From contig CP021220.1 of assembly GCA_003999685.1 (NCBI GenBank), positions 1,674,001 through 1,738,000 of the forward strand: a stretch of DNA of 64,000 nt, given 5' to 3'. This document shows, in pieces, positions 1 to 64,000 of this stretch (positions within the stretch are counted from its first letter, which is position 1; each line of letters starts with the position of its first letter). This DNA is from Taiwanofungus camphoratus. Taxonomy: Eukaryota; Basidiomycota; Agaricomycetes; Polyporales; Taiwanofungaceae. Position numbers and translations under genes: made by a program. Below the pieces are notes generated by a model. It saw nothing but the letters and a program-made list of their open reading frames with translations, was not told the origin of the DNA and searched no databases.

Positions 1-983
1 ACTGTTGTCTTGGTACTGTTCCGACACATTCTCTTTGTTGTTTTGTACAAATGCTAGTAAACAGTCCTGGCTAAGACCTTTTTCTGAAAATCCGAGGTCA
101 TAAGTTGTTGCAGAGTTATTCACAATTTACAGAAAATTGTACAAAGCCGGTGAATGCATAGTAGCTTTCTTTAATCAAGCAGATGACAGACTGCCGTTGT
201 TTAAAGTCTATGAATGATGTCTGTAAACACGACTACTTCATGCTGCCTCCACGAGCGAGACCAATATTAGTCAATCCACTGATTATACACCTGGGCAGAG
301 AAATGTCGAAGAGCGTGATGAAATTGAGGTCTACATATACTAGACGCTGACCCTGGCGTTGTGATATGACTGACCGGGGGGGCTAATACACCACTAGGTA
401 GCGATAATAGCGCTACCATCATTGGACAGTCCTTTGGGTAATCCTCCACATGCGCTGAAGGGAATGAACCTTGGACCTAGTCTTGACCCTGATTTGAATG
501 GTGCTTATCGTCAGGTGAACAGAGCTTACAGGCTGCTCGAGACAGCTGTGAGTCCGACGCCACGAGGCAGAAATGACAGAATAGAAAAGGTGGCAGAGGT
601 TGAATAATTGGCACTTTCGCCTCAGTGCACGGGGACGAGGAGGGATCTGCGGCCGATATGTTATGACCGTCACCTGTTCGAGTGCGGCTAGTTCTCAAGA
701 TCCCAACTCGTTGCGCATTCTGAGCTGTACTGGTATGGGGTCGATGAAAGCCTCGTTTACGATGAACCGAGGCTGGAACAACTTTGTCGAAGCGCGCGGT
801 CGAGCAACTGTTACTGAAAGGGGCCCGTGACCGTCGTGACCACCGTCCATTCCGCTCCGCCTAGCGGAATGCCCTCTGGCGCCGGCGCTGGGCACCCTTT
901 GCCTCGGTCAACGGCCTTACTACATCTTGTACAGGAACAGCCATCTGCATTTTCATCTGCGCTCACAGTTCTCTTGTCGTCGC
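1..983. other. Intergenic, no supported gene
   Basis: This is upstream sequence of the Spp1-like gene. Short open frames occur on both strands, but none has a good start, splice sites and recognisable protein composition together. The last 150 bases or so are pyrimidine-rich and probably hold the 5' leader of the next gene. I see no tRNA or repeat here. Confidence 0.5.
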
Positions 984-3900
984 ATGGCTGCTCGTCGGCT
1001 GGCCATCTCGTCCCTTCTGTGCGCTGACGACGATGCTTCTCACCCACCGCCATCAGCAGCGAGCCCACCGCAAGCTTCTCCGCCTCATATTCCTTCTCAA
1101 TTGCACTCTGTTCTCGGACTGAGCAGTCCCGAAGAGGATTCCCATGATGGTCGATACGACTCCGTGGACCACTTCGATAAAGCAGTGAGGAACGAGTCTA
1201 CCGTCGTAGGCCGAGATGTGGTTCCTCTGTCTTTGCAGCCCGTACAGCTCAGGAGGCACACGCCCTCGCCTCGCACAGAACACGGAGTAGCTTACTCGTC
1301 ACAGGATTTGCATACAGGGCAGCAGTACCTGACATACGAACGCGACGCAGGTCTGACAGGAATACACAGGCAGACTGTCCATCTGAACGAAAGCTACAAC
1401 CTCGTTGACTATCACGGTCGACTTCAAGCTGAATCACTACCACATCACTCGTCCATGAGGTTATCGGATTCTCATCAACAGCAGTCGTATTTTCCTCAAG
1501 GGACCTTATATCCTCTGGCACGACCGTCCTCGTCAAGAAGTGCCCGATCTGATTCCGCGTCGAACTCACTGTCCTACGCTCTTCCGCTTCCCCAGCCTCC
1601 CCATTCGCATTCCCCCACTCAATCACCCGCCTCTGTGTATGATCTGCCTCTCCCTCAACGACATCCATCTCATTCCCCAGTTCTTCCGGCACGCAATGTC
1701 TCTACGTCTCCTGTCAACTATTATCATTCTCTGGCCCTGCCTCGGTCTCCCTACACCAGTTCTCATCAGCTCCATTTTTCTTCTACTCAACCTTCGGTCC
1801 AAATTTCACCTATGGGTGCTTCCAGCCTGTCAACGCACTTTCAGCCCAGTCAACAATCGGCATCTCTTCTCGGGCCACAGCCGCGTAAGTTCTCTCAACC
1901 ACAGTCCTCGGCTGGCCTCGTTGATGCTATACCGACACCTCGCAATACCTCAGCAGCTGCCCTCCCCCACATATTGAATGCTCCGTCGCCCCCTGCGCGT
2001 TCAGTGAGTGGTCTAGGTGGTTTGGATGCTCTTGTGCAAGCTGCGACCGAAGAGAGAAGGAGGCTCAGTGGTGAGATGGCGAGTGTAGGTGATTTCAGGA
2101 GTGATGACAGTCCGCGTCTCAGCAGGAGCCCAGTGACTGAGCGAGCCAGTGTACGGGTCGAACAGGCCCAGCAACAGCCCACTTCGCCACCCGTGTCGAC
2201 ACCGACTCGTTCTCTTTCTGAGCTTCGTTCCGACGTTGGCCGTACAAACTCGAATGTACCACTGTACGTCGGAGGCATTTCTGGCCCAGACGGCGAGCCT
2301 CCCAAGAAGAAACGCCGAAGTTCTGGTGCCTTCGATTCTGGTTTTTCCACAGCAGGTCCTCACACCACTGCCTGTGGCGTTGATACTAGGGCGCTTGCTC
2401 CGGGGAATGCTTCAGTCCAGTATAGCTCCCAGTATAAACGGAAGGTGTATACGCAAGAAGCGTCCAGTTCTACTTTGACGACAAACAGAAGAACGCCGGA
2501 GAACCCTTTACCTGGCATTAAACACGAAGATGTGGGTCAGGATGATAGAATGACCTCAGGCTTAGTGTCACCCTCTCAAAGGAACGTCACAAAAGCTACG
2601 GCTCAGGGAGATTGGCCACGAAGCGAAGAAAACCGGAATGCCCATAAAGTTAAGATCGAAGAGAATAAGGAGGCCAAGAAGGAGCATCAGAAGCGGAACA
2701 AGGTTGTGAAGAAGGACAAGCAACAAAATGCCAGAATATGTCAGGCAAAGGATGGAGCTTCACGTTTGGAGATAAAGGATGTTCGAGAGCAAGATCCGCA
2801 CGAGTGGCTGCTCGAACACTACTCTACACCCTCTCCCCCAAGGCCATCGCATCTTCCGTCCCTCCAGGAGGTCAAGCAGCCTCGGTATCCATCTTTCACT
2901 GCTCAGCCCCCTTCGCACCCCAGCGATATCAACCGTTCCTCCAATGATATTCGTGTTGAAACAAAAAAATTATCCAAGAACGTGCGAAGTCGAACAAGGA
3001 CACCGACCCCGTTATCCATCCTCGAGCAAGAGCTTGAAGGTACCCAGGTGCCGGCAAAGGTGGAAGCAACCGATCCTGATGTCAGTCTAGAGCTTAACTT
3101 GGCTTCAAGCACACGCTATATTGAGAAAGATGACCAGATGGATCTTGACGTCGACGATGAGCTTCTGAGCTTACTGGATGACAAACCATCCCCTAAACAT
3201 GCCTCTCGTCCTAAGCATGGGACACTCACCTTCGTGCATCAAGATGCCCATCAGCGATCGAACCCATCTGAGTCAAATAGAGCGACTCCGGACACCCACT
3301 CAGCGTTGTTACCGTCTGCCTTGCTGTCGAGTTCTAACATGGAGTCAATGCCACCTCCTGCTGGCCATCCAAAGGGAAGCGGGCAAATCGGCTCCGCGAA
3401 GGCGGTTAATCGGTCCGAGGGTACCAGTGCAGCTGCTGGCCACAAGAAGAAGGACAATATACAGAAGGTGAATTTCCGTGTCCGCACCTTGCAGATCGTC
3501 AATTCCTCATGTGAACGTGTTCACAGCCTGTACCGAAGGCGAAGCCGCCTCCCAAGCCGAAAGCCAAGTCCACCGCAAAACCGAGGCCGAAAGCGACCAA
3601 AGTTGGAGCTGCTTCCGCCGCGAGCCCTGCATCTGGCACTCTCACGCCTTCTGTCTCTACGACTTCGGTCAAGAGCAAGAAGGCCTCGCCTCTACCTTGT
3701 TCTATCACCTCAGGAACGAAGCGGTCCGTCTCTACTGCTGCCGGCCCTTCTCGCTCGCGGTCTACGTCTGTGATGCCTGGGGGCTCTGTTGGACCTGATA
3801 CTGATGTGAAAGGACCAGCGGGGGAAGCTGAGGGAGATGGGGAGACTAGGGAGATACAAGATGACAAACTTTATTGCATTTGCAAGACGAGCTACGATGA

Positions 3901-5138
3901 AGATCGGGTGATGATAGCCTGTGATCGGTAGGCAACGTGTTCTGCACGCGCACGCGCGGGTGTCATGGTATCGTTGCGCTTACGCTGTCTTTGCAGGTGC
4001 GACGAATGGTATCACACGCAATGTGTGAACATGCCAGATCTGGAAGTAGACTTGGTCGACCAATTCATTTGTCCGCCATGCATTGAAAGTACGTCTTACA
4101 CATTTTTATTGAAGTTGCTAATACTCATTAATTTTCTTCCAGGCAATCCGCATCTACATCTCCGAACCACATATAGAAGGCGTTGCTTGTTCGGTCTGAA
4201 GCATCTCAATCCCTCATCGCCAAACGCCTGCCACAAACCCGCGCGAGGTGCATTCTCAAAGTACTGCTCTGACAAATGTGGTATTTTATATATGCAATCC
4301 CGCATCGACGCATGGGGAGGAGACAAGGAAAGACTCTGGGAAAGCGTCAAGGATGCCAATAAACGAGAAGGGGTTGTAGTTTGTGTGAAAGAGAGAAACA
4401 GGATTGTCAAGATAGAAGGCGATATGCATGTGTCACCAGAGCAGCAGCAGCAGCCGGACCTTTCTTTGGAGATGGTGAAGCCTTCTCAAACTAAGGTCGA
4501 CCGCGAGTTGGCGCGTTTGGACGCTCAGCTTGAGAAGCTTGAGCAGCGACGGGAGGAATTGAAAAACGAGATGGAAGTAGTGATATGGCGAGAAAAGCTA
4601 GTCGAGTTGGCTACCGCTCGGGCAGAAAACCTGGACGAATGTGGTTGGGATCAGCGGTTATGTTTCGGGGACGATGAGTATGCTGAGTTTGGCGCCGGGG
4701 TCCTGGAGAGCTATGAAGATGCTGGTCAACAAGAGGCTAAAGAAAGCAATGACATGATGCAAGTGGATGTTGAGGACGGCGAATGGTGGTGTAGAGGCAA
4801 AAGGAAATGTGACCGTCATGCTGGGTATGTTTCGTCCTCCTGTATGGCCCTCTTGGATTCTGATCACATTTTGTATGCACAGATGGCAGAAGTTGCGCTC
4901 TGCTGAGGTTTCGTTCGAAAAGCAGACCCTGGAGGACGCGCTTCTCAGGCTTACCACACAAGAACGCGAGATTCGAAAACATATCGAAGATGTTGTGGAT
5001 CCCAAAGCTCAAACATCTGTGCCAGATGTTATGGGGCTCCCTCTACAACCGTTGAACGGCGACGTGTTTGCCAACGGCCTTCCCAAAGCCAAGACTAACG
5101 GTGAAGCAGTTAAGAAAGGCAAAAAGAGGAAGAATTAA
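984..5138 (+). CDS. SPP1: COMPASS (Set1 complex) PHD-finger subunit Spp1/CFP1-like, five exons
   Basis: Spp1 is the PHD-finger subunit of the Set1/COMPASS histone H3K4 methyltransferase and reads H3K4me3 in the nucleus. Predicted exons are 984-3467, 3527-3927, 3997-4088, 4143-4824 and 4883-5138, giving about 1304 residues. The PHD finger begins with YCICKTSYDEDRVMIACD, continues with CDEWYHTQCVN and ends with FICPPCIE, split by two introns. It is followed by the family's second Cys/His block (KYCSDKCGILYM) and a C-terminal coiled coil. The ATG at 984 is the first in frame and opens with MAARRLAISSLLC. The roughly 950 residues before the PHD finger are Ser/Pro/Gln/His-rich and look disordered. 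Yeast Spp1 is only about 350 residues, so this N-terminal extension is unusual. A CXXC domain as in animal CFP1 is not visible. The family call is firm and the function is inferred from it. Confidence 0.85.
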
Positions 5139-5409
5139 TCTGTGTATCCTTATTCGTTCTCACTGTTTTCGATTCCTCGGACCATCTAATTCACGTTGTG
5201 CATTGCTCGCTGGTCAGCTCATTCGTATACCTCACAATCGTCTGATCAATCAATCTTGTAACCCTAGACAGTACTTTATGCGAGTGCAATCGACAAAATC
5301 ACATAACTACATTAAGAATCTCTTGGCGTAATGAATCTGCCAATGTCGAGATCCTCGAAAATGAACGGAGTGGACAATGTCAGGCCGATAATGAGGGTAA
5401 AAAAGTGAA

Positions 5410-6033
5410 TCAATAACCATCGCCTTCTCCACCCTCCTTGCAGAAACCATTCCGCTCGAACAAAACTGAGGCTTTGATCTCTTCGCGTCGCTTTTTAGCC
5501 GTGATCTCTTGCTTGTGATATGGCTCCAGATCATCCCAGGCTACCTGTCTAAGGGGAACCTCATCTTCTTGATCCAGGTCCTATATAGTTCCCAGGAAAT
5601 GAAAGCAATCTCTGTTGACGTGTAAAGGTAGACCTACGACTTCTCCAAGAAGGACTACATTTTCACCACGAATGAGGAACAAGCCACGCCATGCCTCAGC
5701 AAAAAGATCCTGATAATATATTCGCTCCACGGTGTCTTCTAGGACCAAATTCGCTAGAGCCAGTCGGTCTCGTAAAAGTCCGCCCAGATATTGGGAGGGT
5801 ATACTGCTCACCAAACTGATCATAAGATCGTAGCACACCTTGCAGTTTTCTGCCGTCCCTGAGGACCACCAACATCTTTCCTAGCCCGACAGAAAACAGC
5901 AATAGACCAAAAGGGCAGGAATGGAATCATGGTCTCAGGATGTATGCCCTGCCCCCAGTTGACTTGGGATAGACGTACTGTCGACGCAATCCACAAGCGC
6001 CCCTGACGTTGTGAATGGGATTAATGAGTCCAT
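5410..6033 (-). CDS. LSM1: U6 snRNA-associated Sm-like protein Lsm1
   Basis: Lsm1 is the cytoplasmic subunit of the Lsm1-7 ring, which binds oligoadenylated mRNA 3' ends and promotes decapping and decay. Reading the minus strand, the first exon encodes MDSLIPFTTSGALVDCVD. After an intron, Sm motif 1 follows (KMLVVLRDGRKLQGVLRSYD), a second intron interrupts QF-ANLVLEDTVERI, and Sm motif 2 reads LFLIRGENVVLLGEV. A third intron precedes the basic C-terminal tail that Lsm1 uses for RNA binding (KKRREEIKASVLFERNGF). The spliced protein is about 136 residues, slightly shorter than yeast Lsm1. The start is chosen because it restores the conserved FTTSGALVDCVDRKML context, which the frame around 5900 lacks. 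The gene converges on the Spp1 gene, with about 270 bp between the stops. Confidence 0.9.
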
Positions 6034-6164
6034 TGCGCACTGCCCTGGCCGTTGTATACACAGTAGTTGTTGATCTTTGGGTACGGCTGTCAAACTCCGG
6101 TCTGGCAACAAGCGGGTAGAACTATCTACAAGTTATATAAATTTAATTAGGAAACACTGGACGA

Positions 6165-6255
6165 GCTGATATGGCCGAGTCGTTAAGGCGAGTGATTTGA
6201 ATTGCTCATTATCACTTGGGCATTGCCCGCGTAGGTTCAAATCCTGCTGTCAGCG
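6165..6255 (+). tRNA. tRNA-Ser (anticodon TGA) with a 9-bp intron
   Basis: The acceptor stem GCTGATA pairs with TGTCAGC with one G-U pair, followed by discriminator G (6255), as expected for serine. The D stem is GCC/GGC. The anticodon stem is AGTGA/TCACT (6191-6195 and 6212-6216), with anticodon TGA at 6198-6200. A 9-bp intron (6202-6210) sits one base 3' of the anticodon, the canonical position. The long variable arm (GGGC/GCCC) supports a class II serine tRNA, and the T arm is GTAGG-TTCAAAT-CCTGC. No CCA is encoded. Confidence 0.9.
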
Positions 6256-7050
6256 ATGTAAATTCCCTTTTTCTGCCTCCCAGGCACTCCATCGGAATCA
6301 AGGCTATGTGAAATTCTCCGTGCTCTGCTATTGTACCCCAAAAATTTCAGTGATGAAGACATGTATTGACTGACATGCGAAGTTGGTATGTTCCAAGCGA
6401 GTGCTTCAGTGCTTGCTCTACAAAACAATTTCTCGAATCTTCGTACTTCAGGGGCATCGGAATCGGACGTGTCAACGAGAAATATCGAACGTAACTTCCA
6501 AGCTAGTATGCTCTGTTGCAGTATATCACAACTTAAGTAGAATAGACGATTGTTCTGTGATAAAGCTCTGTGAAGACACATCTGGAGGCACGACAGGGCA
6601 CCCGAAACAAAGGCGTGTTGCTATCCCCAGAAAATGATCGCCGCCGAGCAATACTTATAAGCTTATGTAGAGAGCCGACGCCATACGTTATGCGGGAATA
6701 GCATTCCTCTTTGAAGAGACACAAGGTTAATGTAGACGCATTATGGCAAGGATGTAAGGGAACTAAATGTACTAAGGACGAGAGAGCCCATCTCAAGTTG
6801 AAAGTACTAAACACTTCGACAGGAACTATTAGAGCACTAAGGATTTCTGGATTGCTCACAAGGCAGAACTTGTCACGTTTGTTTAGACAAGGTCGAATAC
6901 GAAAGAAAACCGAGCTTGAGGTCAATGTCTGCAGCTCCCTGAGCAAGGCAAAGTGTTTGCACTTTCTTTGCAATTGGAGGACCGATGAGAAAGGCAATGT
7001 ATACTGACGCAATGAAGAATATCGGTATCCAGGTATCCTTCAATAAGCTG
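6256..7050. other. Intergenic between tRNA-Ser and the complex I gene
   Basis: I see no supported gene. A hydrophobic stretch on the minus strand at about 6950-7040 is read only by running past the NDUFA5 stop in another frame and has no ATG of its own. It is therefore taken as 3' UTR. Confidence 0.4.
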
Positions 7051-7508
7051 TTACGATGCTGTCGCCTCCTTGCCAAAATATTGCCATTGTCCAGGCTCAG
7101 GTTTCTCCTCCAATGGCTCCCAACTGAGGAGACCCAGAGTGAGATCACTAGGAGTAACAACCTTGAATGATACAAATGGACATACGCCTTCCACTCGATC
7201 ATATTCGAGACGAGCTTCATCTCGTCTTCCGCGATATCCAGTGACTCCTCTATATGACCCTCACCCAGCTGCTTCTCAGCCTCCTCGATATTTCCATTGG
7301 AGCCCTGCACGATCTTGAGCTTGTGCTGGGTGAATGCCTCCACGCCTTGCCGGTAGACGGATGTTTCCGGAATGGATGAGAGCATGGTGAGAGTAGATTG
7401 GTATGTCTTGACGAGCTCGGGCAGTGGGTCGTGATGGACATGGAGGCCCGTGATGCCCGTAGTTGTCTTACGAAGCTGGTTGAATAGAGGACGTGTAAGG
7501 CGGAACAT
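7051..7508 (-). CDS. NADH:ubiquinone oxidoreductase subunit NDUFA5 (B13) homologue
   Basis: This is an accessory subunit on the peripheral arm of mitochondrial complex I, at the matrix side of the inner membrane. The protein is about 131 residues, starting at the ATG MFRLTRPLFN. It shows the family's ETC complex I conserved region: LVKTYQSTL, YRQGVEAFTQHKLKIV, the acidic helix SLDIAEDEMKLVSNMIEWKAWEPL (given here in two parts by the intron), and GQWQYFGK near the C-terminus. One intron, 7124-7185, splits the alanine of EWKA from WEPL, and splicing is needed to recover the conserved end. The Arg-rich, acid-poor N-terminus suits mitochondrial import. It is transcribed divergently from the bL32m gene 110 bp away. 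Confidence 0.88.
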
Positions 7509-7618
7509 GATGGTTCGTCGCAGCAAGTGCAGTCACCGCTTCAACGCGAAAGGTCGGAGAGCGAATGTGGTGGACTATCAGTACGGTACCGTGACCTACG
7601 CTGTCTTTTTCCACAACG
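7509..7618. promoter_or_regulatory. Short bidirectional promoter shared by two mitochondrial-protein genes
   Basis: Only 110 bp separate the ATG codons of the NDUFA5-like gene (minus) and the bL32m gene (plus). Both transcripts must start within or near this interval. No clear TATA box is visible. Confidence 0.6.
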
Positions 7619-8083
7619 ATGGCAGCTCTGGTATTGCAGCAAACATGGATGGCGTTGCCTGTGTTCAGGCTACGGTTCTCGCGCCCTCTTATTTCAACAG
7701 CGCTATTTCCGGCTTTCTTCCCGTCATCGCAGCCGTTCACCTGGGCGCTGCCTACACTACAATCACTTCTAGAGCTCTTTCCTCCCTTCCTCCTTGCAGT
7801 ACCCAAGAAGAAGACATCACACTCAAGAAAAGCTATGCGTAGCGCAAACAAGGGGTTGAAGGACAAGCGTAGTGAGTCTGCAGGCTTCTGATCGTAGCGA
7901 CATCTCATATTTATACCGTACGTACAAGACCTTGTTCATTGCCCGGGGTGCGGGTCACCTAAGCTGGCTCATAATCTATGTTCGAATTGTTACTCGAGTT
8001 TGAATCGTGCGTGGAAGGCGAAGGCAAAGCAGGGCGAAGATGGTTTGCACTCTGGAGTACCATCTGTGTCTTTGATAGAATGA
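7619..8083 (+). CDS. MRPL32: Mitochondrial large-subunit ribosomal protein bL32m
   Basis: bL32m is a zinc-binding protein of the mitochondrial 54S/39S ribosomal subunit. Exon 1 (7619-7871) encodes a leader rich in Ser, Phe and Arg, then the mature start motif LAVPKKKTSHSRKAMRSANK. In yeast this junction is where the m-AAA protease cuts. A 57-bp intron (7872-7928) is followed by NLVHCPGCGSPKLAHNLCSNC, whose two CxxC pairs (CPGC and CSNC) form the zinc ribbon. The total is 135 residues. Without splicing the frame stops right after GLKDKR, so the intron is required. It shares a promoter region with the NDUFA5 homologue. Confidence 0.9.
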
Positions 8084-8549
8084 TGGTAGGTAACGCAAAA
8101 GGTGAGACTTCAAGTCTCAAAGTGTCACACATTGGATCGCTCATTGTACATTTTGCAACCCCTCAGTTATGTGTACCTTTTATCTTAATTGGACTTAACT
8201 TCGCCTTCGATGGTCATACTTGAGGATCGCTGGCAGCTAGAGCAGAGAGCGGGAGTACTGTCTTTTGCTTTGGGGTTGTAAGCCTGATCCTAGCCTCGGA
8301 GTTTAAAGGGCCTTCGGTCCTTGATTGAGCTGTATGTAGTTTTGAGGCTAAGCACTCAGCTATGTAATATGTTTCAAGTTCTAGCGCTACACATGTGCAA
8401 AATCACAAGCGCATTCATCCGAACGGTGAACCCCGAAGTACTCGATGGTCTCGTGGGGAGATCCTACCACCAATTTCGGTCACGACAGTCATGTGTATGT
8501 GTTGTGCTGACCATGTCGTTTGGTTTGACCTTCCGCACGTCCTTGTTTC
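8084..8549. other. Intergenic, no supported gene
   Basis: This stretch contains the bL32m 3' UTR and the thiolase upstream region. I see no conserved frame, tRNA or repeat. Confidence 0.5.
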
Positions 8550-10290
8550 ATGCTTCGAAAGTTGGCTCAGCGAGGCTCGGTGCCCCTTGTGCGCTCGATG
8601 GCCACGCAGGCGCGTGGTCTTCCTGCCATCCTCGAGAAGAGGCCCGACGACGTAGTCATAACGTTCGCGAAGCGTACTGCCATGGGTCGAGCCAAGAAGG
8701 GCCAGCTGAAAGACACGCCGGTTGATGCGCTCATGCATGCACTGTTCAAGGTAAGTACTGTCAATCTAATCGCAAACAGGCGCCAATTCATGTGTTGTAG
8801 GCAACTCTGGAGAAGACAAAGTTAGATCCTGCCAAGATTGACGACATCTGTGTAGGTCAGTAAACCCTAGAGGCATAGCCACTTGTGTGCGTTAATTTCA
8901 ATGGCACTCTTTGTCTTAGGAACATGTCACCCGCCATCTCCGGCTTATATCTCCCGTGCTGCAGCGCTGGCAGCTGGTATACCTGCGCAAGTCCCTGTTT
9001 CCACTGTGAACCGGTTATGTGCTTCGGGTCTTCAAGCAATCAGAAGTATTGCCAACGCAATTGAAACCGGGCACATATCACTCGGTATGGCGGTGGGAGT
9101 GGAAAGCATGTCGTTGAAGTACATTAGTGTTCACCCTACATAAAGTTTCACTGAGGTCACTGGTACTCACAGCCCGCGTCCCACACCTGAAGTTGTAAAG
9201 GAGGTAGGTGGGAACGCACAAGCATACGATTGTGTGCAGGTCAGTTCCACCACCCCTACGTCCAACTAGATCTTTTCAAAAATAATTCTTTAGCCCATGG
9301 GATGGACATCAGAAATGGTGGCGCAAGCCTACAAGGTACCCCGACAAAAGCAGGATGAATATGCGCTCATATCACACGTCAGAGCGGAGAAGGTAGCCTT
9401 TCGACAATCTTACCAAGACAAAGCTGGTTGACTGCTATTTTTAGGCAACTGCGTCTGGGGTTTTCGCAGAAGAGATCATACCGATCGAATTACAAGGTGC
9501 TGTCGTCTCTGTAGACGATACTATTCGGCCAGGAACAACAGCTGAGACTCTTGCAAAACTCAAACCTGTCTTCCCCGACTGGGGCGAAGCTTCTACAACT
9601 GCAGGAAACGCTAGTGGCTTGGGAGATGGTGCCGCTCTTTGCATATTGATGACAAGAGCACGTGCGATGAAGGAGGGAATGGAAGTACTTGGGAAATATG
9701 TTGCGAGTGCTTTCGTTGGTTTGTCTGATTTTTGTTGATACTGAAGTCATCTGCTCATGGCTACATTGACAGGTGTTGAACCCCGATACATGGGTATTGG
9801 TCCCATCGCGGCTATACCCAAGGTTCTTGCGCAGGTTGGTTTGACCAAAGCGGACGTCGACGTCTACGAGGTAGCTGTCACCACGATTAGCATACTCCTC
9901 AGTGCTAACAGTTCCAAAAGATCAACGAAGCTTTCGCATCGCAGTTCGCTTATTGCGTCGAAGAGCTTCAAATACCCATCTCAAGGATCAATCCCAAGTA
10001 AGGTTGTCAATTGAAATCTAGTTGGACATGTGTTTACGGTTGCATGTTCGATAGCGGAGGATCTATCGCTTTAACACACCCTCTGGGCATGAGTATGTAC
10101 ATCCATTATTTCGCTCGATTCCGTCTTCTCAACAACGTACTTTGGTTTGCCAACCGCAGCTGGAGCTCGTCAGGTTGTAACGGGTCTAGCTGAGCTTCGC
10201 CGGCAAGGTGGCAGTATACTATGCACCAGCATGTGTATAGGCAGCGGGATGGGCGGGGCTGGCATTTTTGTCAACGAGGCTCATTCTTGA
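8550..10290 (+). CDS. 3-ketoacyl-CoA thiolase (acetyl-CoA acyltransferase), ten exons
   Basis: The enzyme cleaves 3-ketoacyl-CoA with CoA in the last step of fatty-acid beta-oxidation. Ten short exons join in frame to about 412 residues. Their approximate ends are 8750, 8855, 9118, 9239, 9392, 9718, 9870, 9997, 10092 and 10290. The nucleophilic cysteine lies in [14 protein letters not shown], the GGS-ALTHPLG segment carries the catalytic histidine, [11 protein letters not shown] matches the NEAFA motif, and the second catalytic cysteine is in [16 protein letters not shown]. Conserved NPRPTPE and [12 protein letters not shown] confirm the 3-ketoacyl class rather than acetoacetyl-CoA thiolase. 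The N-terminus ([20 protein letters not shown]) is basic and lacks an obvious PTS2 nonapeptide, so a mitochondrial location is possible. A second ATG at 8598 could give a shorter form. Confidence 0.9.
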
Positions 10291-10851
10291 GACGTTTTGG
10301 GACATCATCTCGCTACCAGTGAAACACCGAGATTCATTTATCACCCAACTCCACACTACGATAAAACCCACAGTCTGAAGCACCCGTTCATATCAATATC
10401 GCAATACTTTCCAAATGTCACCGATATCACGTAGGATCTACAGGTTGCACATTGCAGCACTAAGTAGACGACAATCGGTTTAAACGACAATAGAGCCACC
10501 CTTTTCTTTGCAGTCTATCATCGCCAAAGAATAGATACAGTAAGTAAAGACCATTTGGCAGGGAGGCATTATATCTGTTGTGATGTCACGTGTGACCGCT
10601 GTCACATACTTGGTCACTCAGACTCGGTTTCGCATTTTCAGCTGTGTATCGTCGCCAAGACTCGACGTCCGGTAAATCTTCGTTTCCCTCAAGGTATGTT
10701 TGGAACTGTTAAATTTGCACTTCTTGTGTCCGTGCTGTTCAAAGTCTTGCACGTTTCGTTGGACTGTGGGATGGATGGTTGCATCTGAGGACAGATGACG
10801 CGGATGTTGACACTTCTTTCGCCTCCCATCTAGCCCTTTCGCCTCCTCAAA
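10291..10851. other. Intergenic, uS3 promoter region
   Basis: I see no supported gene. The last 60 bases before the uS3 ATG are pyrimidine-rich (TTCTTTCGCCTCC-type), as is usual for ribosomal-protein gene leaders. Confidence 0.4.
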
Positions 10852-11803
10852 ATGTCCACCCAGATCAGCAAAAAGCGCAAGTTCGTCGCTGATGGTGTCT
10901 TCCGTGCTGAACTCAACGATTTCTTCACCCGCGAGCTGTCTGAGGAAGGTTACTCGGGCTGTGATGTTCGGGTCACCCATACTCGCACTGAGGTGCGTGT
11001 ACGCAGCGAGCACCTGAACCGTGCAATCGAATGAGTCGATTACTTTGATAGATCATCATTCGCGCTACCCACACTCAGGAGGTCTTGGGTGAAAAGGGCC
11101 GTCGCATCCGCGAGCTTACTGCTCTTGTGCAGAAGCGTTTCAAATTCCCCGAGAACTCCCTTGAGTTGTACGCCGAAAAGGTTCAGTACCGTGGTCTGTC
11201 CGCTATCGCGCAATGTGAGAGTTTGAGATACAAGCTCCTTGGTGGTCTTGCAGTCCGGAGGTAAGTTGACCTTGCATTGGTTGTTGCATCTTAAATGAAA
11301 TCAACTATGAAAGGGCATGCTATGGTGTACTCCGTTTTGTTATGGAGTCCGGCGCGAAGGGCTGTGAAGTTGTCGTTTCGGGCAAGCTTCGTGCGGCTCG
11401 TGCCAAGTCAATGAAGTTCACTGACGGCTTCATGATCCACTCCGGTCAGCCCGCTGTCGACTTCGTTGATTATGCAGTCAGGCATGTCATGCTCAGGCAG
11501 GGTGTGCTTGGTATCAAGGTTAAAATGTGAGTGTTATGTGTAAAATACAAATGAGCAGTCTTGTTGACAATTCACTGTAGCATGAAGGGCTGGGATCCCG
11601 AAGGCCAGCTGGGTCCTCGCAAGCCTCTTCCCGACTCCGTCCAAATCTGCGAGCCGCCACTTGACAAGATCGTCGCCGAACCCACGTCTGAGCAGCGTGA
11701 GCCTGCCACCATTTCGCAGCCAGTACCTCCTGTGGAAGATCCCGCCGCATACCCAGCTCAGGATAACTACCAGCAGCCGTATGAACAACCGGCTGCCTTT
11801 TGA
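10852..11803 (+). CDS. RPS3: 40S ribosomal protein uS3
   Basis: uS3 lies at the mRNA entry channel of the small ribosomal subunit and contains a type-2 KH domain. Four exons (10852-10992, 11052-11260, 11314-11526, 11581-11803) give 261 residues. Recognisable segments are [14 protein letters not shown] at the N-terminus, [20 protein letters not shown] (the KH GxxG loop), [40 protein letters not shown] and [16 protein letters not shown]. The tail is Pro/Gln-rich and variable, as in other fungi. All three introns have GT-AG ends and restore the frame. Confidence 0.95.
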
Positions 11804-12278
11804 TCATGTAATACTTGAGCAATTCGCTTGTTTGTGATGTAGTTTCAATCTGCCAATGTCATGCATCATGTTATACAACCATATCATTCCTTGCTTGGCC
11901 TGTTAAGGTTAGTCTCACGCACGAACAGGGATGCAGATATATAGGATCACTCGGAGTAGGCTTACATGTACATGAATCTCATCGTGAAGCAAATGGTAGG
12001 CCAGACAATTATAATTACATGTTTAAGTATAATATGGTGCACAACAGGAATTTTCCAAGCTACATACAAGGATATCTATAATAGCTGTCAATGAGTTATG
12101 CTACAACCATTTATGATCTAGTTCTGGTCCTTCTGGATTATTGTTTGATCCCGAGTGTAGTTCAAGCCTTTCCACCAGAGGCGGCGATATGGAGTTTGGC
12201 AAGCGAGCTGACAAGCGGGACAGCATAGAAAGAGTACGCTACCCACACCACTGATGCCAGGTCGCAGTCAGGATTGAG
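11804..12278. other. Convergent 3' region, no gene
   Basis: The 3' ends of the uS3 gene (plus) and the SUR7/PalI gene (minus) face each other here. The sequence is AT-rich and nothing else is supported. Confidence 0.45.
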
Positions 12279-13088
12279 TTAAGTGTCATTTTTCGACAAC
12301 TCACTGACGAAGCCGTTGCTTGTGGCGGCAATCAATTGGGGAGCATCAGAACCCTCCCTTATAATATCATCATTGAAGTCCTGTACAGCTTTCGCGAACC
12401 ACATATAGAGCACAACAAAGGCAACCAATCCTATCCAACAGGGTCAGTACGGAAGGAAAGAAGGGTCTGAAGCGTGGACGCACCTAGCATGAATCCCAGA
12501 AAACCAATCCACGCGGTTGCACGCTGCATTAAAGGCTTGTCGAAAGGGGCACCGAACCTACCCAGTTTTCCACGGTGTGTTGTGAGAGTAAACATGATGA
12601 AGAACATCACTGCGAAAGCGAGCGAGACGGCGATGAAAGCCGGAGTCGTAGCGGTCGGCGCAGCCAAGAGATCGGGAGCATTCGCAGGGAGGACAGTGAG
12701 ATCTGCAGTCAATGAAGTCAACTTGCGTGTGTGGACAGTGAGAATCGAGACGCACCATATGTGGGAGATACGGTAGGTGCTATGCAAGTCACCCCTGCCT
12801 CATTGTTCGGCCGCGAGCACGACCCTGATAAATATGAGTGAGTAATTGATTCGATCCATGCTAGGAAAGGGAAGTACCAAGTGCACCTAGGAAGACGCTA
12901 GGTCCATCCACTCCTTGTGACGAGTTGGATTTGACTAAGGATGTCGATGGACTGACTGTAAGTAAAGCAACACGCGTTTGCAACATCAAGGTCGGTGATA
13001 GGTATGCAAAAAGAATGAGTAAGAGAGACGTCAAAGACAGTATAGGAGCAAGAATTGTGTTGATAGCTTTTGAGAGTCCGGCGATCAT
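12279..13088 (-). CDS. SUR7/PalI (Rim9) family four-helix membrane protein
   Basis: Members are plasma-membrane proteins of eisosomes or of the ambient-pH Rim/Pal pathway, with a claudin-like topology. On the minus strand the ATG at 13088 starts MIAGLSKAINTILAPILSL, leading into TM1. An extracellular loop follows with a cysteine pair (SCSRPNNEAGVTC). The TM2 and TM3 exon includes AFIAVSLAFAVMFFIMFTLT and ATAWIGFLGFML, and TM4 is LVAFVVLYMWFAKAV. The C-terminal tail is acidic and short, unlike the long tail of ascomycete PalI. Three introns join the pieces in frame. The family is assigned from topology and loop cysteines; whether it acts in pH signalling or eisosomes cannot be told. Confidence 0.72.
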
Positions 13089-14029
13089 AACGACTATACT
13101 CGGCTGGCGATTGAGGTAGATGCACAAGTAAAGATAGGCCAGCTAGACTGAGAATGACTTTAAAGAATGGAGTATACTTTCAATGTTGTTGCAAAGAAAA
13201 AAAATAGAATGCCTGGCCAACTGCTCGCAGAGCTATACAAGGACCTTGACGAGGTATGAGTTGGCATCGTTCTTGCCTCACTTTATAGGTCATTTCGGCA
13301 ACTCTGGATGTCGCTCTTGATCAACAGACACGCATCGAAAATAACAATGCTACCACACAATAGAGACAAAGGGCGACGTTTCCAAAGTAGACCAGTAAAA
13401 GACTTGGACAGGCGGTAACGAGGGGTGCTCTGGAATTCATTGTCCCATATTTGGCATCTCATGGCTTGTTTTGGTTCCGTTGCGTGCGACCTCCGCATTG
13501 GACAAACTCTTGCAATTGTCCCTCACAATTTAAGAGCAATTCGAGCAGACCATCCTTGGAAACTGCCTGACATCTGTGCACAGCGCAACACCTAGACGCT
13601 TGTACTATGCGTCGAAATCGACACCCGAATCCTCTCTTACTTGCGGCTCTAGACACGACGACCATGAGGCATGCAAGTCTGGAATAACACTCGCATACTT
13701 GATCAGAGAGACGGTCCTCGTGTGTCCGCAGAATTCTGGCGCAAGCATCTCTTCGTCTCAGCAACCCAGGGTTGCCCACCTTGATATTTCTTCCTTCTTG
13801 TGTAGGGTACAATTTTTTCGCAACGTGCAAGTCATCGCATTTTTTTACATATTCTCATATACAGTCGTGCACCTGTGACGACAGACGTACTCCCCCTTCA
13901 CGACGAAATGACTGCCCATCAATGCCATCAGCCATGCAGCTGCGCGCTAGAAAGTGTTCAGAATGGGCGTGCAGTATTCCACTGAGCCGCATACCTTCAC
14001 ACGTAGTTGCACTGTGAGGCATACCGCGA
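13089..14029. other. Intergenic, no supported gene
   Basis: The longest frame (minus, about 13830-13459) is Arg- and Cys-rich, has no ATG near its start and resembles no family I know. I leave it unannotated. The A/T runs near 13815-13860 are unremarkable. Confidence 0.4.
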
Positions 14030-14184
14030 TTACTTGCTCTTTGGCGGCTCGGCGCAACCGCAGCTCGGCCACGAGCAGGTACCACCGTTGGCCTCGACGT
14101 TGGCGCACTTGACAGTGTCCTGACCAGATGCTTCAAGTCACGTTCCGAACTATCAAATGCAATACAAAGTATACTCACAGACAT
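14030..14184 (-). CDS. 31-residue four-cysteine microprotein, copy 1
   Basis: The minus-strand model is ATG-TCT (14184-14179), a 59-bp GT-AG intron (14120-14178), then 30 codons ending in TAA. The peptide starts MSDTVKCANVEANGG, has cysteines at positions 7, 17, 22 and 24 (C-x9-C-x4-C-x-C) and ends CGCAEPPKSK. A second gene at 16692-16846 in opposite orientation encodes the same peptide except Ser21 to Thr. The exon 2 copies differ in nine synonymous codons and one replacement, plus the stop codon, which strongly supports translation. The size and the Cys-x-Cys pair suggest a metallothionein-like metal-binding peptide, but four cysteines are few for that class. It could also be a redox or zinc-binding peptide. 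There is no signal peptide. Function is unknown. Confidence 0.72.
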
Positions 14185-14275
14185 TGGGATTCAGTAGCGG
14201 ACTAAAGTGAGGTTGCGAAGTGAGTGTTCTGTAAGTTGAAAGTCGAGGACTGAGGTGCACCATCAGCGGTGAGGC

Positions 14276-14283
14276 CTTTTATA
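14276..14283 (-). promoter_or_regulatory. TATA box of microprotein copy 1
   Basis: The minus strand reads TATAAAAG, 91 bases before the ATG of copy 1. Copy 2 has TATAAAG at almost the same distance (93 bases), which supports a shared promoter architecture. Confidence 0.55.
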
Positions 14284-14284
14284 T

Positions 14285-16590
14285 CGGTAGTCTTGCAGTC
14301 GTTTCGGAGTCATCCGACTTGAAGTGCTCGCTTCCAGACACGCGGGTGCGGTACTTCAGTGGTACGTACTACGTCCTCAGCTTGACATAATTTAATCAGA
14401 GTGATCCGATTACACAGATCTTATCAGTATTTCAGAACCTTTGGGGTTTGTATCTTATCAGATTTTTTCCCTGGATCTATCTTCGAAGCCTTGAGCCTCA
14501 ATAGTACGGTCGCAGTGCTTAACGCCCTTTGCGCTATCACATTTCAATTTGTAGTCATTATACAAATTCATCGGTGGTTGGGCGGTTGGTCCTCCTCATT
14601 GCAACTTCGTGCCGTTATCGCTCAGCCAGCTTCATTAGGTACGTTGCCCGCGTCCAATAGAAGATTGCTCATTATCTGTCGACAGCCAACGAATGACAGA
14701 ACTAGCATTAGACCAGTGGTTGGCAGAGGTTACGGTATTCATGGTCGTACCTTCAACGAGTCCTACGTCACAAGGAGTTTCGATCCTGACTTCTTATTCC
14801 TTGCTGAGTCTAGCTAAGGCATTCTTTGATAGCATCGAATCATGACTCAGTTGTCGAGGTATAGCGCCGTACACATTCTTAACCAAAATATAAGATATGC
14901 TTTCTTCACGCACGTGAACTGCTAAAGACAGGTGAGTGCTACCCAGTCGGCCTTGTCAGAGTGTGGAACTTGGCATGTCGATCTACGCCGTGTCAGCCGG
15001 TCGGCAAGGCACAGGGTGGGCTTCCGCATTCAAACGGATGCAGCGCGTAGTCCGAACTCTGTTCAATTCGAGCGGCTGGCTGGGCACTAAATTGTTGTTG
15101 TTGGCTAATAGGAACATCCTCATTGTTCAAGGCTTCTATTGCAGACTTTGCACGCTGTGGATCATGGAACTGATGAGGTGCTTCGTGATCGGACCGGATG
15201 TTGGCAATATATCTACTACTATCAACGATGACCAGCCTGGTATTCAAAGGTGTCAGCTATGCAAAATTTCAACTCTCCCACTTGTCGTCTTACTAATATA
15301 AAATGATTGTCCTCATCTAGAGAATCCATGACCGCCTGTTATCGTGAAATGCATATGGATTCTCATGTTGACCTGAAGGGTTGGTCTCTGGGTCCCCCTT
15401 CGTGATATAGAGTCACAACCGATCTGAACCGCGGGCTGCATGTTTGGTGCTCAGATGCAACGGTGAAAACTTAGTCGAACGTCATCCGCTGGAACGCCGC
15501 ACCTCGACTCGGGGCTTTTCAGGAATTCCAGAGCGCGTCCACTCGATATAGCACCCAATGTACACTTACCTTGCATTCTCTTCTTATCAGTGCTGTCAGA
15601 ATTGCCACAGAATCTCCGGTCATACCTGTCCGATATCACCCTCTTGAGGTGCCGGCGTGTGCCCAAGCAAGATCATTTTCGACACCAGTGGTTCAGACGA
15701 ATCACTGGTGCTGCCTTAGTCATCAAGGTTCTTCTATAGCTCTGTCCAAAATTCTCATGGGCTCTTTTCCTCCGCGATTCTGAATACATTTGCGCTTGCC
15801 CCTTCACACGGGGGTGGCCGGTGATTCTATTCTATTTCATATCACAATCTGTCCCTGTGAAGCAGCGACAGATGACATCCGCTCCATTTCTGGCATAGCT
15901 TGATCAGAACGTGGGCACAGTTGGACAAGTTCCCCCAGTTCTTACAGGACACAGCTTAGTCTGCCCTGCACATTGTGATTGCGAAGATATGATTGGTCCA
16001 GTCATTTCCGAAGTGCAAACTTGTTTTGACCACCTTGGCGACTCGGATTTGTTTCCACTATCCAGGCTAACTCAAGCGAACTTCAGAGCTTGAAGTGACA
16101 AGTTACTTCGCTGTGCAATTGCTGCATACCATGTATAGGCGAACATTGTGATGTTTGTAGAATCGATGAATGTCCGAGAAATGCTCTTTTTTGTTGATGT
16201 CGATTGTGTCATGGGAGTAGATCCTAAATTCAGAAAGGTCCCAAGGTTCAAGGGCATTCTCGATTTGACCGGACCCACGTCGAAGCTACGGTGCTTCTAT
16301 ATCAAAATGTAAGATGTGCATCGAATGGATCATCGGAACAATGTCTTATTCTAGCTACCTGGTGACCCAGCAGAGAAGAGTTGAAGCAGCTATCATTGTT
16401 CCCCGTAAACTGGTGACAGCACAGAAAATTCAAGGAGACTCGATGGATTCGGTCGAGGGTGGGAATGCTTGCATCCTATTACGCCAATCGTAGACAAGTA
16501 ATTACATACTTCGAGATAAGCAGTTCTTCTTTGAGGATGGTAGCTAGAGATAGAACTCAGGTGACCACAACAGTACCGTAGAGCATATAG
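14285..16590. other. Gene-poor stretch between the two microprotein genes
   Basis: Over 2.3 kb I find no gene I can defend. A minus-strand frame at 14993-15256 reads as plausible protein, but it follows an in-frame stop, and linking it to the ATG at 15329 would need a 37-bp intron. A plus-strand frame at about 14401-14817 lacks any ATG. Confidence 0.4.
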
Positions 16591-16591
16591 A

Positions 16592-16598
16592 TATAAAG
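16592..16598 (+). promoter_or_regulatory. TATA box of microprotein copy 2
   Basis: TATAAAG lies 93 bases before the ATG of copy 2, mirroring copy 1. Confidence 0.55.
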
Positions 16599-16691
16599 GA
16601 GATGGCACATGAACAGTAAGCCTCACTATTCGCCTATCAAACTGCACAACAGTTAGCTCAGAACCTAACAAAACCCAACAAGTCAACTACA

Positions 16692-16846
16692 ATGTCTGTC
16701 AGTAGAGTCTCTATTTTCCTCCATGCTTCAAACGGGTTGATTAAAAACACTTGCAGGACACTGTCAAGTGCGCTAATGTCGAGGCCAACGGTGGAACCTG
16801 CTCCTGGCCGACCTGTGGCTGCGCCGAACCTCCGAAGAGCAAGTGA
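16692..16846 (+). CDS. 31-residue four-cysteine microprotein, copy 2
   Basis: The model is ATG-TCT (16692-16697), a 59-bp intron (16698-16756, GTCAGT to GCAG), then 30 codons ending in TGA at 16844-16846. The peptide matches copy 1 at 30 of 31 residues, with Thr instead of Ser at 21, and keeps all four cysteines (7, 17, 22, 24), Trp19 and the lysine-rich end PPKSK. The intron position and length are identical to copy 1 while the intron sequence has diverged. This points to an older duplication with selection on the peptide. The two genes face opposite ways, 2.5 kb apart. Metal binding is an inference from composition only. Confidence 0.72.
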
Positions 16847-17199
16847 ACGCGCTTGTTTCGTGCTGCAGCGGCGAAGGTATGTGAACACGGTCGGCTACGG
16901 CTGCAAGTACTAATAGGATCAACATTGCCAGGTTGTGCACGATGAATTGGTGGTCGCCAGCATGAGCTAGAGGTCCTCGTGTCGATTTTCTTGCAGAGTT
17001 AACTACGATGTGTATCGTGATGATTGTTATACTGGTCAACGGAGTCTGGTGAATCACGATTGATCTGATCGGAATAGTGTGACGAAGCTGTTGGTCAACA
17101 CAGCCAAATAGCAGGATTCGGGCCCAAAATTTGGAGGCGATCGGCCTGAGATTGTCTGCAGCATATTTAAGCGCTTGGTCATTGCCAGTTCTTACGACC
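16847..17199. other. Intergenic, Mpp10 promoter region
   Basis: It holds the 3' flank of microprotein copy 2 and the upstream region of MPP10. I see no gene or repeat. Confidence 0.45.
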
Positions 17200-19715
17200 A
17201 TGATGGCAGCAATGCAAGCGATTGAACTAGATGATATGGAAGTCATTCAGCTACCTCCAGAACTGCAAAATTTATCAATGGTTGTGGAGAACAACCCCGA
17301 GTCTTTTGCCACAGGCAATGATGAAATTCAAGTGGCTGCGTTGAATGCTACAAAATATGTATACGATCTCGGTATGTGGTTCATTTAGTGGCTACTCCCT
17401 TACGGAAAGCTGACAAAAAAGTTACATATAGCTCTGAAATCTGAGGCTAAGTCTCGTGCACACATCGCTGAATTACTGTCTTCCATATCGCCTGCCCTTG
17501 CTCCGCAAACTCGTTCTCAAACGTCTGCAGCAAGCAAACAGAGGCAAAGCCCAGGAGCCCCACATATTCCCGATGAACCGAACTTTCAACAGACCCCTCT
17601 TACCGAGCTCTTTATAGATGGAATGAACGAGGATCAGCTCTGGGCACAGCTAGAACTCAGGGCGAAGAATGTTTGTGATATCCTCGAACACGCGCTCGAC
17701 GGAGCTGGCGAGGAGCTGCACAGCGACGGGGAGGACGATGAAGAAGGAAGCAAGAAAGAAGGAAGATATTCATTGGATAACGACGTTGACATGGGAGAGT
17801 TGGACGGCATGGAAGTGGACAGCGACGAATATGACGAGGACGGTGATAGCGAGGATGGTGATGAGGACGATGATCATGACGACGATGTGGGAGGAGACGC
17901 TGATCTAGGAGAAGCTATAGCGGAACTGCGAGATCCGTCAGACGAAGATGAAGGTGACGAAGATGAAAACCTCGACCTCGACAAGCCTCCTTTACTCAGC
18001 GGAGGGCAGCGGAACACAAAGTGGAAACCGAGAAGCGGCGGTCATCCTGAGTTGGACGATGGATTCTTCGATTTGGCGGCGTTCAATGCTGAAACTGAGG
18101 AAGCGGAAGCCAGAGTAGTCTCAGAAGGTAAGCTGGGAGGAGGTGGGGATGATGAGGATGAAGACGGCGAAGACGAACCTATCGACTTATTCGCGCTAGT
18201 GGACGACAATTCCACTACGGTTGATGAAGAGGATATAGAGGGAGGAAGTGGTGGTGTGTCCGCATTCCCTTATTTCCAATATCCTGATTCAAATCTGGCT
18301 TTAGAACCATACTATAAGGATTTCTTTGACCCTCCGCCTCGACCCTCGGTGCCAAAGTCGAAGAAGATTCTCCGACCAAGCGCTGGAGGGCCTACACCCG
18401 GCGGCAAGGTCCGCTTTCATGAGGAAGTCCGAGTCAAAAAGATCGCGGCAAAGGGGAAGAATCATCCATTATCCATGATGTTTGAGGAAGCTGATGATGG
18501 CGATGACGAGCATGGTCGTGGTGAAATTATGTCGGATGACGAAAGCGGGGATGGTGAAGGAAGTGAAGACAGTGAGGATGACGAGGAAGAATCAGAACAT
18601 GATGGTTTCAGGGACAGTGATGAAGGCCTCGACGCAGAAGGCTTCGGTGAAAATGAAGAGGACAGCCGCGAGACGATTGAACGTCTCAAAGACGATCTCT
18701 TTGCAGATGAGGAAGTTGTTCAAACAGGTACAATACTCTCGTTGTCCACAAACGATTTACTAGAACCCTTTTTTCCCACAGGCTTATCTACCTATGAAAA
18801 GAGGATGGCAGCGCTACGCGAAGAAATCGCATCCCTGGAAGCTGAGAATGTGGCTAAGAGAGATTGGACACTTATGGGCGAGGCAACCTCTCGATCACGG
18901 CCGCAGAATTCGCTGCTGGAAGAAGATTTGGAGTTTGAACGTATCATGAAGTCTATTCCCGTCGTTACCGAAGAAGCAGTTCAGAATCTCGAAGAACGGA
19001 TCAAGGCGAGGATTTTAGAGGCTCAATTTGACGACGTTGTGCGCAAGCGTCCACTGGATGACAAGCCTTTCCTTCCGTCACGATTCTTTGAGCTTCAAGA
19101 CACCAAATCTAAACAGTCCCTTGCCGAGATCTACGAGGACGAATACACCGCTGCACAGACAGGTGCCGCAGGCGAGGACCGGGATGGAAAACTTAAAAAG
19201 GAGCGAGATGAACTCGAGAAAATATGGGAAAATATTGCTGGGAAGTTAGACGCGCTCTGCAATGCGCATTTCACTCCCAAGACAGTCAGTTTGATTTCTC
19301 TCAGTACACACCAGCTCTGTCTGACGATGTCAATTAGCCTAAGGCTACTATTTCGACTGTCTCTAATGTCGCCGCAGCGGCTTTGGAATCAGCGCTGCCC
19401 ATAACTATGTCTACATCCACCATGCTCGCCCCCGAGGAAGTATATGCTCCAACCTCAAGTGACCTGCGGGCACGTAGCGAGCTGGCTCCTGCGGAGAAGC
19501 GCGCACTACGGAACAAACAGAAGAAGGCGAAGAAAAATGCCCGTGACGCTCTAAAGAGAAGCGTAGAGAAATTTGCGCAACCGAAGAACATTGGAGGCGT
19601 CAAAAAGCAGAAAGAAGCGGCTCTGAAAAGTGTCATCAGAACTGGTAAGGGAATCACAGTAGTTGGGAAGAAGAGCAAAGATATGGCAAACAAACGGAGC
19701 CAGGCTAAGTCTTGA
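17200..19715 (+). CDS. MPP10: U3 snoRNP protein Mpp10
   Basis: Mpp10 is a core component of the SSU processome, binding Imp3 and Imp4 on the U3 snoRNP in 18S rRNA processing in the nucleolus. Four exons (17200-17371, 17432-18727, 18782-19284, 19338-19715) give about 782 residues. The conserved MNEDQLWAQLELRAKNV is followed by long Asp/Glu-rich tracts typical of the family. Next comes a central FFDPPPRPS and VRFHEEVRVKKI region, then the conserved C-terminal part with LSTYEKRMAALREEIASLEA, DEYTAAQTG and KLDALCNAHFTPK, and a basic tail (LRNKQKKAKKNARDALKRS). The first ATG in frame is at 17200. The 54-bp intron 18728-18781 contains no stop and keeps frame, so its retention would add 18 residues. 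Confidence 0.9.
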
Positions 19716-19960
19716 GACTCCTCTACTTCTTATATATTATCGTTTTATCCCATCTGCAAACCATCGAGCCCTTGAAATCCGAGCAATTATAAACAGCGTC
19801 ATAGGAGACCATGCACCGGAAAAAGCCGAATCATCGCAACCATCACGTGAAATTGTACCAAAGCGGCAACCGCAGTGCTCACTGCCATTGAGACACCATA
19901 TAATATTCATTCTCCAGCACTATTCAAGCAGCTTGGCCTTGCTCTTCTCCTGTTATTGTT

Positions 19961-21158
19961 ATGTCGTTCTTCAAACGTAAGGAAAAGAACTTGATTCCGC
20001 CAGTGGAGTCAGAACAGCTCGTCCGTGACGAACTCTTCAAGCCTCGCACTAGCAACCTTCCTCCTCCCGTCTATGCTCGTTCAAATGCCAGCACTTACGT
20101 TTCCAATCGCGATGGAGATCCATACAGTAATAGTGTGCCTCCATCCACCAATACTTATGGTGACAGATACACCAAAAAGGATGCTATTGGAGACGTTTAC
20201 TCGCGCGGTCGCGGTGATATAGATAATGATCGTAACGAGCTCTTTTCTGGCTACCAGCCTGGGAAAAGTGGTTCTGGAAGATTCTTCAACGACGGATCCT
20301 CTCCTGGAAGAGAACCTCCTCCTGGCGAAGAGAACGAAGAAGATATTGAAGGAATCAAGCAGCAGCTCAGGTTCACGAAGCAGGAGAGTTTATCATCGAC
20401 TCGCAATGCTCTCAGATTGGCAAGAGAAGCAGAAGAGACTGCTCGGGGTACTGTCGGCAAGCTGGCTGGCCAATCAGGTACTTATTTTACCTACATTTTT
20501 GCAGGTGCCGATTCTGATGAGGAGGAAAATAGAGAAGCTTGCTAACACGGAACGTCACCTTGACGTCTCCAAGGGACACTCTCAGCGTGCAGAGGACAGG
20601 ACCGACGAGCTGAAAAAGCTTAACAGATCCATTTTCCGTCCTGTCATCACATTCAATAAGGATGCGAAGCGTTCTGCGCAGGAGACCAAAATCCAGCGAC
20701 GCTATGAGGAGGAACGTGAGGAACGAGAGAAGGCCATGATGGACATTAGGCAGACGCAGGATCGCCTTGGTCGGGCTGCTACATATGGCCGCCAGACTGA
20801 CGAAGGCATTGGCGGTATGCCGGGTGCCCCTGGCCGGCTGAAGACCCAAACGGAGCTCAACATGAGAAAGGAGCAGAGGAAGAGATACCAGTTTGATGCC
20901 ACTGCGTCGGATGACGAGCTGGAGGATGAGCTGGAGGATAACCTGGACGAGATCTCTGATGTCACGAAGAAGCTCAAAGCTCTAGGTACCGCAATGGGTC
21001 AAGAGTTGGATACCCAGAACGATCGGGTACAGAGGATCACTGAGAAGACTGACCATTTGGACAATAGACTATTCGCCAACACTCAGAGAGTACGTCTATT
21101 TTTTTCTGTAAATCTGCAATGATGCTGATGTTTATGACAGCTCAACAGGATCAAGTGA
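19961..21158 (+). CDS. SEC9: Sec9/SNAP-25-type Qbc t-SNARE
   Basis: Sec9 supplies two SNARE helices for fusion of secretory vesicles with the plasma membrane, pairing with Sso1/2 and Snc1/2. Exons 19961-20477, 20533-21089 and 21141-21158 give 363 residues. An N-terminal disordered region (MSFFKRKEKNLIPPV) leads to the first SNARE helix (LRFTKQESLSSTRNALRLA through SEKLANTERHLDVSKGHSQR). A linker follows, then the second SNARE helix LGTAMGQELDTQNDRVQRI with the zero-layer glutamine, continuing TEKTDHLDNRLFANTQRLNR. No membrane anchor or palmitoylation cysteines are seen, as in yeast Sec9. A GCAG at 20501-20504 is not used, because it leads straight to a stop. Using AATAG at 20528-20532 restores the conserved SEKLANTERHL. 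Confidence 0.88.
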
Positions 21159-21598
21159 TCGATGTGGATTGGTGTCTCGTCATCTTTCTCATGTGGTACT
21201 GCACTGTATTTTATCGTAACGGACGGTCGGTGACTTCTGGGTATTCATTAATCATTGGAATGGATCTGGGATGCGCCCTCGGGTTTATATTAACATTGAT
21301 CGCTGAACTACTACCTGAGCTTCCTACCGATCGAACTTGTTGAGCCTCTGCGAACATAGAGCCAACGTGCTTTCGAGAATATCATGAAATATATGCAGAC
21401 ATGGAAAGCGACAGATTACGACACCGAGAGCATATGACAAAGTAAATCAGTAGTGTGAAAGGTATGACCATAGATCGACTCATCACTAGTCAGCAACGCG
21501 TTGTTAGAAGTAGGTGCAAACTCATTCCTCAACCACATATGGTAACGGATGGGGTCTCACGGGTTCAGGCTTCGGTCTGAGTCAAGCTTCTGACCAGC
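21159..21598. other. Convergent 3' region, no gene
   Basis: The 3' ends of SEC9 (plus) and the SRA gene (minus) face each other. Nothing else is supported. Confidence 0.45.
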
Positions 21599-23050
21599 TC
21601 AACTTTCCTTTGCGTCTTGCTCGATCAGTTCAGATTCAGACATATCATCTCCATCGTTGAGCTGCAAGGGTGCCTGTCCCTCGATACGCTGTATGAAGTC
21701 ATATGTAAGATGTAGATATTACAGCAAACCTGAGCATACATACCTTGAAGGCAAATTTGCAGACCATCCAACCTCTGGTGTTGAGACCCCTTTCCATCCA
21801 AGCCTGTATTATATGCGTGTCAGCGAGGACGACCACTTGCATATCCGACTCTCACTTTCTCGACTGTGTAGAGTCCATCGTATCGGTATCCCTGGGCGGG
21901 AGCGTATGGCGAATTCAGTTTATAACCACGAATCACTCGAATAGGCTTCTTAGTCTCGCAGGATTTCTTAGCAAATAGGTCATTGAGAGTCGAAGAAAAA
22001 AAGACGCTTTCTCATGATCCACCTTTAGTGCACTGTTGAATGGATTCTCGAACAATTGATCGCAACTCTGAGGAGCCGTCCGAAGCTATCGCATGGAAGT
22101 TGTCAGCGGATATGGAGGTCGAATTGAATACGGCGCACGTTTTTTGGACTCGCCTTCGTTCCTTTCAAGTCACGTCCGCCTATAACGGACAGATACCGAT
22201 AAGAACATGCAGAAAGAATTGGGTCACTTCCGCCTACCTGATCCAGTGAAGGTACTATATTCACAGTTGTAAACTGTAGATCCGTAAGTGAGAAAATTGA
22301 CGCTCACAATGCGTCACCGAGATCAACATCATCTTCGTATCCACCCGACAAAGCCACGGAGTATGCACCCTTTGGACCACCAGAAATACCCGCAACCCAC
22401 GGCCTTGCAGTAAGCGAAGTTAATGGAAGAACATCTGACATGAAGCGCAAAGATCACGGCTCACGCATGAACAGCGTCGGCACTGCACTCCTCGCTGTGA
22501 TACGAAATAGCTTTGTATAAGAGACTGCTGAGTGGTTATGAGGGACGCTCACGTACCGTGTCTGCCACCAAGTACCCACCGGAATACCTGGAATAGTACC
22601 GAATGTCTTCCTACGTGGCCTCAGTAAGGTTGTAGAGCTTAAGAGTGACTATGCGACTTACGGGTCATATAGCCTTTTGCCGACGCTTCTTGGCTCGCTC
22701 TTCATCTTCATGCCGACTCCATAGCTCGTAAGCCGAGGAACGGGACGTCCAATGCTGTCTCCCGTATAATCGACTTTCTTGCCTTGATTTCTCCTACTCC
22801 TGCGCAAACCCGTGCCTTCCTTTCCGCTCTCGTAGTCCCCCACACGTGCAATCTTTTTATGGTTTTCTTCGTTTCCATCTGATCCATCTTCTGTGTCGAC
22901 AGAGGCCTTGCGTTTCCTGGTAGCTCTCGGTGTTTGGCTAGCCTTCTTGGTCGGCGGTAGAAGATCGCCGTCGTACCCCATCTCCTTCAGGAGCGCCTGA
23001 AAGCGCGCCCTATTCTGGAGGCACTGCTCCTCGTAGTCTTCCTGGTCCAT
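21599..23050 (-). CDS. SRA-YDG domain protein (modified-DNA reader-like)
   Basis: SRA-YDG domains bind methylated or hemimethylated cytosine, as in UHRF1. On the minus strand the ATG at 23050 begins MDQEDYEEQCLQNRARFQAL, a short helical region. A Lys/Arg/Ser-rich disordered segment follows. The SRA domain is split over seven or so small exons: RLYDPKTFGTIPGIPVGTWW, a short exon with CSADAVHA, PWVAGISGGPKGAYSVALSG, GYEDDVDLGDA, FTGSGGRDLKGTK, QSCDQLFENPFNSALK, and PIRVIRGYKLNSPYAPAQGY with RYDGLYTVEK. The end is acidic (SESELIEQDAKES). No RING, PHD, Tudor or SET domain is present, so unlike UHRF1 it is SRA-only. Binding to 5-methylcytosine is known for the family and not shown here. The start is chosen for its position just after an intron-free acidic beginning; in-frame upstream ATGs exist near 23100. 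Confidence 0.85.
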
Positions 23051-23293
23051 ATATAAGGATATACACAGACGATCTATGATCCAAGAGAATGTTATTCTGG
23101 TAAACATGACACGGTTGCCTTTAACGCCAGTCACGAACACGTGACCGTATTCCCAGGACTCGGTGTTGCATTCGACTAACATCTTGCACGGTCCAGGGCT
23201 GAATCCAGATAAAACTTTTTACGTTGGATAGCATGGGAATGCGATACATTGGCGTCATGTTACTAAAGCTTCTCTCCAAGTCAAAGACCCGCG

Positions 23294-25331
23294 TTAGTAA
23301 CCAGGAAAGAAACCATCCGCGTTGTGTATTCTAGACCACGACCGCTCAGCATTATTGTTACTATTTGTTGTAGTGTAAGACTGTGCAATTGGGCCCTTGC
23401 TGATTCCAGGCCACTGCAGCGGACCACTGCTGATCATAATGTCGTGAGGTGACATTGCGTTCTTGTCATGATTATGCAAGTGGATCGTGTTCGAGTTGCT
23501 GGTCAGCGGCGACATGTGAAGACCTGACATGCCCTGCACGGGACTCACACTGTTCTTAGGCTGACTATCTTCTCCAGAGAAGCCTGACCTAGTGTGCATG
23601 TTCTCTGTAGATAATGACCGTAAAATCAACAGAACTGGGAAAGACGCGATGGGACTCACTACCAAGGAATTTGCACCGTCCTTGTTTGGCGAAGGAGCAA
23701 CGAGGACCTTTAGGACAAACATGTCCCATACAGCAGTTATCCCCAAGATGACACGGATGGTCTACAACCGCAACTGTTGAACGTCTCGCAAAAGGGCTTT
23801 CAAATAACAAATACCTCTATTGACGGCAGGGCAAGGCCACCTCCAAGCAGCCTCGCGCAATTCAAGGAGCTGCTCTGACGACAGCTCGTAGTCGTGCCCA
23901 TATCGACAATTCTGACCATGCTTGCATTCCGCAAGGTAGTAAAAGTTACAAGGTGGTGGTTTCTCTGACCAAAGCGTTAATGATGGAATGCGGCAGCGTT
24001 GAATGACTGACGTTTGTGGAGTGGCTGTGATGGCAGCGGTCAGACTGGAATGCGGAATGAGCACAGTGAACAGACAGACCTGGTTGGGATCAAGATGCTT
24101 GAGAATTTTGGTGGGACTTGAACTTCTATGGCTCGCAGCTGGCGTTACGGCCTTGCTTCGAAAAATTTCAAAGTCTTGTTGCTGTATCGGTGATGTCTGG
24201 GTGAAGATGGACCCAGAAGCCTTTCTGAACGGGGAGGTATGCAGTTTCTTCGTCATGAAAACACCAGGAATTTCAACAGGTGGCAATCCGAAGCTCCTAA
24301 GCTCGTATGCGAGATCTTTATAGCCCTGCAGGAGAACAATCTTGTCAAGTAGGCCTTCATTTTGGAGTAGATTGAGAGTAGAGGAATATCCGTTGTCATG
24401 TGCACCTAGGGAGAACATTGAACAGGTAGAGTGCACGCTGCAACTCGTAAAGCCCACCTCCGAAAAATACCTTTAATATTTGGGGGAAGCGCGTGAATAC
24501 TCGAAGACATTCTAATGTCGAAAATAAATTTCTGCAACTGACTGAAACGGAGCCTTCTGTACAAACACATACCTTTTATTTTTGCATCTGCAGCTTCTTT
24601 ACCGGTACCAACATCCATTATGGAGAACAACGGCGATGCCTGGTTGAAGCCAACCACAAAGGTTTCAAATTGTTCTGTGCTGCATACATCATTTTGTATC
24701 AACGTCTCCAGAAGCCCACTCTTGTTGCAGTATATAGTAAGCCAGAGTTGGCCTCGCCCATGTGCGGTCTCGGAATTATTGATGCTCGTGAGGTGATCCA
24801 TCAGGCCTTTGGTAAGAAGCATGGCAGCTTGACGCCCTCCGGCCTGGCCCCTAGTTATGAGATCCGGGGAGAAAATGTTGCCGTCTCCGTCGATGAGGCA
24901 TAGCACCAGGGGGTTGTCTTCCTGAGAGAATTCATCCTACTTCTTCACGTGAACATGGAGCTCTGGTTAACTCGCTACGCACCCTCAAAGACCCGATATT
25001 CCGCTCGAGCTTCAGGACGTTTCTGTTCAATGCCTTCTTCTCCTCCTCTGATGTCTTGAATGCGGCCTTCCACACGGAGAGCTCCCGCTCAAGTTCTTCG
25101 ACTCGGGCCCGCAGCTCTGTATTCTGTTCCGTGGTCTTCCGGAACAGAACTTGCGTGATTCACCTCAACAATCATAGACATAAGAGCGCAGATCCTGGTC
25201 TCACCTGTCTGCTCATTGAGAAGGCGGTCCCTTGAAGTTTCAACGGGTAATTAGCATGAATGAACTGAAAGCGCTAGGATGCCTCACCAGATCTCCAAGT
25301 CGGGCGTTGAAGCTAGACTCTCATCACCCAT
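23294..25331 (-). CDS. Fungal CCCH zinc-finger protein with LIDGDGN-type N-terminal domain
   Basis: On the minus strand the ATG at 25331 starts MGDESLASTPDLEIWDRLL. A coiled coil follows (LRARVEELERELSVWKAAFK, then SEEEKKALNRNVLKLERNI). A large conserved domain then begins LVLCLIDGDGNIFSPDLITR and continues with FVVGFNQASPLFSIMDVGTG, GAHDNGYSSTLNLLQNEGLL and YKDLAYELRSFGLP. I recognise this from fungal proteins of unknown biochemical role; its acidic DGDG and MDVG motifs recall nuclease-like (NYN/PIN) folds, which is my inference. After a Ser/Thr-rich linker come CCCH fingers: CNFYYLAECKHGQNCRYGH (C-x8-C-x5-C-x3-H) and a second Cys-rich block with CCMGHVCPKGPRCSF. The role is probably RNA-binding. 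About nine small introns were joined by eye. Confidence 0.75.
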
Positions 25332-25684
25332 GGCCTGGAAAGGCCACAGATCAGGAATCCGGCAGATGTTGTATGTCGCAGACACACAATTCAACGGACT
25401 AGAGGTACAGGACGCAACAACACAAAGGACTGGCCAACTACTGTAAGAGGGCGCTTATGTGCGGTCTATTGTGAGTTCCCAACTTCTCGAATCGAGATCT
25501 GGAGCACCTGGTGCTAGCCCGATGTTAATTCGCACAGTTGAGAATGGAATGAACATATCTACACCCATCACGCTGTGCATGATGCCAACAGTAACAAAAT
25601 GAGCATTGCATTGTAATTCGAATATGAGACAGGTGTATATGCAATATTAAGCAAGCGATCAAACTTGCAAGGCTGACGGCCATA
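25332..25684. other. Intergenic, no supported gene
   Basis: This holds the upstream region of the CCCH gene and the 3' end of the next minus-strand gene. I see no repeat or RNA gene. Confidence 0.45.
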
Positions 25685-27223
25685 TTATGAAGTACGAACA
25701 ACTTCCTCGGCGATATTCAAGAAGACCTCCCTGTCTTCTTCGTCTTGTACAGAATTAGCCCCAGCCGAGCTCCGATATCCCGCTTTCCACATCTTCCACA
25801 CACCTAGAATGCCAGCCCTTAGCGCTTCGAGAGCCGCATCAGAACGTGCTGCTTCAATATCACCAGTGCCGCTATCGAAGCTCAATGATGACAACTCTCC
25901 ATATTCCTTTATATCTGGGTGCATGATAGTGGCTGTCGGAAGTCCAAGCTCCCTCAGATTAAATGCAGGACGAGTACGCAAAGGCGTGTCTGAGGTGTCA
26001 CTTCCGCTACTGCCTCCCACAGTAGGCGAGGCACCCCCTGATCCAAACAACAGCCGATCTGGTGGCACAGGTCCAGGAGCCGGACTGGGCGAGGCGCTCT
26101 CTCGAGGTGATATCGTTGACAGAAGCTGTGCGAGTGCATGAGGTGATGCCGGATGACATTTTGAGCGGGGAATCGGGCGCGGGATGATAGATGGCGGTAT
26201 GAAAAGAGCGTCTTCGTGGGACTCGGGAGACCCTAGGCGGACAGGCACAGGAAGTGGGCGCGGAGAACTGTTCTCTGTATTGATGTCTGAATGCACGGAG
26301 TGTAGCTTGCGACGAGGCTGAGGGGGAGACGGCTGAGTAGAATCAGCGGTTCCTGAGTAGACAAAGTTCTGAGGTGAGTATGATAGAGAGAGAATTGGCA
26401 GGTCCAATAAGGAAAAAAAAGGAGACGCCAAAAAGCACGAGAAATTGATTTCTCTTGCCGAATATACGTCGAATGGAAATGCAGATAATCATCACAACAA
26501 TAGTATTACGACCGCTGCGTTGATTAAGGGTCCATCAAGGCACGATGGTGAAAACTGACCGTGCACCGACGAGTACCGCGCCCAATAAGCATCTTCAGTT
26601 GATCCTCCGCCATCCTTGACTGGTAAGGCATGATGACTCTCGAGTGATGCGTGTTCCTCCTGCATCTCATAAGCATTCCAGTAATCGTCATCGTCACCGT
26701 CGTCGCTGCCGAGGTCTTCAAGTCCGTGGATAGTAGAGCGTGCAGGTGGTATGAACAATTTTTGGGCCTGGGTCGATAGCTCGCGTGCTAGGACATCCTG
26801 CAGGACTAATCGACTACCTTGGGGAAACGGCATCATGTTCGTATCATGGTACTTCCACCCATCGCCATCGTCCCATTCGAACACTAGCCTTGCACCGTCG
26901 TCGTCACCAGAGGACAGGTCAACATGGGCATAAGTGTTCTCTCCGTTGTGACTGTACTGCACTGGATATAGCGCAGGCTCGTCATCATGTATTGGCCTAG
27001 ACAGAGCCTCCAATAAATCTATGGCACGCGATTGTCCGTCTGCTGAGGAAGGCCAGCACAAATATTCCAGCGGAGAGTCTGGAGATAGCTGAAGAAAACG
27101 ATGTCTCTGAAGGAGGGATCTGGACAAGAGGAAAGGAGGAAGAGGTTGGGAAAGTTGAGAGGGCGGTGCAATGTACTGGAGAACGATGCGTACGACATTA
27201 GGGGAGATGGGGGTGGGAGACAT
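25685..27223 (-). CDS. Conserved-looking protein of unknown function
   Basis: I do not recognise a family. Exon 1 starts at the ATG 27223 (MSPTPISPNVVRIVLQYIAP) and encodes about 210 residues with a folded-looking N-terminal part (RFLQLSPDSPLEYLCWPSS, then RLVFEWDDGDGWKYHDTNMM). An Asp-rich stretch and DAYWARYSS follow. An intron of roughly 200 bp, longer than its neighbours, seems to run from about 26572 to 26371; phase-0 GTGCAC to CTCAG fits. Exon 2 begins NFVYSGTADSTQPSPPQPRR and is Ser/Pro-rich. The end is a conserved-looking helical segment (AALEALRAGILGVWKMWKAG and FLNIAEEVVRTS). No signal peptide or membrane helix is seen. It shares a 361-bp upstream region with the divergent GPI-protein gene. 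Confidence 0.6.
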
Positions 27224-27584
27224 GGAAGAGAGAAACCAAGGATCGGGCGTGAAAGTCCGAAATGCGCTCGACCTTTATCATGAGGATGTAAACAAAGTCG
27301 TGACCCAGCAGATTGAGCAGACACACTTGGCGCTCAGGCCATATAGGCGGCGGATCACTGGACCAGTGGGACCTGCCTGGAGAACCCCATACGCGGGGAA
27401 AACGCGAGGCACGTGGCTGCACCGGCTGTCTCCGCCCGAGCGTAGCATTCTCCTCGTCTTGACTTGCCCACGACCGCCGTGTCGTTCTTCCTTTACGTCG
27501 CCAGCAACGTCCACAAGCTCCGAGAGCCTCTCAATAGCAAGCACGGACACTGCAAACATTGATCTTCATATCTAGACCAAAATC
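27224..27584. promoter_or_regulatory. Divergent promoter region
   Basis: This 361-bp interval lies between the starts of the unknown gene (minus) and the GPI-anchored protein gene (plus). No clear TATA box or repeated motif was seen. Confidence 0.4.
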
Positions 27585-28152
27585 ATGCATGCTGGTTATC
27601 TCTTTGCTTGGCTAGTGCTGCCTTTCCTGGCAGTTGCCCAGCAAGTGTGTACTTCTTGTTCCATCAACCAACCTGTACCTAACGCCGCTCTTTCTCCCTC
27701 AGTCCTCTTCGCAGCAACAACAGCAGTCCTCACAGTCGCAGCAGCAGTCCTCACAGGCGTCATCACAATCCCCCTCGCAAATGACCTTCCTCTCCACATC
27801 CGCCACGACTGGAGTCTATGTGACGGGCAGTGTCTCGAGCACATACACATATTCTCAAGTCTACACCATCACCGCGGGTGGAGGCGGGTCCAACAACAGT
27901 TCAATGACCGCCACCCCGGGCAACTCATCAAATTCCGCGACGTCAACAGCGCCAGCATCCACCGCCCCTACAGATGTCAATGGAGGAGGCAGTGGGGCAC
28001 CGAATGGTGCGCCAAGTCCTGGAGAAACAGGGCCAAATGGGATATATGGACCGGGTGATGGCTATGTCGCTGCGGCGCTTGCGTTGCACATAAACCTGGT
28101 CCTCACCATGGTGGCCGGAATTGCGATCGGTGCCTCACTGGTGCTTTTGTAG
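27585..28152 (+). CDS. Secreted, probably GPI-anchored Gln/Ser/Thr-rich protein
   Basis: Exon 1 (27585-27644) encodes a classical signal peptide (MHAGYLFAWLVLPFLAVAQQ). A 58-bp intron ends at CTCAG (27701-27702). Exon 2 begins with Gln/Ser repeats (SSSQQQQQSSQSQQQSSQ), then a Thr/Ser/Gly/Asn-rich stretch (for example TGVYVTGSVSSTYTYSQVY and a GGGG run), a Pro/Gly-rich part, and a hydrophobic tail (LVLTMVAGIAIGASLVLL). That arrangement is typical of GPI-anchored wall or membrane proteins carrying O-mannosylation. The mature protein is about 150 residues. No enzymatic domain is visible. GPI2 in this same window belongs to the pathway that would build the anchor, which is general and not a specific link. 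Confidence 0.75.
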
Positions 28153-28431
28153 GGCTTTGGATATGATCGATTGACCCTGGGGACATATTGCATTTTGTGG
28201 ACGTTTTGCATGGCCGTGACGGACTAAACTTCTTATATGATACGCGTAGCATAGAGGACTCCAGAGGGTACACAGCATTTCAATACTCTCGTCGTATGCT
28301 GCATTTTATTTTGCTCTCTGGTACATACACGCACGTAACGATATAATGGCATACTTACACTGTTGTTGAATTAGTCGATCGCCGTTGGGTGTGAGTGCCT
28401 TCCCTTGCCTTTACCCAGTCTTGTGACTGGT

Positions 28432-29994
28432 ATGCAGCGGGCTGTCGCACGGGTTCTTCAGCACGTCCTAAAGACTGACCTTTCCTACCTTGACGTCTAT
28501 CTTTCTTCTAAAAGGTCTAGGGGTGCTCCTCATCAGACCACTCACACGCCTCCAAGTCGGAATACCGATACTTTTCGCTACATGACATCCTCGCTTGCAG
28601 ATGCTCTGGGTGAACCCCCGACGAAGAAACCAAAAATGGATGAAGTCCGTAAGGTCGGTGTCCGGATGTAATACTGTTTAGCTCAGTACCAAGTGGACTC
28701 AATAGGTCATCGGTACTCATAATGGTACCTTCCATTGTGATGAGGCCCTCGCCGTGTTCCTTCTGAAGAGGACCACGACGTATCGAAATGCAGGTGAACA
28801 GAACGGCTGCGCTTGCTGACCAAATGCTCATCTCGGTTTCGTGCAGATCTCAGGCGTACCAGAGACCCCGCTGTCCTCGATACCTGTTCGATCGTAGTCG
28901 ACGTCGGAGGTGTCTACGACAAGGCCAAGCAGCGCTTCGACCATCATCAGCGCGAGTTCACTGAAATATTTGGGCATGGCTTTACGACAAAGCTATCCTC
29001 TGCCGGGCTTGTGTACAAGTAAGTCTCCATTGTCTTGTGTAGATAGATGATGGCAAGACGTATTCCCGTTTTGACAGGCACTTCGGCAAGGAGATCATCG
29101 CGAATAGGTTGCAACTGCAGCCCGACGAACCCAAAGTTGAAACACTATGGCTGAAGCTCTACAAGGAGTTTATCGAAGCGATAGACGGCATCGACAACGG
29201 TATCTCTCAGTACCCAATGGATATACAACCGTGTTACCGAATTAGAACTGATGTGTCAAGCCGAGTTGGCTACCTCAACCCTGCCTGGAACGAACCCTTC
29301 GATTCACAAACTGTTGACGTGCGTACAACGACTTCTGGTCGAGTCCGTCTATCAAATAACTTCGCAGTCGCTTACTCTAACCACCAGAGGAAATTCCTGC
29401 AAGCATCATCTCTTGTAGGCGAGGAGTTCATGGCCCGATTGGATTATTATGCCAATGCGTGGCTACCAGCCCGCGATTTGGTTGCTGCGGACCTGATAAA
29501 CCGAACTCAGATTGATCCCAGTGGAAATATCATCCTTTTTGAGCAATTTCTCCCGTGGAAGGTGACCCTGATACCACAGTCCTCACATCTGTCCTGTAGA
29601 ACTTACGTTCTTCCTAATCGGTTTGTAGGAGCATCTCTTCGAGCTCGAGTCTGAGCTCTCGATCGAGGCCTCGTTTCGTCCAGTTTATATCCTCTATCCC
29701 GACGAGACTAGCGGAAATTGGCGCGTCCAAGCGGTTCCTGTTACGCCGCAAAGCTTTGAGAGCCGGAAAGCTCTTCCGGAGACGTGGAGAGGACTCAGGG
29801 ATGACAAACTATCTAAAATATCTGGAGTGGAAGGTGGGATCTTTGTACACGCCAGCGGATTTATTGGGGGTGAGTACAACAACAACCTGGATCTTATCTC
29901 AAGTATTTCCCCAGCAGATGCTTATGCCATACTTTCAGGAAATAAGACCAAGGAGGGTGCCCTGCAGATGGCAAAACTTGCCCTTACATTGTAG
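28432..29994 (+). CDS. MYG1: MYG1 family (DHH-like) exonuclease
   Basis: MYG1 proteins are DHH-related metal-dependent exonucleases, which in animals act on RNA in the nucleolus and mitochondria. Six exons (28432-28653, 28706-28793, 28847-29018, 29078-29561, 29629-29869, 29939-29994) give 420 residues. Motifs include [43 protein letters not shown] (the DHH motif), [37 protein letters not shown], and near the end [17 protein letters not shown] and [17 protein letters not shown]. The N-terminus before the first motif contains KKPK, possibly nuclear, and the region from the first ATG ([13 protein letters not shown]) could be a mitochondrial presequence. A downstream ATG at about 28582 ([10 protein letters not shown]) would remove it, so dual targeting from two starts is possible. 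Confidence 0.9.
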
Positions 29995-30345
29995 GATTGG
30001 CGTGGTGAAAAACAAGTTGTACCATAGTGCATATCTACTTGGCTGAGGTCGCGTAATCCATATCAGTGATCGGAAACGAAGTACTGGTGACCTGCTGGGC
30101 CTCGCTCTTATCCTGTTCTTGGGCATGGATACACATCTGCTCAGTTGCATCGCGTTATGGTACAAATTCTGTAAGAAGTGAGATGATCGGTGAACCGGTG
30201 ATGCATACTTAATGCATGACTAGGACTTCTGGACACTGTTGGCGCTTGCTGGCTTCATCTTGAACCGGCAAGTGTTTGGGAATGTCTACATCTCAGCCAA
30301 GAATTGTCCTGACTGCAAGTAGACTCATTGAGTTCTGTCCTCGCG
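29995..30345. other. Intergenic, no supported gene
   Basis: This is the MYG1 3' flank and the region before the SurE-like gene. An additional 5' exon of the SurE gene could lie here, but I could not identify one. Confidence 0.35.
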
Positions 30346-31748
30346 TATGCCAATGACCCGTGGCCCTCTACGTTTTCCTTTTGAAGAATGACGATGGCCC
30401 TCCTGGCCCGGACTCACCGTATATCTATGGCCTGTATCGACACCTAACAAGAGATCTGGGTATGTCCGAGTCAGACCATGTCACTATGTTGACCGAGTCA
30501 ATATGATGTGGTGGTCAGGTTTGAATGTGAAGGTGGTGATTCCAAGCTCACAGAAGTCATGGATCGGTGATTATTCGTCCCTGCTGAGTTGTATCATTGG
30601 TGATTATCTCTCGTGCATTCCATGTGCTATATAGGCAAGGCGTACCAAATCAAAGATATCATCAGTGGCCGGTACTACTATCCTCAGGATCCTGGTAAAT
30701 GTTTCCCTGTGCACTTGTATGGAATTCCAACACTGACTCTCGATGTTTGTAGACGGCGCAGGTGAAACTTCGGAACAGTCAAGACCATTGAAGAATGGCG
30801 AAGCTGCGGAATGGGTTCTGCTGGATGGGGTGCTTGTGTTTTGATCCATCTTGCACAGAACGAAATACTGACCACGATGGCTCACGCAGACACCCGCTAC
30901 TTGCGCCAATATTGCCCTTCATAATCTCTATCACGGCGAAATTGATCTTCTAGTCAGTGCATCCTCAACGGATGCCATCTTCCCTGATCTTATTCTCTAC
31001 CGTACTTTGCAGATTTCTGGCCCAAATCTTGGCCGAAACAGCTCGGGTTTGCATCGGTCTCTTTGATTTGTATCAAAAACTCAACAAGCGGTCTGTAGCT
31101 GCATTTGCGTTATCATCTGGGACGATTGGTGCTGCTCTGTCTTCGAGTCTATCCCGAATCCGCTCGATTGCGCTTTCCTATGGCACAGTCCTTCATCCAA
31201 CGCCTACGGCGTTTTTCGAGCCAGCGCATCTTCTGAGCTCGCGAATCATTCGTCATCTCTGGGATAACTGGGGAGCCGATGAGGGTGGTTTGCGAGACGG
31301 CGAAGTCGATCTATACAATATCAACATTCCTATGATAGAGGGGCTCCTACATGAAGAAAGCCTAAAGATTTGTTGGACGCGCATTTGGCGCAACTCCTAC
31401 GGACGGCTTTTTAAGGCAGACATCCCTCGAGACGCTGCCGTGGTGCCCACCATGTCTGCTGCGGGTCCGGACTCGCCTGATGAAGATCCTCGTGGAACGA
31501 AGACGGGCTTACTAGACAGGGTGACACCAAATGATGTCGAACGTTTATTGTTTAGGTTCGCACCCGATATGACAGGCCTCATCAACCCGTCTATGTCCTG
31601 CCTTCCTGTGGGCTCTGATGGCTGGGCAATCGCGAACGGATGGGTCAGTGTAACACCGGTACGAGCGAGTTTTGCAGAGCCATCTGAAGAATGGAATGTG
31701 CACTCCCTTGCAGACATGGAGGGGAAGGTCTGGAAAATGAAGTTATGA
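30346..31748 (+). CDS. SurE-family acid phosphatase/nucleotidase, 5' end unclear
   Basis: SurE proteins dephosphorylate nucleoside monophosphates using a metal site built on an N-terminal NDDG motif. The exons read NDDGPPGPDSPYIYGLYRHL, LNVKVVIPSSQKSWIGKAYQ, IKDIISGRYYYPQDP, GTPATCANIALHNLYHGEID and ISGPNLGRNSSAAFALSSGT, followed by GAALSSSLSRIRSIALSYGT and a long last exon. The 5' end does not work simply. The ATG at 30346 encodes MPMTRGPLRF, but this frame stops before NDDG; one base fewer near 30377 would restore it. Alternatively CTTTTGAAG (to about 30388) is a splice acceptor and an upstream exon supplies the start. The residue before NDDG would be Lys instead of the usual Thr in the first reading. 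The C-terminal TTL domain of yeast Pby1 is absent. Confidence 0.75.
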
Positions 31749-31991
31749 GGGTACAAGTTATGATACTGCAAATCCCTGGGCACAAGATAAATCCTATCGA
31801 AAGTTCACATTGATCCTGCTCTTCGTATTGTTTGTAATAAGTAAATACGACATATATTTGTTGTGAACGTGAGTCAACGTGAAAGTCGTTGCGTGGTATA
31901 TTACTATGATCGTGTAGCACCCCCTCATCGTAACAGTTTATCAACCTTCATGTGCATGAAAGCGAATATGCATCAAGCACAGCATCATGTC

Positions 31992-33904
31992 CTAAACCAC
32001 AAGCAATACCACGGTGAAAATCAGGGACGCAAGCCATTGCAAGCCGCTTCGAGTGCATGTTCCGGAATTTCTTGCAGCATCCAGGGTCTGCTTCTTGTAC
32101 ACGACTAACGTGTTGATTTTCCAAGAAGCATTCTTTACGAAATATCAATATGGAAGAGGACCTCTTAGGTTACCAAACATACCACAAAGTTGCCGGGATC
32201 CATGAGGCGCTCCGTGCAAGTTCCTGGACACCCTGATGTCGCGTATGAGTTGCCTGCCCAATCACCTGCAAGTCACGAGCGTGGCCAGGTATGAGGCCAT
32301 GGTGCACACTCCAAAAATTGTTACGCACCACAAAAAGTTATATCTACAGGACTTTTGATTACTAACATCGGATATGAGTGGACCGTGAAGACCTACCAAA
32401 GATAATGGAATGGTTAACGAAATTCGTGAGAGGATTACAGCCACTTGGATCCAGGGCAGCGACTGGAGCACCCCATGTCGATGGAGTGGGCTGGCCATTG
32501 ACGACATCTTGCGGAACAGCAGCACGATAAAATGACCCTGCAAAAACATGAACAAAGCTTGAAACAAAGTATGTGGGTGTCACTGACAGACTGCAATTCC
32601 GGTTTCGTCCCATCTCATGGCAAAAACACCGCCTCCCTGCGAATCGAACGTGGGACCATACGATGCGCGACTCCATTCCACGACACCGCAACCAGCATTA
32701 CTATTGTCATCACCGTCGCAATCCAAATTAGGCTGTCCATTGGTCTCCTGTGAAACGGGACACGGTGTATTTGGTGAGCTACTTGAATTGCCGCAAATAT
32801 ACTTACCACAACGGTGCCTGTGAAGTTGGCCTTCGGTGGTAGCGTCAAGTCACAACCTGAATACGCGGCTCCAGCCCACAAGTCCATACAGGTAGGTAAT
32901 AGGCGGATTGCATACCTGGACCAGTGTGCCATGTTACCTGATTGTGTTCATTGTCGTGTACACCTTCGATTATATCAATCTCGCCTGTCTAGAGGAAGGA
33001 ATGAATCCGCATCAACTTGAAAGGTCTATTTGTCGAGAAAATGCGGGTGCCCACATAAGGCCATTGTCCTGCGCCGACTGTCCACCATGCTGGCCAAACA
33101 GCTGCGATGGCAGGATCGCTTAGACACTGTCGGTACTTTCGTACAGGCTAACGCACCACAACCCCAAGGCGCCATGTCAACATCAAGGATGAATAGGCCT
33201 GTAAGAGCGATGTGAACACACAAAATTTAGAGGTCTGACAAGGCATGGGACCTACCAGTATTGTATTGTGCCTGACTCGATATTCGGACACTGGGCAACG
33301 ACGTTGAACATTTTGCAAAACTACTATTCGGTATGCAAGGACTCCACCTGTTTCGATACTGTCCTGATGCAAGCCAAGTAGTATTGTCACCTTTCATTAC
33401 TACTATGTTGTCATCAGTCACGTAGGCAAGACCATCGGCGAAAGCGGTATTTTGGTCTGTATAGCTAGAAGGTCGCGAGATGAGATTCAAGCGATGTGCC
33501 ATTACAAGGGAGCACGTACTTAACCATGCCACTAGAGAGGAAATCAGCCACATACACTGAAGTTTAGTCCGTAACAAGACGTACTTGGTGGGATCGGGCC
33601 CCGTATAGAAGTCAAAGCGGCTGCGGTGACATATTCTTTAATGCGCCTGACGTGATAAGATCTATACATACTCGAAGAAAGTCTGTCCTTGATACGTATC
33701 CTGGGCTGTCCACACAAAGGTGCTTCCATTGGGGTTTGTTTCGATCGCGTTGGACCGTTTCTCCAATGACATTGCTTGCGTGAGCGATGAAAGATAGAGC
33801 AACCATAGCAGACCTCCCCGCGGACGAAAGGCTGTGACTGGGATGCCCGAGAAAGACGTCTGCATTGGGGCTATAGCAAGTAAGGAAGCAAGCAGAGAAT
33901 ACAT
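31992..33904 (-). CDS. Glycoside hydrolase family 16 (laminarinase-like) with C-terminal hydrophobic tail
   Basis: GH16 enzymes hydrolyse or remodel beta-1,3/1,4-glucans. About twelve small exons on the minus strand join in frame. The ATG at 33904 precedes two hydrophobic stretches (MYSLLASLLAIAP and LLWLLYLSS). Recognisable parts are FVWTAQDTYQGQTFF, FDFYTGPDPTN, TDQNTAFADGLAYVTDDN, ISSQAQYNTG, LFILDVDMAPWGCG, VWPAWWTVGAGQWPYTG, and the catalytic motif EIDIIE (32965-32982), in which the first Glu is the nucleophile and the second the acid/base. Then come HNQVTWHTGPG, ETNGQPNLDCDGDD, VWSFYRAAVPQDV and DITFCGDWAGNSY. All catalytic residues are present. The end (GLQWLASLIFTVVLLVV) is hydrophobic, suggesting a GPI anchor or membrane attachment. 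N-glycosylation sequons occur (NTT, NFT, NHS). Confidence 0.85.
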
Positions 33905-34546
33905 GCTATGAGTTCTCGTATCACATCCATTCAGGCTTGCAGCAAAAAGAAGTCGAAGGCGCACGCGAAAATTGTCGTGTTATGAATGGAACATGAAATG
34001 ATCGGGGTGGGTTCCTGTGCACAGGTAATAACATGTGTTCGGAGTGCAGGTATCTTTGCTCCGTGATCCTATGTTCGGAGTCAACTATTGTTTGACGCCG
34101 TACAACGAGGCAGCAGTCCCGAGGCAACACGCTGCGGTCGTCTGCGAGCGTGGGCCACCTCCTCGTGCAGACACTCGTTATCACTTCGGAGTAATGCCCT
34201 TGCGCCAAACACGTTGTGTCGGGAATCTGGGATGCGATCCTGGCCATCTCCCAAGTTCGCCTATGAGCGCGGAACTCAAGTCGCCATTGGCGTCATGGAC
34301 ACTTACGTTGTGGGTGCGGTCAACTTGGTACTTACTTACGACTTTGCCAATCGACGCATACCCCAAACATTCACACAATGATATATCCCAGGAGCAGCTG
34401 CAAACATCCGTACTAACTGATCTAGCTCGTGATTGGAGAATGTTTGGCAAACTGCACGAAGGCATACATGCATAACAAGTATGAAAGGACATGGACATGA
34501 CATGCGAGAGGGCGGGAACATGATGAACGAAATATACAACAAACAA
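33905..34546. other. Intergenic, no supported gene
   Basis: This lies between the GH16 start and the eL15 stop. Short overlapping frames on both strands lack supporting motifs or splice sites. Confidence 0.45.
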
Positions 34547-35383
34547 TCACCGATAGCGGCGAAGGCTGAGGGTGTTGTGCTTCTTCCAGGTCGACCAGCC
34601 TGGGGTATGGTTGTGACGGTGGCCCTTGCCCAGACCACGGTTCTATCATTGTCAGACTGTCAGCAACTGGAAAAAGCCAAATAGAAAAGCTCAGAAGATA
34701 CCTGCTTGCCAACACTAGTAAGGCCACGAGCCTCACGGCGCTTATGGACAGGATTCGTGATCCAGTTGATCCTAGGGTCCCGGCGAATCTGAAACAAAGT
34801 GTCAGCATATCAGGACATGCGTTAATAACCGTCGACATACAGCTTTATGGTTCGGATCGACAAGGATAACCTCGTAATACTTGTAAACACCGTCCTGGTT
34901 GACCCAGTACGAGTTGAGAACCCGTAAGTTCCCGCATCGCCTACCAACACGCTCCTCCGCAACGCTCCTCAATCCACGCTGGGGCTTGAGGTGGTTGACA
35001 CCCTGACGAACCGGTTTGCCATATGTAGCACCTAGTCATAGAAACTTGAACATCAGGTACCTATATTGTGAGTACATAAGGATATACCCTTAGGGACGTG
35101 CTTCTTGCGGTTACCCCTCCTGACCCGGACGCGGTAAATAACATAGCCCTGCTTAGCCTTGTATCCTAAACGGCGAGCCTTATCGGGGCGGGAAGGACGT
35201 GAAGCGCGGTGGATGACATTCAATTGGCGGTATTCCCAGCACCTACGATAAAAATCGGACTATTGAGTAAAATAAAAAAACACAGCCGATAGAATACAGT
35301 ACATACCGCACACGAAGCAGGAACCGGAGTACGTCTGATTGCTTCTTTTTGTACAACTCCCCGATATACTTGTAGGCACCCAT
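34547..35383 (-). CDS. RPL15: 60S ribosomal protein eL15
   Basis: eL15 is a core protein of the large cytosolic ribosomal subunit. On the minus strand the ATG at 35383 begins [20 protein letters not shown]. Later exons give [120 protein letters not shown] and [20 protein letters not shown], ending SLRRYR. The sequence is nearly invariant across fungi. Several short introns (around 34630-34700, 34790-34840, 35033-35090 and 35245-35307) interrupt it. A double TTAGGG telomere-like motif lies about 285 bp upstream. Confidence 0.95.
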
Positions 35384-36198
35384 GCTGCGGGCTAGTACGA
35401 GAGAACAGAGTCAGTACACTGCAAATTGTTGGAAGTCGCCATCGTTGTCATCCGAACTCCATCACCTCCATCCATCGATTTCGAGGCTATTTTGACCACA
35501 CTCGAGCAGATTGCTTGACCATCTGCATATACGAGACACGATTGAAGCCACTCGCAATGCTTACCTGTTGAGTCTTGAGGATTTTGAGAGAGGACGGTGT
35601 TGATTATCTGTCTGAAACGGATCTGCGCAACTTGCTTTACGGGCACGTGGCAGAAGTAGGAAACGCTAGGGTTAGGGTTGCTTCACTTATCTTGACAGGA
35701 ATTGCGCTGTCACTACTTAGAGCGTATCTGAGACCTAGGTCACGGCCAAAAATTTCTTACGTTTCCGCCTCCTGATTGGCCGATAACCGAGATCTAGGTC
35801 TCTGCAGATACACTCTAATACTAAGTAGGCCGTAAGTAAACAGTGTGAGGTCCGTACTTATGAGGTGCAATCTTATGTAATTTAACTTATGACTCATCTC
35901 CTGCAAATAGCAATATATATACATGGTATCTTCTACGTGCAATATCGTACAGAAGGTGTGTTCTCTCCGTCGACCTGAGCCGCTGCTCCGGTTGTGCACC
36001 CGCGGTAGACATAGACTGAGCAAAAGGTTACTTAGGCGCCTGTCACAGGGCGCCAATCGAACCCGAGCCGTCGACCGTCCCCTCCAGAAATAAGTATTTC
36101 ACCTTCAGGAGTAAGGGCTGTAATTATAATATGGTATAGTCCTATAGATACAACATTGCAGAAGATTGTGAAAATATTAGTCGTTCTCACGTGGCGTG
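35384..36198. other. Upstream of eL15 and 3' flank of the MFS gene
   Basis: It contains the eL15 promoter and the telomere-like motif. On the minus strand around 36030-36110 there is a 25-codon open stretch after an AG that reads like a protein end (EGEILISGGDGRR and so on), but no gene around it can use it. Nothing else is supported. Confidence 0.4.
35666..35679 (-). promoter_or_regulatory. Telo-box-like motif upstream of eL15
   Basis: The plus strand reads CTAGGGTTAGGG, so the minus strand has CCCTAACCCTAG before the eL15 gene. Short AACCCTA boxes are known in ribosomal-protein gene promoters of plants and in some fungi. Function here is inferred from position. Confidence 0.5.
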
Positions 36199-38559
36199 TC
36201 ATTGCAATGAAGCCGTGGGTGCACCGGCGCTGCCTCTCTCTTCCTTCGACCGTAGTCTCAGATACGCAGTTCCGAGGAATAGCACCCAGGCGAAACAGAT
36301 GAGTAGTCCAGATGCCACGGCAAATATCTCTCCTCGTCGTACCTTGGCCTTCGACCGCGATAGTCTTACCGGAGCATCGAGGTGACTACCTGGAGCAAGT
36401 GGTGACACGAGGTAGCGAGTATTACGATGGGACAATGCGACTGAGGAAGCACGTAAGAGGGGTATATTCTGATCAGTATCAGACGTAGATGGACGAGGGC
36501 CTAGCCTGCTACGACTCCTTCCTCGGCTGGGCGGAAGCTCAGTGGCAGGTGAGGTAGGCGATTCATTGTCATTCACGGGTTCTTCAGTTTTGGACGGATC
36601 GTTCCGCTCATCGACTCCCGTATCGATATCGCTTTGCGATGCGGATAGCAATGCGCTCGTCCGTCGCGCAGCAGCCTTTCTTCGTTGCCGATCGAGACGT
36701 GCGAGGCCTAGAATACCGGCAAGTTGAAGCACATTGAGAACGAGAAACGCGTTGAGCAGATACTGCAAATCCCTGTCATCGCCATTTCTTGGAGGCATTG
36801 ACTCCGCTGACTTCTTTGTCTTGATATCTAAGGCAATGCCTGCAAGCGTCTGGAAGGTGGTCGATCCCACTTGTTCGAGCTTGTGAATACAAACGTCGGC
36901 ACTGAGAAAATGAAGAACGTCGTGAGGTACGTACCGCCTTGTGAGCTCCGAGTGTAGTCGAGACATACTTGGCAGGCACAAGTCTAGGGACGATGACAAC
37001 AAGTAATACTATTCAAATCGTGAGTCTATCAATCTAAGTCCTCCACTGTAATACTCACAAGGTGAAAATCCGTGACCAGTTGCAAAAGCCGTTATGGCCG
37101 GCATCGGCGATTTAGTCCATTCTGGTGGTAAAACGAGCCACAGAAAACACAACAGAGTCAAGACGGACGATGCAGTGAAGAGCTGCATGACGAAGCCCCG
37201 TCTCTTCACGCGATCAACAATGAAACCCGTCTGTGAGAGACTACTTAGAACACACACAGCTGCAAGGAATGATAGTACTTACCACAGGATACAAAAGGAC
37301 GCTTCCAGCAAGAACATAAGAGCCCTTGATACTGGCATCTCTCTCAGGCAAATGAAAGCGTCGCTCGATTATATTACTATAAGCATATTAGACACCATGA
37401 GCCTGTCATATAACAGAGTTATCAAAGAGGACACGTACGCAGCAAGGTGAGTGAAGGGAGCCCATATTGCGCCGCACAGTACATTGAGCCCGATGTAACT
37501 GACCAACAATTAGCGCGAGGTAGACTTCTGAGACATGGAAAGACTTACGCCCAGAACACGTCGCCGAGCTTAGTGATATCGCGTAGGTAAACCATACGCT
37601 TTCTTGCCACCTTCTTCATGGCCTCGGCTTCCGACAGACCAAATCGACTGTTGTTCTGGGCTTCGGCCTCTAGCTCCGATGCCTCTAATTCGGCACCAGC
37701 ACCGCGAATGAGCCATTTTGAAGCGCCCACGTAGACCAGATTCACCACGAATGATAGTGCGGTGAGTATAGTCGACGCGTAAAACGGCGCGTGCGGCCCA
37801 AAACGCTCAGAGAGCGGGTATGACGTGCGTGCCGAAACGAACGACGCTCCTTTGCCCGCGACAAGGCCGAGTGCTAGCGAGACACCGAGCCCATGAGACT
37901 TGAAAAATCGTACGATAATCGTTTCTTGGACGACAGCTAGCGGGCTCACTCCTAAGCCATATATCCACATACCGAACGTCATCAGCCGCACGCTATCGAT
38001 GAGATTGCCAATGAGAAGTAGGGCTTGTCCTGTGAGTGGAGTAAGTACGATATTGGCGTGGCAAGTATCATAGAAAGGAACGAACCCATGAAGATGACGC
38101 CGGTTGCAAGGATACTGGTAGATGTCGTCCCAAGCCTGCTTGCCAGCAATCCACCAATAAGAGGTGTCCAGGTGCTGTTCAACGAGAACGCCGAGATGAG
38201 GAGAGAGAACTCCGTGTTGTTGGTGCCCATTTCTCGGGATAATCGAGACTTCAAGGGGCCTAATATGTAAGAGGCACTAGGAATAGAAATTGAGCGAGGC
38301 GAAATCGTAAGCATGACCACAAATATGCTCACTAGTGACTGCCAATACTCAAGGAGCATGCACACAGGAGAGCTAACGCCCGTACGAAGTAGGCTCTCAC
38401 TGGTGAGGGTCGAGTGTCTTCGGAAGAGACTCGTAGCGTCTCAAGCTCATCCTCGGAAACAAGAATGTCCTCTTCCTCTGAATCACCCCCTCGCTCATAA
38501 ACAGCATCACACGAACCCGGAGGATCTGTGGGCACTCGACTGTAGGTGGAGCGAGGCAT
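36199..38559 (-). CDS. Major facilitator superfamily transporter, MFSD1-like
   Basis: This is a multi-pass transporter. On the minus strand the ATG at 38559 starts MPRSTYSRVPTDPPGS, a cytosolic acidic tail (RGGDSEEEDILVSEDELETL). Membrane helices follow, for example ALALLCACSLSIGSHYASYI, FSLLISAFSLNSTWTPLIGG, MTFGMWIYGLGVSPLAVVQE, LGVSLALGLVAGKGASFVSA and FYASTILTALSFVVNLVYVG. The second half has GLNVLCGAIWAPFTHLAAN, GSYVLAGSVLLYP, GFIVDRVKRRG, LFTASSVLTLLCFLWLVLPP and FQTLAGIALDIKT. The last exon includes two more helices and a Ser/Arg-rich cytosolic region. The ordering resembles animal MFSD1, a lysosomal transporter, but the substrate cannot be read from sequence. Two perfect ATCWGATAA sites lie 180-220 bp upstream, which may mean regulation by a GATA factor. 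Confidence 0.78.
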
Positions 38560-38741
38560 AGCGAGCTGATGCCTGGTGGCAGTAAGTGGGTCTGCCGTAC
38601 ACGGCTTGAACACCGCGTACTAATAGATAAGGAGCGACACCAGGCAGATTCGGATGGTTTATATAGGGCCTGCAACTACGGAGGCAGATGGTTGGGGTCG
38701 CGGCTGCCTGCTGAGCGTCACAGAAGGGGCTAGCTTCTTTT

Positions 38742-38866
38742 ATCAGATAATTTTGTGTGCCTATGCTTATCTGATAATCTCGCGCGGTACATTTCGCTGA
38801 TCTAATCAGTCTCGGCTTGATTACGGCAACTATCACGGCGACCCCCTTCTGTGATTATCAGATACC
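38742..38866. promoter_or_regulatory. Cluster of palindromic GATA-factor sites
   Basis: Three sites occur: ATCAGATAA at 38742-38750, ATCTGATAA at 38769-38777 and ATCAGATAC at 38858-38866. The first two match ATCWGATAA exactly, the consensus reported for fungal iron-regulatory GATA factors of the SreA/Urbs1 type. They lie 183, 210 and 299 bp before the MFS start codon. Confidence 0.55.
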
Positions 38867-38978
38867 GTAACTCTCTTCGCCCTCAGTCGGCTTTTCCGGG
38901 CCATAGCTAGCTGCACAGTACAGGCCATACAAGTACTAGTTTCCCTAGTACTACTTGCACCGATAGAATGGCGTTCCA

Positions 38979-39756
38979 TCATGCGCAGCGCACACATACT
39001 ATCCACCATGCGAAAAAAACCCCACCGGTCACCCGAGCCGCTCGTTCTCCCAGTCTTACCCAATCGCTCCCTTTCGACCAAATAATGCATTCGCCTCTCG
39101 ATCCTCTCGGCGTTCTTGCCACTGTAGTGGTTGTGTCTGTTGCCAGGGTGTTGAGGTGGTCTAAGGCGTCCTTTGAGACATTGGACACGCCGTGCTCGCC
39201 TTCTGAGGCAGGTACATGGAACAGACGGTTGTGGTGGAAGTATAAAGGGCTCTGTGTCAGGTGCTATGGCCATAGCTAAGTGGAGGCAACGAGGGGCACT
39301 CCTAATTATATAGAGCCAGTTCGGTCCGACAATTCCCATTGAGCATTCAAACGAATACTCACTATTGTTCACGGCTTTCACAAGATACTCCTTCACAGAA
39401 TACTGGCTGCTTCTGGTCTGGTATAATCGAACAGGCTCCTCCCATGTGCAGATAGTGCTGCGTTTCCGAATCTCGGACAATTAGCAAAAGCAGCCACGAT
39501 CACTACTAGCCCAGGCGGTACGGGCTCAGCAGAGAGAGCGGACAAATAGGTAGACCAGGACACCCTCCCCCATTCTGCGGTCTACACTCACCAGTTCTTG
39601 GACATTATATTTGTGTAGATCCTGCTGAACACCTTCAAAGGTCTGTGTGCTACATCCCTGGTAGATCTTCCAGAAGCCTGATTGTACAGAACATTCTTGC
39701 CCAGCAGGATATGCCCACTTCGCTCTGTCAGAGATTGGAACAATTTTAAGAGTCAT
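38979..39756 (-). CDS. Small protein of unknown function, three exons
   Basis: I do not recognise this. The model starts at the ATG 39756 (MTLKIVPISDRAKWAYPAGQ), with exon 1 to 39592 ending HKYNVQEL. Exon 2 reads RKRSTICTWEEPVRLYQTRS and SSQYSVKEYLVKA. A phase-0 intron leads to exon 3 (HLTQSPLYFHHNRLFHVPAS and EGEHGVSNVSKDALDHLNTL). It ends near ARVTGGVFFAWWIVCVRCA, a hydrophobic segment that could be a membrane anchor. The amino-acid texture and phase-compatible introns suggest a real gene. Other splice choices are possible and I have no family to test them against. Confidence 0.42.
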
Positions 39757-41281
39757 GATATACTTAGATTACTATAACAATGTGTAGATTAATTTGGAAG
39801 GCCCATACTATGGCTTCATGGGAACTGTAAATTTTTTGGCAGATCATGAATAGCTCTGCAACCACTCAACAGTTTGACCTTGGAATTCCTCTAGGGGGAA
39901 ACCCCTCAGCTAGATTACTGTCTACTCAGAAATTTTAATTGTGTAGGGGAGTGTTTGTGAGAACAATCCCGAGACAAAGAATGCATTTTGGAAGTGTAAT
40001 GCAAAACTTTGTCACACTATGTCACAGCCTGCCTATGCACGGCTTTGAACGGCAACTCAACGAGGTGTAGACTAGATTGAGAGGCCCGGACATGGTCGAT
40101 TGGAGTTATCAAACTGTGCCATCCTTTTCCGAATCGGAGTTTGTAAGTGTGATTTCCTTTCTGAGGCTGTGTGGCTGAAGTTGGTCACGCTCAAGCAATG
40201 TTTGTTGAATTATATGAAACCACGATAATTTCTTGTATAAATAAATGAAGGGTCTGAATCAAAGGTGCTTGGCTCACCCAAATTTTCAGGAGAGACAGTG
40301 CACAGGATCGGAGTAGATCTGCTCATCAAGGTCGGGAAATCACCATGTCTGGGTCTCACAACAGCACATTTACATTATATGTTTTCGTACCAAAACTTGA
40401 TGAACCATTGAAATACTATTGTATCTATACCTCAGCTAAGTTTTATGAGATTTTGTGGTGTTTGTGGTGCTCAGGACAAGATTTTGCACTTCTACGCCTT
40501 TTTACACTTCCCATGAAGCCGTAGTAAAGGCCAATCGAAGCACAATCGACACCATATTTCAATCAATATTTTACGGCTCTTTTACCCTCACCAATTTGGC
40601 CATGTCTACAACCATTGTTGTTGCTACACGACTCTTTCAATAATTTAGTCATAATAGGTGTCTCTACAGTATCGAGATGACTAAGAAACGCAAGAGGTTT
40701 GGGCAGGTGCCTGATTAGAACCTTGTGTATCGCACCTACTATCACGGGACACCGCTTTGAGAATGGACCTCGTATTTGAGAATGGCTTATCGCGAACTCT
40801 CCTTGGGATATTCTCAAGATCAGATGGTGTCTAAAATAGTCTAGAAAATCATGCAACACAACTGTGTTCTCCGATTTCAAAGAGAGGGAGTGTGTAGAGA
40901 ACAAGTTCAATATGAGTGTCAGAAAATCTATTAATTAGGCCGATCACCGTTCTTCTACCCTCTCGCCTCATCCCAAACCATGGCCGCTTAGTTCCTGCAC
41001 TTGTGTCTAACTCAAGCACACCATAACATGCACTCTCCCAATTTTTCCGAAGCTTATTGTGGGAGAAATGAGTGTACAGCAGCAAATGTGTTACTGTGCG
41101 TCACAATCCATGAGCAAGAGTGACACTTCCTCAATCTGGATTTGAACTCCGCCAGCAGACGCACTTCGTTGTCACTGCAATGCTGCAGGCGGATGCCCAA
41201 AAGCCACGTCGGAGCTTCATTGTGGCACTGTCCTAGTACGGTGACTCTTCGTGACATTCCTCGGAAAAATCGTCAAACACT
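39757..41281. other. AT-rich intergenic stretch
   Basis: This 1.5-kb stretch has no convincing frame. Its AT-rich composition and many short stop-interrupted frames suggest decayed repetitive DNA, but I could not assign a family or define ends. Confidence 0.4.
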
Positions 41282-41645
41282 AGTCCCCTCCACCGGAACG
41301 TCCTTGGGCACCTCACTATGAAAATAATTCAAAATGTAAGTATATGGCCATGTAGCCAGGATCCATAACCATGAAATGACACTGCTCCGAGAGCAATCCA
41401 TTCAGTCGTTGTGGAGCTAAAAATCGAATGACAGAAATCTTCAAACACTGGTCAAATGATAGTAGTCCCCTCCACCGGAACGTCCTTGAGCACCTCACCG
41501 TGAATGTAGTTGAAAATTTAAGTACATGGTTATGTAGCCAGGATTCATAACCACGAAAGACACTGCTCCGAGAGCAATCCGTTCAGTCGTTGTGGAGCTA
41601 CAAAATGAACGGCAGAAATCTTCGAATACTGGTCCCTTGATAGTA
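41282..41645. repeat. Two-copy tandem repeat, period about 182 bp
   Basis: Copy 1 begins at 41282 (AGTCCCCTCCACCGGAACGT) and copy 2 at 41464 with the same sequence. Matching blocks continue in order: CACTGCTCCGAGAGCAATCC, TCAGTCGTTGTGGAGCTA and GACAGAAATCTTC/GGCAGAAATCTTC. The copies differ by scattered substitutions and a few small indels, so the duplication is not recent. No open frame spans both. Confidence 0.85.
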
Positions 41646-41830
41646 TACACTGGTCGAAACTTATTGGACACATTGAGACCGGGTGCGCGGTGAGATGTAG
41701 TCCATTGATACGTGACTGGATATGCTAATTATAATGGGCATAGCAAACTGGAGACACTTCATTGCGGCAGAAGTGTATCCACGATGTCATACAATAATTG
41801 TAACAAGACCAAGTACGCGATTATATACAC

Positions 41831-42513
41831 CTACACAAGAGTTCGCGAATCTCTGATATAGCTCTTCCGAATCCCAGTGCGTAGCCACAGTAGGGTCGCG
41901 CCGAGGGTAAGACAGCACAGCCCAAATTCGGTCCAACCGAGTGCCTCGACGGTGACCGTCTGGCGACACCTGCTCGAAGAAGGGGATGCACTCAGCTCAT
42001 ACAGCGTATGGAAGGGAAGGCGATCAGGGACGAACCGCGAGAGGGAGGCCCGCTCGGGGCAGCTCCCGCTCGTACGGGAGCTATGCATGAGCCCGGTGCC
42101 AGCACCCTACACGTGGACAGTCACGCAGTCAGCGTCATGTATACTGAGCGAAGAAGACAAACATACCCAGAGGACCGAAGTGAGCAAGAGCCAGATGACA
42201 GAGCTCGCTATATTTGCCAGGAGGTGCACTGCACCGTCCATAACCCAGATAACGTATGCACCTGCAAAGAGGAGCGTCCACGCAGCCTCAAAGCAAAGGA
42301 GTATTAACCTAGATCCCAAAGGTCAGGACCAGACACATGGCGGTAGAGGATGACGAACAAAGAATAGTAACCTGGGCTGGCCCAGGTATGTATTTCGTTG
42401 CCTGCGCTGATGAGGAAGGCGGTAAGACCGAGCTCCGCCATGGCTGTCAGGGTCATGAGTGTAAAGAGGTACGGGTGGGATATGGCACGGGGAGGACAGC
42501 GCCGAGCTCGCAT
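41831..42513 (-). CDS. MARVEL-like four-helix membrane protein
   Basis: On the minus strand the ATG at 42513 starts MRARRCPPRAISHPYLFTLM, leading into TM1 (LTAMAELGLTAFLISAGN). After an intron (phase 2, GTTCGT to TCTAG), TM2 is LLILLCFEAAWTLLFAGAYV and TM3 is HLLANIASSVIWLLLTSVLW. A second intron is followed by a loop containing CRQTVTVEALGWTEFGLCCL, then TM4 (LTLGATLLWLRTG). The pattern of four helices with a Cys/Arg loop and an EALGWTEF segment before TM4 resembles small fungal MARVEL-domain proteins, often linked to membrane apposition and vesicle traffic. The assignment rests on topology and this motif. The tail is short and basic. Confidence 0.62.
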
Positions 42514-43114
42514 TTTCTTCACGCTAGGCGGTGGATACAGCGGCGGTATGGTCTTGGAATCCAGGGTGACAGTAACAGAGAGGAGGAAGGAAAAGTGAGA
42601 AGATATAGGCTGGAGAGGGCTTGCACGATGGGTGCGACTAGTGATGGGGTACCACAGGCATGCGGAAACCATGCGTTTGTGAAGCGGTAACTCTGGACTT
42701 GGCCATGAGAACGAAGAATCTTCATTTAATCCAGCTTTGCATACCGTCTATGCTTTCTGACGCATTGGACATTGACGGATTCTCCAATTTGCGTATCAGC
42801 AGAGACGCGATTGACCAAGGCTCCGGGGAGGGGATCACAAATGCGGCCAAGGGCTATCATCACAAGATAAGTTTACATGTCTGGCGATACTTGTGTCGGA
42901 TTAGATGCATTAATTGGCATAGAACACAAATGAAGTCAGCCTGAGGAAGAGCCCTAGCTTCCGGTGCTCAGACAAAGTAAGACAGAAGTGATGATGCCTA
43001 CAAGTCGCAGTCGGTGTATACGGATAACAATGAAAGAATGTTTGAACTTGGGTAACACCGACGGAGTGAAAACATATTCTGCCAGTTGCAACATACTGGC
43101 TGTCGAGGAGTCAC
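42514..43114. other. Divergent upstream region, no gene
   Basis: This lies between the starts of the MARVEL-like gene and the RasGEF gene. No clear TATA box or supported frame is visible. Confidence 0.45.
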
Positions 43115-46100
43115 ATGACTTACATCCCCATGCTACACTGGCTTCCCGTCGTCGGCAACGTCGTCGTCGACGTCGACAGCGACGTCCTCATCCTGACCTC
43201 GGGCTGCCTTTCCGATGAGGGGGCTTTTATCATGACCTTCAAGAAACAGATTGATCTCCCCGAGATTCCCACCCTGCCCCCAATACAGATGCCAGAAGCA
43301 TCCGACTTCTCGCCTGCTTCGCCTCTCTATCCACACCTCACGAAGGTCTTGTCATCGCGCCATCCTTCTCCCTCGCCGTTTACTTCGCAGGACACCTCTT
43401 TGACTGCTGCTACCTCTCTTTCTCTTTCTCCCTCGTCTTCACCTTCACTGCCAGACTCGAATGGAAACACCCCGGGTAACACTACTTCATTTGCGCAGGA
43501 CCGCTTTCTTCCGCATTCTCCGCACTCGCTGACCCCTCCCACAAGCCTGAGAAAGTCAATATCAGTTGACTCATTCATTAAATACAAGCAACCTCCATCT
43601 CCTGCGACACAGACAGCGCGTCCACCTCAACTCGTTCCACTAGAAGAAGCACGACCCCGAGCATACGGCTCAACCACTTCATCAGACCTCGCGTCGAGTG
43701 CACCGCGTGTACCACCGCGAGAACGGGACAGGCGTGTTATGCCTCCTCCACCTACTCCGTCACGAAGCCGCGGAACGAGTGTCAGTGCGACGGCGGACGA
43801 GCGCGAGGGATCATCGTTCTTCGAGGAGTCCGACGCGGAGCACTCGGAGGACCGTCCTCCCCGTTCACGAAAGAGCAAATCGCGCGTAGTCGCAGCGACG
43901 CCGGCCCCAGGGGAGCTACATTTGCCGTCACGGCTGCAGTCTACGAATTCTTTTCCGAACATGAACACCAGCGAACCGCCGGCCCCCATCATTCCTATAC
44001 GAAGCAGCAGCCTGGGGCACAAGCTAGCGAAGCAGAAGAGTTTAATGTCTGTCGATACCCATATACCCCCGGTGCGTTTGGTTTACATTTGAACTCAGGC
44101 TGACAGGCAGCGGTCGCTGATGGTGGAATATATGCAGCCACCTCCGCCTGCGCAGATTATAATTGCCGTCATAGGTGCATTGGGCTGCGGAAAATCGACA
44201 GTGATCCGGAAAGGTCTGAAAGCGTATGGGCTCTCTGAACCCACCGTCGCCACCATTTCAGCCAGTCCAGCGGAGTCCAGAGAAGATGCACTAACCTGTG
44301 AGCATTTTTTTCATATCTCTCGATATTACTGCGTTTGGTCGTTGATCATGGTACGCTGCAAGATACCTACCGGACTGGCAGACTATGCATTTCTGGCGGG
44401 CCAGATCGTCTATTGCGTGTACTAGAGATAGACTTCTCGACACTAGATCTCTCACAGTGTGGGTCCGAGATGTGGCCTGATGGCAAATCGACAATTGACG
44501 GCGTCCTGCTCTGTTATGATACTGGGCGAGAAGAGACGTTTGATCATATCGCAGAAGGCCTGCGTGAGTTCAGTCAAGTTGATGTTGTGTTCACGTTTTC
44601 ATAAGGTTTTCAGACGAATTTGCGCACCTGAAACTCCCTACCATCGCTCTCGCCTGCAAATCAGATCTCCCGAAACGCGTCGACCCTCTGCATGCGGCCA
44701 CGATCTTGCAGGAGTTTGATGTTGGTCTTGTCGAGGTCACAACTGCCTCCGATAACGGTAAGGACAAAATCAGGAAGGCCTTTGAATGGATGCTTAAGGT
44801 CATAGTTGATGGATTGCGTCAGTGTATCTGGTGTTGGTGTGTACTGTCACTGATACTCATCTCCAGAGCCAATTCTGGGATCAGCCCGTACGGAACGTGA
44901 TGGATACCGCAATCCTGCTTCTCCCTCTGTGCTCGGCGCTACCCCGCCGTGGGATATCTCCCGAGCGTCATCTGCAACGCCCACCGCTGCCTCTACGGCC
45001 TCTTTGCAGACGACGTATCCCCATTCCTCATCGCATTCATCATCACATACTCAGTCACAAGCACAAGTACAAGTACAACCTCCCCTGCAGTCACATTCAC
45101 AGGTGGGCACACCGGTACCATCACGCGGGTTTCATCTGCCATCGTCCAGCCCTGTCACTGCCCGCACCCCATCTACGCCAACGAGTCCGACAAGAGCACG
45201 CTCAACCAGCGATTTACTTTCGGAGCACGAAAAATCAAAGCGCGAAGAGCGGGAACAGCATTCGGGCGGGCGGGCAGTGCTTAACTCTCCCAGTATACGA
45301 AGCAGAGGCTCTTTGAATGCGCTCTCAGGCATGGGAAGCAACGGGGATGGCTCGAACGTTCTGGACGACTCGAATGAGGCGTCCAGGGAGGTGTCCGTTC
45401 GGGAGTCGTGAGTCTCGTGGAACTGATACTAGGAGTGAAACTGACTGAAGCCTGCAGACGGGCTCCCCCGTGGATGACCCTCGAGGAGCTGCTCAACAAG
45501 CTCCTTTTCATAGCTGTCAGCGATGATGGTGCGATGTAATTACGCTTTTTCCAACGCATGTCTGATCGAGCTTTCGCAGATCCGATATTCATATCACATT
45601 TCCTCCTAACATATCGTCGATTTGCGACTCCGCGCAGCATCCTGCTGGCCATGCAGAAGCGGATGCGTGCATTGGACCAGCCATCGGGTGATCCGATGTT
45701 CGCTTGTTATGCGCAGATAATGTCAGTGGACGTACGACCTCCTTGCGTCATTCATTTTCATGACTCATTGTGCCGTCTGGCCGCATTCAGGATATGCCGT
45801 CTACTGGATAACTGGATCACCTTATTTCCCAATGATTTTGCGGTTCCTGGTGCAGCCAGTGCTCTGAATGCACTGATCCGGTCGATCCTGAGCAAAACAT
45901 ACCTCCTGCATTACGGCTCTGACTTCCTGCCGTTCCTGGAGCTTGTTTCAAACCTAAAGGACGGTGACAAGGCGTGGGCCCTGAAGGTGGATGAGGAAAG
46001 CGACGATTCCTCGGTGATGTCCGACGAAGAGGGGTATCCTGCCTTGGAAATAGAGTCGCCTGTGTCAAGTAATAGGTCCTCGAACCTTACCGGTGATTAT

Positions 46101-47387
46101 GGACGTGCGCGATCGCAGGGTCATCCGCCCCCTGCACGAGACCGAAAATCAAGTCTGCCGCTGACCGCGAAGGCGCTGGTGATGGGATCATCGGCGATCT
46201 CACCCACAAGTGCGGGCCAACTCGAGGGTTCCCCGGAACATTCACCGAAGCAGATACTGAGGAAGCTGGTCAGCATAAGCGAAGAGTTGAACAAGATCGA
46301 CCCGATGGAAATAGCTCAAGAGATCACACGCATCGAAGCCCAGTTCTTCCTGCAGATAGAAGTATGTTCTGTTTCAAAACCTCTGACGATCGCACTCTCC
46401 ATATTGATGTGCTTGCTTTGAAGCCTCGACACTGGTTGCAGCATGTGCTTGTCCAGGGAAAGAAGGATCCAGAGACAGATCCGATTGCGAAGTACAATCA
46501 CGTCTCAAATCATATCGCCGATTGGTTTGTACCCTTTCGGATCGTTCGGTAGATGGTTTTACATTGTTGCTCACGTCCTTGTCTATCTCATTTAGGGTTG
46601 TATCTCTGATTCTATGCCATGATAAACCGAAAGCCCGTGCTCGGCAGATTGAGAAATTCGTTGAAGTTGCGAATCGACTGCGTGTGTTGCACAACTACTC
46701 GGCATTACGTGCCGTCATCGCCGGAATCAATAGTGCAACGTTCGAAGGTGATCTGTCATTAGAAATATTTAGAACACGGTCACCGGAAGGCTGGAAGACA
46801 TTTCAGTCTTGGGATCAACTTCTTCAGTCTGTGCGTTCTCATCAGAAGTATCGAATGGCTCTGAGGAACTCTAAAGGAGCATGTATACCTGCTTTGTGAG
46901 TTAATTACATCGTGTTTCCAGCGTTTTTAATATAGGGTACATACTCCAGGGAAATTCACCTTTCCGATCTCATTCGTGCGCATGAAGGCAACTCGGATTA
47001 CCATGATGATGATCCTACCAAGATTCACTGGGCCAAGTTTAACATGATGGCGAGGTTCATCGACGCTATCACCCAGTGTCAGAAGGGATGTCATGAGTCT
47101 GGAGGCTATGAGTATCCGGAACGAAAGAATGTCCGCCAGCTTCTGCTACTATTAGAGGAAGACTTGCTTATGGATGTTGAGGTATGAATTAAATTCGGGT
47201 GTATTTGTCTTAAATGTCCGCTTATTCTCTTCGCTCGTTCATTAAGATGCAAAAATCCAGGATAGCACCTCCCGATTCAGAGAGTGCTGAAGATGGATCT
47301 AGGCCACCTAGTGTGCCTCGGACATATTCTCGAGATTACCCTCAGACAAAGGACGCGGCGATTTTGCGCAAGATCTTTTTCTGGTAG
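43115..47387 (+). CDS. RasGEF (Cdc25-type) with N-terminal P-loop GTPase-like domain
   Basis: Cdc25-type proteins load GTP on Ras-family GTPases. The N-terminal exon is Ser/Pro-rich. A P-loop then appears (VIGALGCGKSTVIRKGLKAY), followed by GTPase-like parts: VLEIDFSTLDLSQ, TIDGVLLCYDTGRE, LKLPTIALACKSDLPKRVDP (NKxD-like, here CKSD) and DVGLVEVTTASDNGKDKIR. After a long Ser/Gln-rich linker comes RasGEF_N (WMTLEELLNKLLFIAVSDD, ISHFLLTYRRFATPRSILLA). The catalytic Cdc25 domain has PMEIAQEITRIEAQFFLQIE, KYNHVSNHIADW, RQIEKFVEVANRLRVLHNYS, ALRAVIAGINSATFEGDLSL and IHLSDLIRAHEGNSDY. About twelve introns are inferred. The ATG at 43115 is first in frame; 43232 (MTFKKQIDLPEIPTL) is an equally good start. 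Confidence 0.85.
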
Positions 47388-47614
47388 GTTGGTCTACATG
47401 TATGTTGTGACCCTATGCGCCTGCCATTCATGAGTTGTTCGATTGCTTTGATCACGCCGTATCTATTGTATTTACATGGATTTGTATTCAATATTGTCCA
47501 AGATGCTATGTTAGTTTTCTGGAATACATTGACAAAACCAAGACATGGAAGATCTATACATTTACACTTTATTGGTGTATGCGGGAGATAGAAATAAAAC
47601 CTTACGTACGCGCG

Positions 47615-47753
47615 TTACTGTTCCGGGTAGAACTACTTAGTTTTTGACAAGGTAGTTATTGACATAGTTAAAAACATAACTGTTGATAACTGACCTAGTT
47701 ATTGCCATGACATGTGTCAATAACCTCGTCATGAGTTTTACCCGGAACAGTAA
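47615..47753. mobile_element. 139-bp MITE with terminal inverted repeats and TA flanks
   Basis: The left end CTGTTCCGGGTAGAACT (inside TTA) is the inverse of the right end AGTTTTACCCGGAACAG (inside TAA), with one mismatch. The inner halves also pair imperfectly, through TTATTGACA-type segments. The element is flanked by TA on both sides, the target duplication of the Tc1/mariner superfamily. It has no coding capacity. It sits about 100 bp before the Drs1 start codon. Confidence 0.75.
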
Positions 47754-47853
47754 ATCACACGGAAATACCGTCCACCTTCGCACTTTGCAGGTAGGCTACA
47801 GTTAGCCTTGTTCTTGAAGACTACGCTGTCATAATCCACATAGTGTAGAAGCA

Positions 47854-50595
47854 ATGGCGCCCAGTGATGATTTTGTGATGACCATCGACTCCGATGGAGA
47901 AGACATCCCACCTCGACAGAATCCGCAAACCTTGGTCGCAGATGATGCTCAGCTTAACCCAGACCTTCATTTCGACCTCTCCGGCGACCCATATATCGAT
48001 TTGTTGGATGATCATCTGGACCCAAGCGATCTTGTCAAGAGAGGGTCAAAACCGGTATGGCTTTTTTTATAGGTATCATCCGGACATTGCTCACGTCCAC
48101 AAGGAGCCGATATCTGTAGACAATATCATAGCAAGACGGAGACTGCAACCTACTAAAAGCAAGCGGAAAAGGGATACTTCTCTTGACGAAGACGAAGAGA
48201 GTGATATCTCTATGGGTGACAGCTACCAAGAACGCGGGCATAGTATCAATGCTGAAGGTGATGAATTCACTGGATTTGCCAGCAGCGGAAAAGAAGAAGA
48301 TCCTTTGGGAACGTCTGAGGATTATGGGCCGTCGGACCGGGAGGAAATCCTTTCAGAGAATGAGCAAGACGAAGAGGTGGCAGCTTCTTCCTCAGGGGAC
48401 GATTTTGAAACAGAGACACAGGCTGAGAAGGAACGCAAGGCTGCCTTCTTTGCTCCTGATGTTATTTCCTCAGAAGAACATTCCTCCTTCCTTTCCATGA
48501 ATCTTTCACGACCAATCATCAAGTCGATTACAACATTGGGCTTTCACACCCCCACACCCATACAAGCCGCAACCATTCCCGTTGCCCTACTTGGTAAGGA
48601 TGTGGTCGGTAATGCAGTGACTGGTTCCGGGAAGACTGCCGCATTTATCATTCCTATGCTTGAGCGACTTATGTATCGTGATCGAGGCAAGAAAGCCGCT
48701 GCTACGAGATGTCTCATCCTGGTACCGACAAGAGAGTTAGGCGTTCAGTGCTTCGAGGTTGGTGCTAAGTTGGCTGCTCATACGGACATCAGATTTTGTC
48801 TTGTCGTCGGTACGTAAGTCTGAAACCATCCGTCGAGTTTTGCGCAACTCTGACAAGCTTGCGATCAGGCGGACTATCTGTGAAGGCTCAGGAGGCAACG
48901 CTTCGGACTCGGCCGGACGTCATAATCGCTACACCCGGTCGTTTAATTGATCATTTACGCAATTCGCCATCATTTACACTAGAGGCTCTAGACATACTCG
49001 TCCTAGACGAAGCAGACAGGATGCTGTCAGACGGATTCGCAGATGAACTGACAGAAATTATCAAGTCTTGTCCTGCTTCTAGGCAGACGATGCTGTTTTC
49101 TGCGACCATGACCGACTCCGTCGACGAGCTCGTGAAGATGTCCCTAAACAAGCCTGTGCGTCTTTTTGTAGATCCGAAGAGGAGTACTGCCCGCGGACTG
49201 ATTCAAGAGTTTGTTCGCGTTCGAGCTGGGAAGGAGGCCGAGCGATCTGCTCTGCTTGTTGCTCTGTGCAAGAGGACTTTCAAATCAGGGGTGATCATTT
49301 TCTTCCGAAGCAAAAAGCTTGCACACCAGATGCGGATTGTGTTTAGTTTGTTGGACATGAAGTCTGATGAACTCCATGGTGATTTGAGTCAGGAACAGGT
49401 GAGTGGTCTGGCTGGATGTCTTAGACTCCATGTAGCCGCCGTACTGAACATGTGTTACAGCGTCTGAAAGCACTTCAACAATTTAGAGACAGTGCTGTAG
49501 ATTATCTGATGGCAACTGACTTGGCGTCACGCGGCCTAGACATCAAGGGCATTGAGACGGTGATCAATTTTGACATGCCCGCACAGCTTGCCCAGTATTT
49601 GCATCGAGTCGGTCGAACTGCGCGTGCCGGGAAAAAGGGAAGGTGATGATCGGCCACTCAAGCATCTCGTATGAAGTGCTAACAGGGAGGAAGCGCAGAT
49701 CGGTGACACTTGTCGGGGAGGCGGACCGCAAGATGCTCAAGACTGCAATCAAACATGCTGCTGTTGAAGATTCAGTACGACATCGGCAGGTACCGCCAGA
49801 GGTCGTTGCGAAATGGTCGTCAAATCTCGATGATCTCAAACAAGAGGTTTCCGAAATCCTTCAGGAGGAGAAAGAGGAAAAACAGGTATATATCGTTTCG
49901 TGCTTGGGTGTCCTTTTTAGCTCAGTAATCCATCTACTGTCTAGCTCCGTCAAGCAGAAATGGAGCTAAAGAAGGGCCAGAACATGATTGAACATGAAGC
50001 AGAAATCTATTCACGGCCGGCTAGAACATGGTTCCAGTCTGGCAAAGAAAAGGCTAAGGCTGAAGGTACTGGTATTTGGTTACTAAGGCTACATAATTCA
50101 TCTCATTGGTATGGAATTTACAGCCCTAAGTAAACAACAGTACGAGATAGGGATCGATTCGGCAAAATGGAGAAAGGAGAAGAAAGCGGCTGTTGACAAG
50201 GTCAGTGCTGTAAATTAAATTCTATTATACGCGTAACTGAGCATTTGGGAGTGCAGCCAAGAAGGGACAAATTTGCTGGTCTCTCCAGGCGGGCGAAGCG
50301 GCGAAGAACGGCGATAGAGGAGGATGATGCGGCTGGGGAGAGTGTTACAATCCGAGCGGCCGTTCGCTCGGCAAAAAAGGCCGCCAGGCCTGTGAAAATT
50401 GGGGAACCTGAGCGGCGTTCGGCGTATAACGGTAAAAAGAAAGAACGGAATAAAGACAAGGGGAAGGGGAAAGTGACGGTGCGTGCCGGAGGAGCCTTCG
50501 ATAGCGATATGGGGCAAAAAACCGTTAGAGAGGGTGTGCGTGCAAACAAAGGAGATGCCATCGGCGGTATGGGAAAGAGAAGAGGTCCAAAGTAG
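47854..50595 (+). CDS. DRS1: DEAD-box RNA helicase Drs1 (DDX27)
   Basis: Drs1 is a nucleolar ATP-dependent RNA helicase needed for 27S pre-rRNA processing in 60S assembly. An acidic N-terminus ([20 protein letters not shown]) and an intron precede the helicase core. The Q motif is [20 protein letters not shown], motif I is [11 protein letters not shown], Ia is PTRELG, then [14 protein letters not shown], motif [15 protein letters not shown], motif III FSATM, and motifs V and [15 protein letters not shown] and [13 protein letters not shown]. The C-terminal part ([33 protein letters not shown]) and a Lys/Arg-rich tail ending [10 protein letters not shown] are typical of Drs1. About six introns are inferred. 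A 139-bp MITE lies just upstream, inside the likely promoter. Confidence 0.92.
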
Positions 50596-51059
50596 AAGGC
50601 TCCGTAGTGGTATAGATTTTCTTTTATTACCTATGTTGATGTTGGTCAATTTGAGATGGACTAAACTCGAAAACTGCTACGTGACCGAAAAATGTCACGC
50701 TTACACCTTGGCAGACCAAATGACTGAAAATGCGCTGAACCGGAAATGTAAAACCCGATAGCTCAAGGTTATGGAGTTATCGACTTTTCCCAGGTTTCTG
50801 ATTTTTCATGTCTCCTCTGTTCCAGAATTTCTGCATTGTGGAAGAGAGCAGTTAGTAAGCTGTTTATATTTTTGGACATTCCCGTCGCAATTTTAGAACC
50901 TGTACTATGGTTCTACTAGCTTTGTAAACGGGACCAGTTTTGGAAAATGGTCTCTCAAGCACTGCAAACTTCACACAAGAAATCTGTTGTGCATATGAAC
51001 CTGGTAGTACGCTAATAGAATGTCAACTTCAAGTAGTATGAATTTTGTTGTAGCTGTTC
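50596..51059. other. Intergenic, AT-rich
   Basis: This is the DRS1 3' flank up to the MITE-like element. I see no gene. Confidence 0.45.
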
Positions 51060-54000
51060 TGACACTCCGTAAAAAAGGATAGTCAACCTAGTCAGTCCCC
51101 AAATTGCGCCAATTGTGAACTGGATGTGGATTAAATGGATGGTGGATCGGATCGAGCGCTCTGAAGAGGGCATCGAGACTGATCTCGGTATACACGTGCG
51201 GCAATGGCTGCGCGCGTACTATAACGCTTGCCTCGATTTCGAGGTCTATCCGAGCGTATTTAAGCGGTCTGTTACGGTGGTTTTACCCAAACCGAACAAA
51301 CCGGACTATACGTTAGCGAAGGCTTATAGGCCTATCTGCTTGCTGAATTGCTTTGGCAAATTGTTCGAAAAGATTATTGCCAAGCGAATGCAGTGGGATG
51401 CCCAGAAGTGGGGAATCCTACACCCATGCCAATTTGGTGGGGCTATGCAGCATAGCACCACTGACGCCGGCATTCAATTAGTGCACAATGTCAAAGAGGC
51501 ATGGGCGCGCAACCTTATCCCATCGGTGCTATTGCTCGATGTGTCACAGTTCTACCCATCCATCAATCATGATGCACTGGTAGGAATCATGCGAAAGCAG
51601 GGCTTCAATAGCAAGCTCTGTAATTTCATGGCAAATTACTTGATCGGGCGAAAAACCCGGTTCCTGTTCAATGGCACCTTGACCGATCCATCTGACTTTG
51701 ATGTTGGAGTCGGTCAAGGATCGAGTTTATCTCCAATCCTATCTGGAGTTTACATTGCACCGGTCATACACAAGTGGGCGCCAGTCCATTTGATACAACC
51801 GGGCCAAACAGGGACTCAGTTCTATGTAGACGATGGTCTCATCATGGCGGCTTCGCCGAAGGCTGTAGACGACAGCCCGCAAGCCCTTGTCTTGAAGAAC
51901 AACGCCATCCTGGCGGATGTCTTCCACAATCTCGTAGGAGATCTAAACCGGTTAGGTTTAGGCGTCGAAGGAGACAAGCTGGAGTTGATGCACTTCTGGA
52001 AGCGCCAGAAGGGGTATTCAACTTCCCGACCCCTTGGTCCGGATTTAACCATCCGAACCGATGGACATGATGTAACTTTGCGAGCAAAGGACACGATGCG
52101 CTATCTTGGGTTCTTTTTAGACCCCAAGCTCAGCTTCCATGCACACGTGCGGTTTTACGCTAATAAAGCGGCTAGCACGTGCAATGCACTTTGCATGCTC
52201 AGTAATTCGGCACGTGGATTCCATCCCATCAACAAATGGCGGCTCTATATAGCGCACGTCGTCCCGTTGATGCTATACGGCGCTCAATTGTGGTGGAATC
52301 CACAGTGGAAGGGCCTCAAATGGGCTGCAAAAGAATTACAGACCGCCCAGTCGAGAGCAGCTAGGTGGATCACCGGTTGCTTTAAAACCACACCGATCGG
52401 GGCGATGGAGATGTTGGGTGGGTTGGTCCCCATCTGCATCCAGGTCGACCGGTACATGGAAAAAGCTGCGCTTAGAGCGCGGAGAGTTCATGAAGGGCAC
52501 CCAATGAGGGCCGCACTTCCACCTTATTGGGCGACTAACGTCACCAATATCACTGCGCCATGGCCGCTTAATGCACGCCGTGGCAAAAAACAGGCTGTCA
52601 CCCCCATGACGTTTATAGATCGCATCGGGCGGCAGTCATCAGAAGACTTTGCACCCCTCCACCCGGAGGCGCGGCCTGGTGATCGGGTCGTGGATCGGTA
52701 CATTGATCGCTTCGAGCGGGTGTTCTTGGACGGAAAAGGTCCAAACAAACGCTCCCCTGAATTCGCCAACTGGTTGGAGTTCACCTGGTGGCCGGAATTC
52801 CGGCACCAGTTGGCCCAGCCAGAAGGGCGAATGTTGTTCACTGATGGGTCGTATGCAAATGCGCCCACAGTGAGATCTGGTAGCGCGTGGCTCGTCATTG
52901 ACAGGGAAGATCACGTTGCCCATGGGAAGTTTGGGGCCGGCAAGGTCCAGAGCTTCGATGCGGAGATGCTGGCATTGGCGCGCGGGCTGCGTGAAGCGGT
53001 CCGTGACGTCCCTGCCCACATCACCACCCTTATCGTCTGTTCCGATAACCAATCAGCACTTGACCAAATTTTCAAGCCGGAGGTCGGACCGTCGCAAATG
53101 GCGGCGGTCATGGCTTCTCAACACGTCCAAGCGTTCCTCGATGCAGATGAACGCCGACGCATTGTCCTTTTTTGGGTTCCATCTCATAAAGGCATTTTTC
53201 AGAACGAGTTCATCGACGAACTTGCGAAGAAGGCATTGGATGATCCCCAACCGGAATTCATCTCACAATCGATGGCCCTTGCTCGCGTCAAGGCAAGGGT
53301 CAAAAAGCGCTGGGGGACATTAGTCAACAATCCCAACTATCGCGGTCGACGGTTATGGAAAGTAACCGAGGACGCCCTACCGCTGCATGGAACCACGGCT
53401 AAGGGCACGTGGGTCTTGAAGACAGCTGGCAAGTCCAATAAGGAGGTGGCACGCGTATGCCGTGTGCTTACCAACCATTTCCCTGGCGGTGAATACCGCT
53501 CTAGGTTCAATATCCCAGGCCCTCATCTTTGCTTGTGCGGAGCAGAGGAAACCAGGGAACATGTGCTCTTCGACTGTCCATTCTGGATCAGGACGAAGCG
53601 CCAACAGGGTCCTCAAGACCCGCTTCTGATGGGGCCCCCTGAACAAAGGGGATGGACCCCGGATGACATAATGGAGTTCCTTCGGCTCAACCCGATGGTC
53701 TCCACCTTTGATTGGGCGGAGATTCTAGCAGAATCTCTGCTTGAAGCTGAAGCTGCGCGCACGAGAACATTCACTCGTGCCCGTCTTATGTGCCATACTG
53801 TCGGAAGACAAGCGGCCTGGCAATGGTTCCATGCGGACCGACATCTAGATCCTGGCATGACTACCGCCCTGGGTGGAAAATACCGGGATTTCTGTGAGTG
53901 GTACGATGCCGAAGCAAAGGCGTTTGAAATGTACCATAACTGGATAGACGAGGGGATAGCGGAACCCAGTATCCGTGACGACCCCCCTGTCTACCCAAAT

Positions 54001-54300
54001 GATAACTGAGGCCCGAAACCTGTAGGGCTAGACTCAGTTCCATAGGTGATTTACTGACGGAACGGGAGGACCGGGCCGGGTAAACACATAGAGCGTGAAA
54101 AATGGGTCGGGCGGGGGTTAGGTATGGCGTCCTATGGATGACTGTACTTTTCTCTTTGCAGGCCTAACTGGATTATATGCCCACGCCACATAACGAGGCC
54201 ACCGAAACCTGTAGGTGTGCTGCTCATGCGGGCGCGGATGCCCACTTAATATCATTATTACTCTACATGTACCTACGTCGTATGGAGTATAAACCCGAGG

Positions 54301-54338
<38 letters not shown>

Positions 54339-54507
54339 CGCCAATGGACTATCTAGTCATTTTTCTCAACCGCATCAAACTTGGAGGAAATAGTCACGCA
54401 TTAGTCAAGGAGTAGTCGATTCAAGCGACTAATGAGTGACTATGCTCCAATAGTCACCTGGCGCAATTTGGAGACTACGGTTGACTATCCTTTTTTACAA
54501 AGTGTCA
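51060..54507. mobile_element. MITE-like DNA element with 50-bp terminal inverted repeats, split by a LINE
   Basis: The left end TGACACTCCGTAAAAAAGG and the right end, read in reverse, TGACACTTTGTAAAAAAGG continue together through ATAGTCAACC, TAGTC and CCAAATTGCGCCA. This gives inverted repeats of about 50 bp with a few mismatches and a small gap. Removing the LINE (51114-54336, plus one target copy) leaves an element of about 215 bp with no coding capacity. Short internal palindromes built on TAGTCAC/GTGACTA lie at 54390-54450. A clear target-site duplication was not found, so the superfamily is undecided. Confidence 0.75.
51114..54336 (+). mobile_element. 5'-truncated LINE with reverse transcriptase and RNase H, poly(A) tail
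   Basis: One uninterrupted frame runs from 51115 to 54009 (964 codons). It begins inside the reverse transcriptase region (SVTVVLPKPNKPDYTLAKAY, RPICLLNCFGKLFEKIIAKR). It continues with SVLLLDVSQFYPSINHDALV, the LINE-type GVGQGSSLSPILSG and the catalytic QFYVDDGLIMAASP. An RNase H domain follows: MLFTDGSYANAPT, SFDAEMLALARGL, VCSDNQSALDQI and WVPSHKGIFQNEFIDELAKK. A Cys/His motif is LCLCGAEETREHVLFDC. No endonuclease domain is present, so the 5' end is missing. The element ends in a 32-base poly(A) (54305-54336) and is flanked by 12-bp target duplications AATTGCGCCAAT (51102-51113 and 54335-54346). The intact frame, tail and exact duplications point to recent insertion. The subfamily is uncertain; Tad- or I-like fits RT plus RNase H. 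Confidence 0.9.
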
Positions 54508-54891
54508 CATGTCGCGTGTAGCGAGCCTATGGTCGTATCAGTACAGTACTCGTTTTTGGGTTATGTGACTGTTGTGACAGGACGCGATGCTTCCGCGACC
54601 CTCCGCCGTTCAGGTTACGCGCAGGGTGCTTCCTTAAGCTTCGACCTTGAACAATCTGAATTATATCTACCCCTGCTACCACAACCACAATCGAACGCGT
54701 TGGACACCCGTAGGCCCTTGTTGTCACTGTGCTCATCTTTAACGAGCTGGTGTCGATTTCTACGTTGTCGACTTCTAGGAACCATCTTGTCACGGTATAC
54801 GCGTACTTAGCACAGTTGTCATTTGCACGAGCTTCTTACATCTGTCTTAGGGCACCAAATCAGACTTACGACATCCACACCTACTCGGACA
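54508..54891. other. Intergenic, Apc4 promoter region
   Basis: This lies between the MITE end and the Apc4 start codon. No supported gene or clear promoter element was seen. Confidence 0.4.
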
Positions 54892-57800
54892 ATGGCAAGC
54901 TCATTTGCAACTCTGGCCACTATTCAATTCCCATCACCCGCCCATTTGTTAGCATCTTCATGGTGTCCGGACAAAGACCTCCTAGTGGTCATCATCCGGT
55001 TGAGTGGTAAGGATCGGCTGAGTCTTTGGAAAATGCAAGGTTCGAAGAAATGGGAGGTGGACATTGATACCGGCTCTTTAGTCGCTGTTACGTGGAGCCC
55101 TGATGGTAAGTAAGACTTTTTTCTCGTCATCTTGTTATTGCAAATTGCTCATCTGTCTTTGAAGGCCAAACCATTGCTGTTGCGCATGAACCGCCCCAGA
55201 TCATACTTTACTCTATACAGGACGGCCGTGAAGAACGGATATTACCTGTCTCTCCGCCAATGTCTGGACGGACGTTGCACTTGACGGGCATTTGGTGGTT
55301 CAAAGAGCAAAAAGTGGAAAACAGAAGCAACATTCCTGATATATTCAAGCGAGGTGCTGACATTGTAGGTGTATACAAGAAGTCGGTGTTGCAGATTGTG
55401 TTCATGCAATTCTAAAGACAGGCTCCGCACACTCTATACTCAAATGCCACCCTCTTCTGGACCCGTTACAAGACGATTCACAGCCATTGACGTGAGATGC
55501 ATGATTTTCAAAGCGTCTTTTGACCGCTTATACATGAGCAGAGCCTCCGATCTTTTTGCCTTTCAAGGGACGCACCCGCACGCAAGTCCAAAGTCTTCTT
55601 TACCATCAGTCATCTCGACGTGGCCGACACTTACATCTGATCCGTACGCTGCATCGATTCAACCTTCGAGAATTGGCGAGCAGAAGTCGCGGCCAGGGGA
55701 GGACTTGGATGAAATTGACGAGAGCAACATCAACAGTATTTTAGCGGTTTCTGACGATGCAGGTCACCTACATTGTTTTCTTGACGGCAGTTATCCATTA
55801 GGCACTATCTCGCTGGGCGCCGAATGTTCCCCGAGCTCTCTATATAAGGCCGAGGACTTTTTATTTGCACATCTGCAGTCGCCGAACCTTCTCAACATAT
55901 CGACAACGACCCTGCGACCTCTCGTCGTTCAACTACCGTACCTCAAACAGCGAGCATTACGTGACGTGGCCAAAGTATCATCATCTGTCCGTGAGCTAGT
56001 GTGGTATATGATACGTGTTGTGAAAGACATGCGTGGGGTTTGGTTCGGTTCGGAGACTCAGAATGGGGCGCGCGAGCTAGGTCCAAAGTGGGTACGAGCA
56101 TTGGAAGCGAGGCAGAAAGACGAGTTCGGCCGTGAGTGCATCATTAATGTCTCGCCACGATCTCATGTTAAAAGTTCTTGTTTCCAGAGGAGGAGCCTTA
56201 CGCCATGCTTGACTTGACATGTCTGCTCACTACTGGACGCGCGTCGGAATCCCTCGCGGATTTTCTCGGTAGTGGAGACCAAATGAGTGAAAGGGTTGGT
56301 CTTGTCAACCCATGTCTTCCAAGTACTCATAAGGTGTTATAGGGCCTCCAAAAGTGGGAGTCCACCGTAGTGGAAGCTTTGACTAAATTACGTGACTTTG
56401 CTGAGAGAAGGGTCGTTCCTGCTTGTCAGCGCCTCCACATACTCCTGGAGGAGGTGCAAGGCTGGTCACAACTGTGAGCCATCTATGTACATCTTGTATT
56501 GTCCACTCAATCTTACTGGACGAAGATCCCAGTACGCGTTGTGTAGGATACAGCCTTCTGAAGTACAAATCTGCTTGGATCTGACAAGTCGTGCGGTCGT
56601 TGTTGCCAGCTGGCTCGCGGCAACCACACGCAAGGAATTAGTCCATTTCAAGGAGTTTATGATTTGGCTAAAATATGGTCAGTCATTGCTGTACGTTCTA
56701 CCGGTGCCGATCGTAACTTCCATGTGCAGAAACATCTAGGGTCAATTCCCCTGCTGATGCACACAATTATCCACCCCCTCGACACGACATCTTAGAGGCA
56801 AACGACTACCTGATATCGGGCCTTGTGGTCAGCCCTATCGATAAGTGGTTCATGGGACCAGTTCCGCAATTCTTGCCCCATGAGCTTGGTGTCCCGGAAG
56901 AGCAGTGCAATTTGAGGGCTGTGATGGAACGGGCACGCAGCGTGCTCAAGGATAGGAATCAACTGACCTGGCAATACGTGGGTCGGACCAACTACTTCGG
57001 ATATACTGGCACTAATCACCATCCTCTTGGCCTCGCGTAGAATGTTAAGCAAAAGGACCTGTCGCATCTGGATAGAAACCTCGATTCACTGATCCAGGAG
57101 TTAGCCGCGCGCTGTCAGAAAATATTTGTCGAATCGGCCAACGCGACTGCACGCTCTGCCATTGTGGTATCCGGTGCGGTATTCGCTCCATCTCTCAATG
57201 TGGAACTATCACCTGCAGTGAAATACGGTCGTCTAGGGTTCATGCGTGAACGGACAGTGCCAGATGGAAATCAAGTCAGTGAAATATCGGAATAAGTGAT
57301 AGATCATCTCATGAATGGGACCTACAGCCTGGAAACTTTCTGCAATATCTTGCAATACAAATGCCTCATGTTGGAGATCGGACGCATCGTTAAGCATTTT
57401 CTTGTGCGTAGATTGTGTTCCGACGTTTCACCTCTATCTATTTTTTCAGTGTGTCTGGCTCGAATGCATCATGGGCTGACATCTACTCCATCACCCTTCC
57501 GTGTCAGAGTCGCTGTACTCGAATGCTGTATACAACAAGAGGGCGCATATGGGGGCGTGGTGCCCCTTGACCTGCTTGATGTAGAATTCTTCGACGACAG
57601 TTCCCTCGTACTTGTGTACCGAATCGGGGGTCGGGACGGTCAGTGGAGAGAAATAACGCATTGTTCAAGCACGGTGCTCATCATGATCAACTAGGACAAG
57701 CTTCTATCGCAACTGTCGGCTACGCTGATTTAACCTACCAGCCCATTGAATTGCGGGGGTACGTAAATGACCTTGCCAGGGAAGCCTTGATGTCAGAAGT

Positions 57801-58101
57801 CACGCAGCGATTGCAAGATGGACAGGTATGTGTTGCCTGTTGTTCTTTAGGCGAACGAATTGATTTTGAGCGGCGGTCTTATCCTTGTACTTTACCATTT
57901 TAGCTGACCTCAGTCCATGTGCCGATTATTCAGTCACGCAGCTTGGCAGGCTGCCGGAAGGGCAAGGTAACCCTGGCAGTCAACGGAAGAGTTGGCCGCA
58001 GGGTCGCTTGCGTCCTGGATGATTCAGGACTGGCGCTCGAGATACTCGATATGGAAGGGGAGGAAGATGAAGCTGAGGAAATGGCCGCGGCGGAGACATG
58101 A
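54892..58101 (+). CDS. APC4: Anaphase-promoting complex subunit 4 (Apc4)
   Basis: Apc4 is a scaffold subunit of the APC/C ubiquitin ligase that drives exit from mitosis. The ATG at 54892 gives MASSFATLATIQFPSPAHLL, followed by a WD40 N-terminal region (CPDKDLLVVI, RLSLWKMQG, VAVTWSPDG, TIAVAHEPPQIILYSIQDGR, LHLTGIWWFKE). The middle has SILAVSDDAGHLHCFLDGSY and LRPLVVQLPYLKQRALRDVA, then helical parts such as VRELVWYMIRVVKDMRGVWF, MLDLTCLLTTGRASESLADF and SERGLQKWESTVVEALTKLR. The end VTLAVNGRVGRRVACVLDDS and LEILDMEGEEDEAEEM matches the conserved Apc4 C-terminus. Roughly a dozen short introns join the pieces. The intron ending ATGAGCAG before ASDLFAFQG is needed to keep frame. The gene begins about 385 bp after a LINE/MITE nest. 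Confidence 0.85.
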
Positions 58102-58664
58102 TGATTCTTGCCGCTCGAAATGGCGATCGAGCGGATTTTTATGAGACTAAGGGATTTGCATCCCCATGGCGAAACACGACGACCAGGCATGTATGATAGA
58201 GAGGAGGAAAGGAAAAATAATAGTGAATGTGTTTCAGGCCACTCTAGTCGGCAAGGGAGGGAAACATATACACGTGCGCCGGGGTTTGCGGCTGGAGAAA
58301 CAGAAATAGGGAACGGGGAGACGCGTGGTAGTCACACGCCCTAATCCTGGTCTGGGTGTTCCACTTTGCTGGACCAGAATATCAGTTTTGAGCGTCGGGA
58401 TGTCGGACCTGGGATGGAGAAATGTGGTTTAGGCTCACCAGTGACTTTGATGGGAACCAATCCAAAGAAACATCAAATAATACAAGCTCGTTGCTTGTTG
58501 TGGGCGTGACTCTCCGTGGAAAATAGAAAGAATTTCTTTGCCGCGTTACCGGGGAGCAGAGGGCCCACCGGGACCCTCTCCTCGTGCCCTCAATTCGAGT
58601 TCTTTTTTTCCATGCCAATTTATATCCCGTCCTAATCCGTTCCTTTGTCGAACATTACTCTCTG
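58102..58664. other. Intergenic, bZIP promoter and 5' leader
   Basis: No gene is supported. The sequence just before the bZIP ATG is pyrimidine-rich and probably transcribed. Confidence 0.45.
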
Positions 58665-60205
58665 ATGCCCCCGAGTCCTTCTGCTCAATCCAAGGCCGGC
58701 TCCGACGACAGCACCTCTCGTCTGTCGGAGGCCGCTCTTAGGAAGAAGAAAAACGCGGACGCCCAAGCTGCTTTCCGAGCGAGACGCGCTAACTACATTG
58801 CTACGCTCGAAGAGACAGGTTCGACGGCCTCGAATTCTTCGAGGCAGAAAGGATATTCATTCATGGATCTCTTTGACTTCTAGTCACCAACCTCGAATCC
58901 GTTGTCATTCAGCTTCAGGATTCGTGTCGGGAAGCAAGGCAAGAAGCCTCTGAACTGCGTTCCGAGAATTCTCGCCTGAAGCAAGAGGCCAAGCAGCGAG
59001 AGAGGTTGATCAAGAGGCTAACTTGGCAGGGGAAGGGTGCAGTGGACCAGAGTCCTGATTCACAGCCAGATGACTTTCCGCCAACGCCACCATACCATAT
59101 GCACACATCATCCAGTGCCGTCGCTCCTATGAACTCTGGTCATGTCGGCCCATATGGGGACAATAGCCTGCGCTATTCAACTGGCAGCGATCAGCCATCA
59201 CTTGCTGGTACCTCATATCATCCAGGAAACGGACAAGACTTTCCGCAACGTTCTCCTGCATTACCCTTCGTGGGTGGCGTGGATGCTGATGCGTCCAGTG
59301 ACTGTCGCTCGCAGCAAATGGAATCGCACAGATTGACAAGATACGATCAATATGCATATTCGATGGATGGCTCCAGTCGAGACGCGACATGGGCACATAC
59401 AGCTGGCACGAGTACAAGTGAAGTACCGGATAGCGGCAGTTCGTCCCATTCTCCCAGTTATATTGAATCCCCAAGTCTCACTTCGTCGGAGTTGAGCTAT
59501 GCTTCCCGCTTCCCTGTGCTCGATGAGCAGAAAGTCCCACTTGCGTCACTCAACACTTCCTCTTACATGTTTCCCTCCAGTCGATCACTTTCTCCAGCCG
59601 TCTCTACCCCGACGTCCACTTCGTCCACGTCTTTAGCACCTGCCACCTTTCCCTTCACATTTCCTGAAGGCTCTGTAGTTCAGGATCGCCCCGAATTCAG
59701 TTACCGCCGGCATCATCCTGGTCCTGAACTTATGTTGCATGGTGGGACCGCTGACATCCCAGTTGCTGCTTCTGGAGGCGACGCCGTCCGGTATAGACTA
59801 GGTAGCCGCATGAATGCAGCAGACCGCCCAATCGCTCAAGCTCTATCCTCGTATTCCCGCCTGGAGAATAGCTCCGGCGGAAGGGACAGTGACGAGAGCG
59901 AGTCTCCTTCGTATACTTATTCTACGCGATCGCGTCGAAGTACGGTCACATCCCCACGCGTTTCTCGCTCACCATCGCCGCGACCTCCTCCAATATGTTC
60001 TACGCTTGCGGTTATCAAAGCTCAGGCATTCGGCGCCCTGCGTCGGACAAGATCACGATCAAAAAAGTCCTCTGAAGGCGCAGCAAAGGCGGCAGTGGAG
60101 GCTCTGGAGGCCAGAGGTATTGGCTTGGGTATTGGCGTTGGGACAGCCTCGAAACGGCCCCGGTTGCATAATGATGACGATGATATGCATGAATCTACAT
60201 TCTAA
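58665..60205 (+). CDS. bZIP transcription factor
   Basis: Exon 1 (58665-58818) encodes MPPSPSAQSKAGSDDSTSRL and then the basic region ALRKKKNADAQAAFRARRAN, where Asn and Arg fit the N-x7-R bZIP signature. A 65-bp intron (58819-58883) splits the zipper. Exon 2 continues VTNLESVVIQLQDSCREARQ and EASELRSENSRLKQEAKQRE, giving heptad leucine/valine positions. The rest, about 350 residues, is Ser/Pro/Tyr-rich and probably disordered, with a Ser/Arg stretch (YSTRSRRSTVTSPRVSRSPS). Near the end there is a basic segment (RTRSRSKKSSEGAAKAAVEA). The total is 491 residues. DNA target and regulator class are not readable. The unsuited length of exon 1 alone shows that splicing is needed. Confidence 0.85.
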
Positions 60206-61439
60206 GTTAGACTTCTCCTTGATTTGTACTAACAGAATATTCTATACAGTCTTGGGACGCTGTAGATGAAATCACTAGTCATGCCCTGCACTATCACTTA
60301 TTAGCTGTCGTGTCTCAAACTATATTTCCTGTAGGATACTATTAGGCTGTAATATACTGTTTGTTTCCTGCTTCGCCCTGAACCTCGGACCGAACGATCA
60401 TTAATCATTCACGATACCTCGGTGTATTATCTAATGGGCTCATTAACGAAGCGCGGTATGGAAATTACTATAAGAAAGTCTAGACTGACAGCGTACCATG
60501 CAGCAATGGGGAGATCTCCGACTCCCACGGAAACAAGGAAGACAGAAGTAAATTTATATACATCAATTAGATACAGCATACCGAAATGCTCAGTCTATCT
60601 TGGTGGCGTTAAATGTTAAGATATCAACCCTCTAGACTCGCAGTGGGACTGACGCAGCAGGCAGCAGGCAGCAGGCATTTCCCGTTGACGTTATCGAGTT
60701 CAACGCGAGAACGGTACGCCGTGGTATTGGAGATGCATCAGTTCAAGTTCGCTGTGATCGTCAGAACGGGATGCGATCACATCCAACTCTTTGTACAACT
60801 GCCAATGTTTCACGGTACAGAACCTTATGGAGACGGGTGCTTGAAAAGACCGTCCATACCCTGAAAGTGGCGATACATCCGCGAAGGTTGTATCGGCCAA
60901 TTGCCCAAAGCGAGGATTTAATTGACCGTGCGACGCTTGAGAGTATTGAATATTAGGTCAGAGCAGTCGGATATACCAGCCGGTGACTCAGATACATAAG
61001 ACCAGATCGGCGAGGGAAAAATGAGGAAACGACCTATAGCAAGAAGATTCAGCTCCTCGCTTGGCAACAACCGAGCCCGTAGAGAATTTGATCACGCACA
61101 TCTACTATATACGACTGCGCACAAGCAACTTTTGAGACACCATCTGTGGTAAATCAATAATGCAGCGAGCGCGCATTTCAGGGTATATGTGATACGCGAT
61201 CTTTATCATCACCACCAATTGTCGTGACAACATCCGGTTCAAAGCTTGTAGGCAGAAGCCAGCTTGCGAATATGGAGGAAAGCGCTGTCAGCCTTCATAC
61301 ATTCTGCTAGAATGACGAACCACCTCATGGTAACATACCGGGATCAACCTTGACAGCTACAACGAAATCTCCGCAATGCGAAAAGAACTATAGTTCACAT
61401 CACCAATGTCCTCGAGAATGCAACGTGATCCACACACCT
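60206..61439. other. Intergenic, no supported gene
   Basis: This stretch carries a small GCAGCAG/GCAGG microsatellite at about 60656-60680. No frame with motifs or splice sites stands out on either strand. Confidence 0.4.
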
Positions 61440-62620
61440 TCACAATGCGGACATTTCCGTGCTCTTGACCTTCGGAACTGCCGGATCCCAGGTTCCTCTG
61501 ATCTCACTGCAGCGGAACCACTGGTTTGGATCCGATCTAGGAGTGCCTTGAGTTGATAGATGACGTACTTTTTGAACCGTTGCGCCCAGACTAGGATCCC
61601 AGGTGCTATGAACGTCACGAAGGCAAACGAAGCCAAGAAGAGGCATGTCGCTGTCCTCGATAACGAAGCAGTTAAGAAAAGCGAAGATCCACAAAGGACC
61701 AGGGTCAAAAATATTCGCAAGATGATGTAACTATTCTGTCACAGTATAAGTCAATTTAACTGGTGATAAGATAGTCAAAATCACCTGTAGACGGCGACGC
61801 AGCATTGGGAACAGTGCAAAAAGCTGTACCGAGAACAGCATGACGGCGAACACGGACAGATCATCAGATAGCCGTGAGGCCAGAACAACTGACGATGAAA
61901 TTGCTGCGTTCATGGACAAAACTGATGACAATCTGCAAGTTCATCGTCTTTAATCACGAGTATCACAACACGCAAAGCGGATTTGTATTACCTCTCGCGG
62001 AGGTGACCTCCATGTTTCAATGCAGTGTAGTCCGCTAGAAGAGCATTCAGCGTGAACAGAGATGCCGACAGCGCCCATATGGAATCCGAAGACGTCGCCG
62101 CTGTCAGCGTCCGCAACACGGGCGATAAGGACATCAAGGCAAGAAATACCAAAATCGAGGACTTTACAGTCTTGGCTCCTGTTGAACATGCGGTGAGAGT
62201 ATAAGCGTCCAAAAAGGATCGGACGTACGATTGGAGTTAACATTGCGGGAGATTGTACTCTGACAGTCAAGTAGTTCCCATACAAGAAAGCCCACTACGA
62301 AGCCGCCCACTGATGCCCATACCAAGATACGAGGATCCAACCTTCGTTCATTGAGATGGACGAAGATAGCAAGGAAAGTGAAGATAGTCGCAAGATGTTG
62401 ACTGATTGCGCAAGATGCAATGACAAGATACCAGTACGTATACGCCTTGAAATTAGCTGTAAATGATGTCTGGTCATTTCGGTTTCGAAGGTGGTTTCGA
62501 TGCCGACTCACAGTTCCTGCTCAGAGAAGAAAGAAATGACTGTGGAACATAATTATCGGGGTAAAGTTTGCTCTTCCACAGTAGCCTTTCCCATTCGGCC
62601 TCCCATGCTTCTCCTGACAT
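61440..62620 (-). CDS. GPI2: GPI-GlcNAc transferase subunit GPI2/PIG-C
   Basis: GPI2 is a membrane subunit of the ER enzyme that adds GlcNAc to phosphatidylinositol, the first step of GPI-anchor synthesis. On the minus strand the ATG at 62620 gives MSGEAWEAEWERLLWKSKLY and PDNYVPQSFLSSL, the conserved start. Helices follow: YTYWYLVIASCAISQHLATI, FTFLAIFVHLNERRLDPRIL and ASVGGFVVGFLVWELLD. After introns come ILVFLALMSLSPVLRTLTAA, the hallmark SSDSIWALSASLFTLNALLA, DYTALKHGGHLRER, SSVLSMNAAISSSVVLASRL, FAVMLFSVQLFALFPMLRRR and ATCLFLASFAFVTFIAPGIL. A last intron (AAGTACGT to CTGCAG) gives WAQRFKNEIRGTWDPAVPKV, the expected end. Without it the C-terminus reads through into unrelated sequence. 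Confidence 0.92.
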
Positions 62621-63455
62621 TCATATGGTCAACACACCGGCCGACCTGCAGTTGTCCGTGAAGTCGGCTCGACTGGAAGCAGAAAGTGATCACGCCCTGA
62701 ACCGAAAGAGGCTACCTCGGTCACGTTTTCTCCCTCATAAGTGTTGGCATACGACGGTACAAACTTTAGTATTGCTAACGGTCAAAAAAGGCCCAGACTC
62801 TGGATATTCTGGCACACTTCTACGACAATTCCACAATAACAACCCTCCTTACTGTCTGCTAACTGTGATCACTGTCCAGTGTCGGACACATATAAGGTCA
62901 CCGCTACTGTTATCAGAAGTTGCACGTGTTCATGCATGGTCGCAACGGACACTTTAGCTAGAAGGTCGAAAGAAGCTAACGTGGAGGTCCAACGGGCATA
63001 GTAGATGCCATGGGGAGCTCCGTACGCCACACATAGAATGATGACTCTTGAAGACCCTTGAAGTTTGTCCACGACCTGTCGAAATATCTCATGATTGCAG
63101 GATATTACGGCAATACACTCTCCAATAGCATCCAGAGATAAGGTTGAGGGGTCCCCGCTGGATATCTCTCAGGAGACCTCTAGGCTGACTTGCGCCGGGC
63201 ACGGTAATCTGGTCGGAAGCATGTCCTTGCCGAATATCCCCTGAAAGCCGCGCTCGAACTAAAACGTCCATATCAAGACTATTTCGGGATGAAGAAATTT
63301 CAACTCATTGGGCTGCAATGGTACACTGATATCAAAAACGGAAGAATTCTATATCGCACATGCAAGTACCTGGTGGTGTGCAGCTGTCGGAGGGCAACGT
63401 GTGGGGTCATGATGCAGCGAAGCTCCGCGAAAAATTTCAGGATGTGTCTTAAGCA
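62621..63455. other. Intergenic, no supported gene
   Basis: This is upstream of GPI2 and the 3' flank of the SVIP-like gene. Short frames only, with no motif. Confidence 0.45.
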
Positions 63456-63840
63456 TCAATCCCACTGTGAATGTTTTAGTTCAGAGGAACGTCAGGAGCT
63501 GCGCTGATATTAGATTCCATGCACAGACCACGAGTCTTTCCTCCTGTCTCGGCTCCGGAACCCTGGGAGCTGACTTTGATGCTGCCAACTGGCTAGCCAA
63601 TTTGCCACGATTGGGATTTGAAAAATGAGTACCACGACTTTGCTCCTAGCGATGTGGGTTAGAACGCGGGAGGGGTAGTGGCAGATGACGACGAACCGCT
63701 TGTCGCCGTCTCTCGGCGGCTTCTGAGGCTGCGGCGCGAGGATCAGGACGACTGTTTTGGGGGCGCTCTCCGTTGCTTGCGCCACCGAGGACTGTATGTC
63801 CACCTGAATGTGTGCCAGGCTTCGAGCAGATTGAGCCCAT
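63456..63840 (-). CDS. Small N-myristoylated p97/Cdc48-binding protein (SVIP-like)
   Basis: Three exons (63840-63697, 63645-63529, 63464-63456) encode 89 residues. The protein starts MGSICSKPGTHSGGHTVLGG, with Gly2 and Cys5 suited to N-myristoylation and palmitoylation. PDPRAAASEAAERRRQA then matches the VCP-interacting motif of animal SVIP (an AEAAERR core). The rest is GTHFSNPNRGKLASQLAASK and RVPEPRQEERLVWD. SVIP binds p97/VCP on ER and lysosomal membranes and inhibits ERAD. The last exon encodes only Trp-Asp-stop, so the second intron is easily missed; without it a wrong 15-residue tail appears. The first intron has a weak donor (GTTCGT). The p97 link is inferred from motif similarity. 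Confidence 0.78.
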
Positions 63841-64000
63841 AGACCACCACTACTGTGGTACTCTGAAGTTCAGAGTTGATGGAAGTTGACGAGGTAAACT
63901 CGGATACGGAGGGTCAGCTGTCTATTTCGGGTCCCATGCGCGTGCAGCACCACGGTAGCGTAAAATAATTTAAACAATGCATAATCACCGATAGTAACAT

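Follow-up and report, generated by a model that had tools for sequence, protein, structure and literature searches.

A dispersed family of nearly invariant four-cysteine microproteins, putatively metal-binding, in Taiwanofungus camphoratus

The genome of Taiwanofungus camphoratus contains a dispersed family of genes for a nearly invariant and under-annotated microprotein of 31 residues, in which four cysteines follow the pattern C-x9-C-x4-C-x-C. Two of these genes, here called copy A and copy B, are located in the window, i.e. the whole stretch of 64,000 nucleotides that was analysed. The initial annotation had described them as an inverted pair, which is correct for A and B but understates a family of seven dispersed genes. 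Concerning the function, which was deduced from the sequence, we attach about even weight to the possibility that the product acts as a dose-driven microprotein of the cytosol that binds metal through a single thiolate site. The more extended proposal, namely that these seven genes constitute a new four-Cys metal microprotein family of wood-decay Polyporales, with a family-specific promoter, a metallothionein-like buffering role and a bacterial Cys spacing that was reached independently, is put forward tentatively and with clearly less than even confidence.

Gene structure and family size

Copies A (minus strand, 14184-14030) and B (plus strand, 16692-16846) each encode a 31-residue peptide (MSDTVKCANVEANGGTCSWPSCGCAEPPKSK, with variants in the other copies) and are arranged head to head, their ATG codons lying 2.5 kb apart (Table 1). 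Both are present as initially described: they are spliced, lie in opposite orientation and specify peptides that are identical at 30 of 31 positions, the sole difference being S21 in A and T21 in B. The stop codons differ as well (TAA in A, TGA in B). In a repeat search of the region from 12 to 19 kb, the only long inverted repeat, with arms of 98 bp, covers the second exons of A and B, and four further inverted pairs of 21-25 nt are located away from exon 2.

Table 1. Gene and promoter features of copies A and B, with positions in the window
Copy	Feature	Position	Strand	Remark
A	Upstream element TCGGATGAC	14309..14317	-	34 bases before TATA box
A	TATAAA box	14278..14283	-	-99 from ATG
A	Initiator-like TCAGT	14249..14253	-	30 bases after TATA box start
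A	Coding exon 1 (Met-Ser)	14179..14184	-	Same plan in 7/7 genomic copies
A	Intron, 59 bp, GTGAGT...CAG	14120..14178	-	
A	Exon 2 including stop, DTVKCANVEANGGTCSWPSCGCAEPPKSK	14030..14119	-	
B	Upstream element TCAGGTGAC	16557..16565	+	35 bases before TATA box
B	TATAAA box	16592..16597	+	-100 from ATG
B	Initiator-like TCACT	16623..16627	+	31 bases after TATA box start
B	Coding exon 1 (Met-Ser)	16692..16697	+	Same plan in 7/7 genomic copies
B	Intron, 59 bp, GTCAGT...CAG	16698..16756	+	
B	Exon 2 including stop, DTVKCANVEANGGTCSWPTCGCAEPPKSK	16757..16846	+	

Searching the genome (33.2 Mb in 15 contigs) with peptide A revealed seven places on four contigs, four of them on C1 and one each on C2, C13 and C14, and a second family member used as query recovered the identical seven places. 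Such copy counts are lower bounds, and the genome thus contains at least seven intact genes. In all seven, the 6-base coding exon 1 reads ATGTCT or ATGGCT and is followed at the same place by an intron of 54-67 bp, which starts with GTGAG[TC] (GTCAGT in B) and ends with AG; exon 2 is intact throughout. An apparent stop in one copy proved to be the TAG at the intron end and not a true stop. The seven copies specify four distinct peptides, all with the C-x9-C-x4-C-x-C pattern, with these four Cys only and with Trp or Tyr at position 19. A CGC pattern occurs at 112 places genome-wide (57 for the control pattern); within 30 loci among the matches listed, the readings that continue into AEPPKSK were the four known copies on C1, and diverged paralogues may exist beyond these loci. 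The two other members on this contig (L001 and L006; G000:C1:2515087 and 2495179) form a second head-to-head family pair, approximately 20 kb apart.

Selection on the reading frame

Between the second exons of A and B, nine synonymous changes and one replacement had been counted initially, and our comparison of the 29 sense codons gave the same count. When 10 random nucleotide changes were simulated in exon 2, 7.3 residues were altered on average, and none of 20,000 such trials altered one residue or fewer. The introns of A and B are largely diverged, as had been noted, their identity being reached by 41 of 200 shuffles; for the 110 bases upstream this number was 117 of 200. The similarity of A and B in both regions is no greater than that of shuffled sequence.

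Comparison of the seven genomic copies (21 pairs) revealed a pooled pS of 0.514 versus a pN of 0.035, i.e. a dN/dS far below 1, and 22 of the 28 variable columns of exon 2 fall on third codon positions (P 1.3e-9). This third-position bias argues for strong selection on the peptide. The five alternative reading frames are less conserved, with mean identities of 0.59-0.84 versus 0.94 for the coding frame. When all 21 pairs are considered, similarity exceeds that of shuffles in the 110 bases upstream (mean z 3.0), is lower in the introns (mean z 1.9, a value that includes the splice signals) and barely exceeds shuffles in the 110 bases downstream (mean z 0.6). Together with the Polyporales relatives described below, the substitution pattern of the seven copies bears out the earlier proposal of a working peptide under purifying selection.

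Promoter architecture

A TATAAA box is found 86-100 bases 5' of the ATG in all seven copies and is followed in each of them, 30-33 bases from its first base, by TCA[GC]T. Among the 24 TATAAA sites on both strands of the window, two have TCA[GC]T at a distance of 29-35 bases, and these should be the boxes of A and B. The initial annotation had placed a TATA-like box 91-93 bases before the ATG; the box is present, but TATAAA starts at 99 (A) and 100 (B), and the earlier figure therefore corresponds roughly to its 3' edge. The initiator-like site predicts a transcription start 67 bases before the ATG in both A and B. Because this site lies upstream, the 6 bases of exon 1 represent its coding part only, and with this qualification the earlier sizes of exon 1 and of the 59-bp intron stand.

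TCAGTC[CT][TC]CGACT occurs in four of seven copies, and TCRKRTGAS is located 33-35 bases before TATAAA in five of seven. The latter motif was picked post hoc, after inspection of the upstream alignment, which biases its P value and makes the genome count the better measure. Genome-wide, TCRKRTGAS-N23-27-TATAAA occurs at eight sites, of which five belong to the family (six sites for the reversed control), and TATAAA-N23-28-TCAGTCC at five sites, of which four belong to the family (control six). Both motif combinations are therefore close to family-private. Among the four sites outside the family (three with TCRKRTGAS and one with TCAGTCC), one is seemingly inside a coding region, two could not be assigned and one precedes a dynamin-like reading frame, as judged by reading; no other gene clearly under the family promoter was found at these four sites. 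Exact 6-8-mers shared upstream of the seven copies did not exceed those of shuffles. An E-box-like CANNTG lies within the upstream element in four of the five genes that have this element; to our knowledge, it is not a metal signal.

Relatives and their annotation

Protein searches, in which a match requires shared 5-residue words and whose sources included nr, identified eight homologous proteins: two from Laetiporus sulphureus, one from Rhodonia placenta and five from ENA entries. The initial annotation had stated beforehand that a lack of homologues in related genomes would speak against a working peptide; they exist, including those of L. sulphureus and R. placenta. The four Cys, with their C-x9-C-x4-C-x-C spacing, are retained in every one of the eight proteins, and in the aligned members 17 of 29 exon-2 residues are invariant, including all four Cys. 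The three relatives with a species name are all labelled 'uncharacterized' or 'hypothetical'; annotation apparently overlooks most genes of this size, in which the first exon contributes just 6 coding bases. Both L. sulphureus relatives come from a contig 642,529 bases long, perhaps the same one.

Two of the relatives (P0002 and P0005) begin with the MSDTVK that is expected when exon 1 is joined to exon 2, and in the remaining six a Gln precedes the Asp, which matches the unspliced reading ...CAG|GAC. By back-translation of the protein sequences, MSVSI (P0006, P0008, P0009) and NVCEY (P0004) would fit ATGTCTGTGAGTAT, i.e. the same coding exon 1 plus donor site, and the longer N-termini of the relatives resemble translated 5' UTR or intron.

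In prokaryote genome contigs, 51 stretches fit the pattern, and in viral contigs 68, but none of either group passed tblastn. There was no Pfam match at E<=10 for two members and no NCBIfam or PHROGs family match for four members each, and strings of the family peptide did not occur in the literature searched.

Comparison with known metallothioneins

Mushroom heptaCys metallothioneins, such as AcMT2, AsMT2, PiMT1 and LbMT1, are characterized by a C-terminal motif C-x4-C-x-C-x2,3-C-x-C-x4-C-x-C (PMC12508003, available text). The same text describes a short type of 32-35 aa, introns close to 50 bp in length in the AcMT genes and gene duplication of heptaCys metallothioneins in several species, and the family is similar in its very short peptide of 31 residues, its short introns and its multiple copies. 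The C-x4-C-x-C module is likewise common to the heptaCys proteins, as far as the available part of PMC12508003 describes them, and to the family peptide. However, the heptaCys motif has seven Cys, whereas the family peptide has four, and their C-x9-C-x4-C-x-C arrangement is no subset of the heptaCys spacing. As no motif Cys is present at x9 upstream of C-x4-C-x-C, the peptide falls outside the heptaCys group. The Trp or Tyr and the conserved AEPPKSK tail are features of the family peptide, the heptaCys proteins having been compared by their Cys motif. Metallothioneins typically contain few or no aromatic residues, and W/Y19 departs from this rule. The Cys content of the family peptide (4/31, 12.9 mol%) is marginally under the range of 13-35 mol% that the available text of PMC12508003 gives for metallothioneins.

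A closer match in spacing is provided by the Pseudomonas metallothioneins (PF02069; SmtA/BmtA, 6gv6/6gv7), the C-terminal half of which has a C-x9-C-x4-C-x-C spacing identical to that of the family; the peptide also conforms to the PF02069 spacing C-x9,10-C-x4-C-x-C. In common with 6gv7 it has CA....NG..C..P.C.C. In contrast to the family peptide, which is devoid of His, the bacterial metallothioneins carry a Cys-rich N-terminal half, and in them CA is followed by a conserved His. The phmmer match of the peptide to 6gv7 had an E of 2.4, and hhalign of the family against 34 distinct bacterial sequences gave a probability of 10.4, an E of 0.003 (for a single comparison) and a score of 15.7. This score was reached by 14 of 300 full shuffles and by 80 of 300 shuffles that kept the Cys columns, and homology to the bacterial metallothioneins was rejected, as the similarity hardly extends beyond spacing. 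The bacterial likeness therefore lies mainly in the spacing and does not demonstrate descent. In the T. camphoratus genome, the PF02069 profile produced no match over the cut-off, and its three sub-threshold matches did not have the full Cys pattern. The earlier statement that the pattern corresponds to no familiar metallothionein thus holds for the heptaCys type and for Pfam, NCBIfam and PHROGs; the spacing itself is nevertheless seen in Pseudomonas metallothioneins, to which homology is poorly supported.

Proposed function and alternative explanations

The spliced protein begins with MSDTVK and, by reading, has no hydrophobic leader, and the peptide would therefore stay in the reducing cytosol. 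There, the four invariant cysteines C7, C17, C22 and C24 could hold one soft metal ion, either Zn or Cd as a Cys4 site or Cu(I) via the C-G-C end, and the peptide might serve as a small metal buffer or donor, the quantity of which would be secured by many gene copies with TATA promoters. Metal binding may be favoured by analogy, because C-x4-C-x-C also occurs in mushroom metallothioneins (PMC12508003, available text) and the whole spacing in those of Pseudomonas. Against it speak the Cys content, which is slightly under the metallothionein range, W/Y19, which is unusual for metallothioneins, and the non-Cys positions, which appear to be conserved beyond the needs of a plain chelator. The near-invariant remainder of the peptide (VEANGG, [WY]P, GCAEPPKSK) points to a defined fold or to a partner and not to a loose metal sink. 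An AlphaFold2 model of low confidence (pLDDT 68.2, pTM 0.29) contains one helix at residues 2-11 and is silent on the metal site.

The same conservation would also fit a microprotein in which zinc, bound as a Cys4 site, has a structural role and which controls or associates with another protein instead of storing metal, an explanation that we consider unlikely but still the strongest of the alternatives. In exon 2, 13 non-Cys residues, including the C-terminal AEPP.SK, are invariant across the aligned members, which probably exceeds what chelation requires. Yet seven nearly identical copies with TATA promoters appear to reflect a need for dose, and the peptide has no known partner or domain.

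It is also rather unlikely, but of consequence for novelty, that the family represents a divergent or short member of a published group of fungal metal peptides, either the SlMTa/SlMTb Cu-thioneins or the RaZBP peptides of Russula. SlMTa and SlMTb are reportedly conserved basidiomycete Cu-thioneins described by Nguyen et al. in 2017, and the RaZBPs are said to be zinc-binding peptides described by Leonhardt et al. in 2014. According to the available text of PMC9320278, R. placenta and P. chrysosporium contain no mushroom-type metallothionein, and only the Suillus luteus Cu-thionein, which is termed 'ubiquitous' in Agaricomycotina and highly conserved, was detected in them. The Suillus type is thus the sole metallothionein detected in R. 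placenta, in which our family is also found, and the same portion of PMC9320278 reports SlMTa/SlMTb throughout Agaricomycotina. RaZBPs are, like the family peptide, short Cys-containing peptides of basidiomycetes, but the available text of PMC9696665 describes them as binding Zn via Cys and His, whereas the family peptide has no His. No Suillus or Russula protein was among the matches of the protein searches, which is weak evidence against this explanation, as these searches, nr included, needed 5-residue words. A possible identity with SlMTa/SlMTb, known here by description, is the main risk to the novelty of the family.

CGC peptides are known as redox mimics, and every member seen retains the C-G-C sequence together with a Pro and an aromatic residue nearby. 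The peptide might accordingly act in thiol redox chemistry, with C-G-C as a reactive dithiol that reduces or isomerises disulfides, but we regard this as improbable: C7 and C17, which are equally invariant, are left unexplained, and a thioredoxin-type fold should be impossible in 31 residues. Still less credible is a secreted, disulfide-bonded effector, defensin-like or signalling peptide. The loop likeness to cyclotides and scorpion toxins is weak and non-significant (E 2.2-5.7; profile search E 7), the spliced protein, which starts with MSDTVK, has no hydrophobic leader by reading, and the longer N-termini of the relatives probably reflect 5' UTR or intron. Finally, the dispersal of the copies on four contigs would suit an element that is conserved at the RNA or DNA level, or else remnants of a mobile element, but a non-coding nature can practically be dismissed, because variation follows codon positions, each of the seven copies has its intron, stop and TATA box intact and the sole long inverted repeat around A and B consists of the 98-bp arms over exon 2.

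If the family is indeed a new group of metal microproteins, it would represent an overlooked buffer in fungi for which mushroom heptaCys metallothioneins are reported to be missing (PMC9320278, available text). Provided that it binds metal, it would fill the metallothionein gap described for R. placenta and P. chrysosporium in the same source, and it would be a candidate to explain how brown-rot fungi tolerate copper and so overcome wood preservatives. If no metal is bound, it would be a near-invariant seven-copy microprotein acting with a partner.

Genomic surroundings

Inspection by eye of approximately 1.5 kb around the seven copies revealed no shared neighbour gene. About 1 kb from one copy (L007:204-539), a frame resembles, by reading, a small heat-shock protein (HSP20). 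In the window, a very Cys- and Asp/Glu-rich frame (CDCEDCCCCCEED) is found at about 27755 on the minus strand, which is possibly merely the reverse reading of a low-complexity stretch. Positions 3932-4906 (+) contain a PHD-finger match below threshold (20.7 bits versus a cut-off of 24), positions 6876-7532 (-) an NDUFA5-type complex I subunit (E 2.5e-25), and positions 8500-10014 (+) exons which, by reading of the translation, resemble acetyl-CoA acetyltransferase (thiolase). Just 3' of copy B, at 17389-19404 (+), a reading frame shows a strong match to Mpp10 (E 1e-81).
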